Part shown: positions 1-64,000 of the stretch, in pieces
Layout: every line of letters starts with the position of its first letter
How positions within the stretch are numbered: position 1 is the first letter of the stretch
Source of the DNA: Bacteroidales bacterium
GTDB taxonomy: Bacteria > Bacteroidota > Bacteroidia > Bacteroidales > Marinilabiliaceae
Reading direction: 5' to 3'
Assembly (NCBI GenBank): GCA_024401365.1
Contig: JAKSLE010000002.1
Span: 181,077-245,076, forward strand
Length of the DNA stretch: 64,000 bases
Translations under genes and position numbers: made by a program
Notes under the pieces: generated by a model
Told to the model about the DNA's origin: nothing
Databases searched by the model: none
Seen by the model: only the letters and a program-made list of their open reading frames with translations

Positions 1-2040
1 CGCCTTGGCATCATCAGCAAAATCAAATACCAACGGACGCATCATGGTGTAACCTTCACTGCTAACCCTAGCAGCATTGGAGTATATATATGGCAATAGC
101 TTGTATCGCAATTTTATCTGCTTTACAATATTGGCCTCAGTCTTGTCTCCATATCGCCATGGCTCTGTCTGACTCATATAGCCATGAACTCGCATGAATG
201 GAAGGAATACCGCCGTCTGCACCCATCGGCACAACCTCTCTTTGTATTCCTCACTCTCATATTGGTCTCTTGGTCGGAAAAAGCCACCTGCATCGTATGT
301 CCACCATGGTAAACCTGCAGCATTCTGCCCAAGACCGCCAACTATCTGCTTCTTGAATGCATTCCAGTCGTTATTAACATCCCCCGACCATGTCACACTG
401 CCATACCTCTGTATGCCAGCACAACCGCTTCTCGTAAGAATGCTCGAACGCATTCCTGCCCTGTCTTTTGCCAACCCTTCATATACTGTCTTATTTACAA
501 AGAGAGTATATATATTACGGAACAGCTCTCCAGGAAGTGTATTGTCTTTTACTTTACGACCAAATAAATCATCGTTCTCTGGCTCTGTAGCATCCTGCCA
601 CCACGAATCTACACCCGTTGGTACAAGTCTCTTAGAAAAATTGTCCCAATAGTAATTGGCAGCTGCCTGATTCATAAAGTCTATCCAGTCTGTTCCTTCA
701 ACATAGTAACCTTTTAGATTGGCCTCACGACCAACCTCACAGTTCTTATCTATCTTACTCCATACCGATAGCATCAACTTAATGTCCATCCCGTGTAGCT
801 CGTCTGTGAGAGCCTTAGGGTCAGGATAATGGTCTTCATCAAATTGCATGGCATTCCATCCGTACTTACCCCACCACTGCCAGTCTTGAACTATCACGTC
901 AATAGGAATATTACGCTTTCGGAATTCTTTCGCATTGACCAAAATATCTTCACTGCTCACATATCTTTCTCTGCAATGAATATAGCCAAACATCCAACGT
1001 GGCAACATTGGCGATGGGCCAGTCAGATTTCGATACGACGCTATTACTTCATCTGCCGATCCCGCAAATACAGTGTAATCTATAGCACTGGCCATAGGCG
1101 AACGGAACGAAATCTCAGCCTTGTCTATGCCCCAATGCAAAACAGGCTTGTCGCCCTTGGCTCCGTGAAATGCTATTGCGTGCTCTCCAGCACTTAAGTG
1201 TACTAATGTAGATATAGTTGGTGGCAACCATGTATTTTCTGAGTGAACTAGCGTGTCGCCGTCTACAACTATAATCTGCTTGCGAGCCATAGATTGACCT
1301 ACATCCAAAAGGAATCGGTAATCACCGCTCTTGTCTACTTTTATCTTTACCTCAAATGATGAGGAATAACGGGTCTCCCTATTGTTACCATGCGTCGATG
1401 TGGCATCTACTGTATATGCCTCTCCCGAACCTGCCATGGCTTTCATCTCTACCTTATTCTCACACTCGTTGAACTCTGTAAGACCGTAATTGTTCCAGAG
1501 TATACCATACCCCTTGCTGGAAATAACCATAGGTATAGCAATCTGCGTGTTAACCTGGGTCAAACGTCTGGCAATATTACCAACCTCATTCCATCCATCT
1601 TGAAACTGGCCTAATCCGTACACATGCTCGTCAACTTGCTGCGTGAACGACTGCTCTACATCGTAGGTAACAATACCTTCATGGTTGTTGACTGCAAATC
1701 CGTGCGCTTTAGTGGACAGCAGAGTCTTGGCTCCCTTCTGGAACGTGAGGTCTTGTGTCAACTTGTCGTATATAACTTCGAAATCGCCTACTGCAAGCAC
1801 AGTGCGTGAGCCTTCAAACTCACTGACCTTCGGCTCCAATTCGTCGGAAGTTACATAATAATAGTCGGGCAACTGATATGCCTTTACTCCATTTGGGACA
1901 TACACTACTCGTACAGCGTTGTCTTTCAGGAATTTAAGTTTTAATACGCCATCCCCTGCAGGGATATCATAAGCGAAAACAGCTACGTTCGCAGAAAATG
2001 CGAACATAGCTGAAAATAAAAATGAAAAAAGTCTCCTCAT
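1..2040 (-). CDS. GH31 alpha-glycosidase, alpha-xylosidase-like, with PA14 insert (3' end outside window)
   Basis: The reading frame is open for 680 codons from an ATG at 2040 to the window edge; the C-terminal part is missing. Residues 1-23 form a signal peptide. An N-terminal beta-sandwich is followed, around residues 215-315, by a PA14-like insert, as in Bacteroidetes xyloglucan alpha-xylosidases. The (beta/alpha)8 catalytic domain starts near residue 345. WQDATEPE around Asp483 is the GH31 nucleophile motif in its xylosidase-like form, and WSGD around Asp554 fits the acid/base residue. It is the last visible gene of a xylan operon, 28 bp after the GH43-GH8 gene. By family it releases alpha-linked xylose or glucose from non-reducing ends. 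Substrate is inferred; alpha-glucosidase activity is the main alternative. Confidence 0.9.
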   Translation of the reverse strand, partial: MRRLFSFLFSAMFAFSANVAVFAYDIPAGDGVLKLKFLKDNAVRVVYVPNGVKAYQLPDYYYVTSDELEPKVSEFEGSRTVLAVGDFEVIYDKLTQDLTFQKGAKTLLSTKAHGFAVNNHEGIVTYDVEQSFTQQVDEHVYGLGQFQDGWNEVGNIARRLTQVNTQIAIPMVISSKGYGILWNNYGLTEFNECENKVEMKAMAGSGEAYTVDATSTHGNNRETRYSSSFEVKIKVDKSGDYRFLLDVGQSMARKQIIVVDGDTLVHSENTWLPPTISTLVHLSAGEHAIAFHGAKGDKPVLHWGIDKAEISFRSPMASAIDYTVFAGSADEVIASYRNLTGPSPMLPRWMFGYIHCRERYVSSEDILVNAKEFRKRNIPIDVIVQDWQWWGKYGWNAMQFDEDHYPDPKALTDELHGMDIKLMLSVWSKIDKNCEVGREANLKGYYVEGTDWIDFMNQAAANYYWDNFSKRLVPTGVDSWWQDATEPENDDLFGRKVKDNTLPGELFRNIYTLFVNKTVYEGLAKDRAGMRSSILTRSGCAGIQRYGSVTWSGDVNNDWNAFKKQIVGGLGQNAAGLPWWTYDAGGFFRPRDQYESEEYKERLCRWVQTAVFLPFMRVHGYMSQTEPWRYGDKTEANIVKQIKLRYKLLPYIYSNAARVSSEGYTMMRPLVFDFADDAKA

Positions 2041-2068
2041 CTATGGTGTTGTGTTAATATGAATCTGC

Positions 2069-4609
2069 TTACTTCGCAGGCTCTATTACGCGATAGTTAC
2101 CTGTAAGGTGCATAATTGCAAAAAGGTGTAGGAACCCATCATAATATGCATCAAAGTAACCATCTTCGTATGGCTCGTGCTTAGATTCTAGCATGTGCTT
2201 TACAAACTCATATCCCTTTGAGTGTGTTGCCACAAGCGATGCAGCCGCTGCTGTGGAAACAAAACCTAAAGAGTGACGAAGTGTTGTATAGCCTCCCGCA
2301 GGAAGAATCCTCGCTGGTGTAGTACCGTCAACATTGAACTGGTCTACAAACTTATCAACTCCTTGCGAATATAAGAAATCTTGTATTAGATTTGCATACT
2401 CTTGCTGCCATTTGACATCAGCACCTGCCCATGTGTAGTCAAGTGTAATGTTCATTGGCACACGCCATGAGTCAAAACGGAAGGCATCTCCAAGAATACC
2501 TCTACCACCCATCAATGTACCATCGTAATTGCTGTAGTCAGGATTCAAACCTGTCTTAGGATTGATACATTTGTGGAGATACTCACGGCTCTTTGCAGCA
2601 CACTCTTTCCAGAAACCTGAACGACCGTCGTTGAGATACTTCGCCCAAATCTCATAGAATACTGGCAAATGGTACGATGGATCTGTATATCTGCCACCCC
2701 AGTTGTCTGGTGTGAATGTGATAAGCTTCTCTTCAAGATTGATGAATGGAGCCAATCTGTCCATACCTGTCTTGAGGAATGAGTTATTGATGATGTTTTG
2801 CGCCTCTGCTAGGTAGTTGATACCTGTATCATTGCCCCACTGATTTGAAGCAAAAATAAGCGATGTCACAAAATACAACTCACCATCAGATGCAGCTCCG
2901 TCAGAGTTCTTTGTACCATCAAGTTTGTTGCTCCATGCAAAATAGCCTTTGTATGGACCGTCTTGATGCTGCATATATTTCTTTGCCCAACGCCAAAGCT
3001 TGTCAAAACAATCTTTGCGGTTGAATTGTACTGCCGTCATCAAACCATACGACATACCTTCTGTACGTACATCATTGTTCTTGATGTCCGAAACGTATGC
3101 CATCGAATCGTTGACCTCGAAGTATATCTTATTCTTGCCAAAGAACAACTCCTCAAATGTCTTGTTTACAAGTGCCTTTGTCTCAGCTTCACTCATGAAG
3201 CCCATCTCTGCAATGAGATTACGGTACTGACCTGTAGTCATCGCACCATAAATATTAGGTACAAGACCGAAGCCTAACCAGTCAACCTGACAGTCTGTAG
3301 AGCCCTTAGCCTCTACTACAAGGTCTTGCTTGCCGTTTGGAGTAGCTGTAACATTAAATGAAGCTATAGTCCAGTCCTTCGATGGGTTCAACTTAACATT
3401 TGCAATTACCTTACCCTTAGTAGTGCTTATCTGAAGCTTAGCCGCCTTAGATGCCTTATAACGAATCTTTACAGTAGCTAGATCTTTTGCATCTGCAAAA
3501 TCAACTGCATTGTAAACTACCTTGTCACCGCTCTTCTTGAACTGTGTATACCAACCCTTGAATGGTACCGAACGATCTATATAGTCGATTGTAGCACCCT
3601 TGATTGATGTATAACGGTCTATATGTATCTGCTCTGTAGCCTTTGTTATACCTACACCACGACGAGTAGGGATAACTTTTTGGATTGTACCATCAGCATT
3701 GAAACTGAGAGAGTCAATACATACAGAACGATTCTTATCAAAATTAGGCGAGTAATCGTTGTGGTGATAGAAAAGATACCACTGACCTTGATAGTTGACA
3801 ATAGAATGGTGATTTGTCCAACATCCCGTAGGCGATGCATCCATAATAACACCCTTGTACTCGTATGGACCCATTGGGCTGTCACTCATGGCATAAGCAA
3901 GAAGCTCTGTCTCGTCACGTACCCATGGGAAGGTGAAGTAGTACTTGCCGTTAGCCTTGAACGCAAATGGACCTTCTTTCAAACCGTTACCCTTAGGGAA
4001 CGACTCGTCAATACGTGTGACAGATGCAGAATCTATCTCCATCATGTTGTCCTTGAGCTTGGCTACTCGCTGTCCCCAACCCGACCAGAAGAGGTACGAT
4101 TGTCCATCATCGTCTCTCAAGACACATGGGTCAATACCTGCAGCACCTTGAATTGGACGGAACATTGGCCTGTATGGACCTTCTGGATTCTGCGCTATGG
4201 CTACACCAATACCAAAACCGCCCATGCGCTGGCCAGGACGTGGCTTTGGCGCATCTGGGAAGTAGAAGTAATACATACCATCTTTCTCTACACAGTCAGG
4301 CGCCCACATAGAGTATGCCTCTGGATTACCCCAAGGTACATCTTTCTGATCAAGAATAACACCATGGTCTGTCCAATGTGTCATATCTTCTGACGAGAAA
4401 ACATGATAGTCTTCCATACAGAACCACTCACGCTCTTTGAGGTCTGGCGTTGCTGGTGGAATATCGTGAGATGGGAAAAGATATAGCTTCCCGTTAAAAA
4501 CACGTGCTGTAGGGTCAGCACAGAACTGATCGTGAATAATAGGGTTCTGAGCCCTGAGGCTCAGAACACTAACAAATGAAAATAATATGAGAAAAGATTT
4601 ACGAATCAT
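2069..4609 (-). CDS. GH43 - CBM6-like - GH8 fusion, xylan oligosaccharide hydrolase
   Basis: 846 residues with a signal peptide (about 1-20). The N-terminal half is a GH43 five-blade propeller: Asp32 in CADPT (base), Asp160 in GIDP (pKa modulator) and Glu212 in KEGPF (acid). Residues about 335-450 look like a CBM6-type beta-sandwich. Residues about 452-846 form a GH8 (alpha/alpha)6 barrel with Glu517 in VRTEGMSYG (acid), Asp575 in ASDGE and Asp713 in FDSW (candidate base). The Glu-Asp spacing of 58 residues matches what I recall for reducing-end xylose-releasing exo-oligoxylanases. The enzyme would therefore attack xylo-oligosaccharides from both ends, with GH43 acting as xylosidase or arabinofuranosidase at the non-reducing end. 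It overlaps the upstream GH3 gene by 4 bp, so translation is probably coupled. Exact specificities are inferred. Confidence 0.9.
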   Translation of the reverse strand: MIRKSFLILFSFVSVLSLRAQNPIIHDQFCADPTARVFNGKLYLFPSHDIPPATPDLKEREWFCMEDYHVFSSEDMTHWTDHGVILDQKDVPWGNPEAYSMWAPDCVEKDGMYYFYFPDAPKPRPGQRMGGFGIGVAIAQNPEGPYRPMFRPIQGAAGIDPCVLRDDDGQSYLFWSGWGQRVAKLKDNMMEIDSASVTRIDESFPKGNGLKEGPFAFKANGKYYFTFPWVRDETELLAYAMSDSPMGPYEYKGVIMDASPTGCWTNHHSIVNYQGQWYLFYHHNDYSPNFDKNRSVCIDSLSFNADGTIQKVIPTRRGVGITKATEQIHIDRYTSIKGATIDYIDRSVPFKGWYTQFKKSGDKVVYNAVDFADAKDLATVKIRYKASKAAKLQISTTKGKVIANVKLNPSKDWTIASFNVTATPNGKQDLVVEAKGSTDCQVDWLGFGLVPNIYGAMTTGQYRNLIAEMGFMSEAETKALVNKTFEELFFGKNKIYFEVNDSMAYVSDIKNNDVRTEGMSYGLMTAVQFNRKDCFDKLWRWAKKYMQHQDGPYKGYFAWSNKLDGTKNSDGAASDGELYFVTSLIFASNQWGNDTGINYLAEAQNIINNSFLKTGMDRLAPFINLEEKLITFTPDNWGGRYTDPSYHLPVFYEIWAKYLNDGRSGFWKECAAKSREYLHKCINPKTGLNPDYSNYDGTLMGGRGILGDAFRFDSWRVPMNITLDYTWAGADVKWQQEYANLIQDFLYSQGVDKFVDQFNVDGTTPARILPAGGYTTLRHSLGFVSTAAAASLVATHSKGYEFVKHMLESKHEPYEDGYFDAYYDGFLHLFAIMHLTGNYRVIEPAK

Positions 4610-7191
4610 AGGAGAGTCACCTTGATTGATTTAACATTAGCTGAACTATTACCATAGAATACTGTATAGGTTCCAGGTGTAGTGCACACCTTCATAGAGG
4701 CCTCGTCGTAGAACTCAAATGCCTCAGGGGTCAAAGTTAATGTCGCTTTCGCTGTCTTGCCTGCCTTCACGTCTACTCTCTGGAATGCACGGAGCGTCTT
4801 GATAGGAGCACCTTCTGTATCTCCATCTTTCGAGATGTATACTTGTACTACCTCAGTACCGTCTCGCTTGCCAGTATTCTTAACGTTAAGTGTCAGGTCA
4901 AAAGATTTGCCTTTAGCTACTTGATTTTCTGTAGCTGCCGATGTCGTGATGTCGAATGTCGTGTACGACAAACCATATCCAAATGGATAGAGCGGCTTCT
5001 CTGTCATGAAACGGTATGTACGTCCCTTCATAGAGTAGTCTCTGTAATCTGGCAACTGCGATGATGATGTGTAGTAGGTTACTGGCAACTTGCCCGATGG
5101 GTTGTAATCACCAAAGAGTACTTCGGCTACTGCCTTGCCACCCATCTCACCTGGATACCAGGCTTGAAGTATAGCATCACACGACTCCGTCTCAGGTGCC
5201 AACGCTATAGCCGAACCTGAACAACAAACAAAGATTACTTTCTTGCCTGCTGCCTTCAGTGCCTTGAGCATGTTGCGCTGTACCGCTGGGAGTTCTATGT
5301 CTGTACGGTCACCACCCTTGAAGCCTGGAAGGTCAATTGGCATCTCTTCGCCTTCAAGTCTTGCCGATATACCACCACAGAAAATAACTACATCACAGTC
5401 CTTGACTTGCTTTACAGTCTCGTCGTAGTTGATATCCCACTCTTTGCCTAGGTCGAATGTGAGATTGGCATCCCAATTCTCTATTTGTGCATAGAGTATC
5501 TCTATCTTGTACTCCTTGCCTGCTTCAACATTCATACGGGTACGAGTGTCTGTTCTGCGCCATGTACGGTGCATAGTCTTTCTCTCTCCGTTAACAAGCA
5601 ACTCAAAGTAACTGCATCCTTGCAGATGTAACATTACCTCTCCACTTTGCTTTGGCTTGAATGTTGTCTCATATTTTGCCGAGAAACCTGTCAATGGCAA
5701 TCCTGGAGCAAACGCATAGTTGCCAAATGTCGTAACGTCAATTGGTCGTGTATAGTGTTCTGTAGTAAATACATCGCCTTCACGCTTCTGGTTCTTCCAG
5801 AACGAGCCTTTCATGCCTTGCTTGCCATCGGCATAGCATTGGTCAAAGTATGATTCCAATACCTGATCGTGTACAAGGTCACATCCTTGAACGTACTTTA
5901 CTTTCTTGGACTTTGTCTTGATACCTTCAAGTATGGTTACAGTCTCGTTTGGCACACCATTGTAGTTCCCCCACATAAGTGGCTCATCGTCAGCATTTGG
6001 TCCAACTACCGCTACTTTCTTGCCTTTCGATAGAGGAAGTATGTTGCCCTTGTTCATGAGAAGTGTCATCGACTGACGTGCAAGGTCAAGCGCTATCTGC
6101 CTGTGCTCTTTGCAGTCTACTACGTCTGTAGATACCGACGACCAATGGCAGTCTTCTGGCTTGTCCATCTCACCGAGTGAGAATCTGCCTTCTAGGAGTC
6201 GAAGTACCTTTTCGTCAACGTCTTCTTCTGTGATAAGGCCTAGACGAACTGCTTGTGGTATCTCATGATACGCATAGTTGTATCCACACTCTACGTCAGT
6301 TCCTGCCAAAACTCCTTGCGCTGCGGCATGCTTGGCATCTGATGATGTCTTGTGCGATTCCCAGAAGTCCGAAATGGCTCCACAGTCGGAAACTACCATG
6401 TACTTAAAGCCCCACTCTTCACGGAGTATGCGCTGAAGCAATCGCCTGCTTCCACAGCATGGCTCATCGTCCCAACGCTGATATGCACACATCACTTCTC
6501 GTACATCTCCTTTTTGGACAGTCTCCTTAAATGCTGGGAGATATGTCTCATAAAGGTCTCGCATTGGCACATTGGTAATGTTGTCCACGTGACGTGCCCA
6601 TTCTGGTCCAGAGTGAACCGCATAGTGCTTCGCACAGGCCAAAAGTCTACGATACTTGAGTGAATCAGGACCTTGAAGACCTTTTACTACGGCTACACCC
6701 ATTACTGATGTAAGGTATGGATCTTCTCCGTATGTCTCTTGGCCTCTACCCCATCGTGGATCGCGGAAAATATTCACGTTTGGTGTCCACACTGAAAGGT
6801 CGTGGAAACGTCTGCTCTCTACCCCATTCTTCTGCCAGTCGTTCCATTTGGCACGCATCTCCATAGATGCTGCATCAAAGGCCGATTTTACAAGCGCAGG
6901 ATTAAAGGTAGATGCCATACCTATTGGCTCTGGAAATACCGTGACATCTCCCATATTGGCAATGCCATGAAGAGCCTCACTCCACCAGTTGAATTTCTTA
7001 ATGCCAAGTCGTGGAATGGCTGGACTCTCATCGAGCATAAGCATGGCTTTCTCTTCCAACGTAAGGCGCGAAAGCAGATCTTTTGCTCGCTCAGTATTCG
7101 AGAGCGATGGATCCATATACGGTAGCAACTGCGCCGAAGAACCGACACAGATGGCTGCTAACAGTATAATGATCGAATATAATCGTCTCAT
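4606..7191 (-). CDS. GH3 beta-xylosidase with PA14 insert
   Basis: 861 residues, signal peptide about 1-20. The TIM-barrel domain carries the GH3 nucleophile Asp269 in VVSDCGAI and the substrate-binding KHY motif near residue 189. A PA14-type sandwich (about 440-590) interrupts the second alpha/beta domain, and a fibronectin III-like domain ends the protein. This layout and the motifs EALHG and VSDCGA are typical of Prevotella/Bacteroides xylan 1,4-beta-xylosidases that release xylose from xylo-oligosaccharides. It lies 19 bp after the CE1 esterase and overlaps the GH43-GH8 gene by 4 bp. A beta-glucosidase or arabinosidase side activity cannot be excluded. Confidence 0.92.
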   Translation of the reverse strand: MRRLYSIIILLAAICVGSSAQLLPYMDPSLSNTERAKDLLSRLTLEEKAMLMLDESPAIPRLGIKKFNWWSEALHGIANMGDVTVFPEPIGMASTFNPALVKSAFDAASMEMRAKWNDWQKNGVESRRFHDLSVWTPNVNIFRDPRWGRGQETYGEDPYLTSVMGVAVVKGLQGPDSLKYRRLLACAKHYAVHSGPEWARHVDNITNVPMRDLYETYLPAFKETVQKGDVREVMCAYQRWDDEPCCGSRRLLQRILREEWGFKYMVVSDCGAISDFWESHKTSSDAKHAAAQGVLAGTDVECGYNYAYHEIPQAVRLGLITEEDVDEKVLRLLEGRFSLGEMDKPEDCHWSSVSTDVVDCKEHRQIALDLARQSMTLLMNKGNILPLSKGKKVAVVGPNADDEPLMWGNYNGVPNETVTILEGIKTKSKKVKYVQGCDLVHDQVLESYFDQCYADGKQGMKGSFWKNQKREGDVFTTEHYTRPIDVTTFGNYAFAPGLPLTGFSAKYETTFKPKQSGEVMLHLQGCSYFELLVNGERKTMHRTWRRTDTRTRMNVEAGKEYKIEILYAQIENWDANLTFDLGKEWDINYDETVKQVKDCDVVIFCGGISARLEGEEMPIDLPGFKGGDRTDIELPAVQRNMLKALKAAGKKVIFVCCSGSAIALAPETESCDAILQAWYPGEMGGKAVAEVLFGDYNPSGKLPVTYYTSSSQLPDYRDYSMKGRTYRFMTEKPLYPFGYGLSYTTFDITTSAATENQVAKGKSFDLTLNVKNTGKRDGTEVVQVYISKDGDTEGAPIKTLRAFQRVDVKAGKTAKATLTLTPEAFEFYDEASMKVCTTPGTYTVFYGNSSANVKSIKVTLL

Positions 7192-7210
7192 AAATCGTTA
7201 ATGATAGAGG

Positions 7211-8350
<1,140 letters not shown>

Positions 8351-8420
8351 TTATTCTATATGTTAATGGTATAAGTTAATTTGCTTACTATGCCTCACTT
8401 TTTGCTCAACATAGTAATTG

Positions 8421-8428
8421 CAAAGTTA
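8421..8428 (-). promoter_or_regulatory. -7 promoter box of the xylan operon
   Basis: On the minus strand this reads TAACTTTG, an exact Bacteroidetes TAnnTTTG box. The predicted start gives a leader of about 65 nt before the CE1 gene. In the leader, TACTATG and CATAGTA (8386-8392 and 8410-8416) can pair into a stem. Confidence 0.7.
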
Positions 8429-8539
8429 GTACTGAGGTGTTAACTTTTATTTACACGCACGTTGCTAAAATTTTCTCGTACGTAACATTTAGTGGCAAAA
8501 TATGTAAATTGTACATAAAAATAGTGAAGTGACGGAAAA

Positions 8540-9427
8540 TTACCAGGAGCCACCTCCACCACCTCCTCCAAAGGAACCTCCACCCGAACCATAGCCGCCT
8601 CCATATCCACCTCCATATGTGCCACCATATCCTCTATACCCACTAGAGTTGCCTCCGGTACGACTAAATGCCGACGAGGAGAAGAGCCAGCAGCCCATCC
8701 CTACGACATTCTTAAATGACGAAAACTTAGTCCAGTCCTTTTCTACTATAGCCCAAAACAGGTTAAACAATAGTCCTAATACCCAAAATGGCATATACAA
8801 AAAGAAGAGTCCTAGAAATATGGCTTTGAAAATCTGGGCAATTATCCCAAACGCCGAATCTTCTTCGTCTGCTTCTGAAACACGCTCAACTGCACTATAA
8901 TCCTGATTAAGAGCATCTGCCAAGGAGCCTCCATTGATTACCGTGAGTATACACGCTACTCCAGCATGAATACCTCCGCAATAATCTTCCTTCTTGAAAT
9001 AGGAAATCATACCTTCATTGACAATACGGGCACATATCGCATCTGTCAATATGGACTCAAGACCATAACCTGTAGCAATAAATGCCTCTCCTTTCTGGTT
9101 CGCCGTCTTGGGCTTAACTAGAATTACCACACCATTATCCTTGCCTTGTTGCCCTATCCCCCATTTCTGACCGAGCATTGTAGCATATAAAGACGCAGGC
9201 AACCCGTCAAATGTGCCGACTGTCACAACTGCAATCTGATTGGTAGTGGAAAAATGTAGCTTTACTAATTGCTCTTCTAGTCGCCCTCGAAATGACTCCG
9301 TCATCACTCCTGCATAGTCATTTACAAAGCGAAAGGGCGATGGCTTGTCTGGAATATTTTGTGCTATAGTTGTCAACGCCACAAATATGAGGGCGACAAT
9401 AGTAGTATAACGCTTGATAGTATTCAT
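8540..9427 (-). CDS. TPM-domain (YgcG-like) protein with glycine-rich tail
   Basis: 295 residues from the ATG at 9427. That start is chosen because it opens directly into a signal peptide ending in TIAQ; an upstream in-frame ATG at 9571 would add 48 residues of unlikely composition. The mature protein is a TPM domain (about residues 25-170; NGVVILVKPK and ATGYGLE are conserved), one hydrophobic segment near 215-240, and a tail of Gly/Tyr/Ser ending GGGGGGGSW. TPM-domain proteins are membrane-linked and their biochemical role is poorly defined; some act in photosystem repair or stress. It is a clear paralog of the gene at 46856-47731, sharing signal peptide, domain and tail. Confidence 0.85.
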   Translation of the reverse strand: MNTIKRYTTIVALIFVALTTIAQNIPDKPSPFRFVNDYAGVMTESFRGRLEEQLVKLHFSTTNQIAVVTVGTFDGLPASLYATMLGQKWGIGQQGKDNGVVILVKPKTANQKGEAFIATGYGLESILTDAICARIVNEGMISYFKKEDYCGGIHAGVACILTVINGGSLADALNQDYSAVERVSEADEEDSAFGIIAQIFKAIFLGLFFLYMPFWVLGLLFNLFWAIVEKDWTKFSSFKNVVGMGCWLFSSSAFSRTGGNSSGYRGYGGTYGGGYGGGYGSGGGSFGGGGGGGSW

Positions 9428-9580
9428 AGTCAACCTTTTGATTTTGCATCTGGAAGGGAAATCTTTGACTAGCACCTCGGCATCGACAATCGTGTCCCTG
9501 TTACTGAACCCCACATAACATATGGTATCTGATTCTCGCACAAACATACATATTCCTTCCGCTTTTGTCAAGTGTTATTT

Positions 9581-9634
9581 TGAAAAATTACGAGCAACAA
9601 CTGACTTCTATATACGCAGCAGCTATCCTCATAC
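9581..9634 (-). repeat. Dispersed intergenic repeat, copy A
   Basis: On the minus strand the copy reads GCGTATATAGAAGT followed by TTGTTGCTCGTAATTTTT. It shares the GTATATAGA core and the TTGCTCGCAATTTTT tail with copies at 19.6, 25.8, 39.4, 46.7 and 52.9 kb. It is non-coding. Confidence 0.55.
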
Positions 9635-9744
9635 TTACTTCATGCCTACATCTAAGACTCGCACAACTTATCTCAAAATAGTCGCTTTCTTCCACAAGTA
9701 GAGAAAAACTTAGAATAATATCCCACAATTCGCACATTTTGTCG

Positions 9745-9752
9745 TATCTTTG
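9745..9752 (+). promoter_or_regulatory. -7 promoter box of the Lrp/AsnC gene
   Basis: TATCTTTG, an exact TAnnTTTG box, 30 bp before the start codon at 9783. No convincing -33 element was seen at the usual distance. Confidence 0.6.
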
Positions 9753-9782
9753 TAACATATAACTAATAATAAGTGTCTATTT

Positions 9783-10250
9783 ATGGCAACAACAACATTG
9801 GATGATATCGATATCAAGATTCTTAAGGAGCTCCAGCAGAATAGCCGACTTACCAACAAGGAATTGGCTGCTAGAATACACCTTAGTACTACTCCTACTT
9901 TCGAACGTCACCGCCGTCTGGAACGCGAGGGCTATATCAAGCAGTATACGACTATCGTCGATGCTGATAAAATCAATCGCAGCTTCATGGTCTTGTGCAA
10001 CATCAGTACTAATAACATATTCAAGGATAAAATCGACGACTTCCGTAATCGCGTTTCTCAATGGAATCAGGTGGTCGAGTGCTATAATACGAGCGGCGAC
10101 TTCGATTTTACTCTCAAAATCGCTGTCTCTAGTATGAAGGAGTACCAGGAGTTTATCATCAACGAGATCGGAGCTATCGAGTACGTCTCTAAAATACAGT
10201 CTTGTTTCATCATGGATACCCTCAAAAGTGGCGCAGGAGTGGGCCTTTAA
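9783..10250 (+). CDS. Lrp/AsnC family transcriptional regulator
   Basis: 155 residues, the usual length for the family. The N-terminal winged helix-turn-helix (about 5-62) starts with LDDIDIKILKELQQNSRLTN and continues with the family pattern of a recognition helix and ERHRRLEREGYI. Residues about 65-150 form the RAM effector domain (Asp/Gly-rich turn GDFDFTLKI near 110). Lrp-type proteins form octamers and respond to amino acids. This one is transcribed alone on the plus strand, so its regulon cannot be inferred from neighbours, although the Phe/Tyr operon lies 3 kb away. Confidence 0.93.
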   Translation: MATTTLDDIDIKILKELQQNSRLTNKELAARIHLSTTPTFERHRRLEREGYIKQYTTIVDADKINRSFMVLCNISTNNIFKDKIDDFRNRVSQWNQVVECYNTSGDFDFTLKIAVSSMKEYQEFIINEIGAIEYVSKIQSCFIMDTLKSGAGVGL

Positions 10251-10382
10251 GCTTACTCCTATATGTCCCATCAACTCTTATATTTCAATTAATTATCATA
10301 TTTAAGTAGTTTTTTTTTACAGCCAACTTCATTTTCTATATTTTTTATACCTTTACGACCTCAACGGTTATCTCCAAACATC

Positions 10383-12005
10383 ATGAAAAAATTATTCTTC
10401 ACATTGTTGTGCCTGCTAGGTACATTATCTTCGGCTAGAGCTGAAGAGGAATTCCAATTCATTGTTTCTACAATCGACTCAGAATCAGCAATGGTCACTG
10501 ACTACACTGGAACGCCTGTGGGCGAAATTACCGTGCCTGCCTCAGTCGTTATCGAAAACAAAACGTACAATATCACAAAAATCAATGGAAGCGCTTTCCT
10601 CTATTGCGACGAGATTACTAAAATAAACCTCCCTGATGGCATAACTGTAATGGGAGGAAGTGCTTTTGGCAATTGTTCTGCTTTGTCTAGCATCAACATA
10701 CCTTCTTCTCTGGAGGCTCTCGCAGGCTCATTATTCGAGTATTGTTCTTCCTTGGAAAGTATAGAACTGCCTGCTACCCTTAAACGTATCAACGAAAACA
10801 CTTTCAAAATGTGCACCAATCTTAAGACTGTAACAGCCTTGAGAACAACACCTCCTGAGATAAAATATAATTCTTTCGACGGGTGCCCTAGCGACATGGA
10901 GGTTTATGTCTTGCCTTCTTCTTTGAGCGCTTATCAGTCCGCGCCAGTATGGGAGGACATGTCTATAAAAGCTCTTAACGTAGTGTCATCCAACTTGAAT
11001 AACAGTTCAAATGGTAGCATATCTACCGATAAAACGGCTTACATTCCTGGCTCTACCGCTACTTTTGATATTACTCCCGACGAGGGCTTCAAAATCGGCA
11101 AGGTTACTATCAATGGCGTGGACTATACAAATAAGGTAACAAACGGGCAACTTACCTATAAGGTAACCGGAGATGTCGATATTAAGGTGACTTTCGAACC
11201 TGTTGATTTCATCTTTACTATACTATCAGAAAATACCGTAAGTATAGCACAGAATCCCGAAATAACGATTACTGGCGAGGTAGTAATCCCTCCTACTACA
11301 GTAATCAATGGCAAGACATATACTGTGACTACTTTAGCGGACGGCGCGTTCCGAAATTGTAGCGGAATTACACGTGTGGATATCCCTTCAACAGTTACAA
11401 CCATAAAGGGCTCTTCTTTCCGAAATTGTTCAAACCTTGAATCTGTCGCTGGATGCGGAAACGTTACATCTATCGGCGGCAATGGTTTCGATGGTTGTAC
11501 ATCTCTAAAGAGAATCCATTGGACTAATTTTAAACTTGAGGCTCTTGCTGGCTACTTGTTCAATGGCTGTACTTCTCTCGAGGTGGTTTTACTTCCAAGT
11601 TGCCTAGACAGAATCAATGAGTACGCATTTGCAGGTTGCACATCGTTGAAAACCATACAACTGCCAAGTAAGCTGACTAAAATCGGTCAGTATGCTTTCT
11701 CTGGCTGCAATTTGGAGAAGATAATTTGCCTCAGCCTAGTGCCTCCTACCGTTGTCTCTTCTTCTGCATTTAGCGACGAAACTTATGCCTCGGCTGTACT
11801 GAACACACCATACGAATCACGTTCAGACTACGCAACCGCCGATGTCTGGAAGTTGTTCGTCAAGAATACCCCTACAGCTATCAATAATATAGTTCCCAAC
11901 AATAGCAACACTTCTTCAAAGAGCATTAACTTATCTGGGCAGGAGGTCAATAGCAATTACAGAGGTATCATAATCCGAAATGGTCGCAAATTCATAAAGA
12001 AATAA
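10383..12005 (+). CDS. BspA-like leucine-rich repeat secreted protein with sorting-type C-terminus
   Basis: 540 residues. The signal peptide ends around ARA (residues 1-20). Two blocks of BspA/TpLRR-type leucine-rich repeats (about 60-175 and 310-470) carry the pattern AF.NCS.L..I.IPSS. They are separated at about 205-270 by a beta-rich module resembling the divergent InlB B-repeat (PGSTATFDITPDEGF, VDIKVTFEP). The last 30 residues (NLSGQEV, GIIIRNGRKFIKK) look like the short C-terminal sorting tail common in Prevotella secreted proteins, suggesting export to the cell surface or medium. Members of this family bind host proteins or other cells; the ligand here is unknown. It is monocistronic and followed by a hairpin. 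Confidence 0.88.
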   Translation: MKKLFFTLLCLLGTLSSARAEEEFQFIVSTIDSESAMVTDYTGTPVGEITVPASVVIENKTYNITKINGSAFLYCDEITKINLPDGITVMGGSAFGNCSALSSINIPSSLEALAGSLFEYCSSLESIELPATLKRINENTFKMCTNLKTVTALRTTPPEIKYNSFDGCPSDMEVYVLPSSLSAYQSAPVWEDMSIKALNVVSSNLNNSSNGSISTDKTAYIPGSTATFDITPDEGFKIGKVTINGVDYTNKVTNGQLTYKVTGDVDIKVTFEPVDFIFTILSENTVSIAQNPEITITGEVVIPPTTVINGKTYTVTTLADGAFRNCSGITRVDIPSTVTTIKGSSFRNCSNLESVAGCGNVTSIGGNGFDGCTSLKRIHWTNFKLEALAGYLFNGCTSLEVVLLPSCLDRINEYAFAGCTSLKTIQLPSKLTKIGQYAFSGCNLEKIICLSLVPPTVVSSSAFSDETYASAVLNTPYESRSDYATADVWKLFVKNTPTAINNIVPNNSNTSSKSINLSGQEVNSNYRGIIIRNGRKFIKK

Positions 12006-12024
12006 ATTTCTACCACACAATATA

Positions 12025-12060
12025 AATAAGGGTCATGAGTCACAACTCATGGCCCTTATT
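12025..12060 (+). terminator. Inverted repeat after the BspA-like gene
   Basis: Sixteen-base arms AATAAGGGTCATGAGT and ACTCATGGCCCTTATT around a CACA loop, 20 bp after the stop codon, with one mismatch. It can serve either strand, since the next gene ends 19 bp further on the opposite strand. Confidence 0.7.
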
Positions 12061-12078
12061 CATAACAACAAACCTATA

Positions 12079-12270
12079 CTAATATTTATCAAACTTGTAT
12101 TTGTCTCTCAACTCTTGCCTCTCTTCTTCGCTAAGTATAGCGAAATAGCCCTTCCAACCTGGGCAGAAGTTTATGTGCCATCGCCAGAATCTTCCGAGTA
12201 AAGACTTTGGATCCTTATCGTACTTAGCTCTGAACTTGCATGTCTCACATGGTTTACCTGTATTTGCCAT
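12079..12270 (-). CDS. Small conserved-looking protein with Cys pair
   Basis: 63 residues, not recognised. It has CETC near residue 8, a third Cys in NFCPGWKGYF near residue 35, and a charged C-terminal helix (LSEEERQELRDKYKF). There is no signal peptide or membrane segment. The CxxC plus a later Cys could bind a metal, but there are too few ligands to be sure. It lies 9 bp downstream of the 84-residue membrane protein gene, so the two are probably co-transcribed. Function unknown. Confidence 0.6.
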   Translation of the reverse strand: MANTGKPCETCKFRAKYDKDPKSLLGRFWRWHINFCPGWKGYFAILSEEERQELRDKYKFDKY

Positions 12271-12279
12271 AATGTATGA

Positions 12280-12534
12280 TTATTCTCTTTTAAACTTACT
12301 TTTCAATCGCTTGACCCCCTCAACACCGAGAATGGTCAACCCTCCGTACTGACAGCTCTTGGCCATCCCAAATAGCACAAACCAAAGAACACTCTTGGCC
12401 GTAGTGCTTATCGGCAATGCCATCTGTGCAAACGATAGTATGTAGCATGGTATACAGCAGATTAGCACTATTACTCCCGTACGGAAGGATAGTTTGCCCA
12501 ACCACTGTTGTACCCTTTGAAGGAGTTGCTTCAT
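12280..12534 (-). CDS. Small two-helix membrane protein, unknown function
   Basis: 84 residues with two hydrophobic segments (about 18-40 and 45-65), a positively charged N-terminus and a Lys/Arg-rich C-terminus ([10 protein letters not shown]), so both ends are probably cytoplasmic. Its ATG overlaps by 4 bp (ATGA) the stop codon of a truncated glutathione peroxidase gene upstream, so it was once translated as part of that operon. With the upstream gene destroyed, its expression now depends on whatever promoter the rearranged region supplies. I do not recognise the family with confidence. Confidence 0.6.
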
Positions 12535-12656
12535 TTCAGAAGTGCTTCTATCGCAGGTGCTAATACCTCTTTTGTAGCCGTAGGTTCAAACCTGGCAACT
12601 ACATTTCCTTCTTTGTCTACAAGAAACTTGGTGAAATTCCATATTGTCAATAATAA
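12531..12656 (-). pseudogene. Glutathione peroxidase, C-terminal remnant
   Basis: The minus-strand frame ending at 12531 reads [19 protein letters not shown] and continues to EALLK and a stop, about 38 residues that match the C-terminus of thiol/glutathione peroxidases (WNF.KFLVD..G.VV.RF.P). The catalytic Cys, Gln and the rest of the protein are absent. Upstream of about 12656 the similarity stops, and a chance ATG lies at 12665. The stop codon overlaps the start of the next gene. This is a 5'-deleted gene, not a small functional protein. Confidence 0.75.
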
Positions 12657-12692
12657 ATTTCGCATTATAACTTATTTATCCATCATACATAA

Positions 12693-13022
12693 TTACATAA
12701 CCACATCTATATCACTGGGCGTATAACCAAGACAGTACATAATTGCTACTAGCGCAAACATTAGTATAATTATCGTACTGATTATTGTGCTGATATCTTT
12801 TAGCCTTGGCAACCAAGTCTTGTTGTTTAATCCCATAGTCTGCATAGCACTCCATATACCATGATTGAGGTGAAACCACAACGCTGTCAACCAGACTAGG
12901 TATAGTATGGTATATACTACACCTATCACACTTCTTTCGTCCACACCGTGGAACGTATTGATAATGTGATATATACCATTTGTAGCGAATTCTGTATCGC
13001 CTCCAGCCAATTCCATAATAGC
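12693..13022 (-). pseudogene. Fumarate reductase/succinate dehydrogenase cytochrome b subunit, 5'-truncated
   Basis: From about 13022 down to the stop at 12693 the frame matches the C-terminal half of the Bacteroidetes b558-type membrane subunit: MELAGGDTEF, then LVWLTALWFHLNHGIWSAMQ and GLNNKTWLPRLKDIS, with two to three hydrophobic helices. A full subunit is about 225-230 residues; about 110 remain, and the N-terminal helices with the first heme ligands are missing. The flavoprotein and iron-sulfur genes that should follow are also absent. An ATG at 13064 is available in frame, but the residues before MELAGG do not belong to this family. The subunit cannot work as it stands. Confidence 0.8.
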
Positions 13023-13102
13023 ATGACCACCCAGCCAAATAGCGCCGCAAATGCCACAAAGCATATCGGAACAAATACAAGGTGTTTTTGTAATATCGTC
13101 AT
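12926..13102 (-). pseudogene. Small membrane protein, 3' half replaced by cytochrome b subunit DNA
   Basis: A 58-codon frame starts MTILQKHLVFVPICF and runs to GWVVMLLWNWL (residues 23-33), which resembles the N-terminal half of a small Bacteroidetes membrane protein with the pattern VMLLWNWL.P. After residue 33 the frame runs out of frame through the cytochrome b fragment until a TGA at 12926. The two similarities overlap over about 18 bp (13004-13022), suggesting joining at a short shared sequence. The normal second half (a second hydrophobic helix) is lost. Confidence 0.6.
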
Positions 13103-13227
13103 AATATCCGCGTTAATTTTATCTCTTGCCTATATAGACAATTGAAAGTCAAAAATATTTTATAACCCCTACATTTTTTTTTACTAACAGCACAAAATTT
13201 CAATTATTTCATTGCCAAAAACAGACA

Positions 13228-13262
13228 ATCCCCGATCTCTATCGTACTAGAGGTCGGGGATC
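13228..13262 (-). terminator. Terminator of the Phe/Tyr operon
   Basis: A stem with arms ATCCCCGATCTCT and AGAGGTCGGGGAT (one mismatch) lies 23 bp after the tyrA stop codon. On the minus strand it is followed by a T-rich stretch (TTGTCTGTTTTTGG). Confidence 0.75.
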
Positions 13263-13284
13263 GCACTACCTATAATCGGAATGC

Positions 13285-14061
13285 TTATTTTGCAATATTA
13301 GCACGCAACTCATTGAGATACACACGCATAGCTTCTGAGTCCTTGTTCTTGATAATTTCAACTAGACGTCCAAGCTGGTCGTGTATGCGCTCTACTTGCT
13401 CTGGGGTATATGGGTTGAAAAGAATCTCTGTCAACAGAAAATCATCCTCAGACAACACACCCTTTGCTGTATCAAAATGCTTACTGAATGTTGTTCCAGG
13501 TGCATCTTGTGGCTTCATGCAGGCTGCAAATACCATCGACGAAACAAATGGTATAGATAGCGAATAAGCTGTAGTCTCGTCATGACCCTGGAATGTATAC
13601 TCGTGTATGTTCAATCCAAGTCCTGCATAGAATTGCTTGAAGAATTCCTTGCCTTTCTCATCACCTTCTTTGATAATTATAGCATGGTTCTTACGCAAAT
13701 CACGAAGATTAGCAAAAGTAGGACCGAACATAGGGTGCGTCGATACAAATGGACGTCCCGACTTCTCGTAAAAATCCTTGAGTCCTGTCTTTACCGAAGC
13801 TATATCACTGATCGTACACGATGGAGATAGGTATGGAAGTACCTCCTCAAATGTTTGAATCGTATACTTGAGGGTAACGGCATTAATAAGCAACTCCGGA
13901 TCAAACTCTCGAATCTCTTCAAGTCTTGTCAGTCGTCGGGTATTAAAAACATATTGCAGACGCTTTATCTCCCGGTCATATATAGCAACATCGTGCTGAA
14001 GACAGAGAGAATCCGACAATATAGTACCCATCTTGCCGGCACCTACGATACAAATACGCAT
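13285..14061 (-). CDS. tyrA: Prephenate dehydrogenase
   Basis: 258 residues. It begins with the Rossmann signature MRICIVGAGKMGTILSDSL (GxGxxG). Residues about 100-115 contain the family motif VSTHPMFGPTFANLRDL, where the His acts in hydride transfer and decarboxylation of prephenate to 4-hydroxyphenylpyruvate. The C-terminal helical dimerisation domain follows. No ACT domain is present, so direct Tyr feedback is less likely at this enzyme. It is the last gene of the pheA operon, 18 bp after the DAHP synthase/chorismate mutase gene. NAD versus NADP preference is not clear. Confidence 0.93.
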   Translation of the reverse strand: MRICIVGAGKMGTILSDSLCLQHDVAIYDREIKRLQYVFNTRRLTRLEEIREFDPELLINAVTLKYTIQTFEEVLPYLSPSCTISDIASVKTGLKDFYEKSGRPFVSTHPMFGPTFANLRDLRKNHAIIIKEGDEKGKEFFKQFYAGLGLNIHEYTFQGHDETTAYSLSIPFVSSMVFAACMKPQDAPGTTFSKHFDTAKGVLSEDDFLLTEILFNPYTPEQVERIHDQLGRLVEIIKNKDSEAMRVYLNELRANIAK

Positions 14062-14079
14062 TGTAGTCTATTTTGTATA

Positions 14080-15171
14080 TTATTTCTTCGATGAAAGTTC
14101 CTTCATGAGTTCGTTCTGTATATTTACCGACTCCTCATGAATGTCCTCAAATACCTTGATAACGAAATCTGCATTGAGCTTATTCGCCTCGGCCTGCTTA
14201 CGACGAGTATTGAGAATCTCTTCGTAACGATGAGCCTGAAGTACAGTGATGTTGTTCTCGTACTTGTACTTGCCAATAGCTGCCGATACCTTCATTCGCT
14301 CACTGAAAATCTCAAGCAACTTCGCGTCTAACTCGTCTATCTTCTGACGCAAAACGTCAATCTCTGTACGTGGCTTATCGCCAATCGCGTGCTCTCTGAG
14401 CACAATATTATCTAGTATCATCTTTAGATGTGCTGGTGTTACTTGTTGTTTAGCATCCGACCATGCGCGAGCTGGACACTCATGGCTCTCTATAATAAGG
14501 CCATCAAAGTTAAGGTCCATAGCTTGCTGCGAAACCTCAGCTATAAGATCACAGTTGCCCGTAATATGCGATGGGTCTGTAATAATAGGCAAATTTGGAA
14601 TACGGCGGTGCAATTCAATAGGAATCTGCCATTGAGGATGGTTGCGGAACTGCGACTTCTCATACTGAGAGAAACCTCGGTGAATAGCTGCCAACTTCTT
14701 GATGCCGGCACGATTAAGACGCTCAAATGCACCGATCCACAACTCAAGGTCTGGATTTACAGGATTCTTAACCAATACAGGAATATCTGTACCTCGAAGC
14801 GCATCTGCAATCTCCTGAACAGCAAATGGATTGGCTGTAGTACGAGCACCTATCCAGAGAATATCTACTCCATATTTAATAGCTTCGTAGCAGTGCTTGG
14901 CTGTGGCAACCTCAGTACCGACATACATGCCTGTCTCTTTCTTAACTCGCTGCAACCATGGAAGACCTGCCTCTCCTACTCCTTCAAATGCTCCTGGACG
15001 TGTACGTGGCTTCCAAATACCTGCACGAAATATCTTAATACCGTTTCGTGCAAGCTCAGTGGCTGTATTTATTACTTGTTCTTCGGTTTCTGCCGAACAT
15101 GGACCTGCTATCACTAGTGGACGCTTAGCCTCTACACCAGGAAGCAATATCGATTCAATCTCTAGTTCCAT
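14080..15171 (-). CDS. Bifunctional DAHP synthase / chorismate mutase type II
   Basis: 363 residues. Residues about 15-260 form a type I-beta (KDO8P synthase-like) DAHP synthase: VIAGPCSAETEEQ, KPRTRPGAFEGVG, GTEVATAKH and a C-terminal ESHECP region that binds metal. Residues about 270-355 are an AroQ-type chorismate mutase helix bundle (IDELDAKLLEIFSERM..). The fused enzyme makes DAHP from PEP and erythrose 4-phosphate and also turns chorismate into prephenate, giving the operon both the first step and the branch point. The mutase domain commonly serves as the allosteric domain for prephenate feedback. It lies between the aminotransferase and tyrA genes. Confidence 0.94.
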   Translation of the reverse strand: MELEIESILLPGVEAKRPLVIAGPCSAETEEQVINTATELARNGIKIFRAGIWKPRTRPGAFEGVGEAGLPWLQRVKKETGMYVGTEVATAKHCYEAIKYGVDILWIGARTTANPFAVQEIADALRGTDIPVLVKNPVNPDLELWIGAFERLNRAGIKKLAAIHRGFSQYEKSQFRNHPQWQIPIELHRRIPNLPIITDPSHITGNCDLIAEVSQQAMDLNFDGLIIESHECPARAWSDAKQQVTPAHLKMILDNIVLREHAIGDKPRTEIDVLRQKIDELDAKLLEIFSERMKVSAAIGKYKYENNITVLQAHRYEEILNTRRKQAEANKLNADFVIKVFEDIHEESVNIQNELMKELSSKK

Positions 15172-15203
15172 GATAATATTATGATTTCAAATATTGTTAG
15201 CTA

Positions 15204-16367
15204 TTACAATTCTAATTTCTTGATGCGCGCAAGGGCCTCGTTAAATACCTCAACCTTGGCACAGAGCGATATACGAATAAAACGCTCACCTTGCGATCCA
15301 AAAATAAAGCCCGGAGTAATAAATACTCCTGTCCCATAGAGAACCTTGTCCGAGAGCTCTTCTCCATTCTTGTACTTGTCTGGTACTCGAGCCCATACAA
15401 ATAGACCTCCCTGATTCTTGTCAAACGAACAACCAAGGGCTTCCATAATGGCAAATGCCGATTGCTGTCTCTCACGATACTTGGCATTAAGGCTTGTAAA
15501 CCACTCCTTATCGAGTTTCAATGCCTCTACTGCGGCTAACTGCATAGGCTTGAATACGCCTGAATCCATATTGGACTTCACTCGGAGAACCACATTGATA
15601 ATCTCTGCATTTGAAGCCGCCATACCGAAACGCCAGCCAGCCATATTGTGAGCCTTCGACATTGAGTTAAGCTCTATCGCTACATCTTTAGCCCCAGGAA
15701 TGGAAAGAAGAGAAATAGGCTCCTTATGAAGAATGAAGCTATATGGGTTATCGTTACAGATCAAGATATTGTGCTTACGACCGAAGTCAACTATCTTTTG
15801 GTAGAGCTCCATTGTCGCTGGAGCTCCAGTTGGCATATTTGGATAGTTAATCCACATCAACTTTACTCCCTTAAGATCCATCTTCTCCAACTCATCGAAG
15901 TCTGGCTGCCAGTTGAGATGCTCGTAAAGCTTGTACTTAATAACCTTTGCCCCTACAAGATTGGATACCGATGAATATGTAGGATATCCTGGATCTGGAA
16001 CCAATACACCATCTCCAGGATTGAGAAACGCCATAGAGATATGGAATATACCTTCCTTCGAACCAATAAGTGGCAAAATCTCCGTCTTGGCATCCAACTT
16101 TACACCATACGAGCGATTGTACCACTCTGCATACCCCTCACGCAACGCAGGAATACCTACATAAGACTGATAACCATGAGCATTGGGCTGCGCTGCCGCC
16201 TCTGCAAGTGTGTTGATAACATTTGCTGGTGGTGGCATATCTGGACTACCAATTCCTAAATTGATAACATCTACGCCCTTGGAACGAAGGTCGTCCAAAC
16301 GGCGGTTATTACGAGAGAAGTAATACTCCTGTACGTTTGCTACTCGTTGTGCTGGTTCTATTATCAT
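15204..16367 (-). CDS. Class I/II aminotransferase (probable aromatic amino acid transaminase)
   Basis: 387 residues, a fold-type I PLP enzyme. Visible motifs are INLGIGSPD near residue 35, the PNMPTGAPA variant of the N-P-T-G motif near 178, the CNDNPYSF region near 200, and the PLP lysine in NSMSKAHNMAGWR near 235. Its place between pheA and the DAHP synthase/chorismate mutase gene points to the final transamination of phenylpyruvate and 4-hydroxyphenylpyruvate to Phe and Tyr. Similar sequences are often named aspartate or LL-diaminopimelate aminotransferase, so the substrate is inferred from context. Spacing to neighbours is 24 and 32 bp. Confidence 0.9.
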   Translation of the reverse strand: MIIEPAQRVANVQEYYFSRNNRRLDDLRSKGVDVINLGIGSPDMPPPANVINTLAEAAAQPNAHGYQSYVGIPALREGYAEWYNRSYGVKLDAKTEILPLIGSKEGIFHISMAFLNPGDGVLVPDPGYPTYSSVSNLVGAKVIKYKLYEHLNWQPDFDELEKMDLKGVKLMWINYPNMPTGAPATMELYQKIVDFGRKHNILICNDNPYSFILHKEPISLLSIPGAKDVAIELNSMSKAHNMAGWRFGMAASNAEIINVVLRVKSNMDSGVFKPMQLAAVEALKLDKEWFTSLNAKYRERQQSAFAIMEALGCSFDKNQGGLFVWARVPDKYKNGEELSDKVLYGTGVFITPGFIFGSQGERFIRISLCAKVEVFNEALARIKKLEL

Positions 16368-16391
16368 TGTTGTATCTATATAATCTGTTAT

Positions 16392-17255
16392 TTACTCCTC
16401 GTGACTCTGTCGTCCCATCTGATACTCACCCAAAACAGTCAATGTCCCACAAAGTGGACGGACTGCATCTAACGCCTGAATATAACGGGTGTAGTTGTCA
16501 AATGTAAGGTCGATATAGAAGAGATACTCCCACTCGTGACCTACTACAGGATTCGACTGAATCTTGGAGAGGTTCAAGCCATAGAATGCAAGAACTGTAA
16601 GTATCTTCGAAAGAGATCCCACCTCACGAGCCTGTGGAAGCGAGAACACTACCGACGAACGGTTGATCTTGTTTTTTTGCAGAAGTTCTGCTGTCTCTAT
16701 ATGAGAGCGATCATCCTTTACTACCAGGAATCGCGTGAAGTTTTTCTTATTCGTCTCAATACCCTTGGCAAGGATATTCAAACCATAAAGATTTGCTGCA
16801 ATCTTTGGCGCTATAGCACCTACAGTCTTTAGACCTTTTTCTGCAACTTCTTTTGCAGAGAGCGCTGTATCATCCGACTCAATGAGTCTTATATTTGGAT
16901 AATTACGGAAGAAAGGAGCACACTGTGCAAGCGCCATAGGGTGACTGTGAACCTCTGTCAAATCCTCAATCTTTACACCAGGAAGAGCCATCAGATTGTG
17001 CTTGATACGAAGCTTGTACTCTCCTATAACCGAAAGTCCGCTCTCATGAAGAAGAGTATAGTTGGAGTTGATCGAGCCAACCAATGTATTTTCAATTGCT
17101 ACTATGCCGTAAAGCGACTCGTCCTCTTTTACCACCTGAAAGAGTTCTTGAAAGGTATTGCATGGTACTACCTGTACCTCTTCCCCTTGAAAATACTCTT
17201 CAGCTGCAATCTGGTGATTGGCACCCTCTACGCCTTGTATAGCTACTCGTTTCAT
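16392..17255 (-). CDS. pheA: Prephenate dehydratase with ACT domain
   Basis: 287 residues, a stand-alone dehydratase without a fused mutase, as expected because chorismate mutase is supplied by the downstream fusion. The PDT domain starts VAIQGVEGANHQIAAEEYF and contains ENTLVGSINSNY (about residue 56) and TRFLVV (about 175), the TRF motif needed for catalysis. Residues about 195-275 form the ACT regulatory domain (SLPQAREVGSLSKILTVL, then LSKIQSNP), which binds Phe for feedback inhibition. It is the first structural gene of the operon and follows an attenuator with a Phe/Tyr leader peptide. Confidence 0.95.
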   Translation of the reverse strand: MKRVAIQGVEGANHQIAAEEYFQGEEVQVVPCNTFQELFQVVKEDESLYGIVAIENTLVGSINSNYTLLHESGLSVIGEYKLRIKHNLMALPGVKIEDLTEVHSHPMALAQCAPFFRNYPNIRLIESDDTALSAKEVAEKGLKTVGAIAPKIAANLYGLNILAKGIETNKKNFTRFLVVKDDRSHIETAELLQKNKINRSSVVFSLPQAREVGSLSKILTVLAFYGLNLSKIQSNPVVGHEWEYLFYIDLTFDNYTRYIQALDAVRPLCGTLTVLGEYQMGRQSHEE

Positions 17256-17276
17256 CTATAATATATTTCTAATAAG

Positions 17277-17310
17277 AAAGCTCACTCGACTTATCAGTCC
17301 AGTGAGCTTT
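17277..17310 (-). terminator. Attenuator terminator upstream of pheA
   Basis: Perfect 10-bp arms AAAGCTCACT and AGTGAGCTTT. After a single G/G mismatch the stem continues with GACT/AGTC around a GATA loop. On the minus strand the stem is followed by CTTATTAG, so a U-rich run is only partial. It sits 22 bp before the pheA start codon and 46 bp after the leader peptide stop codon, the position expected for an attenuator. Confidence 0.85.
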
Positions 17311-17361
17311 GTTCTATTGTCTTATGCCTCGTAAGCCTCGACTATGGTATATCGCTCACTG
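17300..17361 (-). promoter_or_regulatory. Candidate antiterminator pairing
   Basis: On the minus strand CAGTGAGC (17361-17354) covers the leader peptide stop codon and is complementary, 8 of 8, to GCTCACTG (17307-17300), the 5' arm of the terminator. Formation of this pairing would prevent the terminator. A ribosome at the stop codon would cover CAGTGAGC and favour termination; a ribosome stalled at the Phe/Tyr codons would leave it free. Confidence 0.75.
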
Positions 17362-17424
17362 CTCTTTTGGATAATAACCAAAAAAGTAAAATGAATAACC
17401 GTAGTAAAATCGCTTATTTGACAT
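17356..17424 (-). CDS. Phe/Tyr-rich leader peptide of the aromatic operon
   Basis: A 22-codon frame, ATG at 17424 and TGA at 17358-17356. Residues 5-18 read RFYYGYSFYFFGYY; overall there are four Phe and six Tyr codons, ten of 22 residues, and the densest run lies near the 3' end, where a stalled ribosome would free the antiterminator strand. It begins about 48 nt after the predicted transcription start and is followed by the antiterminator/terminator pair and then pheA. The content matches exactly the two end products of the operon, which argues against chance. Leader-peptide attenuation is well known in Proteobacteria and some Actinobacteria; I am not aware of a well-studied Bacteroidetes Phe/Tyr case. 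Confidence 0.85.
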   Translation of the reverse strand: MSNKRFYYGYSFYFFGYYPKEQ

Positions 17425-17478
17425 AGCTTATTGATATCTAATTGTCTCTGCGTTGCTAGTTGTAACTTCACAACGATG

Positions 17479-17486
17479 CAAAGTTA
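17479..17486 (-). promoter_or_regulatory. -7 promoter box of the Phe/Tyr operon
   Basis: TAACTTTG on the minus strand, an exact TAnnTTTG box, placing the start near 17472 and the leader peptide about 48 nt into the transcript. Confidence 0.7.
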
Positions 17487-17566
17487 CAAATTATTTTCTA
17501 ATAAGGTTATTATTGCGATAAAAAAGTTCAACAGATAGTGAATTTAAGTATAATACGTAGCAAAGT

Positions 17567-19531
17567 CTAATCCTCAAAATAAATATCGTCAATTTGAACT
17601 TCTCTTCCACCTAACGTCCAAAAACCAATTATACAAATGGTCTTGGCATTAAGTTTACCTCCTTCTTCATTCTTCATGTTGGCTATCTCAACTCGCACCT
17701 CTTTCTCATTTTTGAAGTCATACATTGCCGGCTTCCCCCAATAATTATTGCTGTCAAAAAGACGGAATGATGGCTGGCACGAGAAATCTGTCTTATCCCC
17801 TAGTTTGACTACCAGGTACTTATGCATCGATATGTCTAAATTGTCAAATTTCCATCCGGCAAATCCGTATTGACCAGTGGTAAATGTCTTTGTCTCTTCA
17901 TCCAAGGTCCCTTTATCCCAAATATTAACATCAAACTTCCCTACCTTAACTGGAAAGAGCTCTGACGCAGAGGCAGGTGCTAAAACATCAACAGTTATAC
18001 TGGCCTCAAGTCCAAGAGCCTTAGCCGTAATGGTGACTGTACCTGGTATCACTCCAGTAATAGTTGTGCCATCAACCGTAACTATAGACGGATCGCTGGA
18101 AGCGAGCTCTACTCCTGTCTGTAATGGGAACACTACATTGTTTCTGATAGCATTGACTATCAATTCTTTCGAGCCCGACTTCGTCAATGTTACACTTCCT
18201 GTCCTACTACCTATGACTATCTTGTCTGCCGACTCGGGTTGAATATTACCTTTGGCATACTCCTCATACCAATAATATATCTGCCATGGACAGCATTCCG
18301 GATCATTCCAATAGTTGGTAGTCGCCTTCTTGGATTCTGTTGGAAATAGTGCCAAATCATTAGGCGCAGTAAATGTCATATAACTTACGTTACCCATCTT
18401 GTCCATGATATACTTGAAATTTGCACCAAAACCGCTACCTCCAGCAAGACCTGTAGCACTCTTGCCCCATGTTTTATTATACTTCTCAGCAGCCCAGTCC
18501 ATCTCTGTTATCAATATAGGATGCAATTCGGCCGCAGCAGCAATAGCATTATTCCACCCAGCATAAAATGGCTCATATCCGCCCGAACCGGCACCCATAT
18601 TTCCACCATTCTCCCCTGTCGACGACTCTGCATCAGATCCATACCATCCTGGGTAACAATGCACCGCAAAACCAAGATTATCGCCTTTTAAAGGGTACGA
18701 GACAAAACACTGGTAATATTGCTGCCAAGTAAGTCCAGGTACCCAAATAATATTCTTACAATTCTTGCGAATCAAATCAATAAAATGCTGCATATACTCC
18801 GAAACGGCTTTATCCCTATTCCCTCCGTGCGCATCTGCATCAATATTCACTGGCTCGTTCATAAGCTCAAACATCACGTCAGCATTGTTTCTAATATCTT
18901 TATGCGCACTGAAATATGCCCACATCTTCTCTAGCATAGCAAAAAAGCCATCACCATACTTCAATGGCTGATCTGCCTCTTCCCCACATGGATAAGGTCT
19001 GATTATCACACGAATCCCCTTCGATATACAGTGCTTGATAATAGGCAAGTAGACTTTATCGAAATACTCACGCATAAGATCTTCCTTAAAATATTCTGAA
19101 ATGCGCGACTTAGATGGTCTATTGGGATCAACAAACCAATATGAATCCATATGCAAACGCATAAAGTCAACCTTTATACCACTCGCTACAATCTTGTCAA
19201 TAATACCTTTATTATATGCAACACAGCCCTCGTAATCGCGTCCGCCCCAATTATTCTCTCCCCATGCTCCTCCATTAAACCATGGAGTATATGTCTGCCA
19301 AAAACCATGAATATTCGCATGATTGCCCGACTCATCGCACAACCACCTACCTTCTGTATGAAGAATTGGCAATGTACCATACAATTCAGAAGGGCCTTCA
19401 GGAACAGTAGGAACCTCAGGAACGCTAGGAGTCTCACCGCCTTCAGGATAACTGTAGTCAACCACCTGCTTGTCATCATCACAGGCAATAAGAACAATAC
19501 AAGATAAAAGCGCAAAAAATAATCTTCTCAT
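17567..19531 (-). CDS. GH5 glycoside hydrolase lipoprotein with Big-type and C-terminal binding modules
   Basis: 654 residues. A lipobox LIAC with Cys17 marks an outer-surface lipoprotein, followed by a Pro/Glu linker (about 28-48). The GH5-type TIM barrel spans about 55-415, with acid/base Glu226 in ELMNEP and nucleophile Glu343 in LITEMDW. Residues about 435-515 look like a Big_2 Ig-like domain (VELASSDPSIVTVDG, VIPGTVTITAKA). The last 130 residues form a beta-rich module (KYLVVKL, VQIDDIYFED) resembling carbohydrate-binding domains. The family includes endoglucanases and mannanases; the subfamily cannot be assigned here. It has its own promoter and no co-transcribed SusCD genes in the window. 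Confidence 0.85.
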   Translation of the reverse strand: MRRLFFALLSCIVLIACDDDKQVVDYSYPEGGETPSVPEVPTVPEGPSELYGTLPILHTEGRWLCDESGNHANIHGFWQTYTPWFNGGAWGENNWGGRDYEGCVAYNKGIIDKIVASGIKVDFMRLHMDSYWFVDPNRPSKSRISEYFKEDLMREYFDKVYLPIIKHCISKGIRVIIRPYPCGEEADQPLKYGDGFFAMLEKMWAYFSAHKDIRNNADVMFELMNEPVNIDADAHGGNRDKAVSEYMQHFIDLIRKNCKNIIWVPGLTWQQYYQCFVSYPLKGDNLGFAVHCYPGWYGSDAESSTGENGGNMGAGSGGYEPFYAGWNNAIAAAAELHPILITEMDWAAEKYNKTWGKSATGLAGGSGFGANFKYIMDKMGNVSYMTFTAPNDLALFPTESKKATTNYWNDPECCPWQIYYWYEEYAKGNIQPESADKIVIGSRTGSVTLTKSGSKELIVNAIRNNVVFPLQTGVELASSDPSIVTVDGTTITGVIPGTVTITAKALGLEASITVDVLAPASASELFPVKVGKFDVNIWDKGTLDEETKTFTTGQYGFAGWKFDNLDISMHKYLVVKLGDKTDFSCQPSFRLFDSNNYWGKPAMYDFKNEKEVRVEIANMKNEEGGKLNAKTICIIGFWTLGGREVQIDDIYFED

Positions 19532-19576
19532 AATCTACCGTATTAGCTGACAAATGCATCAAATCTATTCGCGACA

Positions 19577-19584
19577 CAAAAATA
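19577..19584 (-). promoter_or_regulatory. -7 promoter box of the GH5 gene
   Basis: TATTTTTG on the minus strand, matching TAnnTTTG, about 45 bp upstream of the GH5 start codon. Confidence 0.55.
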
Positions 19585-19635
19585 CCAATAATTACCGAAC
19601 AATAAAACCGACTTCACACTCTTTCCCCAACTACT

Positions 19636-19690
19636 AAAAAAAAAAACTGCGAGCAACGACTACCCTCTGACTAACCTCTAACTACCCACA
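19636..19690 (-). repeat. Dispersed intergenic repeat, copy B
   Basis: Reads GTGGGTAGTTAGAGGTTAGT on the minus strand, then CGTTGCTCGCAGTTTTTTTT. The GTAGTTAGAGGTTA part is close to copy E (25.8 kb: TAGTTAGAGGTTATAGAG), and the tail matches copies A, C and D. Confidence 0.6.
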
Positions 19691-19692
19691 CA

Positions 19693-19750
19693 ATAAAAAA
19701 ATTGCGAGCAACGAGTACACTCTATATACCTACAAACTACCCACGCGCCT
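19693..19750 (-). repeat. Dispersed intergenic repeat, copy C
   Basis: Reads GGGTAGTTTGTAGGTATATA then GAGTGTACTCGTTGCTCGCAATTTTTTT on the minus strand, directly after copy B in the same orientation, so B and C form a tandem pair. The rest of 19532-19933 is a purine-poor, low-complexity spacer with no convincing gene, apart from the GH5 promoter and the terminator at 19880. Confidence 0.6.
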
Positions 19751-19879
19751 ACTAGAAAGGACACAGGAACCAACTAAAAAAAACACCCATTCATTCACCC
19801 CCCTAACAACCAACCCCCAATCTTTCTAACAACCGCACTACAACAGCTCCACCCTACATCACACCCACAAAACAAAAAA

Positions 19880-19907
19880 CCTGGCTGGCGCTTACGCGCC
19901 AACCAGG
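19880..19907 (-). terminator. Terminator after the secreted-protein operon
   Basis: A strong stem, CCTGGTTGGCGC / GCGCCAGCCAGG, with one G-T pair; on the minus strand it runs into TTTTTTGTTTTG. It lies 27 bp after the 84-residue gene. Confidence 0.85.
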
Positions 19908-19933
19908 CATATCAAATAACTAATTATTAACTA

Positions 19934-20188
19934 TTACTCAGCAAAAGGATTGTAATCCGTCACATTATTACCTACACCACTCTGAGGAGTAGGTGCAGAG
20001 AAAGAATTACTATCAAATGATGGCGAAGCATCCTGAATACTCTGGCTCTTATTAGAACCCCACTTTGGAGGCCATCCAGAATCGTCAATAGAAGGAAATC
20101 CCCCAGGGTCTGATGTATACACAGCAGACAAATCCTTTTCGAAGACTACCAACATTGGAGACTCATATATCTTTAGCTGCTTATCCAT
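19934..20188 (-). CDS. Small acidic, Ser/Pro-rich protein, unknown
   Basis: 84 residues with no signal peptide and no hydrophobic segment. The N-terminus (KIYESPMLVVFEKDLSAVYT) resembles short Prevotella proteins that start with a conserved Tyr-x-x-Pro and beta-strand region and continue into a disordered, Gly/Asp/Ser/Pro-rich tail; here the tail contains GWPPKWGS and SFSAPTPQSG. It starts 11 bp after the stop of the 874-residue secreted protein and shares its terminator, so they are co-transcribed. It could be an accessory of that protein or a precursor peptide, but no modifying enzyme gene is adjacent. Function unknown. Confidence 0.65.
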   Translation of the reverse strand: MDKQLKIYESPMLVVFEKDLSAVYTSDPGGFPSIDDSGWPPKWGSNKSQSIQDASPSFDSNSFSAPTPQSGVGNNVTDYNPFAE

Positions 20189-20199
20189 ATTAGTTTTCT

Positions 20200-22824
20200 T
20201 TATTTGACAGAAACCTTATTCTTAACACCATTGACAACCACGATATAAATACCTGACTTTGGAACATCAATAGTATTATGCTTTTCTGCAGGCAAAGATA
20301 ATACTTTATTTCCAAAAGTACTATAAATGTCTACATTTTGACCAATGAAGCTCTCTGGTACATCTACAATAACCTTGCCATTTGCTACATAAGCATTAAC
20401 TCCAGACGCCATTTCAGCATCAGAAATAGATGTCAATGTAGCTGATTTCGACTTAAGTACGATTGCAAAACGGTTATCAGACAACTGATCAATATTTGGA
20501 ACCTGATATCTTGGCTCCTTGCCAAGATTTACCATTGCACCATTCAAATTATCCTTCAAATACACATTGACCTGTGACTCAAAAGCATCAAAATTAGCCA
20601 ATGGCTCGATAGTCAAGCTTGTCTCACCCTCTTTAGCAATAAGAGTAAGTGGCATCTCAACATCCAACATCTGATTGACTACTGGATATACCGCAATCGC
20701 CAAATTCACATCCGATTCAGGCTTACGAAGCAACAACTGCGAAATATTCTGTACTCCATTATTTGTCTGATATAATCGAGCTGCCTTAGAATCGAGCTGA
20801 TCTACTTCAGGAACCATCAAACCTTCATCGTTAAACAACAACGCAACCTCATCGCATGGTTGTGCCGACGAACCAGAGTAGACAGCAATCGAGAAATAAT
20901 CACGACGAACATCCTCTATTGTTGCCGACTTAATTGGAGCGTGACCTGCCGCCATCTTGCTAGGCAGTACAAACGACTTGCCAGCAACCAACGCATCAAA
21001 AGACACATCCTGGAAAGGATAGAGCAAATTAGAATTTACTACAATACCACTCTTTATATCGTATGTAGCTGTCTTATATACATATGCTCCATTTGATTCC
21101 GATTCGAATACTCTAGAGTATACTGAATTGCCGATTACATCTTTTACCGTAGCATAATATGCACCCTTATCCTTCAAGTCCACTGTATAAGGATAAGGAT
21201 TCGTAAACATATTCGTACCCTTGTTCTTTGTGGTTACAGCAACTGGTTGAGCCTTAGCTGGCGTACCTACCTGCGTCATTGTCCCAACCCCAGAACAATC
21301 CATACCAAACAACTGAGGAGTAGTAATATCTCCTGTAAGTACATGTCCCGAATTTACAGACACAAATTTATCCCAATTTTTCTTTGCGTATGAATAAGGG
21401 TATGAATATGTAGAAGCTGATAGATTATTCAACACCATCTCCTCTGTTGCAGATCCCATATAGTAATACTTCTGTCCACGAATAGACCTTTCGATCTTCG
21501 CGCTACCAGTAAAACTACCAAAATACTTTAGCGAAGGCGTACTAGGAACATCCGGATTCGAAGCGTCATACTTCAAAATCAAATTCTGAGAACCAGCATT
21601 AATATTCTTTGTAACAACTGTTGTATTATTTGAAACAGTCAACTTGCCATTCAAGACCAAAGACTGCGCAGATAACTTAGATTCATCTTCCGACAATGAT
21701 GCGCTACCATTACTTTCGACTGTAAATATACGGCAAGTCATAGGCACATCAATATCGGCCTTTCCCTTGATTAGTACATTTGTATACGCTTTAGGCATAT
21801 TACCACCTTCCCAATTGCTATCATCGGATACATAACCTGTACCATTGAAAACAACAGTAGGTATAAGCAACTCTGGATACGACGCATCAAGCTTCCATGA
21901 ATTACCTAAAATATTAATAATCATTGGATTCGCAAACACTGCCTTAGGCATACCCATGTACGTCTGAGAAAAATTACTCTGTAGATTTAGTGTTACATCT
22001 TCATTCTTATGAAAGAGAGAAGCACCAAAACTTGTCGAACACATAGTAAATCCAAAAAAATCATACACGTATATATTTCCTGCTGGATAATAAACAAAAC
22101 CACTTGACTTCATGTCAAACGAAGGCAACATATACGAATTCGTTATAGTGTGAATAACACTTTGCGACTCTGTCTTATCCAAACCTATAAATCCCAAACA
22201 AGCAACACTACCAGAAGTGGCACTCTGCTCGACAAATGAACCTACAAACGCCACACCAAGCATCTTTACGGATGCGCCCTTACAAATTTCACCGACAACT
22301 CCCGAAAAACTTTTATCGATATTTGCACTAGACGTATTTACTAACTGCAATTCAATCAAACAACGAGAGATATTCAACTCCTGACTTTGAATCGTGCCGA
22401 CCAAAGCCGCTACGTTTGGACAATCACTTTTAATCTGCCCCTTCAAATTGAGGTTTTGAATTGTGGCACCATTAGTTACTTTAAACAATCCCACATATTG
22501 ACTCTCCCCAGTTGCGTCAATGTCAACTGTCAACGTAAAAAAGTTACCATCAAAAGTTCCCTTATAAGGCTTAGAAGAAGTTCCAATCATTTCACCAGAA
22601 TACTCAATATCGTCCATCAAACGACATGATATAGTATTCATACCACTATTTACCATATCTACAAATATCGACAACTCCTCTGCGGTTGATATGAGATATG
22701 TACCATTAGCATCAGCATCTGTCTGAAGGCTTGTAGTGCCGTCAGCTTTTGCTACAATATTCAGGGCCAATACAGATAGTATCAGCGCTGCAATACGATT
22801 AAGTATATTCATATGTGTGTTCAT
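20200..22824 (-). CDS. Large secreted surface protein with type IX-like C-terminal domain
   Basis: 874 residues from 22824; an in-frame second Met at residue 5 is an equally good start. The signal peptide ends near VAKA (about 27). Residues about 40-330 contain GLUG-like, beta-helix-type repeats (TYLISTAEELSIFVDMVN, GTFDGNFFTLTVD, YVGLFKVTNGATIQNLNL). Middle beta-rich regions of unknown fold follow. The last ~75 residues (VDIYSTFGNKVLSLP, SGIYIVVVNGVKNKVSVK) match the pattern of type IX secretion C-terminal sorting domains. It is probably exported by that route and retained at the surface. Ligand or activity is unknown. It has its own promoter and a small downstream partner gene. Confidence 0.75.
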   Translation of the reverse strand: MNTHMNILNRIAALILSVLALNIVAKADGTTSLQTDADANGTYLISTAEELSIFVDMVNSGMNTISCRLMDDIEYSGEMIGTSSKPYKGTFDGNFFTLTVDIDATGESQYVGLFKVTNGATIQNLNLKGQIKSDCPNVAALVGTIQSQELNISRCLIELQLVNTSSANIDKSFSGVVGEICKGASVKMLGVAFVGSFVEQSATSGSVACLGFIGLDKTESQSVIHTITNSYMLPSFDMKSSGFVYYPAGNIYVYDFFGFTMCSTSFGASLFHKNEDVTLNLQSNFSQTYMGMPKAVFANPMIINILGNSWKLDASYPELLIPTVVFNGTGYVSDDSNWEGGNMPKAYTNVLIKGKADIDVPMTCRIFTVESNGSASLSEDESKLSAQSLVLNGKLTVSNNTTVVTKNINAGSQNLILKYDASNPDVPSTPSLKYFGSFTGSAKIERSIRGQKYYYMGSATEEMVLNNLSASTYSYPYSYAKKNWDKFVSVNSGHVLTGDITTPQLFGMDCSGVGTMTQVGTPAKAQPVAVTTKNKGTNMFTNPYPYTVDLKDKGAYYATVKDVIGNSVYSRVFESESNGAYVYKTATYDIKSGIVVNSNLLYPFQDVSFDALVAGKSFVLPSKMAAGHAPIKSATIEDVRRDYFSIAVYSGSSAQPCDEVALLFNDEGLMVPEVDQLDSKAARLYQTNNGVQNISQLLLRKPESDVNLAIAVYPVVNQMLDVEMPLTLIAKEGETSLTIEPLANFDAFESQVNVYLKDNLNGAMVNLGKEPRYQVPNIDQLSDNRFAIVLKSKSATLTSISDAEMASGVNAYVANGKVIVDVPESFIGQNVDIYSTFGNKVLSLPAEKHNTIDVPKSGIYIVVVNGVKNKVSVK

Positions 22825-22853
22825 TTTATGCTGTTATTATATTTCTTAGACTG

Positions 22854-22861
22854 CAAAGTTA
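22854..22861 (-). promoter_or_regulatory. -7 promoter box of the secreted-protein operon
   Basis: TAACTTTG on the minus strand, about 30 bp before the start codon at 22824. Confidence 0.65.
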
Positions 22862-22958
22862 CTGATATATTTTAATTTAGTGGCTATACGAGAAGTTAAA
22901 TATGTTTGTTTCAAAGAACTCAAGATATTAACATTTGTATATGCGTTATATAGAAAAA

Positions 22959-22983
22959 AGCCTTGCAGTGTCACTGCAAGGCT
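22959..22983 (-). terminator. Terminator after rplY
   Basis: A perfect stem AGCCTTGCAGTG / CACTGCAAGGCT; on the minus strand it is followed directly by TTTTTTC. It lies 26 bp after the rplY stop codon. Confidence 0.9.
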
Positions 22984-23009
22984 TGTATTGTTTTAGCTGT
23001 AGGGGCTGA

Positions 23010-23579
23010 TTACTTAGCCTCTGCTGCTGCACGAGCTGCACGTGTGAGCTTAACTGCTACAACAACAGCCTGCTTAGCGTTCAATACCTCAAGATTCTCG
23101 TATGAGAGTTCACCTACCTTGATTACCTTACCGAGGCCGAGGTTTGTGATATCGATCTTAAGAGTGTCAGGGAGGTCCTTTGAAAGACCACGAACATTGA
23201 GCTTACGCATCTCGAGCTGAAGCTTACCACCAGCCTTAACGCCCTCAGAGTTACCCTCGAGAACAACTGGAATAGCAATTGTAACAGGCTTATCTGGGAG
23301 AACCTCGAGGAAGTCGATGTGGAGGATCTTACCTGATACTGGGTGGAACTGGATGTCCTTGAGGATAGCCTGGTGCATCTCGCCGTCAACAGAAAGGTTT
23401 ACGATGTAGATGTTTGGAGTCCAGATAAGGTTCTTAACAGCTGCCTCAGAAACTGCAACTGCGATCTCCTCTTTGCCACCATAAACGATACATGGGATCA
23501 TCTCCTCAGCACGAAGAGCCTTAATAGCCTTCTTGCCTGCAACTTCACGCTTTGATACGTTTAGATCAAAAGTCTGCAT
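23010..23579 (-). CDS. rplY: 50S ribosomal protein L25 (long, Ctc-type)
   Basis: 189 residues, the long form with an N-terminal 5S rRNA-binding L25 domain (about 1-90: VSKREVAGKKAIKALRAEEM, PCIVYGG) and a C-terminal TL5/Ctc beta domain (about 95-185), ending in an Ala/Lys-rich tail. It binds 5S rRNA in the large ribosomal subunit. It has its own TAnnTTTG promoter overlapping the end of prs and a strong terminator, so it can be transcribed alone as well as from read-through of prs. Confidence 0.96.
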   Translation of the reverse strand: MQTFDLNVSKREVAGKKAIKALRAEEMIPCIVYGGKEEIAVAVSEAAVKNLIWTPNIYIVNLSVDGEMHQAILKDIQFHPVSGKILHIDFLEVLPDKPVTIAIPVVLEGNSEGVKAGGKLQLEMRKLNVRGLSKDLPDTLKIDITNLGLGKVIKVGELSYENLEVLNAKQAVVVAVKLTRAARAAAEAK

Positions 23580-23674
23580 TTTAATGTTAGTTTTAATAAA
23601 TTGTGTTACTCAAAATTAAGTATTTATTGCACTTAATCTCCCATCACACTAATAACGGGCATTAATTGCGGATG

Positions 23675-23682
23675 CAAAGGTA
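23675..23682 (-). promoter_or_regulatory. -7 promoter box of rplY
   Basis: TACCTTTG on the minus strand. TTTG lies 18 bp upstream of it, a slightly short but acceptable -33 element. The upstream part overlaps the end of prs. Confidence 0.7.
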
Positions 23683-23686
23683 CGTA

Positions 23687-24631
23687 TTATTTTCTAAATA
23701 CAAAATGCCTTGCAATAGTTTCATTGTTGTAAACGCAAGCGATAGTCTCGGCAAACATATCTGCTATACCGATAGTCTTGATCTTGCTGCTCTCGCGTTT
23801 TTGAGGGATAGAATCTGTAATATATACCTCAGTAATATTAGACTTCTCGATATTATCGATAGCTGGACCTGATAGTACGCCGTGAGATGCGAATGCTCGT
23901 ACGCTGAGAGCGCCCTCCTCCATCATCTTGTCGGCTGCGGCAGTAAGAGTACCTGCGGTATCAATCATATCGTCGAGGAGGATAACATTCTTACCCTTAA
24001 CGTCACCGATAACACGCATCTCGCCTACTACGTTAGGACGAGGACGATGCTTGTTACAGATAACAAGTGGAGTATCGAAGTGCTTAGAATATGAGTGAGC
24101 ACGCTTTGAACCACCTGCATCAGGTGAAGCCATTACCATATCCTGAAGACCGAGTTTCTCGATAAAAGGCACAAATACTGTAGAAGAATAGAGGTGATCT
24201 ACAGGAATATTGAAAAAGCCCTGTATCTGGTCGGCATGGAGATCCATTGTAATTACACGGTCCACGCCGGCTGCTGTAAGGAGATCTGCTACGAGTTTAG
24301 CGCCGATAGCCACGCGAGGCTGATCCTTACGATCCTGACGGGCATAACCGAAGTAAGGGATTACAGCTACGACGCTTGCTGCAGAAGCACGCTTAGCTGC
24401 GTCAATCATCATGAGAAGTTCGAAAAGGTTATCTGCAGGTGGGAAAGTACTCTGAATGAGGAACACGTGTGAACCACGAATTGTCTCATCGAACTTAACG
24501 GTGTATTCACCATCAGAAAAATCAATCTTGTGAACTAGGCCAAGTTTCTGGCCGAAAGCTGCGCTGATTCTCTCTGCCAAGTACATTGTGCTAGTACCTG
24601 CGAAAATCTTAACGGACGATTGAGGTTGCAT
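23687..24631 (-). CDS. prs: Ribose-phosphate pyrophosphokinase
   Basis: 314 residues, the normal length. Recognisable motifs are KIFAGTSTMYLAERISAAFG at the N-terminus, the ATP-binding RQDRKDQPRVAIGAKLVADL region near 105, the metal-binding DLHADQIQGFF near 130, the PRPP-loop VILLDDMIDTAGTL near 215, and a C-terminal TDSIPQK. It makes PRPP from ribose 5-phosphate and ATP in the cytoplasm, feeding purine, pyrimidine, His and Trp synthesis. It is followed 107 bp later by rplY in the same direction. Confidence 0.97.
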   Translation of the reverse strand: MQPQSSVKIFAGTSTMYLAERISAAFGQKLGLVHKIDFSDGEYTVKFDETIRGSHVFLIQSTFPPADNLFELLMMIDAAKRASAASVVAVIPYFGYARQDRKDQPRVAIGAKLVADLLTAAGVDRVITMDLHADQIQGFFNIPVDHLYSSTVFVPFIEKLGLQDMVMASPDAGGSKRAHSYSKHFDTPLVICNKHRPRPNVVGEMRVIGDVKGKNVILLDDMIDTAGTLTAAADKMMEEGALSVRAFASHGVLSGPAIDNIEKSNITEVYITDSIPQKRESSKIKTIGIADMFAETIACVYNNETIARHFVFRK

Positions 24632-24667
24632 TGTTGAAATGTCTTTCGGTTATTCTTATTATGTGGG

Positions 24668-24675
24668 CAAATTTA
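24668..24675 (-). promoter_or_regulatory. -7 promoter box of prs
   Basis: TAAATTTG on the minus strand, 37 bp before the prs start codon. Confidence 0.6.
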
Positions 24676-24755
24676 GTCAAATCTTTTCAAAGACATAGGT
24701 GGGATAGTAGTTTTTATAAAATTTTAATAGAGACTACCCATATATGGATTAAACT

Positions 24756-25775
24756 CTACTTAGGATTATAACCTGCACCCATCAATATCTTTTGAGCATC
24801 CTTAAGTGTGAGGAGTTGCTCCATTGATGTCTTGGGGAAAGCCTCCATATATGCCATGACTATACGCAAACCGCAGTATATAGGAGCTCGGCCAGGAGAA
24901 TTCTGACCGAAATAGGAGATAAAGGGGGCTTCGTTGATGAGCTTAGACTTATCCATAGGTTTGGTAGAATAGAGCAAGCCCTGCTCGGCCATATAGCCCC
25001 ACATCTGGGCCTCGCAATTACGGCACCATGCCATCTGTTGAGAATCATATCCGAGCAACTGCTCCATAGATAGGTGAGGCATCATACGCCAAACGCAGTA
25101 GAGGATACGGCCTTGGTAGACCATATCAGAGAGGATATCATCCTTGGTCGAGAGATTAGGATAGAGGCCATAGAGCCAAGCGCGGAGGATATCTGGAGCC
25201 ACGTAGGAAGCATTTTTAGTTGCACGAGCATACTGAGGCACATCCAGCCATTGGTAGAAGCGGCAATCAGAGCCCAGGTAATGTTCGATACTGAACGAGA
25301 TATAAGTCGAGTCCATAAACATCTTGCTATTAAATCCGGAGACATGGGCATAGACATTAGGGACTGGGGCTGACGGGATGAGAGCCTTCATACATTGGAA
25401 AGCATCGGACAATTCGGCATTCCAGCGAGAACTATTGTCACTCCACGCTGAGTCGCACGCTGCTATCAGCTCATTATTATCCGCATAATGGATAAATTCA
25501 TCGAATTTCTGAGAAAAGAGGATATCAGAAGGGTTGCCCAGTCGTATCTCGCGAGAAACGTAAGTCGGGAAAATCTCCGGATATTGTTCAGTGAGCTTAG
25601 AGGCAAGTTCCTGTGTAGACACTTGTTCATCGCAAAAAACTGCTTTATAGAAAGGGTTGATCTCCACTTTGAGATTCTTGAAAGCAGAAGTATCCGGTCT
25701 ATCGAACTGCTGAGAGCAAGACGACGAGATCAGGCATACTAATATAAATACGTATAATTGAAAGTACCTGTGCAT
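24756..25775 (-). CDS. GldB-like gliding motility lipoprotein
   Basis: 339 residues. A lipobox SSSC near Cys20-21 marks a lipoprotein. The rest resembles GldB, a Bacteroidetes lipoprotein with a degenerate zinc-protease-like fold: the regions FIHYADN near 95, a helix-rich middle with YARATKNASYVAPDILRAW, and the C-terminal ENSPGRAP-like stretch (QNSPGRAPIYCGLRIVMAYM). In gliding species GldB is needed for motility; in non-motile Bacteroidales it is retained next to housekeeping genes and its role is unclear. It is followed downstream by the prs promoter region and preceded by a dispersed repeat. Confidence 0.75.
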   Translation of the reverse strand: MHRYFQLYVFILVCLISSSCSQQFDRPDTSAFKNLKVEINPFYKAVFCDEQVSTQELASKLTEQYPEIFPTYVSREIRLGNPSDILFSQKFDEFIHYADNNELIAACDSAWSDNSSRWNAELSDAFQCMKALIPSAPVPNVYAHVSGFNSKMFMDSTYISFSIEHYLGSDCRFYQWLDVPQYARATKNASYVAPDILRAWLYGLYPNLSTKDDILSDMVYQGRILYCVWRMMPHLSMEQLLGYDSQQMAWCRNCEAQMWGYMAEQGLLYSTKPMDKSKLINEAPFISYFGQNSPGRAPIYCGLRIVMAYMEAFPKTSMEQLLTLKDAQKILMGAGYNPK

Positions 25776-25832
25776 ACTGTCTGTGTATTGTCTGTATAGT
25801 TAGAGGTTATAGAGAGCGTATATAGAAAGCCA
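25776..25832 (+). repeat. Dispersed intergenic repeat, copy E
   Basis: Contains CTGTATAGTTAGAGGTTATA then GAGAGCGTATATAGAAAGCC. The second part is near identical to copies F (39.4 kb) and G (52.9 kb). It fills the 60 bp between the DUF2461 and GldB-like genes. Confidence 0.65.
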
Positions 25833-25835
25833 CGG

Positions 25836-26522
25836 TCAATCGTTATTACCTTCCTTAAGATATTCTATAGCTCGGTTGATATAGTCGAGGAACGGTTTAG
25901 CCAACTTGAACTTTACCGCCACATTGTCGACAAGTTCAGGAGACAAAATATCCTCCGTAGATGGAGTCTGATAAAGGCAATATGCCTTGTACTTTATGTA
26001 ATCGATATATGGAGAACCCTCCTCGAACCCCTTAGGGGCACGCTTAAGTTTCATTTCATCATCGAGGCGATATCCTTTAGCCTTTTGGATAGTCTCCTCG
26101 AAATCTCCACCTCCACATTGTATATCTTCACGAAGAACCGCCAACACTTTAGGATCCATACAATAGTCGCCAACGGCTATCATGTGAGCTTGAGGGTAGC
26201 TATCTGCCGTACCCGTACCTATATGAAAATAATAACCATTGTAACCCGACTTTTTGCCGCCACGAACCAAGAAGCAACCGAAATGAGTCTTGTAAGGCGA
26301 CTTATCGGCGCTAAAACGCACATCGCGATAGATGCGGTATGTACAATCCTTAGCCGAGAGACCTTTGATAGTGGGATCGAAGGTCGACACCCTAGCAATC
26401 AGTTGGTCTGTAAACTGTTCGAACTTAGCTTTACAAGCCTCGTAATCCTTTTTATGTCCAAGGAACCACTCACGATTGTTATTTTGGGACAATGCGTTAA
26501 GGAATTCTAGTATTTGTTTCAT
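25836..26522 (-). CDS. DUF2461 family protein
   Basis: 228 residues, matching the DUF2461/TIGR02453 family in full: FLNALSQNNNREWFLGHKKD at the N-terminus, YRIYRDVRFSADKSPYKTHF near residue 65, and GYYFHIG near 97. It is predicted cytoplasmic, without signal peptide or membrane segments. Family members are common in bacteria and fungi and their activity is unknown. It has its own promoter 20 bp upstream of the start codon. Confidence 0.9.
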   Translation of the reverse strand: MKQILEFLNALSQNNNREWFLGHKKDYEACKAKFEQFTDQLIARVSTFDPTIKGLSAKDCTYRIYRDVRFSADKSPYKTHFGCFLVRGGKKSGYNGYYFHIGTGTADSYPQAHMIAVGDYCMDPKVLAVLREDIQCGGGDFEETIQKAKGYRLDDEMKLKRAPKGFEEGSPYIDYIKYKAYCLYQTPSTEDILSPELVDNVAVKFKLAKPFLDYINRAIEYLKEGNND

Positions 26523-26541
26523 ACGGCTACATTTGATATGA

Positions 26542-26549
26542 CAAAGGTA
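26542..26549 (-). promoter_or_regulatory. -7 promoter box of the DUF2461 gene
   Basis: TACCTTTG on the minus strand, directly after the terminator of the GH3 gene; the leader would be very short. Confidence 0.65.
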
Positions 26550-26557
26550 AAAAAAAA

Positions 26558-26577
26558 GGAGCTAGTTGCCTAGCCCC
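26558..26577 (-). terminator. Terminator of the beta-glucan locus
   Basis: A stem GGGGCTAG / CTAGCTCC (one mismatch) around GCAA; on the minus strand it is followed by TTTTTTTTT. It lies 43 bp after the GH3 gene. Confidence 0.8.
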
Positions 26578-26619
26578 TTGTAACAAACATCAATAAGTAA
26601 CTATTTATTAAGTACGGAA

Positions 26620-28854
26620 TTATTTCACTGTAAACGAAGCCTCGTTGGAATTGTCATCCGAATTAGCGGCAACCCACAACTTGAAATCTCCTGGCTCTAC
26701 CCTATTCTGCATATCGAGTGTTGTGAATGCGAGTTCAGATATTGGAAGTTCGAACTCGACCTGCTTCTTCTCGCCTGCTTTAAGTGCCACACGCTTGAAG
26801 CCCTTGAGTTCTTTGACTGGGCGCGTAACTGAACCCACGAGGTCACGAACATAAAGTTGGCAAATCTCAGTAGCATCGTATTCGCCAGTATTAGCGAGAT
26901 CGAATGTTACCTTCAGTGTATCATTAACCTTCAACTCAGTTGCAGACAACTTAACATTTGAATATTCGAATGTTGTATAAGACAAGCCATAGCCGAATGG
27001 GAACAATGGGCCATAACCAGCATCCAACCAATAGCTAGAACAACCGAGAGAAGTCTGACCGGCTCCGACAGGAGTTTGATCGATGAGCAACTCGGTACCA
27101 GCGGCAGGGCGACCAGTATTTTTATGGTTGTAATAGATAGGCAGCTGACCGACCATATAAGGGAAAGTCACAGGAGTCTTACCACTTGGAACAGCCTTAC
27201 CAAAAAGGAGGTCGGCGAGTGCAGTACCACCCGTTGTACCAGGATGGAACATATAGAGGAGAGCATTAGACTCCTCGATCTGCTTAGCTATAGTAAGAGG
27301 GCGACCAGCCATAATGACTGTCACGAGAGGCTTACCTGTCTTAGAAAGAGCCTCGATGAGATCCTTCTGTTTGCCATAGAGATTGATATCAGCCAACGAG
27401 TGAGCCTCACCCGACATAATAGCCTCCTCACCTACGACGCACACTACGACATCGGCCTGCTTTGCCTTTGCTACAGCAGAAGCAATACCAGCAGCCTTCT
27501 GATCACGGCAGTGAGTTAGAGCGGGCTCATACAACACCTTAACACCCTCCAATGACTGAAGAGCCTTAAGAGGAGTAATAGTATGCTCTGCCTCACCATC
27601 GAAAGTCCATGTACCCGACTGCTCGTAAGCAGCATCGGCCATAGGACCTACGAGAGCGATAGTCTTAACCTTTGAAGAGAAAGGCAAAGTCTTGTTGTCG
27701 TTCTTTAGAAGGATAGCAGACTCTGTAGTAAGTTTCAATGTTTTCTCGATAAACTCTGGAGAATAAGCGACATTTTTGTTTTCATCCACATAAGGATTAT
27801 CGAAAAGGCCGAGGCGGAACTTAAGTCGCAAAACATTGCGTACTGCATTATCGACAGTAGACATTTTCACACGGCCATCCTTGATAAGGTCGGGAAGATT
27901 CTGGATAAAAGTCTCAGCGACCATCTCCATATCCACGCCAGCATTGATAGACTGAGCAGCCACATCTGCGCGATCGGAGCAATTACCATGAGCCAGCATC
28001 TCGGCAGAAGAAGCCCAATCGGTAACTACCATAGCATCAGAATGCCACTCATCGCGGAGTTGTGTCTTAAGGATATAAGCATTAGCTGTTGAAGGAACGC
28101 CATCAATCTCATTGAAAGAAGTCATGAAAGTTGCAGCGCCAGCCTTAGCAGCCGCCTTGAACGGTGGAAGATATACATCCAGGAGTTGACGTGGAGGAAT
28201 ATTAGCTGAATTATAGTCACGACCACCCTCTGAAGCGCCGTAGCCGCAGAAATGCTTTGCGCATGCTGCTATAGAAGTTGGATCAGACAAGTCGTCGCCC
28301 TGATAACCCTTGATTGTAGCAACGCCCATCTGAGTTGTGAGGTATGTATCCTCGCCATAACCCTCGGCTATACGACCCCAACGAGCATCGCGAGCAATAT
28401 CGATCATTGGAGAAAAAGTCCAACGTACGCCATCAGTTGTAGCTTCGATAGCAGCAATACGTGCTGCCTCCTGAACGGCATCCAAATCGAAAGAAGCAGC
28501 CTGCCCGAGAGGGATAGGTGCGATAGTCTTATAACCATGGATTACGTCACGAGACATAAGGATAGGTATACCGAGGCGGGTCTCCTCTACAGCAACACGC
28601 TGGAGGACATTGATACGAGCTGCACCGACACCATTAAGAATAGACCCCACACGACCCATACGGATCTGAGCAGCCATATCCTCGAGATTATCCATTGCAG
28701 AAACCTGGTTAAGCTGTCCTAGTTTCTCCTCCAGAGTCATCTTTGCCAACAAATCCTCAACTCGCTGATCGACAGAACTATTATTTGTCTGAGGACCACT
28801 TGAGCAAGCGACCATAGCAAGACCTAGAGAAATTGTATATAATATTCTTTTCAT
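26620..28854 (-). CDS. bglX: GH3 beta-glucosidase lipoprotein (BglX-like)
   Basis: 744 residues. Lipobox MVAC with Cys17 marks a lipoprotein. The catalytic TIM barrel contains the KHF motif near 200 and nucleophile Asp279 in VVTDW. The second domain and a fibronectin III-like C-terminal domain (about 655-735) follow, with no PA14 insert, as in BglX. It would release glucose from beta-glucan oligosaccharides. It is the last gene of the SusCD-GH16 locus but has its own TAnnTTTG promoter and is separated from GH16 by 137 bp, so it can be made independently. Beta-1,3 versus mixed linkage preference is not decided by sequence. Confidence 0.92.
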   Translation of the reverse strand: MKRILYTISLGLAMVACSSGPQTNNSSVDQRVEDLLAKMTLEEKLGQLNQVSAMDNLEDMAAQIRMGRVGSILNGVGAARINVLQRVAVEETRLGIPILMSRDVIHGYKTIAPIPLGQAASFDLDAVQEAARIAAIEATTDGVRWTFSPMIDIARDARWGRIAEGYGEDTYLTTQMGVATIKGYQGDDLSDPTSIAACAKHFCGYGASEGGRDYNSANIPPRQLLDVYLPPFKAAAKAGAATFMTSFNEIDGVPSTANAYILKTQLRDEWHSDAMVVTDWASSAEMLAHGNCSDRADVAAQSINAGVDMEMVAETFIQNLPDLIKDGRVKMSTVDNAVRNVLRLKFRLGLFDNPYVDENKNVAYSPEFIEKTLKLTTESAILLKNDNKTLPFSSKVKTIALVGPMADAAYEQSGTWTFDGEAEHTITPLKALQSLEGVKVLYEPALTHCRDQKAAGIASAVAKAKQADVVVCVVGEEAIMSGEAHSLADINLYGKQKDLIEALSKTGKPLVTVIMAGRPLTIAKQIEESNALLYMFHPGTTGGTALADLLFGKAVPSGKTPVTFPYMVGQLPIYYNHKNTGRPAAGTELLIDQTPVGAGQTSLGCSSYWLDAGYGPLFPFGYGLSYTTFEYSNVKLSATELKVNDTLKVTFDLANTGEYDATEICQLYVRDLVGSVTRPVKELKGFKRVALKAGEKKQVEFELPISELAFTTLDMQNRVEPGDFKLWVAANSDDNSNEASFTVK

Positions 28855-28875
28855 ATTTATTTATGTTTATCGTCG

Positions 28876-28883
28876 CAAAGATA
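28876..28883 (-). promoter_or_regulatory. -7 promoter box of the GH3 (BglX-like) gene
   Basis: TATCTTTG on the minus strand, 22 bp before the start codon, inside the 137-bp gap after GH16. Confidence 0.65.
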
Positions 28884-28923
28884 TTACTTTTCATGCTTGG
28901 ATGTGAGATGAAATTTCGACCAT

Positions 28924-28948
28924 TGTCCAGGGAAAATTTCCCCGGACA
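28924..28948 (-). promoter_or_regulatory. Hairpin between GH16 and GH3 genes
   Basis: TGTCCGGGG and the near-complement CCCTGGACA around AAATTTT on the minus strand (one mismatch), about 45 bp after the GH16 stop. No T-run follows it, so it is either a weak terminator, an mRNA-stabilising 3' stem, or an operator for the GH3 promoter 40 bp away. Confidence 0.5.
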
Positions 28949-28991
28949 TTTATCTGGTCAAACATCTATCACACAATTAACTAAACATGCA

Positions 28992-30104
28992 TTATTTCTT
29001 TTGGAACACGCGAACGTAGTCGACCTCCATTGTTGCAGGGAGAGAAGATTCGTCCACGCCTTGAGAGCCACCCCAGTCACCGCCCCAAGCCAAGTTGAGG
29101 ATGACATAGAATGTTTGGTCATAAGGCCAGTTGCGTGAACCTGTACCATCATTTGCGTAGTACAAAGTAGGAGTACCGTCGACAAAAAACTGAATATACT
29201 CATGGGTCCACTCCATAGAATAAATATGGAAATCGCCCTCAGCACCATCGCACTTAACCTCCTTTGTCACCTGAGTACCATTAGCGTGGTAATGTCCTAG
29301 AGCGTGAAGGCTAGAAGAGACATAATCGGGGTGGTAACCCACCTCCTCCATGATATCTATCTCGCCACACTCTGGCCAAGAAGTGAACTTAGTAGGCATC
29401 ATCCAGAATGCTGGCCAAGTACCCTTACCCTTAGGAAGCTTTATGCGAGCCTCGACATAACCATACTGCCAACCTGAAGAAGCGCAAGCGTACATACGAG
29501 TACTCTTGATCTTGGATCCATCCTTTTTTGCAGTAATCTTTAGAGTACCATTTGACACAGAATAGCAATCTGGATCACGTACAACATAGGTCTGAAGTTC
29601 GTTATTCACCCAACCAGGACCTTTTGACTCAAAAGTCCAGTCGCCACTAGCGTCCTCGTCATTGAACTCATCATTCCACACCAACTTATAACCTTCAGGG
29701 GCGTTTATGGTGTTATCTGCAGTCATGCCAGCCTGCTCTACAGCTACGGTAGAACTAGCGGCACCCGACTTAACGCTCACTCTGCCAGAACGGTTTATGG
29801 TGCCAGCATACTTATCGACATTAGGATCAACGGTAACGACTACAGTACCACTCTTCCAGTTATCACTATCGTACATGGTCTTTACTTTGATCCACTCCTC
29901 ATCGGAATAGGCCGACCATTCGCCCTTTGCAGCGACGGTGAAAGTAAATTCACCGCCGTCGCATGAGGCATTAATAGAGGTTGTGCTAAGTTCAGGAGCC
30001 ATATCCTTGGGGACTACTGGCTCATCCTTATCCTTGCCGTCACAACTGAAGATAGACAATGAGAGTGCAGCAAAGAGTGTTATTAATCTGCCAAAGTTGC
30101 TCAT
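28992..30104 (-). CDS. GH16 endo-beta-glucanase (laminarinase type) lipoprotein with BACON domain
   Basis: 370 residues. Lipobox SIFSC gives Cys21. Residues about 38-125 are a BACON-type Ig-like domain (GEWSAYSDEEWIKV, VAVEQAG). The GH16 jelly-roll catalytic domain spans about 135-370, with GEIDIMEEVG carrying nucleophile Glu248, Asp250 and acid/base Glu253; the extra residue (beta-bulge) is typical of GH16 laminarinases acting on beta-1,3 or mixed beta-1,3/1,4 glucans. As a surface lipoprotein in a SusCD operon it would make the first cut. It starts 2 bp after the surface glycan-binding protein gene. Confidence 0.93.
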   Translation of the reverse strand: MSNFGRLITLFAALSLSIFSCDGKDKDEPVVPKDMAPELSTTSINASCDGGEFTFTVAAKGEWSAYSDEEWIKVKTMYDSDNWKSGTVVVTVDPNVDKYAGTINRSGRVSVKSGAASSTVAVEQAGMTADNTINAPEGYKLVWNDEFNDEDASGDWTFESKGPGWVNNELQTYVVRDPDCYSVSNGTLKITAKKDGSKIKSTRMYACASSGWQYGYVEARIKLPKGKGTWPAFWMMPTKFTSWPECGEIDIMEEVGYHPDYVSSSLHALGHYHANGTQVTKEVKCDGAEGDFHIYSMEWTHEYIQFFVDGTPTLYYANDGTGSRNWPYDQTFYVILNLAWGGDWGGSQGVDESSLPATMEVDYVRVFQKK

Positions 30105-30106
30105 GA

Positions 30107-32479
30107 TTATTCTGCTTCGTAAACAATCAGATCCTTAATAGTAATCTCTGTATCAGCTGGGTTGCCGCCAAAATCGAAGAAGAAGTTGACCTTAGCCATA
30201 TCTATACCATCCATATCTGTCTTTACGAATGTATAGTCCTCATCAGCCTTAAGAGAGATAAGATCTGTGAAATAGAAATTGTTGTCGTCGCCATCGAGAA
30301 CCATTTTAACAGTCACCTTAGCGATATCTGCTGAAGAGTTGATAACTACATGGAAATCGTACTTCTTGTCGGCAGAAGTTGACACATCCGTCTTGAGAGC
30401 GAACTGAGCCTGCCACTGGTCTGTTGTAGCATCAGGCAAAGAGAAGCTGTAAGCACCGTCCTTCTCGCTGAGTTGTGGGTTAGGCAACTGGCTCCAACCA
30501 GGAGCGTAGTAGAAGAATTTATCTAGTATATTCGCGTTTTTGAAAAGATTCTTCTCCGAATTGAAGTTCCAGTCGACTACCTTTGGACCGCGGTGTTCTT
30601 GGATGCGGATATCAGAGATTGTAACCTCTGTATCAGCGGCATTACCACCGAAGTCGAGAACCATTTTGAGAGCATTGATATCCTTACCAGCGATAGCTGA
30701 GAATACGACTGTCTTCTCCTGGTCGGCTACGAGAGCATGGCGAGCATCGGTAAGGAAGATATTATCATCCGACTCATGAACCAACTTAACTGTTACACCA
30801 GGGTGATCGGAAGATGACAGCAACTTAATCATGAAGTCGTATGTCTTCTCAGCGCTAAGAGCGATATTTGACTTGAAAGTCATCTGACCCATCCTCTGGT
30901 CTGTTGTAGCCTCAGGGAGTACGACAGTATATGTACCATCCTTTTCTGTAAGTGAAGGATCAGCAATCTGGTTCCAGCCTGGAGCGTACCAGAATGAGAT
31001 AGGCTCGAGAGTTGCACTTGCCCAAAGGTTAGAAGCGGCATCCCAATCTACCTGAGGGACATCAGGGTCTGTTTCAGGCTTAGCCTCTGGGAGAACTGTA
31101 CCATCATCGTTAGCGTGGTTCTTGATAACGATATTAGAAACTGTGATTTCTGCATCAGCGGCGTTACCACCGAAGTCGAACACGAAACGAGTAGCATCGG
31201 CATCAATACCGTCAAGTTCAGAAGCCAAGAATACGAAATCTTCACCTGCCTTAACATTCAATGAACCTACCTCGGCGAAGAGAGATGTATTGTCATCTCC
31301 CAACTTATGCAACTTAGCAGTAGCCTTAGGAACATCAACATTTGAGCTGATAATGAAACTTACATCATACTTTTCGGCTGCTGAAAGAGCGATATTAGTA
31401 GGGATGAACACCTGATTCTGCCATGTATCGACTGTTGGGTTAGGCATTGTGAAAGAGAACGACTTGTTGCCATCATGAGATACGCCTGGCTTCTCAGGAT
31501 ACTCATTCCAACCGCCGTCGGCGTAGAAGAATGAAATCTCATCGATTACAGCATCACGCCACATATTGAAGTCGGAATTATACTTATAACCCTTGAACAC
31601 CTCAACATCCTTTACATTAGTCAAGATAAAGTGCCATGCGATACCCCCATTATCGGTAATGAGCTCCATCTTCTTGCTATCGATACTTGCTACGTAGAAA
31701 GTAGGATTATTCCAGAATTCATCATTAGGAATATATGGGAAGTATGAATTAGGCGCCAAAGTCAGGTAAAGATCTGTACCCTTGACAGACAATGTGTATG
31801 ACGACTCCTTAGAATCTACTGGAGCCATGAAATCAGTCTCTGGAGTCTTATTGTACTCTGGGAACAACGAAACACCGTAGTTGAGATACATTGTACCGCC
31901 ATCGCCAGGAGTATAGGCATACTTACCATCGCCTGAGAAAGAGATACGGTCGTCGTAAACACCCTCATTAGCCTTAGCGTTCACGTCGGCGTTCCACCAT
32001 TCGAGGCCCTCTGTACCTGAAGGACCGCAGCCCATGTGCCCCTTCTCGTTGTAATCTACGCGCCACTGAGCATCGCCCTTAGCGCCAGCCAACTGCTTTT
32101 CAACCTTACCGAAGTCGAAATCGGTATTATCGATATGGAAAGACTTCTCAACGAAGGCGTCGCTCCAACCATTACGGTTACCTACACGAACCCTTACAGA
32201 ATAGTCACCAGCAATAGGGTAATATTTCTGAAGACCATTGCGAGTAGACCTTGTGATATTATTATCCGACTCGAAAGTCCACTGAGGCATACAGCCGGGA
32301 GTGTTGAGAATGAAAGTAACAGTATTTGTCTCCTGATTAACCGAGATAGAGATATCGTCGGCTACAGCGTGGATAGAAGGCATATCCATAGGGTTAGCGC
32401 CCTCGAAATCCTCTGGGGTACAGGCTACAAGGCCAGAAAAGGCCAATGTAGCTGCTAGAGTCTTATATAATAGTTTCAT
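30107..32479 (-). CDS. Surface glycan-binding lipoprotein with three repeated modules
   Basis: 790 residues. Lipobox LVAC gives Cys20. After an Ig/PKD-like region (about 35-115) and a beta-rich segment ending around 310, the protein has three tandem modules of about 145 residues (about 325-475, 490-635, 645-790). Each has an aromatic entry (FFYADGGWNEYP, FWYAPGWNQ, FYYAPGWSQLP), a TxxTWQxQ-like strand, and the ending DFGGNxADxEITI. Position and build match the SusE/F-like or SGBP-B proteins that capture polysaccharide before GH16 cleavage. The repeated aromatic patches suggest three binding sites, giving avidity. Specificity for beta-glucan is inferred from the operon. Confidence 0.85.
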   Translation of the reverse strand: MKLLYKTLAATLAFSGLVACTPEDFEGANPMDMPSIHAVADDISISVNQETNTVTFILNTPGCMPQWTFESDNNITRSTRNGLQKYYPIAGDYSVRVRVGNRNGWSDAFVEKSFHIDNTDFDFGKVEKQLAGAKGDAQWRVDYNEKGHMGCGPSGTEGLEWWNADVNAKANEGVYDDRISFSGDGKYAYTPGDGGTMYLNYGVSLFPEYNKTPETDFMAPVDSKESSYTLSVKGTDLYLTLAPNSYFPYIPNDEFWNNPTFYVASIDSKKMELITDNGGIAWHFILTNVKDVEVFKGYKYNSDFNMWRDAVIDEISFFYADGGWNEYPEKPGVSHDGNKSFSFTMPNPTVDTWQNQVFIPTNIALSAAEKYDVSFIISSNVDVPKATAKLHKLGDDNTSLFAEVGSLNVKAGEDFVFLASELDGIDADATRFVFDFGGNAADAEITVSNIVIKNHANDDGTVLPEAKPETDPDVPQVDWDAASNLWASATLEPISFWYAPGWNQIADPSLTEKDGTYTVVLPEATTDQRMGQMTFKSNIALSAEKTYDFMIKLLSSSDHPGVTVKLVHESDDNIFLTDARHALVADQEKTVVFSAIAGKDINALKMVLDFGGNAADTEVTISDIRIQEHRGPKVVDWNFNSEKNLFKNANILDKFFYYAPGWSQLPNPQLSEKDGAYSFSLPDATTDQWQAQFALKTDVSTSADKKYDFHVVINSSADIAKVTVKMVLDGDDNNFYFTDLISLKADEDYTFVKTDMDGIDMAKVNFFFDFGGNPADTEITIKDLIVYEAE

Positions 32480-32491
32480 GACAATCAGTTA

Positions 32492-33997
32492 TTAATAGTT
32501 ATTCTGTACGAGATTAGGATCACTGTCGAGCTCAGCCTGAGCGATAGGGATGTACTTTTTAGCTGGAGTCCAAGCGTTGGTACGGTAACCGTACTCATCA
32601 GGGACAAGAACAGTAGCCGCCATACCGGTACGAACGAGGTCGAAGTAACGCTTACCCTCGCCTACGAATTCGAGTCGGCGCTCTTGGATAATATCCTCCT
32701 TTGTTACGTTAGCGAGAGGTTCAACACCTGCACGGCTACGAACTTGGTTAACATAATCAACTGCTTTAGCAGCGTTTGTAGAGAGACACAACTCAGCAGC
32801 ATTAAGTAGAGCCTCAGCATAACGATATACGCGATAGTTGTTGTTGTAGTTGAGGTTGATATCACCTACAGCATCAGCATTATTAGCGTTCTGAGCCACG
32901 TACTTAGCCAGCCAGATATGAGTATCCTGGTAACGCTCTGTGTAGTCGACGCCTCTTACATCCCAGCAAGTTGCTTCGCGGCGAGCATCCTTCTCATCGT
33001 ACATATTATATGTCTCTACGCGAACTGGCATGAAGCCCCAACCGTCGCGGCTTGACAAACCATACTCCTCATGGTTGAAAGAGTTAGGAGATATCAGAGT
33101 AGGCATTACAGTACCACCGATTGCGAGAGGGGAATTCCAGCTACGCTCGTTATTATTGTCGTCGTAGTTGATTTCCCAGATACTCTCGGAGCTCCACTCG
33201 CCGCTCTCTTTCCAGATATCTGCATAATCAGCGAGGAGGGCGTAACCGCCATCAGCGATAATTTTCTCCATATACTCGAGAGCCTTAGCAGAGCGAGACT
33301 CATCATTTTGGTACATTACCATTTCGGCGTATAGCATGTATGCCATAGCCTGAGAAACGCGACCGCAGTTTTTGTCGTCCCAATGCATTGGGAGTACGTT
33401 GCTATTGATAACAGACTCAAGTTCAGCGATGACACGAGAATAAACCTCATCGGCAGAAATCTGAGGAGCTGTATAAGGAGAAGAAAGATTCTCGAGATAG
33501 AAAGGTATATTACCGAAATAGTGCCAAAGCATATTATAGTAGTATACGCGGAGAGCGCGAGCCTGCATCTCTGTTGAAGCCTTTTGAGCATCGGACATAT
33601 CTGTTGCCCAACCGAGATATTTCAAGACATCGTTGCAACGCTTGATACCCGAATAATCGACAGTCCAGAGAGACTGAAGAGTATTATTGGCATCAGCCTC
33701 GTAGTTTGCCAAGAGGTGCCAGTTCTGCATATCGGCCTTATTAGCGCCGCCTACCCAGAAGTTATCGCCCATGATTTCGGCATCGATATTCAATGCGTTG
33801 TACTGGTCCAATCCCCAGTCTGGCCAGTGGAGAGGGTCGTACGCTGCAGTAAGAGACTCATCGATATGAGCAGCAGTGCTATAGTAATCCTCAAGAGGCT
33901 CACCTGTATTATTGGTAACATCCAAGAATTCATCCTGGCATGATGCCAACGCCATAGCTGACAAGCAGCTCAAAGCTATGTATTTATAATTTGCCAT
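32492..33997 (-). CDS. susD: SusD-like outer membrane glycan-binding lipoprotein
   Basis: 501 residues. Lipobox LASC near Cys20. Typical SusD/RagB sequence: DEFLDVTNN after the anchor, tetratricopeptide-like helices (SLTAAYDPLHWPDWG, RCNDVLKYLGWA), and the C-terminal family ending with QERRLEFVGEGKRYFDLVRTG and YIPIAQAELDSDPNLVQN. It forms the lid of the SusC channel and binds the oligosaccharide being imported. It lies 21 bp after susC and 12 bp before the SGBP gene. Confidence 0.97.
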   Translation of the reverse strand: MANYKYIALSCLSAMALASCQDEFLDVTNNTGEPLEDYYSTAAHIDESLTAAYDPLHWPDWGLDQYNALNIDAEIMGDNFWVGGANKADMQNWHLLANYEADANNTLQSLWTVDYSGIKRCNDVLKYLGWATDMSDAQKASTEMQARALRVYYYNMLWHYFGNIPFYLENLSSPYTAPQISADEVYSRVIAELESVINSNVLPMHWDDKNCGRVSQAMAYMLYAEMVMYQNDESRSAKALEYMEKIIADGGYALLADYADIWKESGEWSSESIWEINYDDNNNERSWNSPLAIGGTVMPTLISPNSFNHEEYGLSSRDGWGFMPVRVETYNMYDEKDARREATCWDVRGVDYTERYQDTHIWLAKYVAQNANNADAVGDINLNYNNNYRVYRYAEALLNAAELCLSTNAAKAVDYVNQVRSRAGVEPLANVTKEDIIQERRLEFVGEGKRYFDLVRTGMAATVLVPDEYGYRTNAWTPAKKYIPIAQAELDSDPNLVQNNY

Positions 33998-34018
33998 TGT
34001 CTTTCAGTATTAAGTTGA

Positions 34019-37000
34019 TTAGAGTGTAAGGTTAAGACCTACAGTAAATGTGCGAGCCTGTGGGTATACACCGCGGTCGACGCCGAGCGATGTAGCGTTA
34101 GAAGAGATTTCAGGATCGTAGCCCCAGTACTTTGTCCATGTCATGAGGTTCTCGGCCATCACGTATACGCGGAAGCGCTCTACGCGGACCTTGCGAGTCA
34201 ATTCTCTTGGGAGAGTATAACCAAGTGACATATTCTTGAGGCGGAGGTAAGAGCCATCGCAAACATAGAGGTCGGACATCTGCCAGTTCTTCTCATCGCC
34301 GAGGCGGAGGATAGGGTACTTGTTGCTTGTGCCCTCACCTGTCCAACGGTCGAGCATCCATGTAGGATAGTTACCAGAGTAAACATCAGTACGATAAGTT
34401 GCATCAAGAACATCTGCGCCCTGAACGCCCTGTAAGAAGAGGTTGAAATCGACGCCCTTCCAATCGGCATTGAAGTTCAAACCGAAAGTCCACTTTGGAG
34501 TGCCGTTACCTATATCAGTACGGTCGTCTGGAGTAATAGTACCATCGCCGTTGACATCTACGAAGCGCACATCACCAGGTGCGGCATCAGGCATGATAAG
34601 ATCGCCCTTAGCATTCTTGTATGCCTGTACCTCAGCTACGTTTTGGAATACGCCAGCTGTCTTGTAGCCGAAGAAATAAGGGAAAGGCATCCCATTTGAA
34701 CCACGAGTACCACCACCTGAGATACCCTGCACGCCATCGAGATCGAGATAACCAGTATCATTACCGAGGTTGATAAGTTCATTCTTGAGGTAAGTAGCAT
34801 TACCCTTAACTGCGAAATTGATATCAGATACCTTCCACTTGTAACCAAGTTCGAACTCTACACCGCTATTCTCCATATCACCTACATTACCGATAGGTTT
34901 TGTTTCACCTACGTAACTTGGGATAGGCATTGTCATAAGCATGCCATTGGTCTTCTTCTTGTAGTAATCGACACTGAAAGTAAGAGCGTTACCAAGTACA
35001 CCGAAGTCGACACCTATGTTAGTCTGCTCAGATTCCTCCCACTTAAGATCAGGGTTTGCCAAGCCATTAGACTTAGAACCGTTGAACTTAACAGTATTCT
35101 TACCGAAGAGAGCATTGCTGCCCATTGAAGTATTTGTTGTGTAACGGAAATCGCCGATATTATCGTTACCATTCTTACCCCAGCTTGCGCGGATCTTGAT
35201 ATTGCTCATATATTCGCGAACAGGCTCCATAAAATTCTCGTTAAGTACATTCCAACCTACAGATACTGAAGGGAATACGCCATAACGGTTATTTGTACCG
35301 AAGCGGCTAGAGCCATCGCGACGTACAGTAGCCTGAACCATATACTTCTCCATATAGTTGTAGCTGAGACGTGCGAAGAGAGAGCTCATACGGTGCTCAG
35401 TATTCTTACCACCCCAAACTGAATGTTGTACTGTTGCGCCAGTTACTACTGTAGGATCATCAGGATCGTAAGACAACTCATAATTACCTGTTGCATAATC
35501 GATAGAAGGCTTATCGACATTTACGAGGTTCCAACGGCTACCGCCTAAATAATCGCTCTTGTTCTTGAAAGCCGACTGACCGAGTACGACGTTGAATGAG
35601 TGATCACCAATAGTCTTATCGTACGAGAGAGTATTTTCAACCTGCCAAACCATACCCTGTGATTTAGAAGAAGTTGCAGATGTATGCTCCTGGCGGTTGT
35701 TGCCAGAGAGAGCGTACTTGCTCTTTACTGCTGCATCATAACCCCAGAATGACATATCGGCGCTATAAGATGCGTGATACTTAAGATTGTCCCAGATCTG
35801 AAGATCTACAGCAAAATAAGGAACGAACTTGTATGACCAGTTCTTTGTAGGAGGAACTGCGAGGAGAGCCAATGGGTTGTTCATCTCCTGGAAAGCGCCG
35901 AAGAAACCTGGGATAGTATAAGGATTACCATTAGCATCCTTAAACAACTCATATCCTGCATAATTATCCTTCATTTCCTGAGCAGCTGTACCGCGAACTG
36001 ATACTGGAAGAACAGGAGCCATATAAAGAGCAGAACCCAAGACAGAACCGAACTCTGTATTTTCACTGATACCAGTGCTCTTGACACGAGTATATGCCAA
36101 GTTGATAGTAGCATCAAGTTTATTGAGGAAAGAACGGAGGCTAGAATCGTCCATTACATTATACATAGTATTGCTACGCAATGTGAGACGATTGTAGTTG
36201 GACTGATCGTAGTTACCACCTACGATACCCTCCTGATCGAAAGAGCCAAGAGAGAAGTAGTAATTGACGCGCTCAGAAGCACCAGCTACAGAAACATCGT
36301 GGTTTACTACTGGGGCGCCATCGTTGAATACCAAATCCTGCCAATCGGTACCCTTACCCTCAATTTTATCGCCATTTACATCTACGAGATTATAAGGATC
36401 GGCGTATACGGCCTCCTGGCCACCATTGATATACATTTCGTTTTGAAGGATAGCATAATCTGTAGCAGAAGTAACGTCACGCCTACGAGCAGCAGACTGC
36501 CATCCGTAAGAGAAATTGTAATTGACATTAACTCTACCCTCTTTACCCTTCTTAGTAGTAACCATTACTACGCCGTTGGCAGCGCGTGCACCATATATAG
36601 CGCCAGAAGCAGCATCCTTGAGCACCTCAATAGACTCGATATCAGAAGGGTTAACGAAATCGAGGCCACCCTCGATAGGCATACCATCTACTATATATAA
36701 AGGATCGGAGTTATTGATAGTACCGACACCACGGATACGTACTTTAGGAGAAGAACCAGGCTGGCCAGAAGCTGAAGTCACGTTGACGCCAGCTGCGAGA
36801 CCCTTGAGAGCGTTCTCCATACGTACAGGAGCCTTACCATTCATATCCTCGGAAGAGACCTTAGCGATAGAAGCCGTTACGACAGACTTTTTCTGAACGC
36901 CGTAACCTACGACTACCAACTCATCCAACTCTGTATAAGCATCAGAGAGTGTGAAATCGAGTGTTGACCTACCGTTTACAGGCATCAATACATCATCATA

Positions 37001-37249
37001 TCCTATAAAAGAGACCTTAATAGATGCATCAGCAGGGGTCATGATAGTATAATTACCATCGAGATCTGTTACAGTACCAGTAGTGGTACCATCCACGATA
37101 ACAGCAGCACCCACTATAGGTTGACCTGCATCGTCCAGCACGCGACCCGAAACCTTCTGTGTAGCGTTCTGCGCGTTTACGCCTAGCGCGAAAGCACAAA
37201 AGAGTGTCGTTGCCAAGAGCTTTTTGAAATTAATCTTGTTCATACTCAT
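34019..37249 (-). CDS. susC: SusC-like TonB-dependent outer membrane transporter
   Basis: 1076 residues. A signal peptide ends near VNAQ, followed by a carboxypeptidase-D-like domain (KVSGRVLDDAGQPIVGAAVI), the TonB-linked signature ELVVVGYGVQKK near 115, a plug domain (RIRGVGTINNSDPLYIVDGM, GAIYGARAANGVV) and a C-terminal 22-strand barrel. Either of two Met codons (residues 1 and 3) can start it. It imports beta-glucan oligosaccharides with SusD. It is the first gene of the locus. The upstream 276 bp, shared with the divergent MATE gene, carries repeated ATACGTC motifs that may bind a regulator; no regulator gene is adjacent in this window. Confidence 0.97.
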   Translation of the reverse strand: MSMNKINFKKLLATTLFCAFALGVNAQNATQKVSGRVLDDAGQPIVGAAVIVDGTTTGTVTDLDGNYTIMTPADASIKVSFIGYDDVLMPVNGRSTLDFTLSDAYTELDELVVVGYGVQKKSVVTASIAKVSSEDMNGKAPVRMENALKGLAAGVNVTSASGQPGSSPKVRIRGVGTINNSDPLYIVDGMPIEGGLDFVNPSDIESIEVLKDAASGAIYGARAANGVVMVTTKKGKEGRVNVNYNFSYGWQSAARRRDVTSATDYAILQNEMYINGGQEAVYADPYNLVDVNGDKIEGKGTDWQDLVFNDGAPVVNHDVSVAGASERVNYYFSLGSFDQEGIVGGNYDQSNYNRLTLRSNTMYNVMDDSSLRSFLNKLDATINLAYTRVKSTGISENTEFGSVLGSALYMAPVLPVSVRGTAAQEMKDNYAGYELFKDANGNPYTIPGFFGAFQEMNNPLALLAVPPTKNWSYKFVPYFAVDLQIWDNLKYHASYSADMSFWGYDAAVKSKYALSGNNRQEHTSATSSKSQGMVWQVENTLSYDKTIGDHSFNVVLGQSAFKNKSDYLGGSRWNLVNVDKPSIDYATGNYELSYDPDDPTVVTGATVQHSVWGGKNTEHRMSSLFARLSYNYMEKYMVQATVRRDGSSRFGTNNRYGVFPSVSVGWNVLNENFMEPVREYMSNIKIRASWGKNGNDNIGDFRYTTNTSMGSNALFGKNTVKFNGSKSNGLANPDLKWEESEQTNIGVDFGVLGNALTFSVDYYKKKTNGMLMTMPIPSYVGETKPIGNVGDMENSGVEFELGYKWKVSDINFAVKGNATYLKNELINLGNDTGYLDLDGVQGISGGGTRGSNGMPFPYFFGYKTAGVFQNVAEVQAYKNAKGDLIMPDAAPGDVRFVDVNGDGTITPDDRTDIGNGTPKWTFGLNFNADWKGVDFNLFLQGVQGADVLDATYRTDVYSGNYPTWMLDRWTGEGTSNKYPILRLGDEKNWQMSDLYVCDGSYLRLKNMSLGYTLPRELTRKVRVERFRVYVMAENLMTWTKYWGYDPEISSNATSLGVDRGVYPQARTFTVGLNLTL

Positions 37250-37287
37250 TTGTTAGATGTTCTTATTCGTAAATTCTTTTCATGAAG

Positions 37288-37302
37288 CATCGAAATTCGA
37301 TG
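37288..37302. promoter_or_regulatory. Palindrome upstream of susC
   Basis: CATCGAAATTCGATG, a 7-bp perfect inverted repeat around one base, 40-50 bp before the susC start codon. It lies inside the predicted 5' leader, so it may be an mRNA stem or an operator. Confidence 0.45.
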
Positions 37303-37354
37303 TGGCAAATTTGAAAGAACGTTAATAGTGTTGCAAGTTTTTTGGTATTCATTA

Positions 37355-37440
37355 ATACGTCAGGGGCGATTTATAGATACGTCAAAAATACGTCTACACT
37401 ATACAAACAATTGATTTTCAATATATTTAACTATACGTCA
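37355..37440. promoter_or_regulatory. Four ATACGTC direct repeats between susC and the MATE gene
   Basis: ATACGTCA at 37355, 37377 and 37433, and ATACGTCT at 37388. Start-to-start distances are 22, 11 and 45 bp, close to whole helical turns, so all sites would face the same side of the DNA. Two of them flank the predicted susC -7 box. This is what one expects of a regulator-binding array controlling the locus. Confidence 0.55.
37383..37390 (-). promoter_or_regulatory. Candidate -7 box of the beta-glucan locus
   Basis: TATTTTTG on the minus strand, matching TAnnTTTG, about 135 bp before susC and between two ATACGTC repeats. The leader would be about 125 nt. Confidence 0.45.
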
Positions 37441-37500
37441 TAAAATAATACCACAGAACAAGAGAGATAGAAATAAACATGAAATATTGACAAAAGGCAG

Positions 37501-37508
37501 TACATTTG
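37501..37508 (+). promoter_or_regulatory. -7 promoter box of the MATE gene
   Basis: TACATTTG, matching TAnnTTTG, 18 bp before the ATG at 37526. The leader would be nearly absent. Confidence 0.55.
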
Positions 37509-37525
37509 CATTGTAATATTTGAAT

Positions 37526-38878
37526 ATGAGTGACAAGAACATAGAATTATCCGACCATTTTGACTATAGGCGACTGCTCCGATTTACTGGACCGAGCATT
37601 ACGATGATGCTATTTCTGTCGGTTTATGGTGTAGTAGACGGCTTGATGGTATCGAATTATGTAGGTACTGTACCTTTTGCTGCATTAAATTTGATATGGC
37701 CGTACGTTGCTATTATAGGAGCCATAGGGTTTATGATGGGCACTGGAGGCAGTGCACTAGTTGCCAAAATCATGGGCGAAGGCGACATGGTAAAGGCACG
37801 TGGGGTATTCTCCTTTTTGGTTTACACTACTCTACTGATATCCATTCTAGGCGCAATATTTGGCTTGATATATATACGTCCCGTAGCGATATTCCTTGGA
37901 GCAGAAGGCTCTATGATAGAAGATTGCGTTGAATACGGGTCGATATTGCTATACCTTTTGCCCACCTATATCTTTCAGGTATTCTTCCAGTCGTTCCTAG
38001 TCACAGCCGAGAAACCCAAGTGGGGGATGTGGATAACCATTCTGGCCGGAGTAACGAACGCCGTACTCGACTACGTGTTTATAGCCATGTTTGAATGGGG
38101 CTTAGCTGGTGCGGCATGGGCCAGTGAAGCAGGCATGATAATAGCCAGTGTGATACCATTCCTATACTTTATAGGTGTAAGGAAGAAAAGTACGCGACCC
38201 AAGCTATACCTTGGTCGCCCCCACATAGACATGAAGGCTCTGTGGAAAGTCTGCTCGAATGGGCTATCGGAGTTCGTCATGAACATATCCATATCAGTTG
38301 TGAGCATGATATATATGTATCAGCTCATCAGATGGTCGGGAGAAAATGGCGTTTCGGCGTACGGCATCATGATGTATTTTGCGTTTATTTTCTGCTCGTT
38401 GTTCATTGGCTACAGTATGGGCATTGCTCCTGTGATCAGTTACCATTACGGGGCGCAGAACCATGACGAGCTCAAAAACCTATTCAGGAAGAGCACAAAA
38501 ATAATATTAACCTCAAGTTTTGTTGTAGTTTTACTATCGCAACTTTTTGCTGAGCAACTTGCGGGTGTTTTTGTGAGTTACGACCCTGAACTACATCAAC
38601 TGACGACCCATGCGCTGAGAATATATATGCTCTTTCTGCTAGTAGCTGGCATCAATACATTCTCCTCGGCGCTATTTACGGCGCTAAACAACGGACCTAT
38701 TTCGTGCCTTATTGCGCTCAGTCGCACTGTCATCTTTGAGGCAGGCAGTGTAATGATACTCCCTCAGTTTTTCGGCATGGAAGGCATTTGGTGGTCGGTA
38801 GTAGCAGGTGAAAGCATAGCGGTCTGCCTTGCAATTATTTTGATTAGAATTTACAAAGACAAATATCAGTATATATAA
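37526..38878 (+). CDS. MATE family efflux transporter
   Basis: 450 residues from the ATG at 37526; a TTG six bases earlier is possible but less likely. Twelve hydrophobic segments. The N-terminal half begins with a family-typical helix (RLLRFTGPSITMMLFLSVYG, VVDGLMVSNYVG), and GTGGSALVAKIMGEGD lies near residue 75. MATE proteins export drugs or metabolites in exchange for Na+ or H+. The stop codon (TAATG) overlaps the next gene's start by 1 bp, so the two proteins are coupled. The exported compound is unknown. Confidence 0.93.
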   Translation: MSDKNIELSDHFDYRRLLRFTGPSITMMLFLSVYGVVDGLMVSNYVGTVPFAALNLIWPYVAIIGAIGFMMGTGGSALVAKIMGEGDMVKARGVFSFLVYTTLLISILGAIFGLIYIRPVAIFLGAEGSMIEDCVEYGSILLYLLPTYIFQVFFQSFLVTAEKPKWGMWITILAGVTNAVLDYVFIAMFEWGLAGAAWASEAGMIIASVIPFLYFIGVRKKSTRPKLYLGRPHIDMKALWKVCSNGLSEFVMNISISVVSMIYMYQLIRWSGENGVSAYGIMMYFAFIFCSLFIGYSMGIAPVISYHYGAQNHDELKNLFRKSTKIILTSSFVVVLLSQLFAEQLAGVFVSYDPELHQLTTHALRIYMLFLLVAGINTFSSALFTALNNGPISCLIALSRTVIFEAGSVMILPQFFGMEGIWWSVVAGESIAVCLAIILIRIYKDKYQYI

Positions 38879-39336
38879 TGGAAGATAATATACAATTAAA
38901 CGCCCACAACAAAGAAGAATATCCTCCGATGCATACGGCGGAGCACATTATAAATGGGCTGATGAACAAGAAATATGGTTGTGGCAGGGCATTTTCGGCG
39001 CATATTGAGAAGAAAAAATCGAAGGTTGATTACCATTTAGACCATGAGTTGACGCAAGACGAGCTTAAGGCCATAGAGGCAGAAGTCAACGACGTCATCA
39101 AGCAAGACATGGAAGTGTGGACTGAGTATGCCAAGAAAGAAGATATGGCTGGGCGATTTGACCTGACAAGATTGCCTGACGACGCCAGTGAGACGGTAAG
39201 GATAGTACACGTAGGAGACTATGACGAATGTCTATGTGTGGGGCTACATGTGGGAAGGACATCCGAGATAGGCGAATTCAGGATTAGCAGCGGAAGTTGG
39301 AAAGAGGGAGTACAAAGAATAGTTTTCAGAGTCTGA
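38878..39336 (+). CDS. AlaX-like alanyl-tRNA editing domain protein
   Basis: 152 residues, consisting of a free-standing tRNA_SAD domain. The zinc-binding residues of the AlaRS editing site are visible: HTAEH (His19, His23) and the Cys-x-x-x-His pair Cys120/His124 in CVGLH. Stand-alone AlaX proteins hydrolyse mischarged tRNA(Ala) (Ser- or Gly-tRNA). This one lacks the Gly-rich insert of AlaX-M/L and is short. Its start overlaps the MATE gene stop by 1 bp. Why an editing protein is coupled to an exporter is not obvious; a shared role in handling a toxic amino acid is one idea. Confidence 0.8.
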   Translation: MEDNIQLNAHNKEEYPPMHTAEHIINGLMNKKYGCGRAFSAHIEKKKSKVDYHLDHELTQDELKAIEAEVNDVIKQDMEVWTEYAKKEDMAGRFDLTRLPDDASETVRIVHVGDYDECLCVGLHVGRTSEIGEFRISSGSWKEGVQRIVFRV

Positions 39337-39404
39337 CTTAGGGCGCTGAAAAGTACTCTATACTCAAATAATGAAAATATAATCTTTATATATTACGCAC
39401 AACC

Positions 39405-39467
39405 CCTCTCTGTATAGTGCCTGTATAGTGCGTGGTTATATAGAGCGTATATAGAGTGTCATGGGGG
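39405..39467 (+). repeat. Dispersed intergenic repeat, copy F
   Basis: Contains CTGTATAGTGCCTGTATAGT, then TATATAGAGCGTATATAGAG and TGTCATGG. The 20-bp middle segment is identical in copy G (52.9 kb). The copy occupies most of the gap between the AlaX-like gene and the phosphatase gene. Confidence 0.7.
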
Positions 39468-39513
39468 AATAAATCATTATTAGAATTAAGATGTCGGGCA
39501 GGGGTATTGGGCA

Positions 39514-42500
39514 TTATATACGGACGCCCAATACCAAGACATCGTCGGTTTGAGGAGTAGTACCTCGGTAGTCATCAAATGTTTTGTTGATTATATCATT
39601 CTGCTCAACCATGCTCTTGTCGGCCATTGAATGGAGCATAGAACGGAATCGGGACAACTTGAACTTTGAGATATCAGCCCCACCGAACTGATCGGTATAA
39701 CCATCTGTGAAAGCATAAACCATGTCGCCTTTTGACAACTGGAAGGTATTATTGGTATATGAGTCCTTCAGGTGGGCGAAGTGGGTACTTACAGGTACTT
39801 TATCGCCCTGCAACTCAGTCAATTCGCCATTGTGAACGATGACAAGGCGACTATTAGCACCGGCGAACTCCAAGAGATTAGTCTCGCTATCCACTACAAA
39901 GACTGTGGCATCCATACCATCCTGATTATTAACCAGTTCATCGCTCTGGTTCAAGTTAGCTATGATATGGTCGCGCATTTCGCTCAATATCTCGGCAGGA
40001 TCCTGGGTATTAGCAATCACCTGTCGGAAGAAAGATATACCCAGCATACTCAGGAAGCCACCCGATACGCCATGACCGGTACAATCCGCCACGATACACA
40101 ACTTCTTGGTACCGAAAGAGGCGACGATATAGAAATCGCCACTTACGATACTATGAGGACGGTACATGATGAAATGCTCGGGGAATATCTGCAAAATTTT
40201 ATTGCGAGGAGTGAGGGCTGCCATCTGGATGTATGAGGCGTAATTGATATTACTCATAATCTCATGATCCTTCTGGCGCACATCAGCTGTTCGCTCATCC
40301 ACCATACGCTCCAGTTGCTCGTTTTCTCTCTTAAGTTTCTTGCTATAGAGGATCATTGACTCGTAAATAACGAAGGCTGCTATAATGAGATATACGAGGT
40401 ATGCCCATATAGAACGATAGAATGGAGGGGTAATAATAAAGGTATATGAACTAATTGAGCTCTCTACCCCCAGCGCATTTCGTGCCTTGACGCGGAAAGT
40501 ATACTCCCCCTCGTGCAGATTAGTAAAATTAGTGATATGACCCCTTCCCCATTCGCTCCACTTTTCGCCGTTACCCTCAAGGATGAACGAGAACTCCATA
40601 TTTGGCTCCTGATCATAACAAGCTGCAGAGTAAATGAAAGTTAAGTTTGCATCTTCGTAAGCTATAGTAGGTATCTGTTTTGCATTCTGGGTCAGTGACA
40701 AATGTCCGTTATCGTCATAAAATGCTCCATAGAATATGGTACTATCTTTGGTAGAGACCTTTCTTACCAAGGCATTATAATCATAGTACGATATTTTGGC
40801 ATCTTCGCGCAACTTACGGAACTGCAAATCTGTCTGATAGACATAGACATTATTTGTAGAGAAGAAGTAGATGGTAGAATTCTGGACATCAGTCCACACA
40901 TCAGTAATAATCTTGTCGCACAATTCCGAGTAAGGCAACTTAATATACTCATACTGAGTAGGATCTGCTTCGGAAGGGATGATAAAACCCTTTTCATTGG
41001 GACCACAAACAAAAAATCCATTACCATAGACATACATCTGAATGTTTTCATAGTTGATGTCGGGCATTTTGATATTTTCATTTGGAATAGAGAAAGTATC
41101 ATCAAGCTTATTCCATTGGAGAATAGTCTTTGTTGCAGGATCAAAAACTGAAGGCTCAGGCATATTCAGGATAAGAGAAGAGCCCTTAGGTCGGAAACAC
41201 ACCACGGTCTCCAAAGTTTTGGGATCGACCCTATATACATCTTTGGTGTAACAAAGGATCCAATAATAGCCATCCTTGTAGTAACACGTATTTATATCTA
41301 CATCGGCCGGCAATTCTATGCTTTGAACATTCTTTAATTTATGAGATGGTGTTATGGTGTACTTATTGATGGTATTATACCACAGACAGACAACAGAGTT
41401 ATCCTCGGGATTCTGGAAAGTAGAATTATAAGGGACTCCCTCGGCCAGGTAAGCCTTGCCATCCTCCACCAAATAGATACCGACGTCGGTAAGAATCATC
41501 AAGCCATTCTTGCCTGTATGCGGATTATAGTACTTACTCATGTCGTAGGAGACTCCGCAGTGTTCGGTATTTGGCATTCGCTTAAATGTGTAAAAGCCAT
41601 TCTCCTCGCGTACTCTGTGGAAAATACCTGCAGTAGAGCTACAATAGACATTACCGTCGCATACGCCTATAGCTGTAACGCGGCTACCTATAGCAGAGAC
41701 ATCATTGAGTTTACGTATAGGCGAGCGCATATTTACGCGAGACAAAGTCCAGTTGGTACCCCACAAATGTCCGTCGCTCTCGGAATAATACATACTTGTA
41801 GCGAAATTTTCGCCCAATCCTGTATGGGTACCATACATTTCTGTGACATTGTAGAGCGAATCGAATACGCAGATACCTGCCAAATCTATGGCACCGCGAG
41901 TAGAAACTGCGAATTGGTTATCGGGCAAAGATATCAATTTATCGAACTGACCTGAGCTTCGGATATCGTCGGAGAATACGCCCAGACGGACCTCACGCAT
42001 TTTGTGAGAAGTTTTATCGTAAGCCTCGAGATGGGTATCGCAAGTAAACAGTATGTCCCTAGAATTGATCTGTTCAGCATCGAGAAGTAGTCTGACTGGC
42101 TGTGCGAAACGTACACCTGCATAAACAGCTGTATCTCGTTTTATCAATATCAGCGAGTCTGTGCTTGAGGTAATATTATTGTTGCCAAAGATAATCTCTC
42201 GTGCCTTATAGTTGGGATTCCACTTTGATGCTGTATTTCTCTTCTTGTCGTAGGCCACTGCGTTTGCACGCCCCATAAAGAAGACGCTATCGTTTCTGAA
42301 TCGGATTTCGTCATCCAGGAAAACTATGTCATCTATCAGCGACTTTAAAGAATGAAATACCTGCTGACCCTTTTCGTCAGGTGACAAATAACCGAAATCG
42401 TCTGAATAAGCTACGTATACTACGCCATCGGAGGGGTCTACTGCTACAGACATAGGCGACCCGTGGTCATTAACCTTATTCCATGTAAAGCCATCGTACT

Positions 42501-42693
42501 CATATAAGCCATCCATGGAACTGAGATATATCACGCCTCGGAAATCTTGAGTGACGCTCCAACACTGAGATGTAGAAACGCCTGCCAACTCGGTATCATA
42601 ATTGTGTATGAAGCGGGCGCCGTACTGATTGTACTGCGCGATGGACAACACCTGAACAAAAAGACAAACAATTATGGAGGTTATATACTTCAT
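39514..42693 (-). CDS. Periplasmic propeller sensor with SpoIIE/PP2C phosphatase domain
   Basis: 1059 residues from the ATG at 42693, chosen because it opens into a signal peptide (SIIVCLFVQVLSIAQ); an upstream Met at 42774 would add 27 unlikely residues. Residues about 25-690 are repeated two-component-regulator-type propeller strands (CWSVTQDFRGVIYLSSMDGL, YEYDGFTW). Then come a Y_Y_Y domain (about 700-770: GEYTFRVKARNALG), one membrane helix (about 775-797), a short coiled coil (LKRENEQLERMVDERT), and a PP2C-type phosphatase (about 840-1059) with VSGDFY, VADCTGHGVSGGFLS, FTDGYTDQFGG and QTDDVLVLG. It would sense an external signal and dephosphorylate a cytoplasmic target, probably an anti-sigma antagonist. 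No target gene is adjacent. Confidence 0.88.
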   Translation of the reverse strand: MKYITSIIVCLFVQVLSIAQYNQYGARFIHNYDTELAGVSTSQCWSVTQDFRGVIYLSSMDGLYEYDGFTWNKVNDHGSPMSVAVDPSDGVVYVAYSDDFGYLSPDEKGQQVFHSLKSLIDDIVFLDDEIRFRNDSVFFMGRANAVAYDKKRNTASKWNPNYKAREIIFGNNNITSSTDSLILIKRDTAVYAGVRFAQPVRLLLDAEQINSRDILFTCDTHLEAYDKTSHKMREVRLGVFSDDIRSSGQFDKLISLPDNQFAVSTRGAIDLAGICVFDSLYNVTEMYGTHTGLGENFATSMYYSESDGHLWGTNWTLSRVNMRSPIRKLNDVSAIGSRVTAIGVCDGNVYCSSTAGIFHRVREENGFYTFKRMPNTEHCGVSYDMSKYYNPHTGKNGLMILTDVGIYLVEDGKAYLAEGVPYNSTFQNPEDNSVVCLWYNTINKYTITPSHKLKNVQSIELPADVDINTCYYKDGYYWILCYTKDVYRVDPKTLETVVCFRPKGSSLILNMPEPSVFDPATKTILQWNKLDDTFSIPNENIKMPDINYENIQMYVYGNGFFVCGPNEKGFIIPSEADPTQYEYIKLPYSELCDKIITDVWTDVQNSTIYFFSTNNVYVYQTDLQFRKLREDAKISYYDYNALVRKVSTKDSTIFYGAFYDDNGHLSLTQNAKQIPTIAYEDANLTFIYSAACYDQEPNMEFSFILEGNGEKWSEWGRGHITNFTNLHEGEYTFRVKARNALGVESSISSYTFIITPPFYRSIWAYLVYLIIAAFVIYESMILYSKKLKRENEQLERMVDERTADVRQKDHEIMSNINYASYIQMAALTPRNKILQIFPEHFIMYRPHSIVSGDFYIVASFGTKKLCIVADCTGHGVSGGFLSMLGISFFRQVIANTQDPAEILSEMRDHIIANLNQSDELVNNQDGMDATVFVVDSETNLLEFAGANSRLVIVHNGELTELQGDKVPVSTHFAHLKDSYTNNTFQLSKGDMVYAFTDGYTDQFGGADISKFKLSRFRSMLHSMADKSMVEQNDIINKTFDDYRGTTPQTDDVLVLGVRI

Positions 42694-42826
42694 TGGCTGG
42701 TAGTGAATTCTATAGTTATTACGGAATTTTGAACATTTAGTTACTATTACAAGCGGTAGAAGCAGAAATAGCACAAATCAACAATTTATTAAGTAAATAA
42801 CGTATTTATAGTTAATTTTCATCGGT

Positions 42827-42860
42827 TTTGCGCTCCGAGAAGGAAAAATTGTTACTTTTG
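42827..42860 (+). promoter_or_regulatory. Promoter of ddh
   Basis: TTTG (-33) at 42827 and TACTTTTG (-7) at 42853, separated by 22 bp; start codon at 42898. Confidence 0.65.
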
Positions 42861-42897
42861 CGCTCATAAATTGAATTAAATATAAGAACTGAAACTT

Positions 42898-43797
42898 ATG
42901 GGCAAGATAAAAGCAGCAGTAGTTGGCTATGGAAATATTGGCCGCTACACAATTGAGGCTCTTGAAGCAGCTCCAGATTTTGAAATTGCAGGTGTAGTAC
43001 GTCGTAATGGCGATGCTGACAAACCAGCAGAGTTGGCAAACTACAAGGTTGTAAAGAATATTGAGGAGCTCGGCAAGGTAGATGTAGCTATCTTGGCAAC
43101 TCCAACTCGTAGCGTTGAGGAGTACGCAAAGAAAATCCTCGCTATGGGTATCAACACAGTAGACAGCTTCGATATCCACACTTCTATTCTTGATCTTCGC
43201 CGCAACCTCACTCCAGTAGCAAAGGAGCACAAGGCTGTTTCGATTATCTCTGCAGGTTGGGACCCAGGTTCTGACTCTATCGTTCGTACTTTGATGCAGA
43301 GTCTTGCGCCTAAGGGTTTGTCGTACACCAACTTCGGTCCTGGCCGTTCAATGGGTCACTCAGTATGTGTACGTTCTAAGGCAGGTGTTAAGGATGCTCT
43401 CTCAATGACAATTCCTGTAGGCGAAGGTATCCACCGCCGTATGGTATATGTAGAGCTTGAGGATGGTGCTGATTTGGCCGAGGTTACAAAGGCTATTAAG
43501 GCTGACCCATATTTCGCTAATGACGAGACACACGTATTCAAGGTAGACAGCGTTGACGAGCTCAATGATGTAGGCCATGGTGTAAACCTCGTTCGTAAGG
43601 GTGTATCTGGCAAGACACACAACCAGTTGTTTGAGTTCAACATGAAGATCAACAACCCAGCCCTTACAGCTCAGGTATTGGTTAACGTTGCACGTGCTTC
43701 TATGAAGCAGCAGCCAGGTTGCTACACAATGATTGAGATTCCTGTAATCGACATGTTGCCAGGCGACCGCGAGGAGTTGATTGCACATCTCGTGTAA
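42898..43797 (+). CDS. ddh: meso-Diaminopimelate dehydrogenase
   Basis: 299 residues. It begins with the NADP-binding Rossmann motif KIKAAVVGYGNIGRYTIEAL, followed by VVRRNGDADKP near residue 34. Family landmarks visible are ATPTRSVEEYAKKI near 70, DSFDIH near 92, SIISAGWDPGSDSIVR near 117 and FGPGRSMGHS near 145. It makes meso-DAP for lysine and peptidoglycan directly from tetrahydrodipicolinate and ammonia, the one-step route used by many Bacteroidetes. It is monocistronic, with its own promoter and a strong terminator. Confidence 0.96.
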   Translation: MGKIKAAVVGYGNIGRYTIEALEAAPDFEIAGVVRRNGDADKPAELANYKVVKNIEELGKVDVAILATPTRSVEEYAKKILAMGINTVDSFDIHTSILDLRRNLTPVAKEHKAVSIISAGWDPGSDSIVRTLMQSLAPKGLSYTNFGPGRSMGHSVCVRSKAGVKDALSMTIPVGEGIHRRMVYVELEDGADLAEVTKAIKADPYFANDETHVFKVDSVDELNDVGHGVNLVRKGVSGKTHNQLFEFNMKINNPALTAQVLVNVARASMKQQPGCYTMIEIPVIDMLPGDREELIAHLV

Positions 43798-43825
43798 GAT
43801 TATTCTGAACAAACACAATAAAAAG

Positions 43826-43859
43826 ACACCCGGGACGACGAAATCGCTGTCCCGGGTGT
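43826..43859. terminator. Bidirectional terminator between ddh and the TPM gene
   Basis: Arms ACACCCGGGACGACG and CGCTGTCCCGGGTGT around a short loop; T-rich on the plus-strand 3' side (TTTATTTTTC) and A-rich on the other side. It serves ddh (+) and the LemA/TPM operon (-). Confidence 0.88.
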
Positions 43860-43882
43860 TTTATTTTTCAGTTATAGAGGAT

Positions 43883-44314
43883 TTACTCCTCGCCAAAAGA
43901 TATTGCGTTTGGCAACTCGTTGACATCATCACGCTGATAAGGAAAAAACTCCTGAAGCTTCTCTCCGCAGCGACGTACGCCGTTGCATAAGCCTTCGACA
44001 AACTCTCCCTTGCGGAATTTAGCCTCCATCTCTGCCGCTACGTCATCCCAAAAATTCTTTGGGACCTTAGTATCTATACCGGCGTCGCCTAGAACAGCGA
44101 ACTTACGGGTCTCGTATGCGAAATAAAAGAGCACTCCGTTACGAAGTTGCGTCTTATGCATCTCGAGTTTTTCGAAAGTGCGTACAGCAACGTCCATGAC
44201 ATCACCCTCGCACGTCCGGTCGATATGCACCCTTATCTCGCCCGAGCATTTGAGTTCTGCCTCCTCAATAGCCTTTTCTATAACCTTGCATTCGGCTTCT
44301 GAAAACATGCTCAT
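43883..44314 (-). CDS. TPM-domain protein (short, soluble)
   Basis: 143 residues without signal peptide or membrane segment. It matches the short TPM_phosphatase proteins encoded with LemA: EAECKVIEKAIEEAELKCSG at the N-terminus, EIRVHID, and a conserved GVLFYFAYETRKFAVLGDAGID centre near residue 85. It lies 15 bp after lemA. The LemA-TPM pairing is very common in Bacteroidetes and suggests a shared membrane-associated role, still undefined. It differs from the two larger glycine-tailed TPM proteins in this window, which have signal peptides. Confidence 0.88.
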   Translation of the reverse strand: MSMFSEAECKVIEKAIEEAELKCSGEIRVHIDRTCEGDVMDVAVRTFEKLEMHKTQLRNGVLFYFAYETRKFAVLGDAGIDTKVPKNFWDDVAAEMEAKFRKGEFVEGLCNGVRRCGEKLQEFFPYQRDDVNELPNAISFGEE

Positions 44315-44329
44315 AAGGCTTTGGGGATA

Positions 44330-44899
44330 TTAGAATTCTACCTTTGGAGCCTCTGCAGCACCTTCATTAGCCTCGAAGTATGGCTTTGACTTAAAGTCGA
44401 ACCAACCAGCAATGAAATTGTTAGGGAACTGACGGATGTATGTATTATACTCACGAGCAGTATCATTGAACTTCTTGCGCTCAACTGCGATACGGTTTTC
44501 TGTACCCTCCAACTGCGACTGCAGCTCGCGGAAATTCTCATTTGCCTTAAGGTCTGGATACGACTCCTGTACTACAAGAAGACGAGAAAGAGCCTGTGAA
44601 AGACCATCCTGTGCCTTCTGGAAAGCCTTGAGGTTCTCCTCTGTAAGAGAAGATGCGTCTATTGTAGTGCTTGTAGCCTTTGAGCGAGCCTCTACTACAC
44701 TTTGGAGTGTCTCTGACTCGTGAGCTGCATAGCCCTTAACTGTTGCTACAAGATTTGGGATGAGATCGGCACGACGCTGGTATACGTTCTCAACCTGAGC
44801 CCACTGCGCATCCACAGCCTCTTGCTTTTCAATCATAGTGTTGTACCCACAACTTGTAAAGAATGGTACAAGAAGAAGATAAAGAAGTAATTTTTTCAT
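44330..44899 (-). CDS. lemA: LemA family protein
   Basis: 189 residues. A hydrophobic N-terminus (LLLYLLLVPFFTSCGY) includes a lipobox-like FTSC, so it may be a lipoprotein or single-pass membrane protein. The helical LemA domain contains AVDAQWAQVENVYQRRADLIPNLV (positions about 28-52), SEVRSKA-like VEARSKA near 70, and the C-terminal ARxYNxxIRxFPNNxxAxxFxF pattern (REYNTYIRQFPNNFIAGWFDF). First gene of the LemA-TPM operon. Molecular role unknown. Confidence 0.94.
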   Translation of the reverse strand: MKKLLLYLLLVPFFTSCGYNTMIEKQEAVDAQWAQVENVYQRRADLIPNLVATVKGYAAHESETLQSVVEARSKATSTTIDASSLTEENLKAFQKAQDGLSQALSRLLVVQESYPDLKANENFRELQSQLEGTENRIAVERKKFNDTAREYNTYIRQFPNNFIAGWFDFKSKPYFEANEGAAEAPKVEF

Positions 44900-44931
44900 C
44901 TTGATAATTAGTTTTTACTTGTTCAATAGTG

Positions 44932-44939
44932 CGAAGGTA
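44932..44939 (-). promoter_or_regulatory. Possible -7 box of the lemA operon
   Basis: TACCTTCG on the minus strand, one mismatch to TAnnTTTG, 33 bp before the lemA start codon. Confidence 0.4.
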
Positions 44940-44966
44940 TAAATAATTTTCATTAATTGTTCAATA

Positions 44967-46040
44967 TCAATCGATAACTACGACCTCTGAGACGGTCTTT
45001 AGCCTTACCCTTGGGCCCCATGTCCCGAAGCCCGACGTAACAATAGCTGCCGTGCCATCAAACCTTTCCATACCATAGTCTAGTTTGAAGATCATGCTTG
45101 TAAAAATACGCATTGGCCAAACCTGTCCGGCATGTGTATGTCCACTTATATGGAGTACTGCACCATTCTCAACCGATTCATCTATGCGATATGGCTGATG
45201 ATCAACTACAATGAGATTATTCATCAGGGAATCTGGGACTATCTCTTTGATAGATTTTGTCAATCCCTTGAAGCGCACACCCGAAACATCGTCTCTGCCC
45301 ACAATAGTATACCCATTGAGGACAATGGCGCTATCGCGGAGCACGTTAATTCCAAGGCCTCTAAGATACTCAGCATCACGGTCAGGATCGCCTCCGATAT
45401 ACTCATGATTACCCATTACGGCTACAATAGGGCAGTTGATATTCCTCATCGCACCCCCCAAATCGCCGTTTACTACCGGAGCTATATCACCATCGAACAG
45501 GTCTCCTGCTATGATACACATATCGGCATTCTGCTCATTTACAATATTGACCAACTTCTCCACGTCGCTCTTCCCTACTCCATGTCCCATGTGGATATCC
45601 GAGACAGCTACTATACGCTTCCCATTCAATCCTACGTGATAATTGACTATTCGCGGCGACACTGCATTGATATATCCTGCTATAAGCAGTGTTGTCACAG
45701 CCAGGAATATAGCTACGTAGGTTGAGAGACCGATAGGCTTCACCGGTTTCTGTGCTATACGCATAACCCAACGACCTATATATAGAAGCATCATCAACAT
45801 GGAACCGTACAGCATATACAGTAGCCATGTGGTAGATATAGCATATATTACGGATTGTATACACTCGGGCGTTCCTTCTGGCAATAGTCGCGACAGGAAG
45901 AAAGATGTAGCAAGGAACATTACAACGACCCACGTAGATACCTTAGCAAGTCGGGATCGAAGATTCTTTGATATGCCATAAGCCAAGCCTACACAAGCCA
46001 GCAGATAAAAAAGAATCAAAAAAAGAAATAGGAAACCCAT
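44967..46040 (-). CDS. Membrane-bound metallophosphoesterase (YkuE/YaeI-like)
   Basis: 357 residues. Four hydrophobic helices in the first 125 residues anchor the protein. The calcineurin-like domain follows with the metal motifs VSDIHMGHG (D-x-H near 147), IAGDLFDGD (GDxxD near 180), VMGNHEY (GNHE near 211), VVDHQP (near 275) and SGHTHAGQ (GHTH near 300). Related proteins hydrolyse UDP-diacylglucosamine-like or phospholipid substrates at the membrane, or have unknown phosphodiester substrates. The gene is transcribed alone from a good promoter. Substrate is not predictable. Confidence 0.93.
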   Translation of the reverse strand: MGFLFLFLILFYLLACVGLAYGISKNLRSRLAKVSTWVVVMFLATSFFLSRLLPEGTPECIQSVIYAISTTWLLYMLYGSMLMMLLYIGRWVMRIAQKPVKPIGLSTYVAIFLAVTTLLIAGYINAVSPRIVNYHVGLNGKRIVAVSDIHMGHGVGKSDVEKLVNIVNEQNADMCIIAGDLFDGDIAPVVNGDLGGAMRNINCPIVAVMGNHEYIGGDPDRDAEYLRGLGINVLRDSAIVLNGYTIVGRDDVSGVRFKGLTKSIKEIVPDSLMNNLIVVDHQPYRIDESVENGAVLHISGHTHAGQVWPMRIFTSMIFKLDYGMERFDGTAAIVTSGFGTWGPRVRLKTVSEVVVID

Positions 46041-46071
46041 TGTTTGTTAGTAATTGTCGATTGATAATGCC

Positions 46072-46079
46072 CAAAGATA
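46072..46079 (-). promoter_or_regulatory. -7 promoter box of the metallophosphoesterase gene
   Basis: TATCTTTG on the minus strand, 32 bp before the start codon. Confidence 0.6.
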
Positions 46080-46116
46080 GTAATAATTCTTCGCTTGATA
46101 TATTCCCAACAAACGA

Positions 46117-46152
46117 AAAGCGACTGTCATGCCGGTGCACAACAGTCACTTT
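46117..46152 (-). terminator. Terminator after the DUF4332 gene
   Basis: Arms AAAGCGACTGT and ACAGTCACTTT (one mismatch) around a 14-base loop, 36 bp after the DUF4332 stop codon; on the minus strand it is followed by TCGTTTGTTGGG. Confidence 0.65.
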
Positions 46153-46188
46153 GTCTTTTTGTATAGCGATAATACGTCTCTACCAAGA

Positions 46189-46596
46189 TTAGTATGTAAT
46201 CATTGGCTCGAGAGTCTTAGCCTGCTCAATCATCTTCTCGAGCTCCGAGAGAGCTGGAACACGGTTGCAGAGGTTCTTAGCCTCATTTGTCTCAACGAGT
46301 TTTGGATGAAGGTTAGCTGGTACACGGTGACGGAACTCCTTAACTGTGTCTACACCTGCTGCCTCGAGGAGCTCAGCGAACTGACCTGCGATACCGTTGA
46401 TACGGAAGAGGTCTGCATGGTTTGTCCACTTAAGGATCAACTTGCCACTGATACCTGTAGCCTCAGCAACCTTATCACGACCGCTCTTTGTCTTGCACTT
46501 ATCGAGAAGATCCTCTGTTGTCTTGATACCTGCTGCCTCGAGCTTCTTAGCGTAAACCTCACCTACGCCCTCAATTTGTTCAATTTTATAAGCCAT
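46189..46596 (-). CDS. DUF4332 helix-hairpin-helix protein
   Basis: 135 residues. Two helix-hairpin-helix units, IEQIEGVGEVYAKKLEAAGI (5-24) and FRINGIAGQFAELLEAAGVD (64-83), each a glycine-turn DNA- or protein-binding hairpin, as in DUF4332 proteins. They are cytoplasmic and of unknown function; a role in nucleic-acid binding is inferred from the fold only. It stands alone, between a terminator and a dispersed repeat. Confidence 0.88.
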   Translation of the reverse strand: MAYKIEQIEGVGEVYAKKLEAAGIKTTEDLLDKCKTKSGRDKVAEATGISGKLILKWTNHADLFRINGIAGQFAELLEAAGVDTVKEFRHRVPANLHPKLVETNEAKNLCNRVPALSELEKMIEQAKTLEPMITY

Positions 46597-46737
46597 AGTT
46601 ATTATGTTTTTTTGTTTATGTTTTGTTTTTAGTTTGGATACGATGGCAGTTTAATTTATGTTACAATATATTGTGTTTTTTATTGAACATATTTCTCAAC
46701 TCAATATAAACGCATCGTCTTTTGTTCTCCTCATTTT

Positions 46738-46798
46738 ATAAAAAATTGCGAGCAACAAGGAGGCTCTCTATATGCAGAGACTATTCTGAGACTATACA
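46738..46798 (-). repeat. Dispersed intergenic repeat, copy D
   Basis: On the minus strand: GTATAGTCTCAGAATAGTCT, CTGCATATAGAGAGCC, then CTTGTTGCTCGCAATTTTTT. It combines the TATAGT/TATAGAG half seen in copies E-G with the TTGCTCGCAATTTTT tail of A-C, which links the two groups into one family. Confidence 0.65.
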
Positions 46799-46821
46799 TT
46801 TCGTTGTCAAGAAAAGAATTG

Positions 46822-46829
46822 TAAATTTG
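46822..46829 (+). promoter_or_regulatory. -7 promoter box of the second TPM gene
   Basis: TAAATTTG, matching TAnnTTTG, 26 bp before the ATG at 46856. Confidence 0.6.
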
Positions 46830-46855
46830 TATTCGCAAAACAAAAACTATAAAGG

Positions 46856-47731
46856 ATGAAACGACTTGAACGATTAGTCATACTAATCAGCTTTCTAGCG
46901 GTCACTATCATATCATTGGGCCAGAATATCCCAACGAAGCCCGAACCATTTAGGTTTGTCAACGACTTTGCCAATATCATTAACGATGATATAGAGGCTG
47001 ATCTCAACACCCAACTTGGCGAGTATTCTCTGCAGACTACAATACAGATTGTAGTTGTAACTTTTCCTACACTCGATGGCGATACTCCAGCCTCTTACGC
47101 TCAGCAGATAGGTGAAGAGTGGGGCGTAGGTCAAAAGGGCACCAATAATGGCGTAGTAATCCTTGTAAAACCTAAAACAGCAGAGGAGCGTGGTCAGGCT
47201 TTCATCGCTACGGGCTACGGCATGGAGGAGACTCTCACAGATGCCGTCTGTACGCGAATTGTCAACGAGGGCATGATTGAATACTTCAAGAAAAACGATT
47301 ACGCCGGAGGTGCCACATGCGGAGCCATGGCAGTTAAAGCGCTTATGAACGGCAGTTCTTTGGCTGATGCTCTTAACGCCGATTACTCTACTGGTACGGT
47401 ATCTGATTTCGACGAAGACGCCGACTATGACTATAACTCTGATGATGAGGACCTATCATTCCTCGAGATACTCTTCGTTATACTGTTCTTCTACTTCCTG
47501 TTCATGTGGCCTACCGTTTTTATAGTCCGATTCCTATTTGCTCTCATAACTAAGGATTCGTCGAGTTTCAAGCCAAGATGGAAAATCCTCTTCTTTGGCT
47601 TCTGGTGGTTCAAAGCACTACTCGCCGTATCTCTGGGCGGAGGTAGTGGCGGTGGCTTCGGCGGCGGCGGTGGAGGCTTTAGCTCAGGAGGCGGAAGCTT
47701 CGGCGGCGGCGGTGGCGGTGGTTCATGGTAA
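46856..47731 (+). CDS. TPM-domain protein with glycine-rich tail (paralog)
   Basis: 291 residues with signal peptide ending near LGQ. The TPM domain (about 25-170) contains RFVNDFANII, NNGVVILVKPKTAEERGQAF and ATGYGMEETLTDAVC. An acidic stretch (DFDEDADYDYNSDDEDL, about 183-199), a hydrophobic helix (about 201-230) and a Gly/Ser tail ending GGGGGGGSW follow. It is colinear with the protein at 8540-9427 over its whole length; the acidic stretch is longer here. The topology suggests an extracytoplasmic TPM domain anchored near the C-terminus. It is monocistronic and followed by a terminator. Function unknown. Confidence 0.88.
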   Translation: MKRLERLVILISFLAVTIISLGQNIPTKPEPFRFVNDFANIINDDIEADLNTQLGEYSLQTTIQIVVVTFPTLDGDTPASYAQQIGEEWGVGQKGTNNGVVILVKPKTAEERGQAFIATGYGMEETLTDAVCTRIVNEGMIEYFKKNDYAGGATCGAMAVKALMNGSSLADALNADYSTGTVSDFDEDADYDYNSDDEDLSFLEILFVILFFYFLFMWPTVFIVRFLFALITKDSSSFKPRWKILFFGFWWFKALLAVSLGGGSGGGFGGGGGGFSSGGGSFGGGGGGGSW

Positions 47732-47771
47732 CCACTAAATAAGTACCAACAGACACGATATATAAAGATAA

Positions 47772-47802
47772 AAGGCTCTTCGGGACATGACCGAAGAGCC
47801 TT
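47772..47802 (+). terminator. Bidirectional hairpin after the TPM paralog
   Basis: AAGGCTCTTCGG / CCGAAGAGCCTT around a 7-base loop, 40 bp after the TPM stop and 45 bp from the end of the convergent GH51 gene. Confidence 0.8.
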
Positions 47803-47847
47803 CTGTAATAATCAAGTAACTGAAAATAATATTTCCTTCTTAAGCAC

Positions 47848-49860
47848 TTACTTAAGTTCGAAGCGCCACATCTCAATAGTATAAGGAGGAACTGTTGTAT
47901 TAATCTCGCGTTTACCAGACATGCTACTAACCTCGTTCTTTATCGGCACAATACGTGTAGGATTGTCGAGCGTATTATCGGCATCCATCTCATCGCTCTG
48001 GATGCGTGTAACAGAAGCCTTAGCTATTCCCTGAGTATCAGACAAGCCATCAAGCTTAACAGTAACAGCATGAGCCTCGGAATCGGTATTTACAACCTTA
48101 GCTATGTATACATTCTCTGAGGCGTCATACACTGCGCTGGCGAAAAGGCCATTCTGACCATCGTTGCCAGCGGCTGGTTTACCATCAAGGAGCATTGAGA
48201 GAACATTTGTACCCTTGTTATGAGCAAACAATTGCTGTACATAATAGCTACATGTACGTACCGAACGTGTGTTGTCGTACCAGATCATATCTGGGCGCCA
48301 CTGCCAACCCTCTACATGGGCAAAGAGAGGAGCATAGGTAGCCATATGTACCACGTCGGCATTTCTCTCAAGACCCGTCATGAAAGCAGCCTCGAGGAGT
48401 GAAGCGTGGAAATGGTTCCATTTCTTACCCTTACCATGGCAAGCATACTCACCTGCGAAGACCTTTGGACCATTGCGGTCGTACGAATCGTAACGATTAC
48501 CCTGTGAGAGGAACCACTCTTCTGGACGATAGAAGTGCTCGTCTACCAAATCTGCCCCAAGTCTCTTCATCTCAGGCCACAGATATTCAAACTGCTTACC
48601 TTCTGAATCTGGACCCGAAGTGCCAACTAGCTTGATATTTGGATACTTAGCACGTACAGCCTCTACGAAAGGCGACAAGTGCTCTGGATATTCTGCACCC
48701 CACTGCTCATTACCGATAGCAAGGAATTTAAGGTTGAATGGCTCTTCATGACCCATCTCGGCGCGAACCTTACCCCACTTAGATGTGGCTGGGCCGTTGG
48801 CGAACTCTATAAGGTCGAGTGCATCCTGTATATAAGGTTGAAGTTCCTTCACTGGAACGTGAGCCTTTGGATCCTCATTCTGGAACTGGCAAGCCAAACC
48901 GACACTTATAACAGGCAGAGGCTCAGCGCCTATCTCCTCAGAAAGGAGGAAATATTCATAGAATCCCAGGCCGTACGACTGGTAATAATCGGGATAGAAA
49001 CGGTGTGGGAATGTATAATGCCAACGATTCTCGTTCAATGGACGATTCTCAACAGGGCCCACAGAATTCTTCCACTGATAACGCGACTCCAAGTCGGTAC
49101 CCTCAACAATACAGCCACCAGGGAATCGGAATACTCCAGGATGAATATCAGCTAGCGCTTGCACAAGGTCCTTACGCAAGCCATTCTCTCTGCCCTGCCA
49201 TGTATCTACAGGGAAGAGAGAGAGATGCTCAAGGTCGACACTAGCAGGAGAATCTAGGAATACACGAAGCAAGCCTCGCTGTACATCCATTGTCGACTTG
49301 AGTACCACAGTATATTTCTTCCACTCCTTAGAATTGACATCGATATCGGCCGAAACATTGACATGAGTCTCGCCCATAGATGCTGGATCTACGAGTTCTA
49401 CGCGTATCTTAGAGGCATTGGCTGAAGCCTGACGAGCCCACACCGAAAAACGGTACTCAGCGCCATTTTGTGTAGACACACCGAAAAAGCCCTCGTTTTC
49501 GATACCAGTACGCTTATGCATATGACCTGGGTCGGCAAGGCGAACATAGTGAGGATTTTTGGCGAATGGTGCGCCATCTGTGCGGACCTCGACCTTACCA
49601 TAAGTCTTCCACCCCATCAAAGACTGAGGGAATTCGAACGAACGGTTTTTAATCTTCTCGGCATAGAGGCCGCCATCGGCGCCATAGTTGATATCCTCGA
49701 AGAAGAGGCCGTACATGGTACTCTGAATCTCTGCCCCCTTATGGAGTACATCAAGAGTAAACTGATTATCATCACTTGCGCTAATGCCATCGCTTCCCCC
49801 TGTACAAGAGCAAACGAGCGCTGCTGCTGCCAATGCTGATGCCAAATACTTGTATTGCAT
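47848..49860 (-). CDS. GH51 alpha-L-arabinofuranosidase lipoprotein
   Basis: 670 residues. Lipobox VCSC points to Cys19. Residues about 85-220 contain a CBM4-like sandwich (AEYRFSVWARQ, RGLLRVFLDSP). The GH51 TIM barrel follows with acid/base Glu385 in IGNEQWG and nucleophile Glu471 in FAGEYACHG; FRFPGGCIVEG near 245 and VDEHFY near 440 are family motifs. A C-terminal beta domain ends the protein. It removes arabinose side chains from arabinoxylan or arabinan, complementing the xylan operon at the left of the window although it is 40 kb away and separately transcribed. Confidence 0.95.
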   Translation of the reverse strand: MQYKYLASALAAAALVCSCTGGSDGISASDDNQFTLDVLHKGAEIQSTMYGLFFEDINYGADGGLYAEKIKNRSFEFPQSLMGWKTYGKVEVRTDGAPFAKNPHYVRLADPGHMHKRTGIENEGFFGVSTQNGAEYRFSVWARQASANASKIRVELVDPASMGETHVNVSADIDVNSKEWKKYTVVLKSTMDVQRGLLRVFLDSPASVDLEHLSLFPVDTWQGRENGLRKDLVQALADIHPGVFRFPGGCIVEGTDLESRYQWKNSVGPVENRPLNENRWHYTFPHRFYPDYYQSYGLGFYEYFLLSEEIGAEPLPVISVGLACQFQNEDPKAHVPVKELQPYIQDALDLIEFANGPATSKWGKVRAEMGHEEPFNLKFLAIGNEQWGAEYPEHLSPFVEAVRAKYPNIKLVGTSGPDSEGKQFEYLWPEMKRLGADLVDEHFYRPEEWFLSQGNRYDSYDRNGPKVFAGEYACHGKGKKWNHFHASLLEAAFMTGLERNADVVHMATYAPLFAHVEGWQWRPDMIWYDNTRSVRTCSYYVQQLFAHNKGTNVLSMLLDGKPAAGNDGQNGLFASAVYDASENVYIAKVVNTDSEAHAVTVKLDGLSDTQGIAKASVTRIQSDEMDADNTLDNPTRIVPIKNEVSSMSGKREINTTVPPYTIEMWRFELK

Positions 49861-49933
49861 AGTATCTATATTAAATATTTATTTCAAGCAACTATATGAT
49901 TTACGACAGACATCTACCTGATGATCTGTATCG

Positions 49934-49941
49934 CAAAGGTA
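49934..49941 (-). promoter_or_regulatory. -7 promoter box of the GH51 gene
   Basis: TACCTTTG on the minus strand, about 75 bp before the start codon. Confidence 0.65.
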
Positions 49942-50000
49942 TAGCATGTGAAGATATAGGATGGTAAAAAAAGAGTTTTTAAAGGGGTAAAAAAACAATA

Positions 50001-50034
50001 AAATGCCCCTTCCTCGGTGGAGAAAAGGGCATTT
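50001..50034 (-). terminator. Terminator after glyA
   Basis: AAATGCCC / GGGCATTT with further pairing inward, 30 bp after the glyA stop codon; on the minus strand it is followed by TATTGTTTTTTTACC. Confidence 0.8.
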
Positions 50035-50063
50035 ATGTTGGAAAAAAATAAAATCTACCAGTA

Positions 50064-51344
50064 TTACCAAGCGAACATTGGTCGTGGAGACATCATCTCG
50101 TTAACCTCTGCGCGAACCTTAGCAATTACCTTCTCGTCCTCAGGTGATGCGAGAACACGGTCGATCATGTTTACGATGATATCCATATCAGACTCTACAA
50201 GACCACGAGTTGTGATAGCTGGAGTACCGAGACGGAGACCTGAAGTCTGGAATGCAGAACGAGTATCGAAAGGTACAAGGTTCATGTTGACAGTGATATC
50301 TGCTGCAACGAGAGCCTTCTCTGCAACCTTACCTGTGAGCTCTGGGTACTTAGGACGAAGGTCAACGAGCATAGAGTGGTTATCTGTACCACCCGATACG
50401 ATGAAGAAGCCCTTATCCATCATGCCCTTAGCAAGAGCAGCTGCATTCTTCTTAACCTGAGTCTGATATGTCTTGAACTCTGGAGTGAGAGCCTCGCCGA
50501 AAGCAACAGCCTTAGCTGCGATAACGTGCTCGAGAGGACCACCCTGCTGACCTGGGAAGACAGCCGAATTGATAAGAGAGCCCATAGAACGAATCTCGCC
50601 CTTCTTTGTTGTCTTACCCCAAGGGTTAGGGAAATCCTTACCAAGGAGGATAACACCACCACGAGGACCGCGGAGTGTCTTGTGGGTAGTAGAAGTAACG
50701 ATATCGGCGTACTTAACAGGGTTGTCGAGCAAACCTGCTGCGATGAGACCTGCTGGGTGAGCCATATCGATCATGAGGAGAGCGCCACAAGCGTCGGCGA
50801 TAGCACGCATACGCTTATAATCCCACTCACGGCTGTAGGCAGAACCACCACCGATGATCAATTTTGGCTTCTCGCGCATAGCAACCTCCTCCATCTCGTC
50901 GTAGTCTACGCGACCAGTCTCTTTGTTGAGGTGATAAGCGCAAGGAGTGTAGAGAAGACCTGATGTATTAACGCCCGAACCATGAGAGAGGTGACCGCCG
51001 TGAGCCAAATCGAGACCCATGAACTTATCGCCTGGGTTCAACACTGCCAAGAGGACAGCGGCATTAGCCTGAGCACCAGAGTGAGGCTGTACGTTGGCGA
51101 ATTCAGCGCCGTAGATCTGCTTGAGACGCTCAATAGCGATAGTCTCAACCTCGTCTACTACCTCGCAACCGCCGTAGTGACGCTTGCCAGGGTAACCCTC
51201 GGCATACTTATTAGTAAGGCAAGAGCCCATAGCCTGCATTACCTGGTCGCTCACGAAGTTCTCAGAAGCGATCATCTCGATGCCACGCTTCTGGCGGTTG
51301 TGCTCCTTTTCGATGAGCTCGAAGATTGTATTGTCTCTGTTCAT
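50064..51344 (-). CDS. glyA: Serine hydroxymethyltransferase
   Basis: 426 residues, full length. Motifs: [19 protein letters not shown] at the N-terminus, [13 protein letters not shown] near 48, the PLP-lysine region [17 protein letters not shown] near 225, and a C-terminal [12 protein letters not shown] near 370. It interconverts serine and glycine with tetrahydrofolate, supplying one-carbon units. It is the third gene after two FKBP genes (33 bp gap) and is followed by a terminator. Confidence 0.97.
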
Positions 51345-51377
51345 TTCAAGATATGTGTAAGTGTATGATATTATCTA

Positions 51378-52202
51378 TTATTTTACGATCTCAAGAAGTT
51401 CGATATCGAAGATAAGAGTCTCGTTGCCACCGATCTTCTCACCTGCGCCGCGCTCACCGTATGCGTGCTCAGCTGGGATGTATACAGTCCACTTATCGCC
51501 TGGCTTCATCATTTGGAGCACCTCTGTCCAGCCCTTGATAACACCATCGACATTGAATGTAGCAGGATTGTTACGAGCATAAGATGAGTCGAAAACTGTA
51601 CCATCGAGGAGACGACCCTCGTAGTGACACTGTACGCGGTCGCCAACCTTTGGTGAAGCGCCTGCGCCTGTATTGATAACCTTGTACTGAACACCGCTTG
51701 CGAGAGTAATCACACCCTCCTTCTTTGCGTTCTCAGCAAGGAAAGCCTTACCCTCCTCAAGAGCCTGAGCTGCCTTAGCTGCCTTAGCCTCCTCTAAAGC
51801 CTTGCGACGAGCCTGAGCTCTCAACTGGCAAACCAAGTTGGCAGTAGTCTCATCGAGCTTGGCGCGACCAAGAACATACTGGTGTGTGAAACCGTACTTG
51901 AAAGCATCTTCATTAAGTTCGTCATCACCAAGGAGCTGATCCTTAATCATGGTAACATACTCATCGTGGATTTTACCAGAAGTAAATACCTTAACCAATG
52001 CTGTAGAGTCGACATTAGTCAGAGGGAAGTTGGATGTAATCTGCTTAAGCTGAGAGCCCATGAAAGTACCGAGGGCGTAGCTAATGCTATCTACATCGTT
52101 TTTAAGGTCGACATCACCTCTGTAAGACTTAGAGCATGACGTGCCCATGAGCGAAGCAACAGCGACAACTGCTACAGCCGCGATTTTTACGAGTGTTTTC
52201 AT
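51378..52202 (-). CDS. FKBP-type peptidyl-prolyl isomerase lipoprotein
   Basis: 274 residues. Signal peptide and lipobox with Cys23 (LMGTSCSKS). Residues about 30-150 form the FkpA/Mip-like helical N-terminal domain (SISYALGTFMGSQLK, an Ala/Lys/Glu-rich helix near 130-155). The FKBP fold spans about 165-274 (GDRVQCHYEGRLLDGTVFDSS, GVIKGWTEVLQMMKPGDKW, AYGERGAGEKIGGNETLIFD). It would help fold outer-membrane or periplasmic proteins. It lies 27 bp downstream of a second FKBP gene and 33 bp upstream of glyA. Confidence 0.94.
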   Translation of the reverse strand: MKTLVKIAAVAVVAVASLMGTSCSKSYRGDVDLKNDVDSISYALGTFMGSQLKQITSNFPLTNVDSTALVKVFTSGKIHDEYVTMIKDQLLGDDELNEDAFKYGFTHQYVLGRAKLDETTANLVCQLRAQARRKALEEAKAAKAAQALEEGKAFLAENAKKEGVITLASGVQYKVINTGAGASPKVGDRVQCHYEGRLLDGTVFDSSYARNNPATFNVDGVIKGWTEVLQMMKPGDKWTVYIPAEHAYGERGAGEKIGGNETLIFDIELLEIVK

Positions 52203-52229
52203 TGTTTTATTTAGTTGAATCTTTGATTA

Positions 52230-52814
52230 TTATTTTATTTCAAGAAGTTCTACTTCAAATACTAGAGCTGCGTAAGGAGGGATAGACTCACCTGCACCGC
52301 GAGCGCCATAAGCGAGGTTGTAAGGGATGAAAAGTTTCCACTTAGAGCCCACAGGCATAAGTTGGAGAGCCTCCACCCAACCAGCGATAACGCCATTCAC
52401 TGGGAAAGCAGCTGGTTGACCGCGACGTACAGACGAATCGAAAACTGTACCATCGACCAAAGTACCATGGTAGTGGCAGAGAACAGTATCTGTAGCCTTT
52501 GGCTTAGGACCGTTACCTTCCTTCATTATCTCGTACTGGAGGCCGCTAGGGAGAGATACTACGCCCTTGCGAGTAGCATTAGCTGCGAGGAAAGCCTCGC
52601 CCTCGGACTTAGCAGCCTCGGCCATCTTCTCCTCGAGTTCGGTAAAGAACTTATTAAGGAGGGCTCCTGCCTCGTTTTTAGCGATACGTGGTTCCTTACC
52701 CTCGATGATAGCCTGCAAGCCTGCAGCCACCTCGGCGTAATCCAAATTTTTTGCGCCACTCTGGAGGAGGTTAGCGCCGATGTTCATGCCAATGGCATAA
52801 GAGATATTCTTCAT
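52230..52814 (-). CDS. FKBP-type peptidyl-prolyl isomerase without export signal
   Basis: 194 residues. There is no signal peptide; the protein begins directly in the FkpA-like helical domain (SYAIGMNIGANLLQSGAKNL, AGLQAIIEGKEP), followed by the FKBP domain (VLCHYHGTLVDGTVFDSSVR, GVIAGWVEALQLMPVGSKW, AYGARGAGESIPPYAALVFE). Same layout as the downstream lipoprotein, so the two are probably duplicates that divided between cytoplasm and envelope. The start is uncertain only if an unseen upstream signal exists; none is in frame here. First gene of the FKBP-FKBP-glyA operon. Confidence 0.92.
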   Translation of the reverse strand: MKNISYAIGMNIGANLLQSGAKNLDYAEVAAGLQAIIEGKEPRIAKNEAGALLNKFFTELEEKMAEAAKSEGEAFLAANATRKGVVSLPSGLQYEIMKEGNGPKPKATDTVLCHYHGTLVDGTVFDSSVRRGQPAAFPVNGVIAGWVEALQLMPVGSKWKLFIPYNLAYGARGAGESIPPYAALVFEVELLEIK

Positions 52815-52864
52815 TGTATTGTAATGTTTCTTTTTTCTTTGTTATTTATTCTATTCAAAGCTCG

Positions 52865-52920
52865 CTCTGGGTAGTCTCTGTATTAAGCCTGTCTATATAG
52901 AGCGTATATAGAGCTGCCAG
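52865..52920 (+). repeat. Dispersed intergenic repeat, copy G
   Basis: GTAGTCTCTGTATTAAGCCT, GTC, then TATATAGAGCGTATATAGAG and CTGCCAG. It shares the 20-bp middle segment with copy F exactly. It lies between prfA and the FKBP operon. Confidence 0.7.
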
Positions 52921-52942
52921 AGAAACAGAATAGAAAGTTTTC

Positions 52943-54055
52943 TTACATATCACTCTCCTTGAGTCGCTCTGCGTTTTCGGCCACGATCAGGTGGTCGATG
53001 CAATCCTGGATTTCGCCATCCATGAAAGCGCCAAGGTTGTATATAGTATAATTTATACGGTGATCTGTGATACGACCCTGAGGGTAGTTGTACGTACGGA
53101 TCTTAGCCGAGCGGTCGCCCGTAGAGACCATAGTCTTACGTTTAGAAGCTATATCATCGATATACTTCTGGTGCTCCTTATCGTAGATAAAAGTACGCAA
53201 ACGGCTGAGAGCGCGTTCCTTGTTCTTTGGTTGGTCACGAGTCTCAGTACACTCGATGAGGATCTCCTCCACTACGCCTGTATTAGGATTCTTCCAGTTG
53301 TAACGGAGACGTACGCCAGACTCTACCTTGTTGACGTTCTGACCGCCGGCACCTGAAGAACGGAAAGTATCCCATTTGATTTCGCCCTCGTTGATTTCCA
53401 CATCGAAAGGCTCAGCCTCTGGGAGTACGGCCACTGAAGCGGCTGAGGTATGTACACGGCCCTGGGTTTCGGTAACAGGGACACGCTGAACGCGGTGTAC
53501 ACCCGACTCATACTTGAGGGTACCATAGACCTTTTCGCCGGTAACGCTACATATGATTTCCTTGTAACCGCCAGCTGCGCCCTCGGAAGCGCTTGACACT
53601 GTGAGGTGCCAACCCTTTGTCTCGCAATACTTTGTGTACATACGGAAGAGGTCGCCTGCGAAAAGTGCAGCCTCATCGCCACCTGTACCGCCACGGATTT
53701 CGAGGATAGCGTTGCGATCGTCCTGCGGATCGGCAGGCACAAGAAGAAGTTTTATCTCCTCCTCGAGTTCTGGGATACGTTTCTCGCACTCTGAAGCCTC
53801 CTCGCGAGCCATCTCCTTCATATCGGGGTCTGACTCATTAGCCAATATATCTTTTGCCTCCTCGAGGCCGTTGAGGGTATCTACGTACTCCTGACGCACC
53901 TTGAGGATAGAATCCAAGTCCTTGTACTCTTTGGTAAGTTTACGGAAACGTGCCTGATCGGCTATCACGCCTGGGTCGGTAATCAATGTCGATACCTCCT
54001 CGAAACGCGACATCAAGCCGTCAAGACGCTCCAATATGGTAGTATTACTTGCCAT
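52943..54055 (-). CDS. prfA: Peptide chain release factor 1
   Basis: 370 residues. The codon-recognition region and the catalytic SSGAGGQNVNKVESGVRL loop (GGQ near 243) are present; EIRGGTGGDEAALFAGDLFRMY near 117 is typical of RF1/RF2. The anticodon-like tripeptide region (about VPVTETQGRVHTS near 195) has the PxT-type residues of RF1. It terminates translation at UAA/UAG. It is the last gene of plsC-prfC-purM-prfA, 15 bp after purM. Confidence 0.96.
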   Translation of the reverse strand: MASNTTILERLDGLMSRFEEVSTLITDPGVIADQARFRKLTKEYKDLDSILKVRQEYVDTLNGLEEAKDILANESDPDMKEMAREEASECEKRIPELEEEIKLLLVPADPQDDRNAILEIRGGTGGDEAALFAGDLFRMYTKYCETKGWHLTVSSASEGAAGGYKEIICSVTGEKVYGTLKYESGVHRVQRVPVTETQGRVHTSAASVAVLPEAEPFDVEINEGEIKWDTFRSSGAGGQNVNKVESGVRLRYNWKNPNTGVVEEILIECTETRDQPKNKERALSRLRTFIYDKEHQKYIDDIASKRKTMVSTGDRSAKIRTYNYPQGRITDHRINYTIYNLGAFMDGEIQDCIDHLIVAENAERLKESDM

Positions 54056-54070
54056 CTATAATGTTTTGTA

Positions 54071-55246
54071 TTAGTTGTATTGGTATTCTCCGTTTTCGGT
54101 CTTAAGGATTACCTCCTTACCGCCCTCCTTAGCCTCTACGCGACCGACTATCTGGGCATCGATACCGAACGACTTAGAGATAGCTATTACCTCCTCAGCA
54201 TGCTCTGGCGCAATATAAACCTCCATACGGTGACCCATATTGAAAACCTTGTACATCTCCTTCCAATCTGTACCCGACTGCTCGTGAATAGTACGGAATA
54301 GTGGAGGAATAGGGAAGAGATTGTCCTTAACGATGCGGATACCGTCGCCGATAAAATGGAGAATCTTGGTCTGAGCACCACCAGAGCAGTGTACCATACC
54401 ATGGATCTGAGGACGGAGAGCATCGAGGAGCTTCTTGATTACAGGAGCATAGGTACGAGTTGGAGACAATACCAACTTACCAGCATTAAGAGGAGAGCCC
54501 TCTACATTATCTGTAAGGCGAAGAGCGCCTGAATATACCAAATCATAAGGCACACCATGGTCGAACGACTCTGGGTACTTCTCTGCCAAATACTTAGCGA
54601 ACACGTCATGGCGGGCAGAAGTAAGACCATTTGAACCCATACCACCGTTGTACTCCTTCTCGTAAGTTGCCTTACCAGATGAAGACATACCTACGATTAC
54701 GTCGCCAGGACGGATATTGCCGTTGTCGATGACATCCGAACGCTTCATACGGCAAGTAACTGTAGAATCCACGATGATGGTACGAACAAGGTCGCCCACG
54801 TCGGCAGTCTCACCACCTGTAGCGTATACACCCACGCCCATCTCGCGGAGTTCGGCGAGGAGCTCATCTGTACCATTGATGATAGCCGAGATAACCTCAC
54901 CCGGGATAAGGAGTTTGTTACGACCAATCGTCGATGATACGAGGATATTATCTACGGCTCCCACGCAGAGCAGGTCGTCGATATTCATTATAAGAGCATC
55001 CTGAGCAATGCCTTTCCATACGCTGAGGTCGCCTGTCTCTTTCCAATAGAGATACGCCAAGCTCGACTTTGTGCCAGCACCATCGGCGTGCATGATATTG
55101 CAATATTGTGCATCTCCGCCGAGAATATCAGGGATAATCTTGCAGAATGCCTTAGGGAATATACCCTTGTCGATGTTCTTTATAGCGTTGTGAACATCCT
55201 CCTTTGAAGCGCTGACGCCTCGTGCTATATATCTTTCGTCTTGCAT
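54071..55246 (-). CDS. purM: Phosphoribosylformylglycinamidine cyclo-ligase (AIR synthase)
   Basis: 391 residues, longer than the 345 usual for E. coli PurM but normal for the Bacteroidetes form. It has the AIRS N-terminal ATP-binding region (HADGAGTKSSLAYLYWKETG), NIDDLLCVGAV, GGETADVGDLVRT near 145, VGMSSSGKATYE near 190, and MVHCSGGAQTKILHF near 283. It closes the imidazole ring in purine synthesis. It lies between prfC and prfA, 27 and 15 bp from them, a translation-purine mix with no evident functional link. Confidence 0.93.
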   Translation of the reverse strand: MQDERYIARGVSASKEDVHNAIKNIDKGIFPKAFCKIIPDILGGDAQYCNIMHADGAGTKSSLAYLYWKETGDLSVWKGIAQDALIMNIDDLLCVGAVDNILVSSTIGRNKLLIPGEVISAIINGTDELLAELREMGVGVYATGGETADVGDLVRTIIVDSTVTCRMKRSDVIDNGNIRPGDVIVGMSSSGKATYEKEYNGGMGSNGLTSARHDVFAKYLAEKYPESFDHGVPYDLVYSGALRLTDNVEGSPLNAGKLVLSPTRTYAPVIKKLLDALRPQIHGMVHCSGGAQTKILHFIGDGIRIVKDNLFPIPPLFRTIHEQSGTDWKEMYKVFNMGHRMEVYIAPEHAEEVIAISKSFGIDAQIVGRVEAKEGGKEVILKTENGEYQYN

Positions 55247-55273
55247 ATATATAGGTATATGTCTATTGTTACC

Positions 55274-56848
55274 TTAGAATTCGCTAGTAAAATGGAATCT
55301 TACATCCTTGAAGCCCTCTTGAGCCATTTGGAGCATGTAATTGGACTCAGCCAAGAACACATCTCTACCCCACTTATCCTTGGCCATGTACTGGACCTTG
55401 CGTTTTTTGAACTCATCGAGCTGAGCTGCATTATCGCTTTCGATCCAGCAAGCCTTGTATAAGCTGATGCCTTCATAACGGCAAGCAGCCTGATACTCAT
55501 GGAGGAGTCGGTATTGGATAACCTCGAACTGGAGAGCACCTACCGTACCGATAATCTTACGACCGTTGAACTGATGCACAAATAGCTGTGCAACTCCTTC
55601 ATCCATCAACTGGTCGATACCCTTGGCAAGCTGCTTAGCCTTCATTGGGTCGTCGTTTTCGATATAACGGAAAAGTTCAGGAGAGAAGCTAGGGATACCC
55701 TTGAATATCAGTTTTTCGCCCTCGGAGAGAGAATCACCTATTTTGAAGTTGCCCGAATCAGGTATACCCACTATATCGCCTGGGTAAGCCTCATCTATGA
55801 CACTCTTCTTATCGGCCATGAAGGCTGTAGGACTGGAGAACTTAAGTTCCTTACCCAGCTGTACGTGTCGATATGCCTTATTTCTCTCGAACTTACCACT
55901 ACAAACCTTAACGAAAGCTATACGATTGCGGTGGTTAGGGTCCATATTGGCGTGAATCTTGAATACGAAGCCTGAGAATTTTTCCTCCTCGGGATGTACT
56001 ATACGTGCCTCTGTCTGTGAAGTACCTGGCTGAGGAGCTATACGGAGGAAACAGTGGAGCAACTCACGCACACCGAAGTTGTTCAATGCCGAGCCAAAGA
56101 ATACAGGGGCCACTTCGCCACGGAGGTAAGCCTCCTTATCGAAATCCTCATATACGCCAGCCACCAGGTCGAGCTCCTCGCGGAGATGCTCAGCAGCGCG
56201 GTCGCCAATTATACTATCGAGTTGAGGATCGGCCACATCAGCTATGGCTATACCCTCTTGTACTGTCTGCTTTGATGCTTCGTAGAGGTAGAGGCTATTC
56301 TCGAACAGGTTGTATACACCCTTGAATGTCTCGCCATTTCCGATAGGCCAACTCAGGGGGCGCACGCCAATATTAAGTTCCTTTTCAAGTTCATCGAGGA
56401 GGTCGAATGGGTCACCCGATGGGCGGTCCATCTTATTGATGAAAACCATAACAGGAGTATTACGCATACGGCAAACCTCCATAAGTTTGCGGGTCTGTGT
56501 CTCTACGCCCTTTGCGGCATCCACAACGATGATTACGCTATCTACGGCTGTAAGAGTACGGAAAGTATCTTCGGCGAAATCCTGGTGACCAGGAGTATCA
56601 AGAATGTTCACCTTGTATCCGTCGTACTCAAAACCCATTACAGATGTAGCCACAGAGATACCTCTCTGTTTCTCTATCTCCATGAAGTCGGATGTAGCGG
56701 TCTTCTTGATCTTGTTGCTCTTTACAGCACCAGCCACGTGGATAGCACCACCGAAGAGAAGGAGCTTCTCCGTCAATGTTGTCTTACCGGCATCAGGGTG
56801 GCTGATGATGGCGAATGTACGCCTTCGTTGAATTTCGTCTATTAGCAT
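55274..56848 (-). CDS. prfC: Peptide chain release factor 3
   Basis: 524 residues. The GTPase domain carries [15 protein letters not shown] (P-loop), the switch regions [11 protein letters not shown] and LDTPGHQDF, and NKMDR (NKxD). C-terminal domains are typical of RF3 ([34 protein letters not shown]). It recycles RF1/RF2 from the ribosome after termination. It lies 8 bp after plsC and 27 bp before purM; it shares the operon with prfA, a functional partner. Confidence 0.97.
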
Positions 56849-56856
56849 AATCTCTC

Positions 56857-57552
56857 TTATACTGCACTAGCTATGGAACTACGCACTGCCTCTATAAGGT
56901 CGTCGCGGCGTTCCTCGTACTCTGTTATATCTATTGGTTTATGTATTGTCAATGTAGCGTGACCCGGTTTCAGGGTAGCAAGCGACTTGCCCATGACCTT
57001 GTAGGTATCCTTGATAGACACTGGCACTATAGGCAACTGAAGGTCCATAGCCATCTTGAAAGCACCGTGTTTGAATGTACCCATCTCTGCCTTGCCGCTG
57101 CGTGTACCCTCAGGGAAGATGACTACCGATGTACCTCCTACCAATACCTTCTTGGCTCGCTGAATACTGTCGTATGCCGCCCTGCGCGATGATCTCTCTA
57201 TAAAAATGTGGCCCAATCTCTCACAAGCAAAACCCAAAACAGGTACTTTGCGCAACTCCTGCTTCAATATCCAGCGGAAATCGACATCCAGGGAACCATA
57301 TATCACAAAGATATCGTATGCGCTCTGGTGGTTGCACGCTATTACATACGATTGGCCCTCGGCGATATTCTCGCGACCCACCACCTTCACGGGCATTGGC
57401 GTTATCCACTGCATGATCTTGGCCCAAACCACGCCACAATAGCGAGTCGACTTAGGGCTGAATATGCTAAGTATAAAGACAAATACCGTAGCCAACACCG
57501 TGTTGATAGCGAACACTGGCACTACAAACAGATATTTATAAATTGCGTACAT
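56857..57552 (-). CDS. plsC: 1-acyl-sn-glycerol-3-phosphate acyltransferase
   Basis: 231 residues. An N-terminal hydrophobic helix ([19 protein letters not shown]) anchors it in the inner membrane. The acyltransferase motifs are HQSAYD (H-x4-D near residue 75), GHIFIERSS near 114, [10 protein letters not shown] near 144 and [11 protein letters not shown] near 175. It makes phosphatidic acid from lysophosphatidic acid in phospholipid synthesis. First gene of the operon, with its own promoter. Related acyltransferases for ornithine lipids are an alternative. Confidence 0.9.
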
Positions 57553-57593
57553 CGATACCTTTTGAAACTATCTAAGCATTATATTTCAACTTG

Positions 57594-57601
57594 CAAAAGT
57601 A
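57594..57601 (-). promoter_or_regulatory. -7 promoter box of the plsC operon
   Basis: TACTTTTG on the minus strand, 42 bp before the plsC start codon. Confidence 0.6.
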
Positions 57602-57645
57602 GTCAGAAAATAACTACAAAGCAAACTCAATTTTCGGTCAAAAAA

Positions 57646-57677
57646 TTTGGTCATTGCAAATAAGAATCATAATTTTG
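57646..57677 (+). promoter_or_regulatory. Promoter of ssrA
   Basis: TTTG (-33) and TAATTTTG (-7) separated by exactly 20 bp, the textbook Bacteroidetes arrangement. A hairpin CCTATCC / GGATAGG at 57682-57699 lies at or just after the expected start and could mark the 5' extension removed during tmRNA maturation. Confidence 0.8.
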
Positions 57678-57710
57678 CATTCCTATCCCTACGGATAGGG
57701 CATACACCTT

Positions 57711-58106
57711 GGGGTTGACATGGATTTGACAGCATTTGATGGGGGTATGTAAGCATGCAGAGCTGGTGGAACTACGGCTCTTAAATCTCGGGTTTCGAAC
57801 TATAACTGGCGAAAACAATTACGCTCTCGCTGCCTAGTCGAAGTATAGTAGATAGGTTTTATCTCGGCCTAAGAGGCTGAGACGAGACATCTCTCAAAAG
57901 CCGAATCCAGGAGGCGTTTGGTTCAGAGGTGCTGGAAATTCCGGGATAGTCACTGGTATGCTCCTTGCCTGTGATGAGATTTAAAGAGATAAGGGTGGTT
58001 TCGGGTGCCTTTACCCACAGCCATCACGAAAACCAAGAAAAGGCTAAGCATGTAGAAATCATATTCTTGCGATGTTTGGACCGGGGTTCGATCCCCCGCA
58101 GCTCCA
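57711..58106 (+). ncRNA. ssrA: Transfer-messenger RNA
   Basis: About 396 nt. The 5' end GGGGTTG pairs with CAGCTCC near the 3' end over seven pairs (one G-U) to form the acceptor stem; the discriminator A at 58106 is not followed by an encoded CCA. The T-loop region GGTTCGATCCCC is clear at 58085-58096. The internal reading frame at 57808-57837 encodes the degradation tag GENNYALAA followed by TAG, which fits Bacteroidetes tags. tmRNA with SmpB rescues stalled ribosomes and marks the unfinished protein for proteolysis. Confidence 0.95.
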
Positions 58107-58117
58107 CAGAACGAAGG

Positions 58118-58142
58118 ATCGCAAAAATTTCATTTTGCGATC
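58118..58142 (+). terminator. Terminator of ssrA
   Basis: GATCGCAAAA / TTTTGCGATC around a 5-base loop, followed by TTTTTTTATTTT, directly after the tmRNA 3' end. Confidence 0.9.
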
Positions 58143-58335
58143 TTTTTTTATTTTCCCTCAGATACTTCTCACAGTATTGCTATCCAAGTTATTTGTAAGT
58201 TCTCTGAATAATCTTATGCCAATACACCTCCTTCAGTAACATAGAAACGTTTATCCACTCAAATCTTCACCCATCACACTTCTCCTATCTCCATCCTCTC
58301 ATTCTTCCTCTCTCCCACTCATACCTTCGCACCGA

Positions 58336-58611
58336 ATGAAAAACATAACCAATAACCTGACAACAATGCAAACAATCAACTGCACCCCCAACATCTCTTT
58401 TAGCCAATTCCAACCCAAATCCCAGATTGCTCTCACCGTCGGCGTCTCATACAGCACATTCTTCCGTTGGCTCAAAATCGCCCAGTCCGAACGCCCCGAC
58501 CTCTTCCCCTCTCCTCAATCCAAACTCCTCTCCCCTGCCGCCATCGCCTACATGGCTCACCGCTTCTGCTTCGATTGCGACCTCATAACCCCTAGCTATA
58601 CCAAGCCCTAG
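58336..58611 (+). CDS. Small helix-turn-helix-like protein, accessory region
   Basis: 91 residues; an internal Met at residue 11 (58366) is a second possible start, because a TACCTTCG box at 58322 would put the transcript start at the first ATG. The centre (ALTVGVSYSTFFRWLKIAQS, about residues 33-52) looks like a helix-turn-helix: small residue, turn, recognition helix. The flanks are Pro/Ser-rich. It resembles small DNA-binding proteins of Bacteroidales mobile elements, but no exact family is recognised. Codon use is C/T-rich compared with the core genes. A terminator follows at 58683. Confidence 0.5.
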   Translation: MKNITNNLTTMQTINCTPNISFSQFQPKSQIALTVGVSYSTFFRWLKIAQSERPDLFPSPQSKLLSPAAIAYMAHRFCFDCDLITPSYTKP

Positions 58612-58624
58612 TCCCCTGCAAACA

Positions 58625-58678
58625 CATACGCTCGTCATACGCACATCATACGCTCGTCATACGCTCGTCATACGCACA
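58625..58678 (+). repeat. Short tandem repeat, CATACGCTCGT units
   Basis: Three CATACGCTCGT units and two shorter CATACGCA units follow each other over 54 bp, just after the small HTH-like gene and before a terminator. Non-coding. Confidence 0.8.
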
Positions 58679-58682
58679 CAAT

Positions 58683-58724
58683 AAAAAAGCTACCCACGAC
58701 ATTCAATCTTGGGTAGCTTTTTTT
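58683..58724 (+). terminator. Terminator, bidirectional
   Basis: AAAAAAGCTACCCA and TGGGTAGCTTTTTT around a 13-base loop, with T-run on both outer sides. From here to 58948 I see no gene; the sequence is C/T-rich on the plus strand. Confidence 0.88.
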
Positions 58725-58948
58725 CTTTTGCCTTAGCTTTATTGCTCTGTTCTTTCTTAACCTTGTGCCAACTCGTGTAAACTGTGGTTAATATATAATC
58801 CCACTCTTCCGTAAAATCCGTATCAATCCGTATGCAACATATAACACTACCCTCTATCCCTTAACCTAGCGAAGCAACCGAACTAACCAAACCCCTCCAA
58901 ACCTCTCCCAATCTCGTCTCATCTCGTCAGCGACCTCCCAGCTCTCCG

Positions 58949-58956
58949 TAACTTTG
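58949..58956 (+). promoter_or_regulatory. -7 promoter box of the small-paralog operon
   Basis: TAACTTTG, exact match to TAnnTTTG, about 160 bp before the first start codon at 59117, so the transcript would have a long leader (about 150 nt) of unknown role. Confidence 0.6.
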
Positions 58957-59116
58957 CATTGTCAAACGAAAGGGATGGCACTCAAGCCAACAGCCCAGTC
59001 ATAAGTCGGAATAACTATACAAGACTCATCAAAACGCATTCCGCAGCCGCTCTTGACTTAGCGCCCCCCTCTCGCTATTGACATCTCACATTACAAACCA
59101 TCCAAAATTCAATCAC

Positions 59117-59431
59117 ATGGGAAAAATTTGTACACCATCTTATCTCCGCGACATCCACGGAAAGGTAGGCTCGGAAGAGTCCGAGTACTTCCGCAAGACT
59201 CCTTCTGGCAAGACGTCTATCTGCCACATGGATAAGGACTACTGGGAGAACCGTGTCCTCACCGACGGCCAGAAAGCAGCTACAACCAAGTTCTCTGCTG
59301 CATCTGCTCGTGTCAAGGAGATCATGGCTAATGCCACAGAACTCGCCTCATACAAGGCCGACTTCCGCATTCAGAAGAAGTACAAGACTCTCCGCGGTTT
59401 CATCTTCGCCAAGGTTTATCCTTTGGTATAA
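59117..59431 (+). CDS. Small protein of unknown family, paralog 1
   Basis: 104 residues from the ATG at 59117 (an upstream in-frame ATG at 59078 would add 13 residues that do not resemble the neighbour). Basic, no signal peptide. It shares with the next gene an N-terminal LHGKV/IHGKV segment (here RDIHGKVGSEESEYFRKT), a helical middle rich in Ala and Lys, and the C-terminal box KYKTLRGFIFAKVYPL. The conserved ends and variable middle suggest one fold with different partners. It is the first gene of a three-gene unit ending in a tiny membrane peptide. Function unknown. Confidence 0.65.
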   Translation: MGKICTPSYLRDIHGKVGSEESEYFRKTPSGKTSICHMDKDYWENRVLTDGQKAATTKFSAASARVKEIMANATELASYKADFRIQKKYKTLRGFIFAKVYPLV

Positions 59432-59445
59432 TCAATCTCTATCTT

Positions 59446-59754
59446 ATGGCAAACGTAGATCTCGAACATCCAGTCCAGGCCCTTCATGGCAAAGTGTCAT
59501 CTAAGGACCATACTTTCTACAGACATGTCTTCGGTATCACTCGTCTCAACCGATTGTCTAAACGTCAGTCTGTAACTAAGTACACCGAAAATCAACTTCG
59601 CGTACAGAGTCTCTTCAAGGCTGCTCAGGAGGCTGCTCGCAACGCTCTCATGGCATCTGCCACTCGACCAGCCCTTGAGGCAGAATTCAAGGCTCAGTCA
59701 AAGTACAAGACTTTGTGGGGCTATGTATTCGCTAAGTTCTATCACTCTTTATAG
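59446..59754 (+). CDS. Small protein of unknown family, paralog 2
   Basis: 102 residues, starting 14 bp after paralog 1. It has LHGKVSSKDHTFYRH near residue 14 and the C-terminal box KYKTLWGYVFAKFYHSL; the middle is an Ala-rich helix region (FKAAQEAARNALMASATR). The similarity to paralog 1 is clear at both ends and weak in the middle, which means an old duplication. Basic and predicted cytoplasmic. Such small basic proteins could bind nucleic acid, but no motif supports that directly. Function unknown. Confidence 0.65.
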   Translation: MANVDLEHPVQALHGKVSSKDHTFYRHVFGITRLNRLSKRQSVTKYTENQLRVQSLFKAAQEAARNALMASATRPALEAEFKAQSKYKTLWGYVFAKFYHSL

Positions 59755-59780
59755 TACAATCTTTTTCATCCACATTCATT

Positions 59781-59936
59781 ATGAAAAATAAAACTAACAT
59801 CTTCCGCTCAATTCTCAACTCTCGCAACGGAAACTCTTCACCTACCTTCCGTCGCCCCTCTTGGCAGGACGTCATCCTCGCCATCCTCTCCGCCCTCGTC
59901 GGCGCCTTCTCAGCCTCGTGCGCCGTCTCTTTCTAA
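59781..59936 (+). CDS. Small single-helix membrane peptide (smalltalk-like)
   Basis: 51 residues, too short for most gene finders. The N-terminal half is basic and polar (NIFRSILNSRNGNSSPTFRR) and the C-terminal half is a single hydrophobic helix starting with Trp-Gln (SWQDVILAILSALVGAFSAS) and ending in CAVSF. This pattern resembles the 'smalltalk' membrane peptides of Bacteroides and Prevotella, which lie next to small DNA-binding protein genes. It starts 26 bp after paralog 2 and precedes a terminator, so the three are probably one operon. Role unknown. Confidence 0.6.
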   Translation: MKNKTNIFRSILNSRNGNSSPTFRRPSWQDVILAILSALVGAFSASCAVSF

Positions 59937-59987
59937 CACCTAATCGCTCAACTCTATCCACTCAATTCTAACCGCTCAACTCTCCCT

Positions 59988-60015
59988 CGGGTGCCACGCC
60001 TCGCGTGCGCACCCG
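59988..60015 (+). terminator. Terminator after the small-peptide operon
   Basis: CGGGTGC / GCACCCG with an inner CACGC/GCGTG stem, followed by TTTCTTTT. The rest of 59937-60138 holds direct repeats CGCTCAACTCT (59945, 59973), a possible second hairpin at 60063-60097 and no gene. Confidence 0.7.
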
Positions 60016-60138
60016 TTTCTTTTACCCCTTAACTCTAGCCACTATCCCACTAACAAAAAAAAACGCCAGCAGATATCTCATCTACCGGCGGACGTTAAAC
60101 CACTAAATGTCCATTAGCATGTTTCTATATTTGTTATA

Positions 60139-60582
60139 CTATGATTTTGCTTCTCTTCTGCAGTCTAGCACCACCCATTCATTCTCGCTCACATATACCT
60201 CATTCACCAACTTCCTGCCATTGTAGCGCTCCCTCAACATATCTCTTATCTCCTTTAGCTCGTCAATTCGTTTCTCCCCTTGCGCTATCACACACACCAT
60301 CCGTCCCCGCGGCTCCACTCTGTACTCCCCTCCCGATGCTATCTTTATTATCTCCCCAGTAACTGGATACGCATAATACATATCCTCCAGTGCCTCCATA
60401 ATCTCTTCCAGTGCTTCATATAACGTCTTATCTTCTTCCTTCTCTCTTCTTTTCTCCATATTCCCTGTCAGATTCTTGCTATAACGCAAGACAAATCGCT
60501 TAAACCTAAAACCTCGTTTTTGGTTTTTGAGTGTATTACAATTCATTCCTTTGAATTTGTTGTTTGTATTTTTAAGTAGCAT
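60139..60582 (-). CDS. Hypothetical protein, charged
   Basis: 147 residues from 60582; a shorter form from the Met at 60459 (106 residues) is possible, but the promoter box at 60632 fits the longer one. The first 40 residues are very basic (KNQKRGFRFKRFVLRYSKN); the rest is acidic and helical (EKEEDKTLYEALEEIMEALE) followed by alternating strands (GEYRVEPRGRMVCVIAQGE). No signal peptide. Not recognised. It lies beside, and shares a candidate operator with, a phage-type HTH gene. Confidence 0.5.
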   Translation of the reverse strand: MLLKNTNNKFKGMNCNTLKNQKRGFRFKRFVLRYSKNLTGNMEKRREKEEDKTLYEALEEIMEALEDMYYAYPVTGEIIKIASGGEYRVEPRGRMVCVIAQGEKRIDELKEIRDMLRERYNGRKLVNEVYVSENEWVVLDCRREAKS

Positions 60583-60631
60583 ACCCTGTTTCAGAGTACT
60601 GTTCCTGTTGTAGCCACAGCCAGAAACATTG

Positions 60632-60639
60632 CAAAGCTA
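60632..60639 (-). promoter_or_regulatory. -7 promoter box of the 60139-60582 gene
   Basis: TAGCTTTG on the minus strand, 50 bp before the ATG at 60582. Confidence 0.55.
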
Positions 60640-60688
60640 CAATTATATATTCGTATAATCAAACTACATTTCGATTATTTGTTACAGA

Positions 60689-60708
60689 ATACGCAAAATA
60701 CGTATCGC
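60689..60708. promoter_or_regulatory. Candidate operator, site 1
   Basis: AATACGCAAAATACGTATCG. Nearly the same sequence occurs at 61188-61207 in front of the HTH gene. It lies 50-70 bp upstream of the -7 box of the charged hypothetical gene. Confidence 0.45.
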
Positions 60709-60801
60709 TCTCCATTTCGCCCTCTCCTCGAGCATAAAAAAAAATAGCGGAATAGCATTCTCATGCTCTTCCGCAATACTCAAATATATCTTAAACTACA
60801 A

Positions 60802-61173
60802 TTATTTCTTTATTATAAGTATCTCAGACAATGTCGCCAACTGCTTCTGCAGATTATCCACTTGCCTTTGCAGAAATTCTTTGTCCTTCTGCAACTCTTG
60901 TATGGTGTTTCGTTGCACATCAAGCTCTCTGTCTTGGCCAGCTCCATTTGTCACAGCCATTTCTCCTCTTTTCTTTGGTCCCTCGCCTGTCATCAGATAG
61001 TCATAAGAATACTCTCCTATATGTTCTGCCAATACCCACAGATCGCAGGTATTTCTTTTCCACCAAGTTGATATTGTCGACTGCGGCATTCCCAAAAACT
61101 CCGCTAGCTCTTTGTCTGTCCTGAAATGATAGAGGTCCTCCTTGAACCTACGTAATACATTTAATGGTTCCAT
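60802..61173 (-). CDS. Phage CI-repressor-type HTH regulator with coiled coil
   Basis: 123 residues. The N-terminal region (about 8-65) is a CI-repressor-like helix-turn-helix (RTDKELAEFLGMPQSTISTW, WWKRNT), with the ending YDYLMTGEGP typical of Bacteroidetes phage-type regulators. Residues about 85-115 form a coiled coil (TIQELQKDKEFLQRQVDNLQ). There is no LexA-like peptidase domain, so it would not self-cleave. It likely represses its own promoter and the neighbouring gene through the repeated AATACG sites. A relic of a phage or conjugative element. Confidence 0.8.
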   Translation of the reverse strand: MEPLNVLRRFKEDLYHFRTDKELAEFLGMPQSTISTWWKRNTCDLWVLAEHIGEYSYDYLMTGEGPKKRGEMAVTNGAGQDRELDVQRNTIQELQKDKEFLQRQVDNLQKQLATLSEILIIKK

Positions 61174-61187
61174 GTCTAATTCGTTTT

Positions 61188-61207
61188 AATACGTAAAAAT
61201 ACGATAC
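61188..61207. promoter_or_regulatory. Candidate operator, site 2
   Basis: AATACGTAAAAATACGATAC, 15-35 bp upstream of the HTH start codon, containing the palindrome CGTA-AAAA-TACG. It resembles site 1 at 60689. Confidence 0.45.
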
Positions 61208-61361
61208 ACAATACAGTCAGTTACGAAATTGCGAAAACAATTCATGTAAGTCATTTATCTCCATCGCAAAATTACATAATTATTCAACATTTCACAACGA
61301 ATTCACGCATTTTTCAATATACCCCACTCATTTCCTGTCCATTTTACCGTATGCCGAGTTG

Positions 61362-61697
61362 TTATTTTTCGTATTCAGTAACATCTTCGGCTACCATGAT
61401 AGGTGTCGTTTCAGCAATTTCACCGTAAGTTGAAGTTGGCACGTTGATGATTGGCGCATCAAGGGCAAGGGAGATGCGAGCGATGGTACTGGTTGTGAAG
61501 TTATGGCGGCCGGTCAGCCATTTGCTGACTTCCGATTCACGTTTGCCAAGACGTTGAGCCAGTTCACGCTGCGTCATTCCCTTTCGTTTCAGTACCTCGG
61601 CAATGCGAGTGGCGATTGCAAACGAAAGGTCAAACTCTGCCTTACGCTCTTCTGGAATGGCAGCAAGGCACTCTCGAAACAAAGGATTCTGTATCAT
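61362..61697 (-). CDS. XRE-type antitoxin (HigA-like)
   Basis: 111 residues. The centre is a Cro/CI-type helix-turn-helix (KGMTQRELAQRLGKRESEVSKWLTG, about 38-63). The N-terminal 30 residues (FRECLAAIPEERKAEFDLSF) are the arm that in HigA-type antitoxins contacts the toxin. It follows the 159-residue toxin gene with a 4-bp ATGA overlap, the toxin-first order typical of higBA loci. It would neutralise the toxin and repress the operon. The C-terminal tail is short and acidic. Confidence 0.82.
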   Translation of the reverse strand: MIQNPLFRECLAAIPEERKAEFDLSFAIATRIAEVLKRKGMTQRELAQRLGKRESEVSKWLTGRHNFTTSTIARISLALDAPIINVPTSTYGEIAETTPIMVAEDVTEYEK

Positions 61698-62173
61698 AAT
61701 TCAAATGTTGCAGTATCAATACCTGTGATTACGTTGTTTTCTATACTGATAGCGCCCGACTTCTGAGCCTGTTTAAGCAGTTCGTCAAATTTCTGAAGAT
61801 CCATTACGTATCCACTCAACGTTTCATCCTCTTGGTAAGTTCTCGTAGTCTTCTCGCCTCCATTTCCGACAACAAGAATCTGATCAGAAATTCGAAGGCA
61901 ATACAGTCTCAGTCGTCTTGAGTCGATAGACAAGGCACAGAGATTATCATTCATTCGTCCTTCGTTTCGGAAGAAACGCTCCAAAGCACCCACCTCAACA
62001 ATCTTTGCCAATGCTAAAAGTATTGTCTGAAAGTCATGGTTAAGTCGAGCATTATCTTTGAACATAGTCAGAAATTTCTCATATTCGCTCAGTTCGTTAC
62101 CATTGAAACAAATGGAATATAAGCTGACATTATCATTCTGCTCGATTGTCTTGATAGTTGTCTGTTTGGCCAT
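61694..62173 (-). CDS. Putative toxin of a toxin-antitoxin pair (RelE/HigB-like)
   Basis: 159 residues, longer than classic HigB (about 90-110). The middle, RRLRLYCLRISDQILVVGNG near residue 87-106 followed by GEKTTRTYQED, matches the beta-sheet core of phage-type RelE/HigB (Gp49-like) toxins, which cut mRNA on the ribosome. An extra N-terminal helical part (about 1-60) and a C-terminal helix (MDLQKFDELLKQAQKSG) are present. Its gene precedes and overlaps the antitoxin gene, and a -7 box and paired repeats lie upstream. The toxin assignment rests on this context plus the core motif, not on known catalytic residues. Confidence 0.7.
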   Translation of the reverse strand: MAKQTTIKTIEQNDNVSLYSICFNGNELSEYEKFLTMFKDNARLNHDFQTILLALAKIVEVGALERFFRNEGRMNDNLCALSIDSRRLRLYCLRISDQILVVGNGGEKTTRTYQEDETLSGYVMDLQKFDELLKQAQKSGAISIENNVITGIDTATFEL

Positions 62174-62193
62174 AATTTTGAAGTTTTACCCAG

Positions 62194-62201
62194 CAAAAGT
62201 A
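62194..62201 (-). promoter_or_regulatory. -7 promoter box of the toxin-antitoxin operon
   Basis: TACTTTTG on the minus strand, 20 bp before the toxin start codon. Confidence 0.6.
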
Positions 62202-62223
62202 ACACTATTCTTCGGAATAGATA

Positions 62224-62259
62224 CACTTTTAAGTGAATTACTTCATCTTAAAGTGAATT
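62224..62259. promoter_or_regulatory. Repeats upstream of the toxin-antitoxin operon
   Basis: AAGTGAATT occurs at 62231 and 62251, exactly 20 bp (two helical turns) apart, and the first copy is also part of CACTT-TT-AAGTG. They lie over and upstream of the -33 region, as expected for autorepression by the antitoxin. Confidence 0.5.
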
Positions 62260-62348
62260 TTTTTTATATTCGTTTAGCGGACAGTGCTTCACATCCCTGA
62301 GTGACTTCACTATGGTGCGATTTTTTGCAACATTTCTCCTTCCCAAGG

Positions 62349-62429
62349 TTATCTTATTCCTTCCACTATCGCGATTCCCTCTTCCGTCAAGCCGTAGAGG
62401 TCATCGCATCTATAGCCATCTATCCCAAC
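62349..62429 (-). pseudogene. C-terminal remnant resembling a restriction-modification methylase
   Basis: A 26-codon stretch ending in TAA reads GIDGYRCDDLYGLTEEGIAIVE and EGIR. The pattern ID..(x)..LYGLTEEEI.IVE is the common C-terminal ending of type IIG and type I DNA methyltransferase subunits in Bacteroidetes. An in-frame stop lies immediately before it and nothing upstream matches. It appears to be the last trace of a deleted methylase gene. The stretch is short, so confidence is limited. The rest of 62174-62510 shows no gene. Confidence 0.45.
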
Positions 62430-62510
62430 CTACCCCACCTAGCACATCTACAAAATCTCCTCCTCCTTGCCACACTCCCTGCACTTTGCCTTTCCCATCT
62501 CACCAACACC

Positions 62511-62876
62511 CTATTCCCCATTCACTCTCAAATACCTACAACTAGCAGCTATTGCCTCATCTATAACCCTCGAGAACGTCGAAATACCATCCTCCTCCAA
62601 TATCACTCTATCATCAGCATTAAACACCTTATATTGCCAATGCCTTCTATTATACAATCCTCCGCCAGCACATCCAGAACCACCATAACTATCTACATCA
62701 AGCACAAGCTTCTTTTTGTCCCGAAGCCAATTCACGGCATCTTCAAGTGTAGGACAAGCAGTATCATTCGTCCCATTGATATACATCGAAGCCTGACGCA
62801 TACCAGCTATCTTCAACAACGTCACAGTCTCCTCAGAAACTGCCTTCTCCAACGAATAAGGATCTTTCTTTGCCAT
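62511..62876 (-). CDS. Hypothetical protein with Gly-rich segment
   Basis: 121 residues, no signal peptide. Not recognised. The N-terminal half is helical (KKDPYSLEKAVSEETVTLLK, TLEDAVNWLRDKKK). A short SYGGSGCAGGGLYNRRHW stretch near residue 63-80 lies before two strands (WQYKVFNADDRVILEEDG) and a final helix (FSRVIDEAIAASCRYLR). A real gene is supported by a consistent protein-like composition over the whole frame and by the ATG after a plausible upstream spacer. Accessory context. Function unknown. Confidence 0.55.
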   Translation of the reverse strand: MAKKDPYSLEKAVSEETVTLLKIAGMRQASMYINGTNDTACPTLEDAVNWLRDKKKLVLDVDSYGGSGCAGGGLYNRRHWQYKVFNADDRVILEEDGISTFSRVIDEAIAASCRYLRVNGE

Positions 62877-63753
62877 ACTAAATGTTTTTCTTGATTATGG
62901 CACAAATATACTCAACCTATCGCTTGTCACGACCACTCAACTTTCTAATTTGGAATTCTTCACGTTTTCCCTCCCCGAAAAAAAATGAAAACATCTGCAT
63001 GACATATCTTAACACGGAAAGCTTGTGCAAACGAGAGCAAAGCCAAGCTTGCTTGAGCTATGCCGAGTGCAGCCAAGGTTCGCCGATAGGCAAATGAACG
63101 GAAATTTTCCGATTTTGTCATGGTTAAATTATTATCCATCGCGATGTAATGTTGATATGATTATTTTGGGAGGTTTGGAACGCTGATATTCAGCGGTTTA
63201 GATATTTGGAACAAATGTAATGTTCCCAAAGTGTTCCAACAGTAGGTTGCCAGAATAGAGTCAGTTAAATTCTTTCGTACAGACTCCTTCAAAGTGGTAA
63301 AAAATCGTGATTTTGGCAAAAATCAATAAAACACTTTTTAACAGTGATTTTACATTTATTAACTACGATTTTTCATGTAAAATGGGTGTCTGAGCCATGT
63401 TACACATAGGAACAGGAACAGAAAAATGACCCTATAAAAACGGCATGATTCACCCTTTACATTCATGTAAAGGTAAGGGTGTGAAACATGATAGAAGGGA
63501 AAGAAAATAGAGAAGTGTCAAATGGATTTAGACTTGCAGTTCACGATGCTTGGCGGGATGCCGACAAATAGCAATCGAGATCTGAAAGTTAGAAGCCAGT
63601 TGTCTCTTCGATAAACCATCACTGGGCATTGTGTCTGATAAGACTCTATGCACATATCTATGATGTAAAATAGGTCTTCTTAGGTATCAACTTCACTAAA
63701 AAAGATTAAATTTCGATGCAAAACAAAAGATTCTTGCCTGAATATCCAATAAA

Positions 63754-63770
63754 AGTGAAATATTTTCACT
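63754..63770. promoter_or_regulatory. Palindromic operator in front of the XRE gene
   Basis: AGTGAAA-TAT-TTTCACT, a perfect 7-bp inverted repeat whose last base is the first base of the -7 box at 63770. A repressor bound here would block the promoter. Confidence 0.6.
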
Positions 63771-63777
63771 ATATTTG
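63770..63777 (+). promoter_or_regulatory. -7 promoter box of the XRE gene
   Basis: TATATTTG, matching TAnnTTTG, 19 bp before the ATG at 63797. Confidence 0.65.
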
Positions 63778-63796
63778 CACAACAAATAGAATAAGT

Positions 63797-64000
63797 ATGG
63801 AAAACTTAAATCGTCTTAAAATAGTTCTTTTTGAGAAGAACCGTACAAGTAAATGGTTGGCAACCCAGTTGGGTGTTAACCCTTCTACTGTATCTAAGTG
63901 GTGTACAAATTCTTCACAACCAGACTTGAATTGCTTGTTAAAAATTGCTGACCTTGTTTATGTCTTGTCAGTCACCATTTGCAAAACCATATTTGACCCT
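63797..64000 (+). CDS. XRE-family regulator (3' end outside window)
   Basis: 68 codons to the window edge. It starts MENLNRLKIVLFEKNRTSKW and continues with LATQLGVNPSTVSKWCTNSS, a Cro/CI-type helix-turn-helix found in Bacteroidetes in front of restriction-modification genes. The residues after LLKIADL are VYVLSVTICK, where relatives have a pattern like L-DVDVKELL; this may be divergence or a frameshift. A palindrome overlaps its promoter, consistent with autoregulation. What follows it lies outside the window. Confidence 0.75.
   Translation, partial: MENLNRLKIVLFEKNRTSKWLATQLGVNPSTVSKWCTNSSQPDLNCLLKIADLVYVLSVTICKTIFDP

Follow-up and report, generated by a model that had tools for sequence, protein, structure and literature searches.

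The prephenate dehydratase gene (pheA) in the analysed stretch of Bacteroidales DNA (the window, 64,000 nt) is preceded by an element that is very probably a ribosome-mediated transcription attenuator, with a joint Phe/Tyr leader peptide. We build the case from the sequence, which provides the parts of the element, their conservation, the exclusivity of the two helices, the covariation within them and the distance from codons to hairpin, whilst the start of transcription, translation of the leader, stalling, coupling and regulation by charged tRNA are steps that we infer. Attenuation was already the reading of the original prediction for this DNA, and the terminator, the antiterminator, the codon-to-hairpin distance and the covariation all fit it, with the qualification that the modelled switch of the window's own copy is weak.

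The leader frame agrees exactly, in coordinates and translation, with the one first proposed (22 codons, ten Phe/Tyr, aromatic stretch RFYYGYSFYFFGYY at residues 5-18), and its stop lies 100 nt before the pheA start (Table 1). At the 8.6% Phe+Tyr content of six window genes, at least ten such residues in 21 codons have a probability of ~3e-6, frames and positions being uncounted. Upstream stands the box TAACTTTG, which we take to be a promoter element of the TAnnTTTG consensus of Bacteroidetes, and downstream a terminator-like hairpin followed by TCTTATTAG, both placed as a leader needs them and as the proposal of a frame between promoter and terminator implied. A generic scan for promoters and terminators reported neither: the box because the scan is built on sigma-70 hexamers, and the hairpin, whose stem has an internal mismatch, probably because of a limit on loop size. 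Pfam profiles confirm the gene content claimed for the operon but not the order, which is in fact dehydratase, aminotransferase, DAHP synthase/chorismate mutase, dehydrogenase, an arrangement kept in 59 of the 68 loci with enough downstream DNA. The best NCBIfam match of pheA is PRK11898, below the cut-off of that model, and comparison with NCBIfam does not settle the substrate of the aminotransferase. Prevotella, suggested as the host, has a PheA only ~50% identical to that of the window and had to be given up: among relatives with a name, gut Bacteroidales and MAGs of Marinilabiliaceae stand closest, and it is from them that we take the class to be the Bacteroidia.

Table 1 Positions of the attenuator, of the operon behind it and of the Trp-rich leader of the same genome (window coordinates, except in the last row).
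Feature	Position	Strand	Details
Promoter -7 box	17486-17479	(-)	TAACTTTG, taken as Bacteroidetes TAnnTTTG type
Leader peptide ORF	17424..17356	(-)	MSNKRFYYGYSFYFFGYYPKEQ*, ATG start, 22 codons + TGA, ten Phe/Tyr codons
Segment 2, putative antiterminator 5' arm	17354..17361	(-)	CAGTGAGC, spans last leader codon, stop and next two bases
Segment 3, common to putative antiterminator and terminator	17300..17307	(-)	GCTCACTG, in 5' arm of hairpin
Terminator-like hairpin	17309-17278	(-)	32 nt, -20.8 kcal/mol; then TCTTATTAG at 17277-17269
pheA, prephenate dehydratase, first operon gene	16392..17255	(-)	PF00800, E 3.2e-57
Class I/II aminotransferase	15204..16367	(-)	PF00155, E 4.8e-63
DAHP synthase / chorismate mutase fusion	14080..15171	(-)	PF00793 + PF01817
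Prephenate dehydrogenase	13285..14061	(-)	PF02153, E 2.4e-10
Trp-rich short ORF	L218:717-776 (own genome, C31)		MQNVTLIWWRWQLSSKSRR, before trpE at L218:895

To follow the leader beyond the window we used the DNA upstream of related pheA genes. It was taken from 80 named contigs, from the 15 genomes of the genus, from a further 51 in the order that gave a match and from 67 genomes of the wider phylum. The last came from a phylum search in which 172 genomes, the window's own included, had a match to the PDT domain; upstream DNA was taken from 67 others (L125-L153, L176-L213). Removal of 13 exact duplicates from the 206 upstream regions that reached 350 nt left 193 distinct ones, and a region was scored positive if a short ORF held at least six Phe/Tyr inside 12 codons. 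This was the case in 158/193, and at a stricter score of at least eight in 131/193. An AT-rich leader that just happens to be open and aromatic-rich does attain the lower score now and then (45/965 dinucleotide shuffles, 18/193 reverse complements), yet the stricter score occurred in 0/965 shuffles and 3/193 reverse complements; together with the covariation described below, this conservation refutes chance as the explanation, and we regard its probability as negligible.

The leader was found in 14/14 usable regions of the window's own genus, 45/49 from the rest of the order, 37/40 from other orders of the class and 4/26 from other classes of the phylum. Conservation in relatives had been named at the outset as the check on the prediction, and the result in the genus, like that at the named loci (71/77 usable, with the cultured relatives Carboxylicivirga, Labilibacter and Saccharicrinis among the carriers), upholds it; the named and genome groups overlap, several genomes being common to both. 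A PheA tree (quick method, midpoint root) was built on 145 rows, comprising every one of the 35 without leader and 110 of the 145 with leader. In it the leader occurs in 110/123 rows of one clade and in 0/22 outside it, and the arrangement is presumably ancestral to that clade. Four of the leaders come from genomes labelled as other classes of the phylum (L126, L176, L186 and L191), whose PheA falls inside the leader clade, which suggests either transfer of the operon together with its leader or misplaced genomes.

In ten rows of the clade pheA lacks a leader, beyond three more (L224, L225 and L226, all of one genus) in which pheA lies directly behind another gene and is itself leaderless. In these three a Phe/Tyr-rich short ORF is found ~4.4 kb upstream of the pheA end, 56-68 nt ahead of a co-oriented DAHP synthase-like gene, and pheA follows several same-strand genes downstream of that gene (identities read from the sequence, without profiles). 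The leader therefore seems tied to whichever gene heads the aromatic operon, and not to pheA as such.

The composition of the short ORFs favours coding over a mere U-rich tract. In the 158 aromatic cores phenylalanine is encoded by 585 TTT and 197 TTC codons (782 in all) and tyrosine by 303 TAT and 276 TAC, against 0 TTA and 2 TTG; the third base thus varies between T and C whilst leucine is avoided, which indicates that the residue is kept and not a U-rich tract, although the ORFs were chosen for Phe/Tyr content and this choice favours a low count of leucine codons. Among 16 aligned sequences, the window included, pairwise differences numbered 190 at first, 424 at second and 454 at third codon positions, the large second-position change arising because Phe and Tyr interchange there. 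We considered the synonymous count as proof of purifying selection and rejected it, as 238 synonymous versus 491 non-synonymous codon differences do not by themselves show it; this count does not favour coding, and so the coding case rests on the residue pattern.

The surroundings of the start codon are also shared. A TAnnTTTG box occurs at most 110 nt upstream of the leader start in 128/158 leaders, compared with ~12 after letter shuffling, and the 20 nt preceding the start are 50% A. A Shine-Dalgarno-like motif precedes the start in just 3/158, in line with the weak Shine-Dalgarno use that had been anticipated for this bacterium.

In the window, segment 2 (CAGTGAGC) is a perfect 8-nt complement of segment 3 (GCTCACTG; p 0.03 versus letter shuffles), and the predicted antiterminator and terminator helices are mutually exclusive. 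The same two structures recur among the relatives. A terminator-like hairpin is predicted between the last aromatic codon and the gene in 158/158 leaders, a few of them doubtful (e.g. L125 and L129), and it is at or below -10 kcal/mol in 155/158 leaders versus 37/474 shuffled regions. For the antiterminator, three of the 158 leaders were dropped owing to overlap of ORF and hairpin (leaving 155) and then five more, so that the helix table holds 150; here the segment 2:3 helix, taken as the best pairing of the stretch behind the aromatic run with the 5' arm of the terminator, beats letter shuffles at p<=0.05 in 132/150, with 18/150 lacking a significant helix. Segment 2 starts before the stop codon or at most 12 nt after it in 150/150 leaders and, by this placement, would be reachable by a ribosome at the stop in every one.

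Both helices carry compensatory changes in the alignment of 16 sequences. The antiterminator has 96.1% of cells paired and 17 double-changed cells versus 6.7 in shuffles, with a score of 0.392 compared with 0.198 shuffled and at most 0.135 when slid out of register; the terminator has 97.9% paired, 14 double-changed cells versus 4.7, and a score of 0.334 compared with 0.197 shuffled and at most 0.190 slid. Two of five covariation measures for the antiterminator fail to exceed shuffles: the number of pairs with double changes (3 versus 2.6, 345/500 shuffles being as high) and the number of pair types (485/500 as high; 482/500 for the terminator). Shuffling of related sequences is no strict test of covariation; the slid controls agree with it in direction.

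The position of segment 2 relative to the codons is what a ribosome-sensing device would call for. Segment 2 begins a median of 14 nt after the last aromatic codon, counted from the first base of that codon, with the middle half of leaders at 12-16 nt, and as the search was open from 3 nt upwards this narrow range was not built in. An attenuator working by structure alone, sensed by an RNA-binding protein, a small-molecule riboswitch or a T-box tRNA with the ORF incidental, could employ the same terminator and antiterminator, as could any sensor. It would leave unexplained why the aromatic run is in frame with its residues kept, and why segment 2 holds its distance from the last aromatic codon even though its sequence varies (112 distinct 2:3 helices among 150 leaders). 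No Rfam family reaches its gathering score in 17240-17520, where the sole match was the PyrG leader at 22.6 bits versus a gathering score of 65, and on this ground a T-box or other curated RNA family was rejected for the leader. We therefore hold a structure-only device to be very unlikely. In the whole window a tmRNA, at 57711-58109 (+), is the one Rfam match that exceeds the gathering score of its family.

Ribosome positions were modelled in 155 leaders by masking all RNA as far as 12 nt from the first base of the A-site and folding the remainder to the end of segment 3, before segment 4 exists. This replaced equilibrium folding of the whole leader, which was uninformative about the switch: once complete, the terminator prevails in almost every state, and stalling lowers its probability by more than 0.3 in only 35/155 leaders. 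Since equilibrium favours the terminator, the switch must rely on the 2:3 helix forming before segment 4 is made. In the modified model, the predicted upstream pairing of segment 3 averages 0.75-0.82 with the A-site anywhere from 14 codons before the last aromatic codon through that codon, then declines over the three codons that follow (0.67, 0.46 and 0.28) and is 0.2 or less at nearly all later positions. The window's own modelled contrast is small (0.67-0.82 when stalled versus 0.60 at the stop), whilst in the close relative L004 the stalled state gives 0.79 versus 0.08 at the stop. Shuffled segment 2 regions also pair often with segment 3 (mean 0.54 versus 0.78 for the real ones, above 0.5 in 926/1550 shuffles). 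On a protector pairing 1:2, which would favour termination of an untranslated leader, the model gives opposing signs. Before segment 3 exists, segment 2 is itself predicted to be paired upstream, at a median of 0.80 in the 150 leaders, 0.59 in the window and 0.70 in E. coli, values without a shuffle control. With no ribosome on the leader, segment 3 pairs upstream at a median of 0.75, and above 0.6 in 114/155 leaders.

Phe and Tyr codons are both present in 155/158 cores, as expected from the original argument that the codons match both end products of the operon; phenylalanine makes up 57% of the core aromatics on average (range 29-100%). The attenuator might nevertheless sense just one of the two, the other aromatic codons being neutral passengers, as Phe and Tyr codons are one base apart. 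Three leaders are Phe-only, the last aromatic codon is Phe in 119/158, and E. coli pheL has Phe codons and no Tyr. Set against these are the presence of both residues in nearly all leaders with the average share just given, the fact that the operon makes both products, and the model, in which antiterminator pairing passes P>0.5 for a stall at one or more Phe codons in 154/155 leaders and at one or more Tyr codons in 150/155, so that both kinds of stall would open the antiterminator in 150/155. Sensing of a single amino acid is thus an unlikely reading, if the least unlikely of those we weighed against joint sensing. Joint sensing would act, on the simplest reading of the model, as an OR gate in which shortage of either charged tRNA switches the operon on.

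Under joint attenuation, transcription would begin shortly 3' of the promoter box and a ribosome would translate the leader close behind RNA polymerase. With ample Phe-tRNA and Tyr-tRNA the ribosome would reach the stop codon and cover segment 2, leaving segment 3 to pair with segment 4 in a terminator that would stop transcription before pheA. Were either charged tRNA scarce, the ribosome would stall within the interleaved run of Phe and Tyr codons, its front not quite reaching segment 2; segments 2 and 3 would then pair, no terminator would form, and the Phe/Tyr operon together with the common first enzyme of the pathway would be transcribed. A different role for the peptide would be that of a small protein acting in trans, for which the leader peptide peTrpL, reported to be active beyond attenuation (PMC7298713, as far as its available text goes), offers a precedent, or that of an arrest peptide sensing free Phe or Tyr in the ribosome tunnel. 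Outside the aromatic run, sequence and length of the peptide vary among relatives, and a stall induced by abundance would presumably switch a biosynthetic operon the wrong way; we judge such a role highly improbable.

Some loci carry more than one such leader. Two tandem Phe/Tyr ORFs, each with its own terminator-like hairpin, precede pheA in 11 loci (L040-L043, L098, L099, L117, L119, L140, L157 and L168), of which L040-L042 are near-copies, and the first ORF of L117 and L119 is weakly aromatic. Separate Phe and Tyr sensors were considered for the two ORFs and rejected, no such division being apparent by eye in the 11 loci.

Leaders of a similar kind also precede trpE. The genome of the window has a Trp-rich short ORF (MQNVTLIWWRWQLSSKSRR) there, with a TAnnTTTG promoter box and a terminator-like hairpin of -20.9 kcal/mol; downstream of the Trp codons the best complement spans 7 nt and sits in the hairpin loop and inner 3' arm and not in the 5' arm, and the switch is therefore less clear. 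Across the genus and the class we used the best 21 of 30 loci from one search and 14 of 20 from another, the remaining matches being weaker and probably paralogues, and two regions were too short, which left 33. Of these trpE upstreams, 31/33 have a short ORF in which ten codons include two Trp or more, versus 66/660 shuffles, and 26/33 reach three Trp or more; one positive, L231, looks spurious. In the light of these Trp-rich ORFs, ribosome-mediated attenuation seems to be a device in general use for aromatic amino acids across the class. A His leader was sought in the window's own genome and rejected, as both (CAY)6 matches fall within a 430-aa ORF, in its reading frame, and no His-rich short ORF occurs in the 450 nt preceding hisG. 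That 430-aa ORF (L214:673-1965, own genome, C25) begins MNNKTVPVLLLTGYLGSGKTTLINHVL, contains His-rich stretches with the only (CAY)6 runs in the genome, and looks by eye like a nucleotide-binding metal chaperone.

We think it probable that attenuation is ancestral and class-wide in the Bacteroidia, with a joint Phe/Tyr leader for the merged Phe/Tyr/DAHP-synthase operon, a Trp-rich leader for trpE and tandem leaders in some lineages, a wider scope than the original prediction supposed. The mechanism is classic; what is new, as far as searched, is the joint Phe/Tyr specificity and the distribution across the class, and the interest of the system lies in these two features and in the absence of Shine-Dalgarno signals. 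Attenuation without such signals, with the lead ribosome near RNA polymerase, would if true imply close coupling of transcription and translation at these leaders, and would equip the Bacteroidota, a phylum prominent in gut and marine communities, with a means of controlling aromatic amino acids. The leader would then also be a natural and genetically simple assay of transcription-translation coupling and of Shine-Dalgarno-independent initiation in the phylum. In the available part of a 2026 study, the Bacteroidota are absent from the phyla classed as having runaway transcription (PMC13323073), which agrees with a coupled mechanism without being evidence for coupling; as far as searched, the coupling literature yielded no paper devoted to the phylum.

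The closest precedent in the literature is a putative attenuator listed in 2005 before the operon pheA > hisHb > aroAIbeta-aroQ > tyrA of B. thetaiotaomicron (PMC1173090, Table 7), a structure-based prediction from Merino's attenuator website that is listed by operon. It stands before the same operon and, judging from the portion of that paper available, is very probably the same element; in contrast to the present analysis, that portion gives no leader peptide, codon content or conservation, and the word 'leader' occurs 0 times in the text. Small ORFs likened to leader peptides in long 5' UTRs were reported from B. thetaiotaomicron in 2020, with BT_4401 as the example (PMC7366714), which suggests leader peptides in Bacteroides, whereas 'aromatic' and 'phenylalanine' each occur 0 times in its main text, so far as this was available. 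From the excerpts available, a 2016 study treats leader genes near structural genes, Bacteroidetes included, without pheA or phenylalanine (PMC4833913), a work on his genes of Bacteroidota leaves leaders unmentioned (PMC8305728), and a paper of 2010 states that no leader peptide system was known outside Proteobacteria and Actinobacteria, except ermC (PMC2965389). Within the parts of the literature on leaders and attenuation available to our search, neither a Phe/Tyr leader peptide nor a leader-peptide attenuator of aromatic genes in Bacteroidetes is described, which agrees with the initial impression that no joint Phe/Tyr leader was known from this phylum.

Among characterised systems the leader most resembles that of E. 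coli pheL-pheA, which also has a short ORF of product codons and a terminator and antiterminator with a common segment. The modelled response of pheL has the same shape, with 0.75-0.88 on Phe codons and 0.0 at the stop, and its last Phe codon lies 11 nt from segment 2, compared with a median of 14 nt here. The likeness is one of architecture alone, as such short, repetitive peptides cannot bear a claim of homology. The two differ in that pheL has Phe codons without Tyr and controls a chorismate mutase-prephenate dehydratase fusion, with tyrA-aroF on the other strand, whilst the leader described here serves a Phe, Tyr and DAHP synthase operon and rarely has a Shine-Dalgarno-like motif before its start; in the no-ribosome state segment 3 of pheL pairs upstream at 0.17, in contrast to the median of 0.75 given above. 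The trpE leader of the same genome and class shares the TAnnTTTG box, an ORF of product codons and, in the window's own genome, the terminator-like hairpin, and differs in being Trp-specific. The multivalent leaders of enterobacteria, ilvL and thrL, contain codons for more than one end product, and the Phe/Tyr leader is like them in having such codons in one leader peptide and unlike them in the amino acids and pathways concerned.
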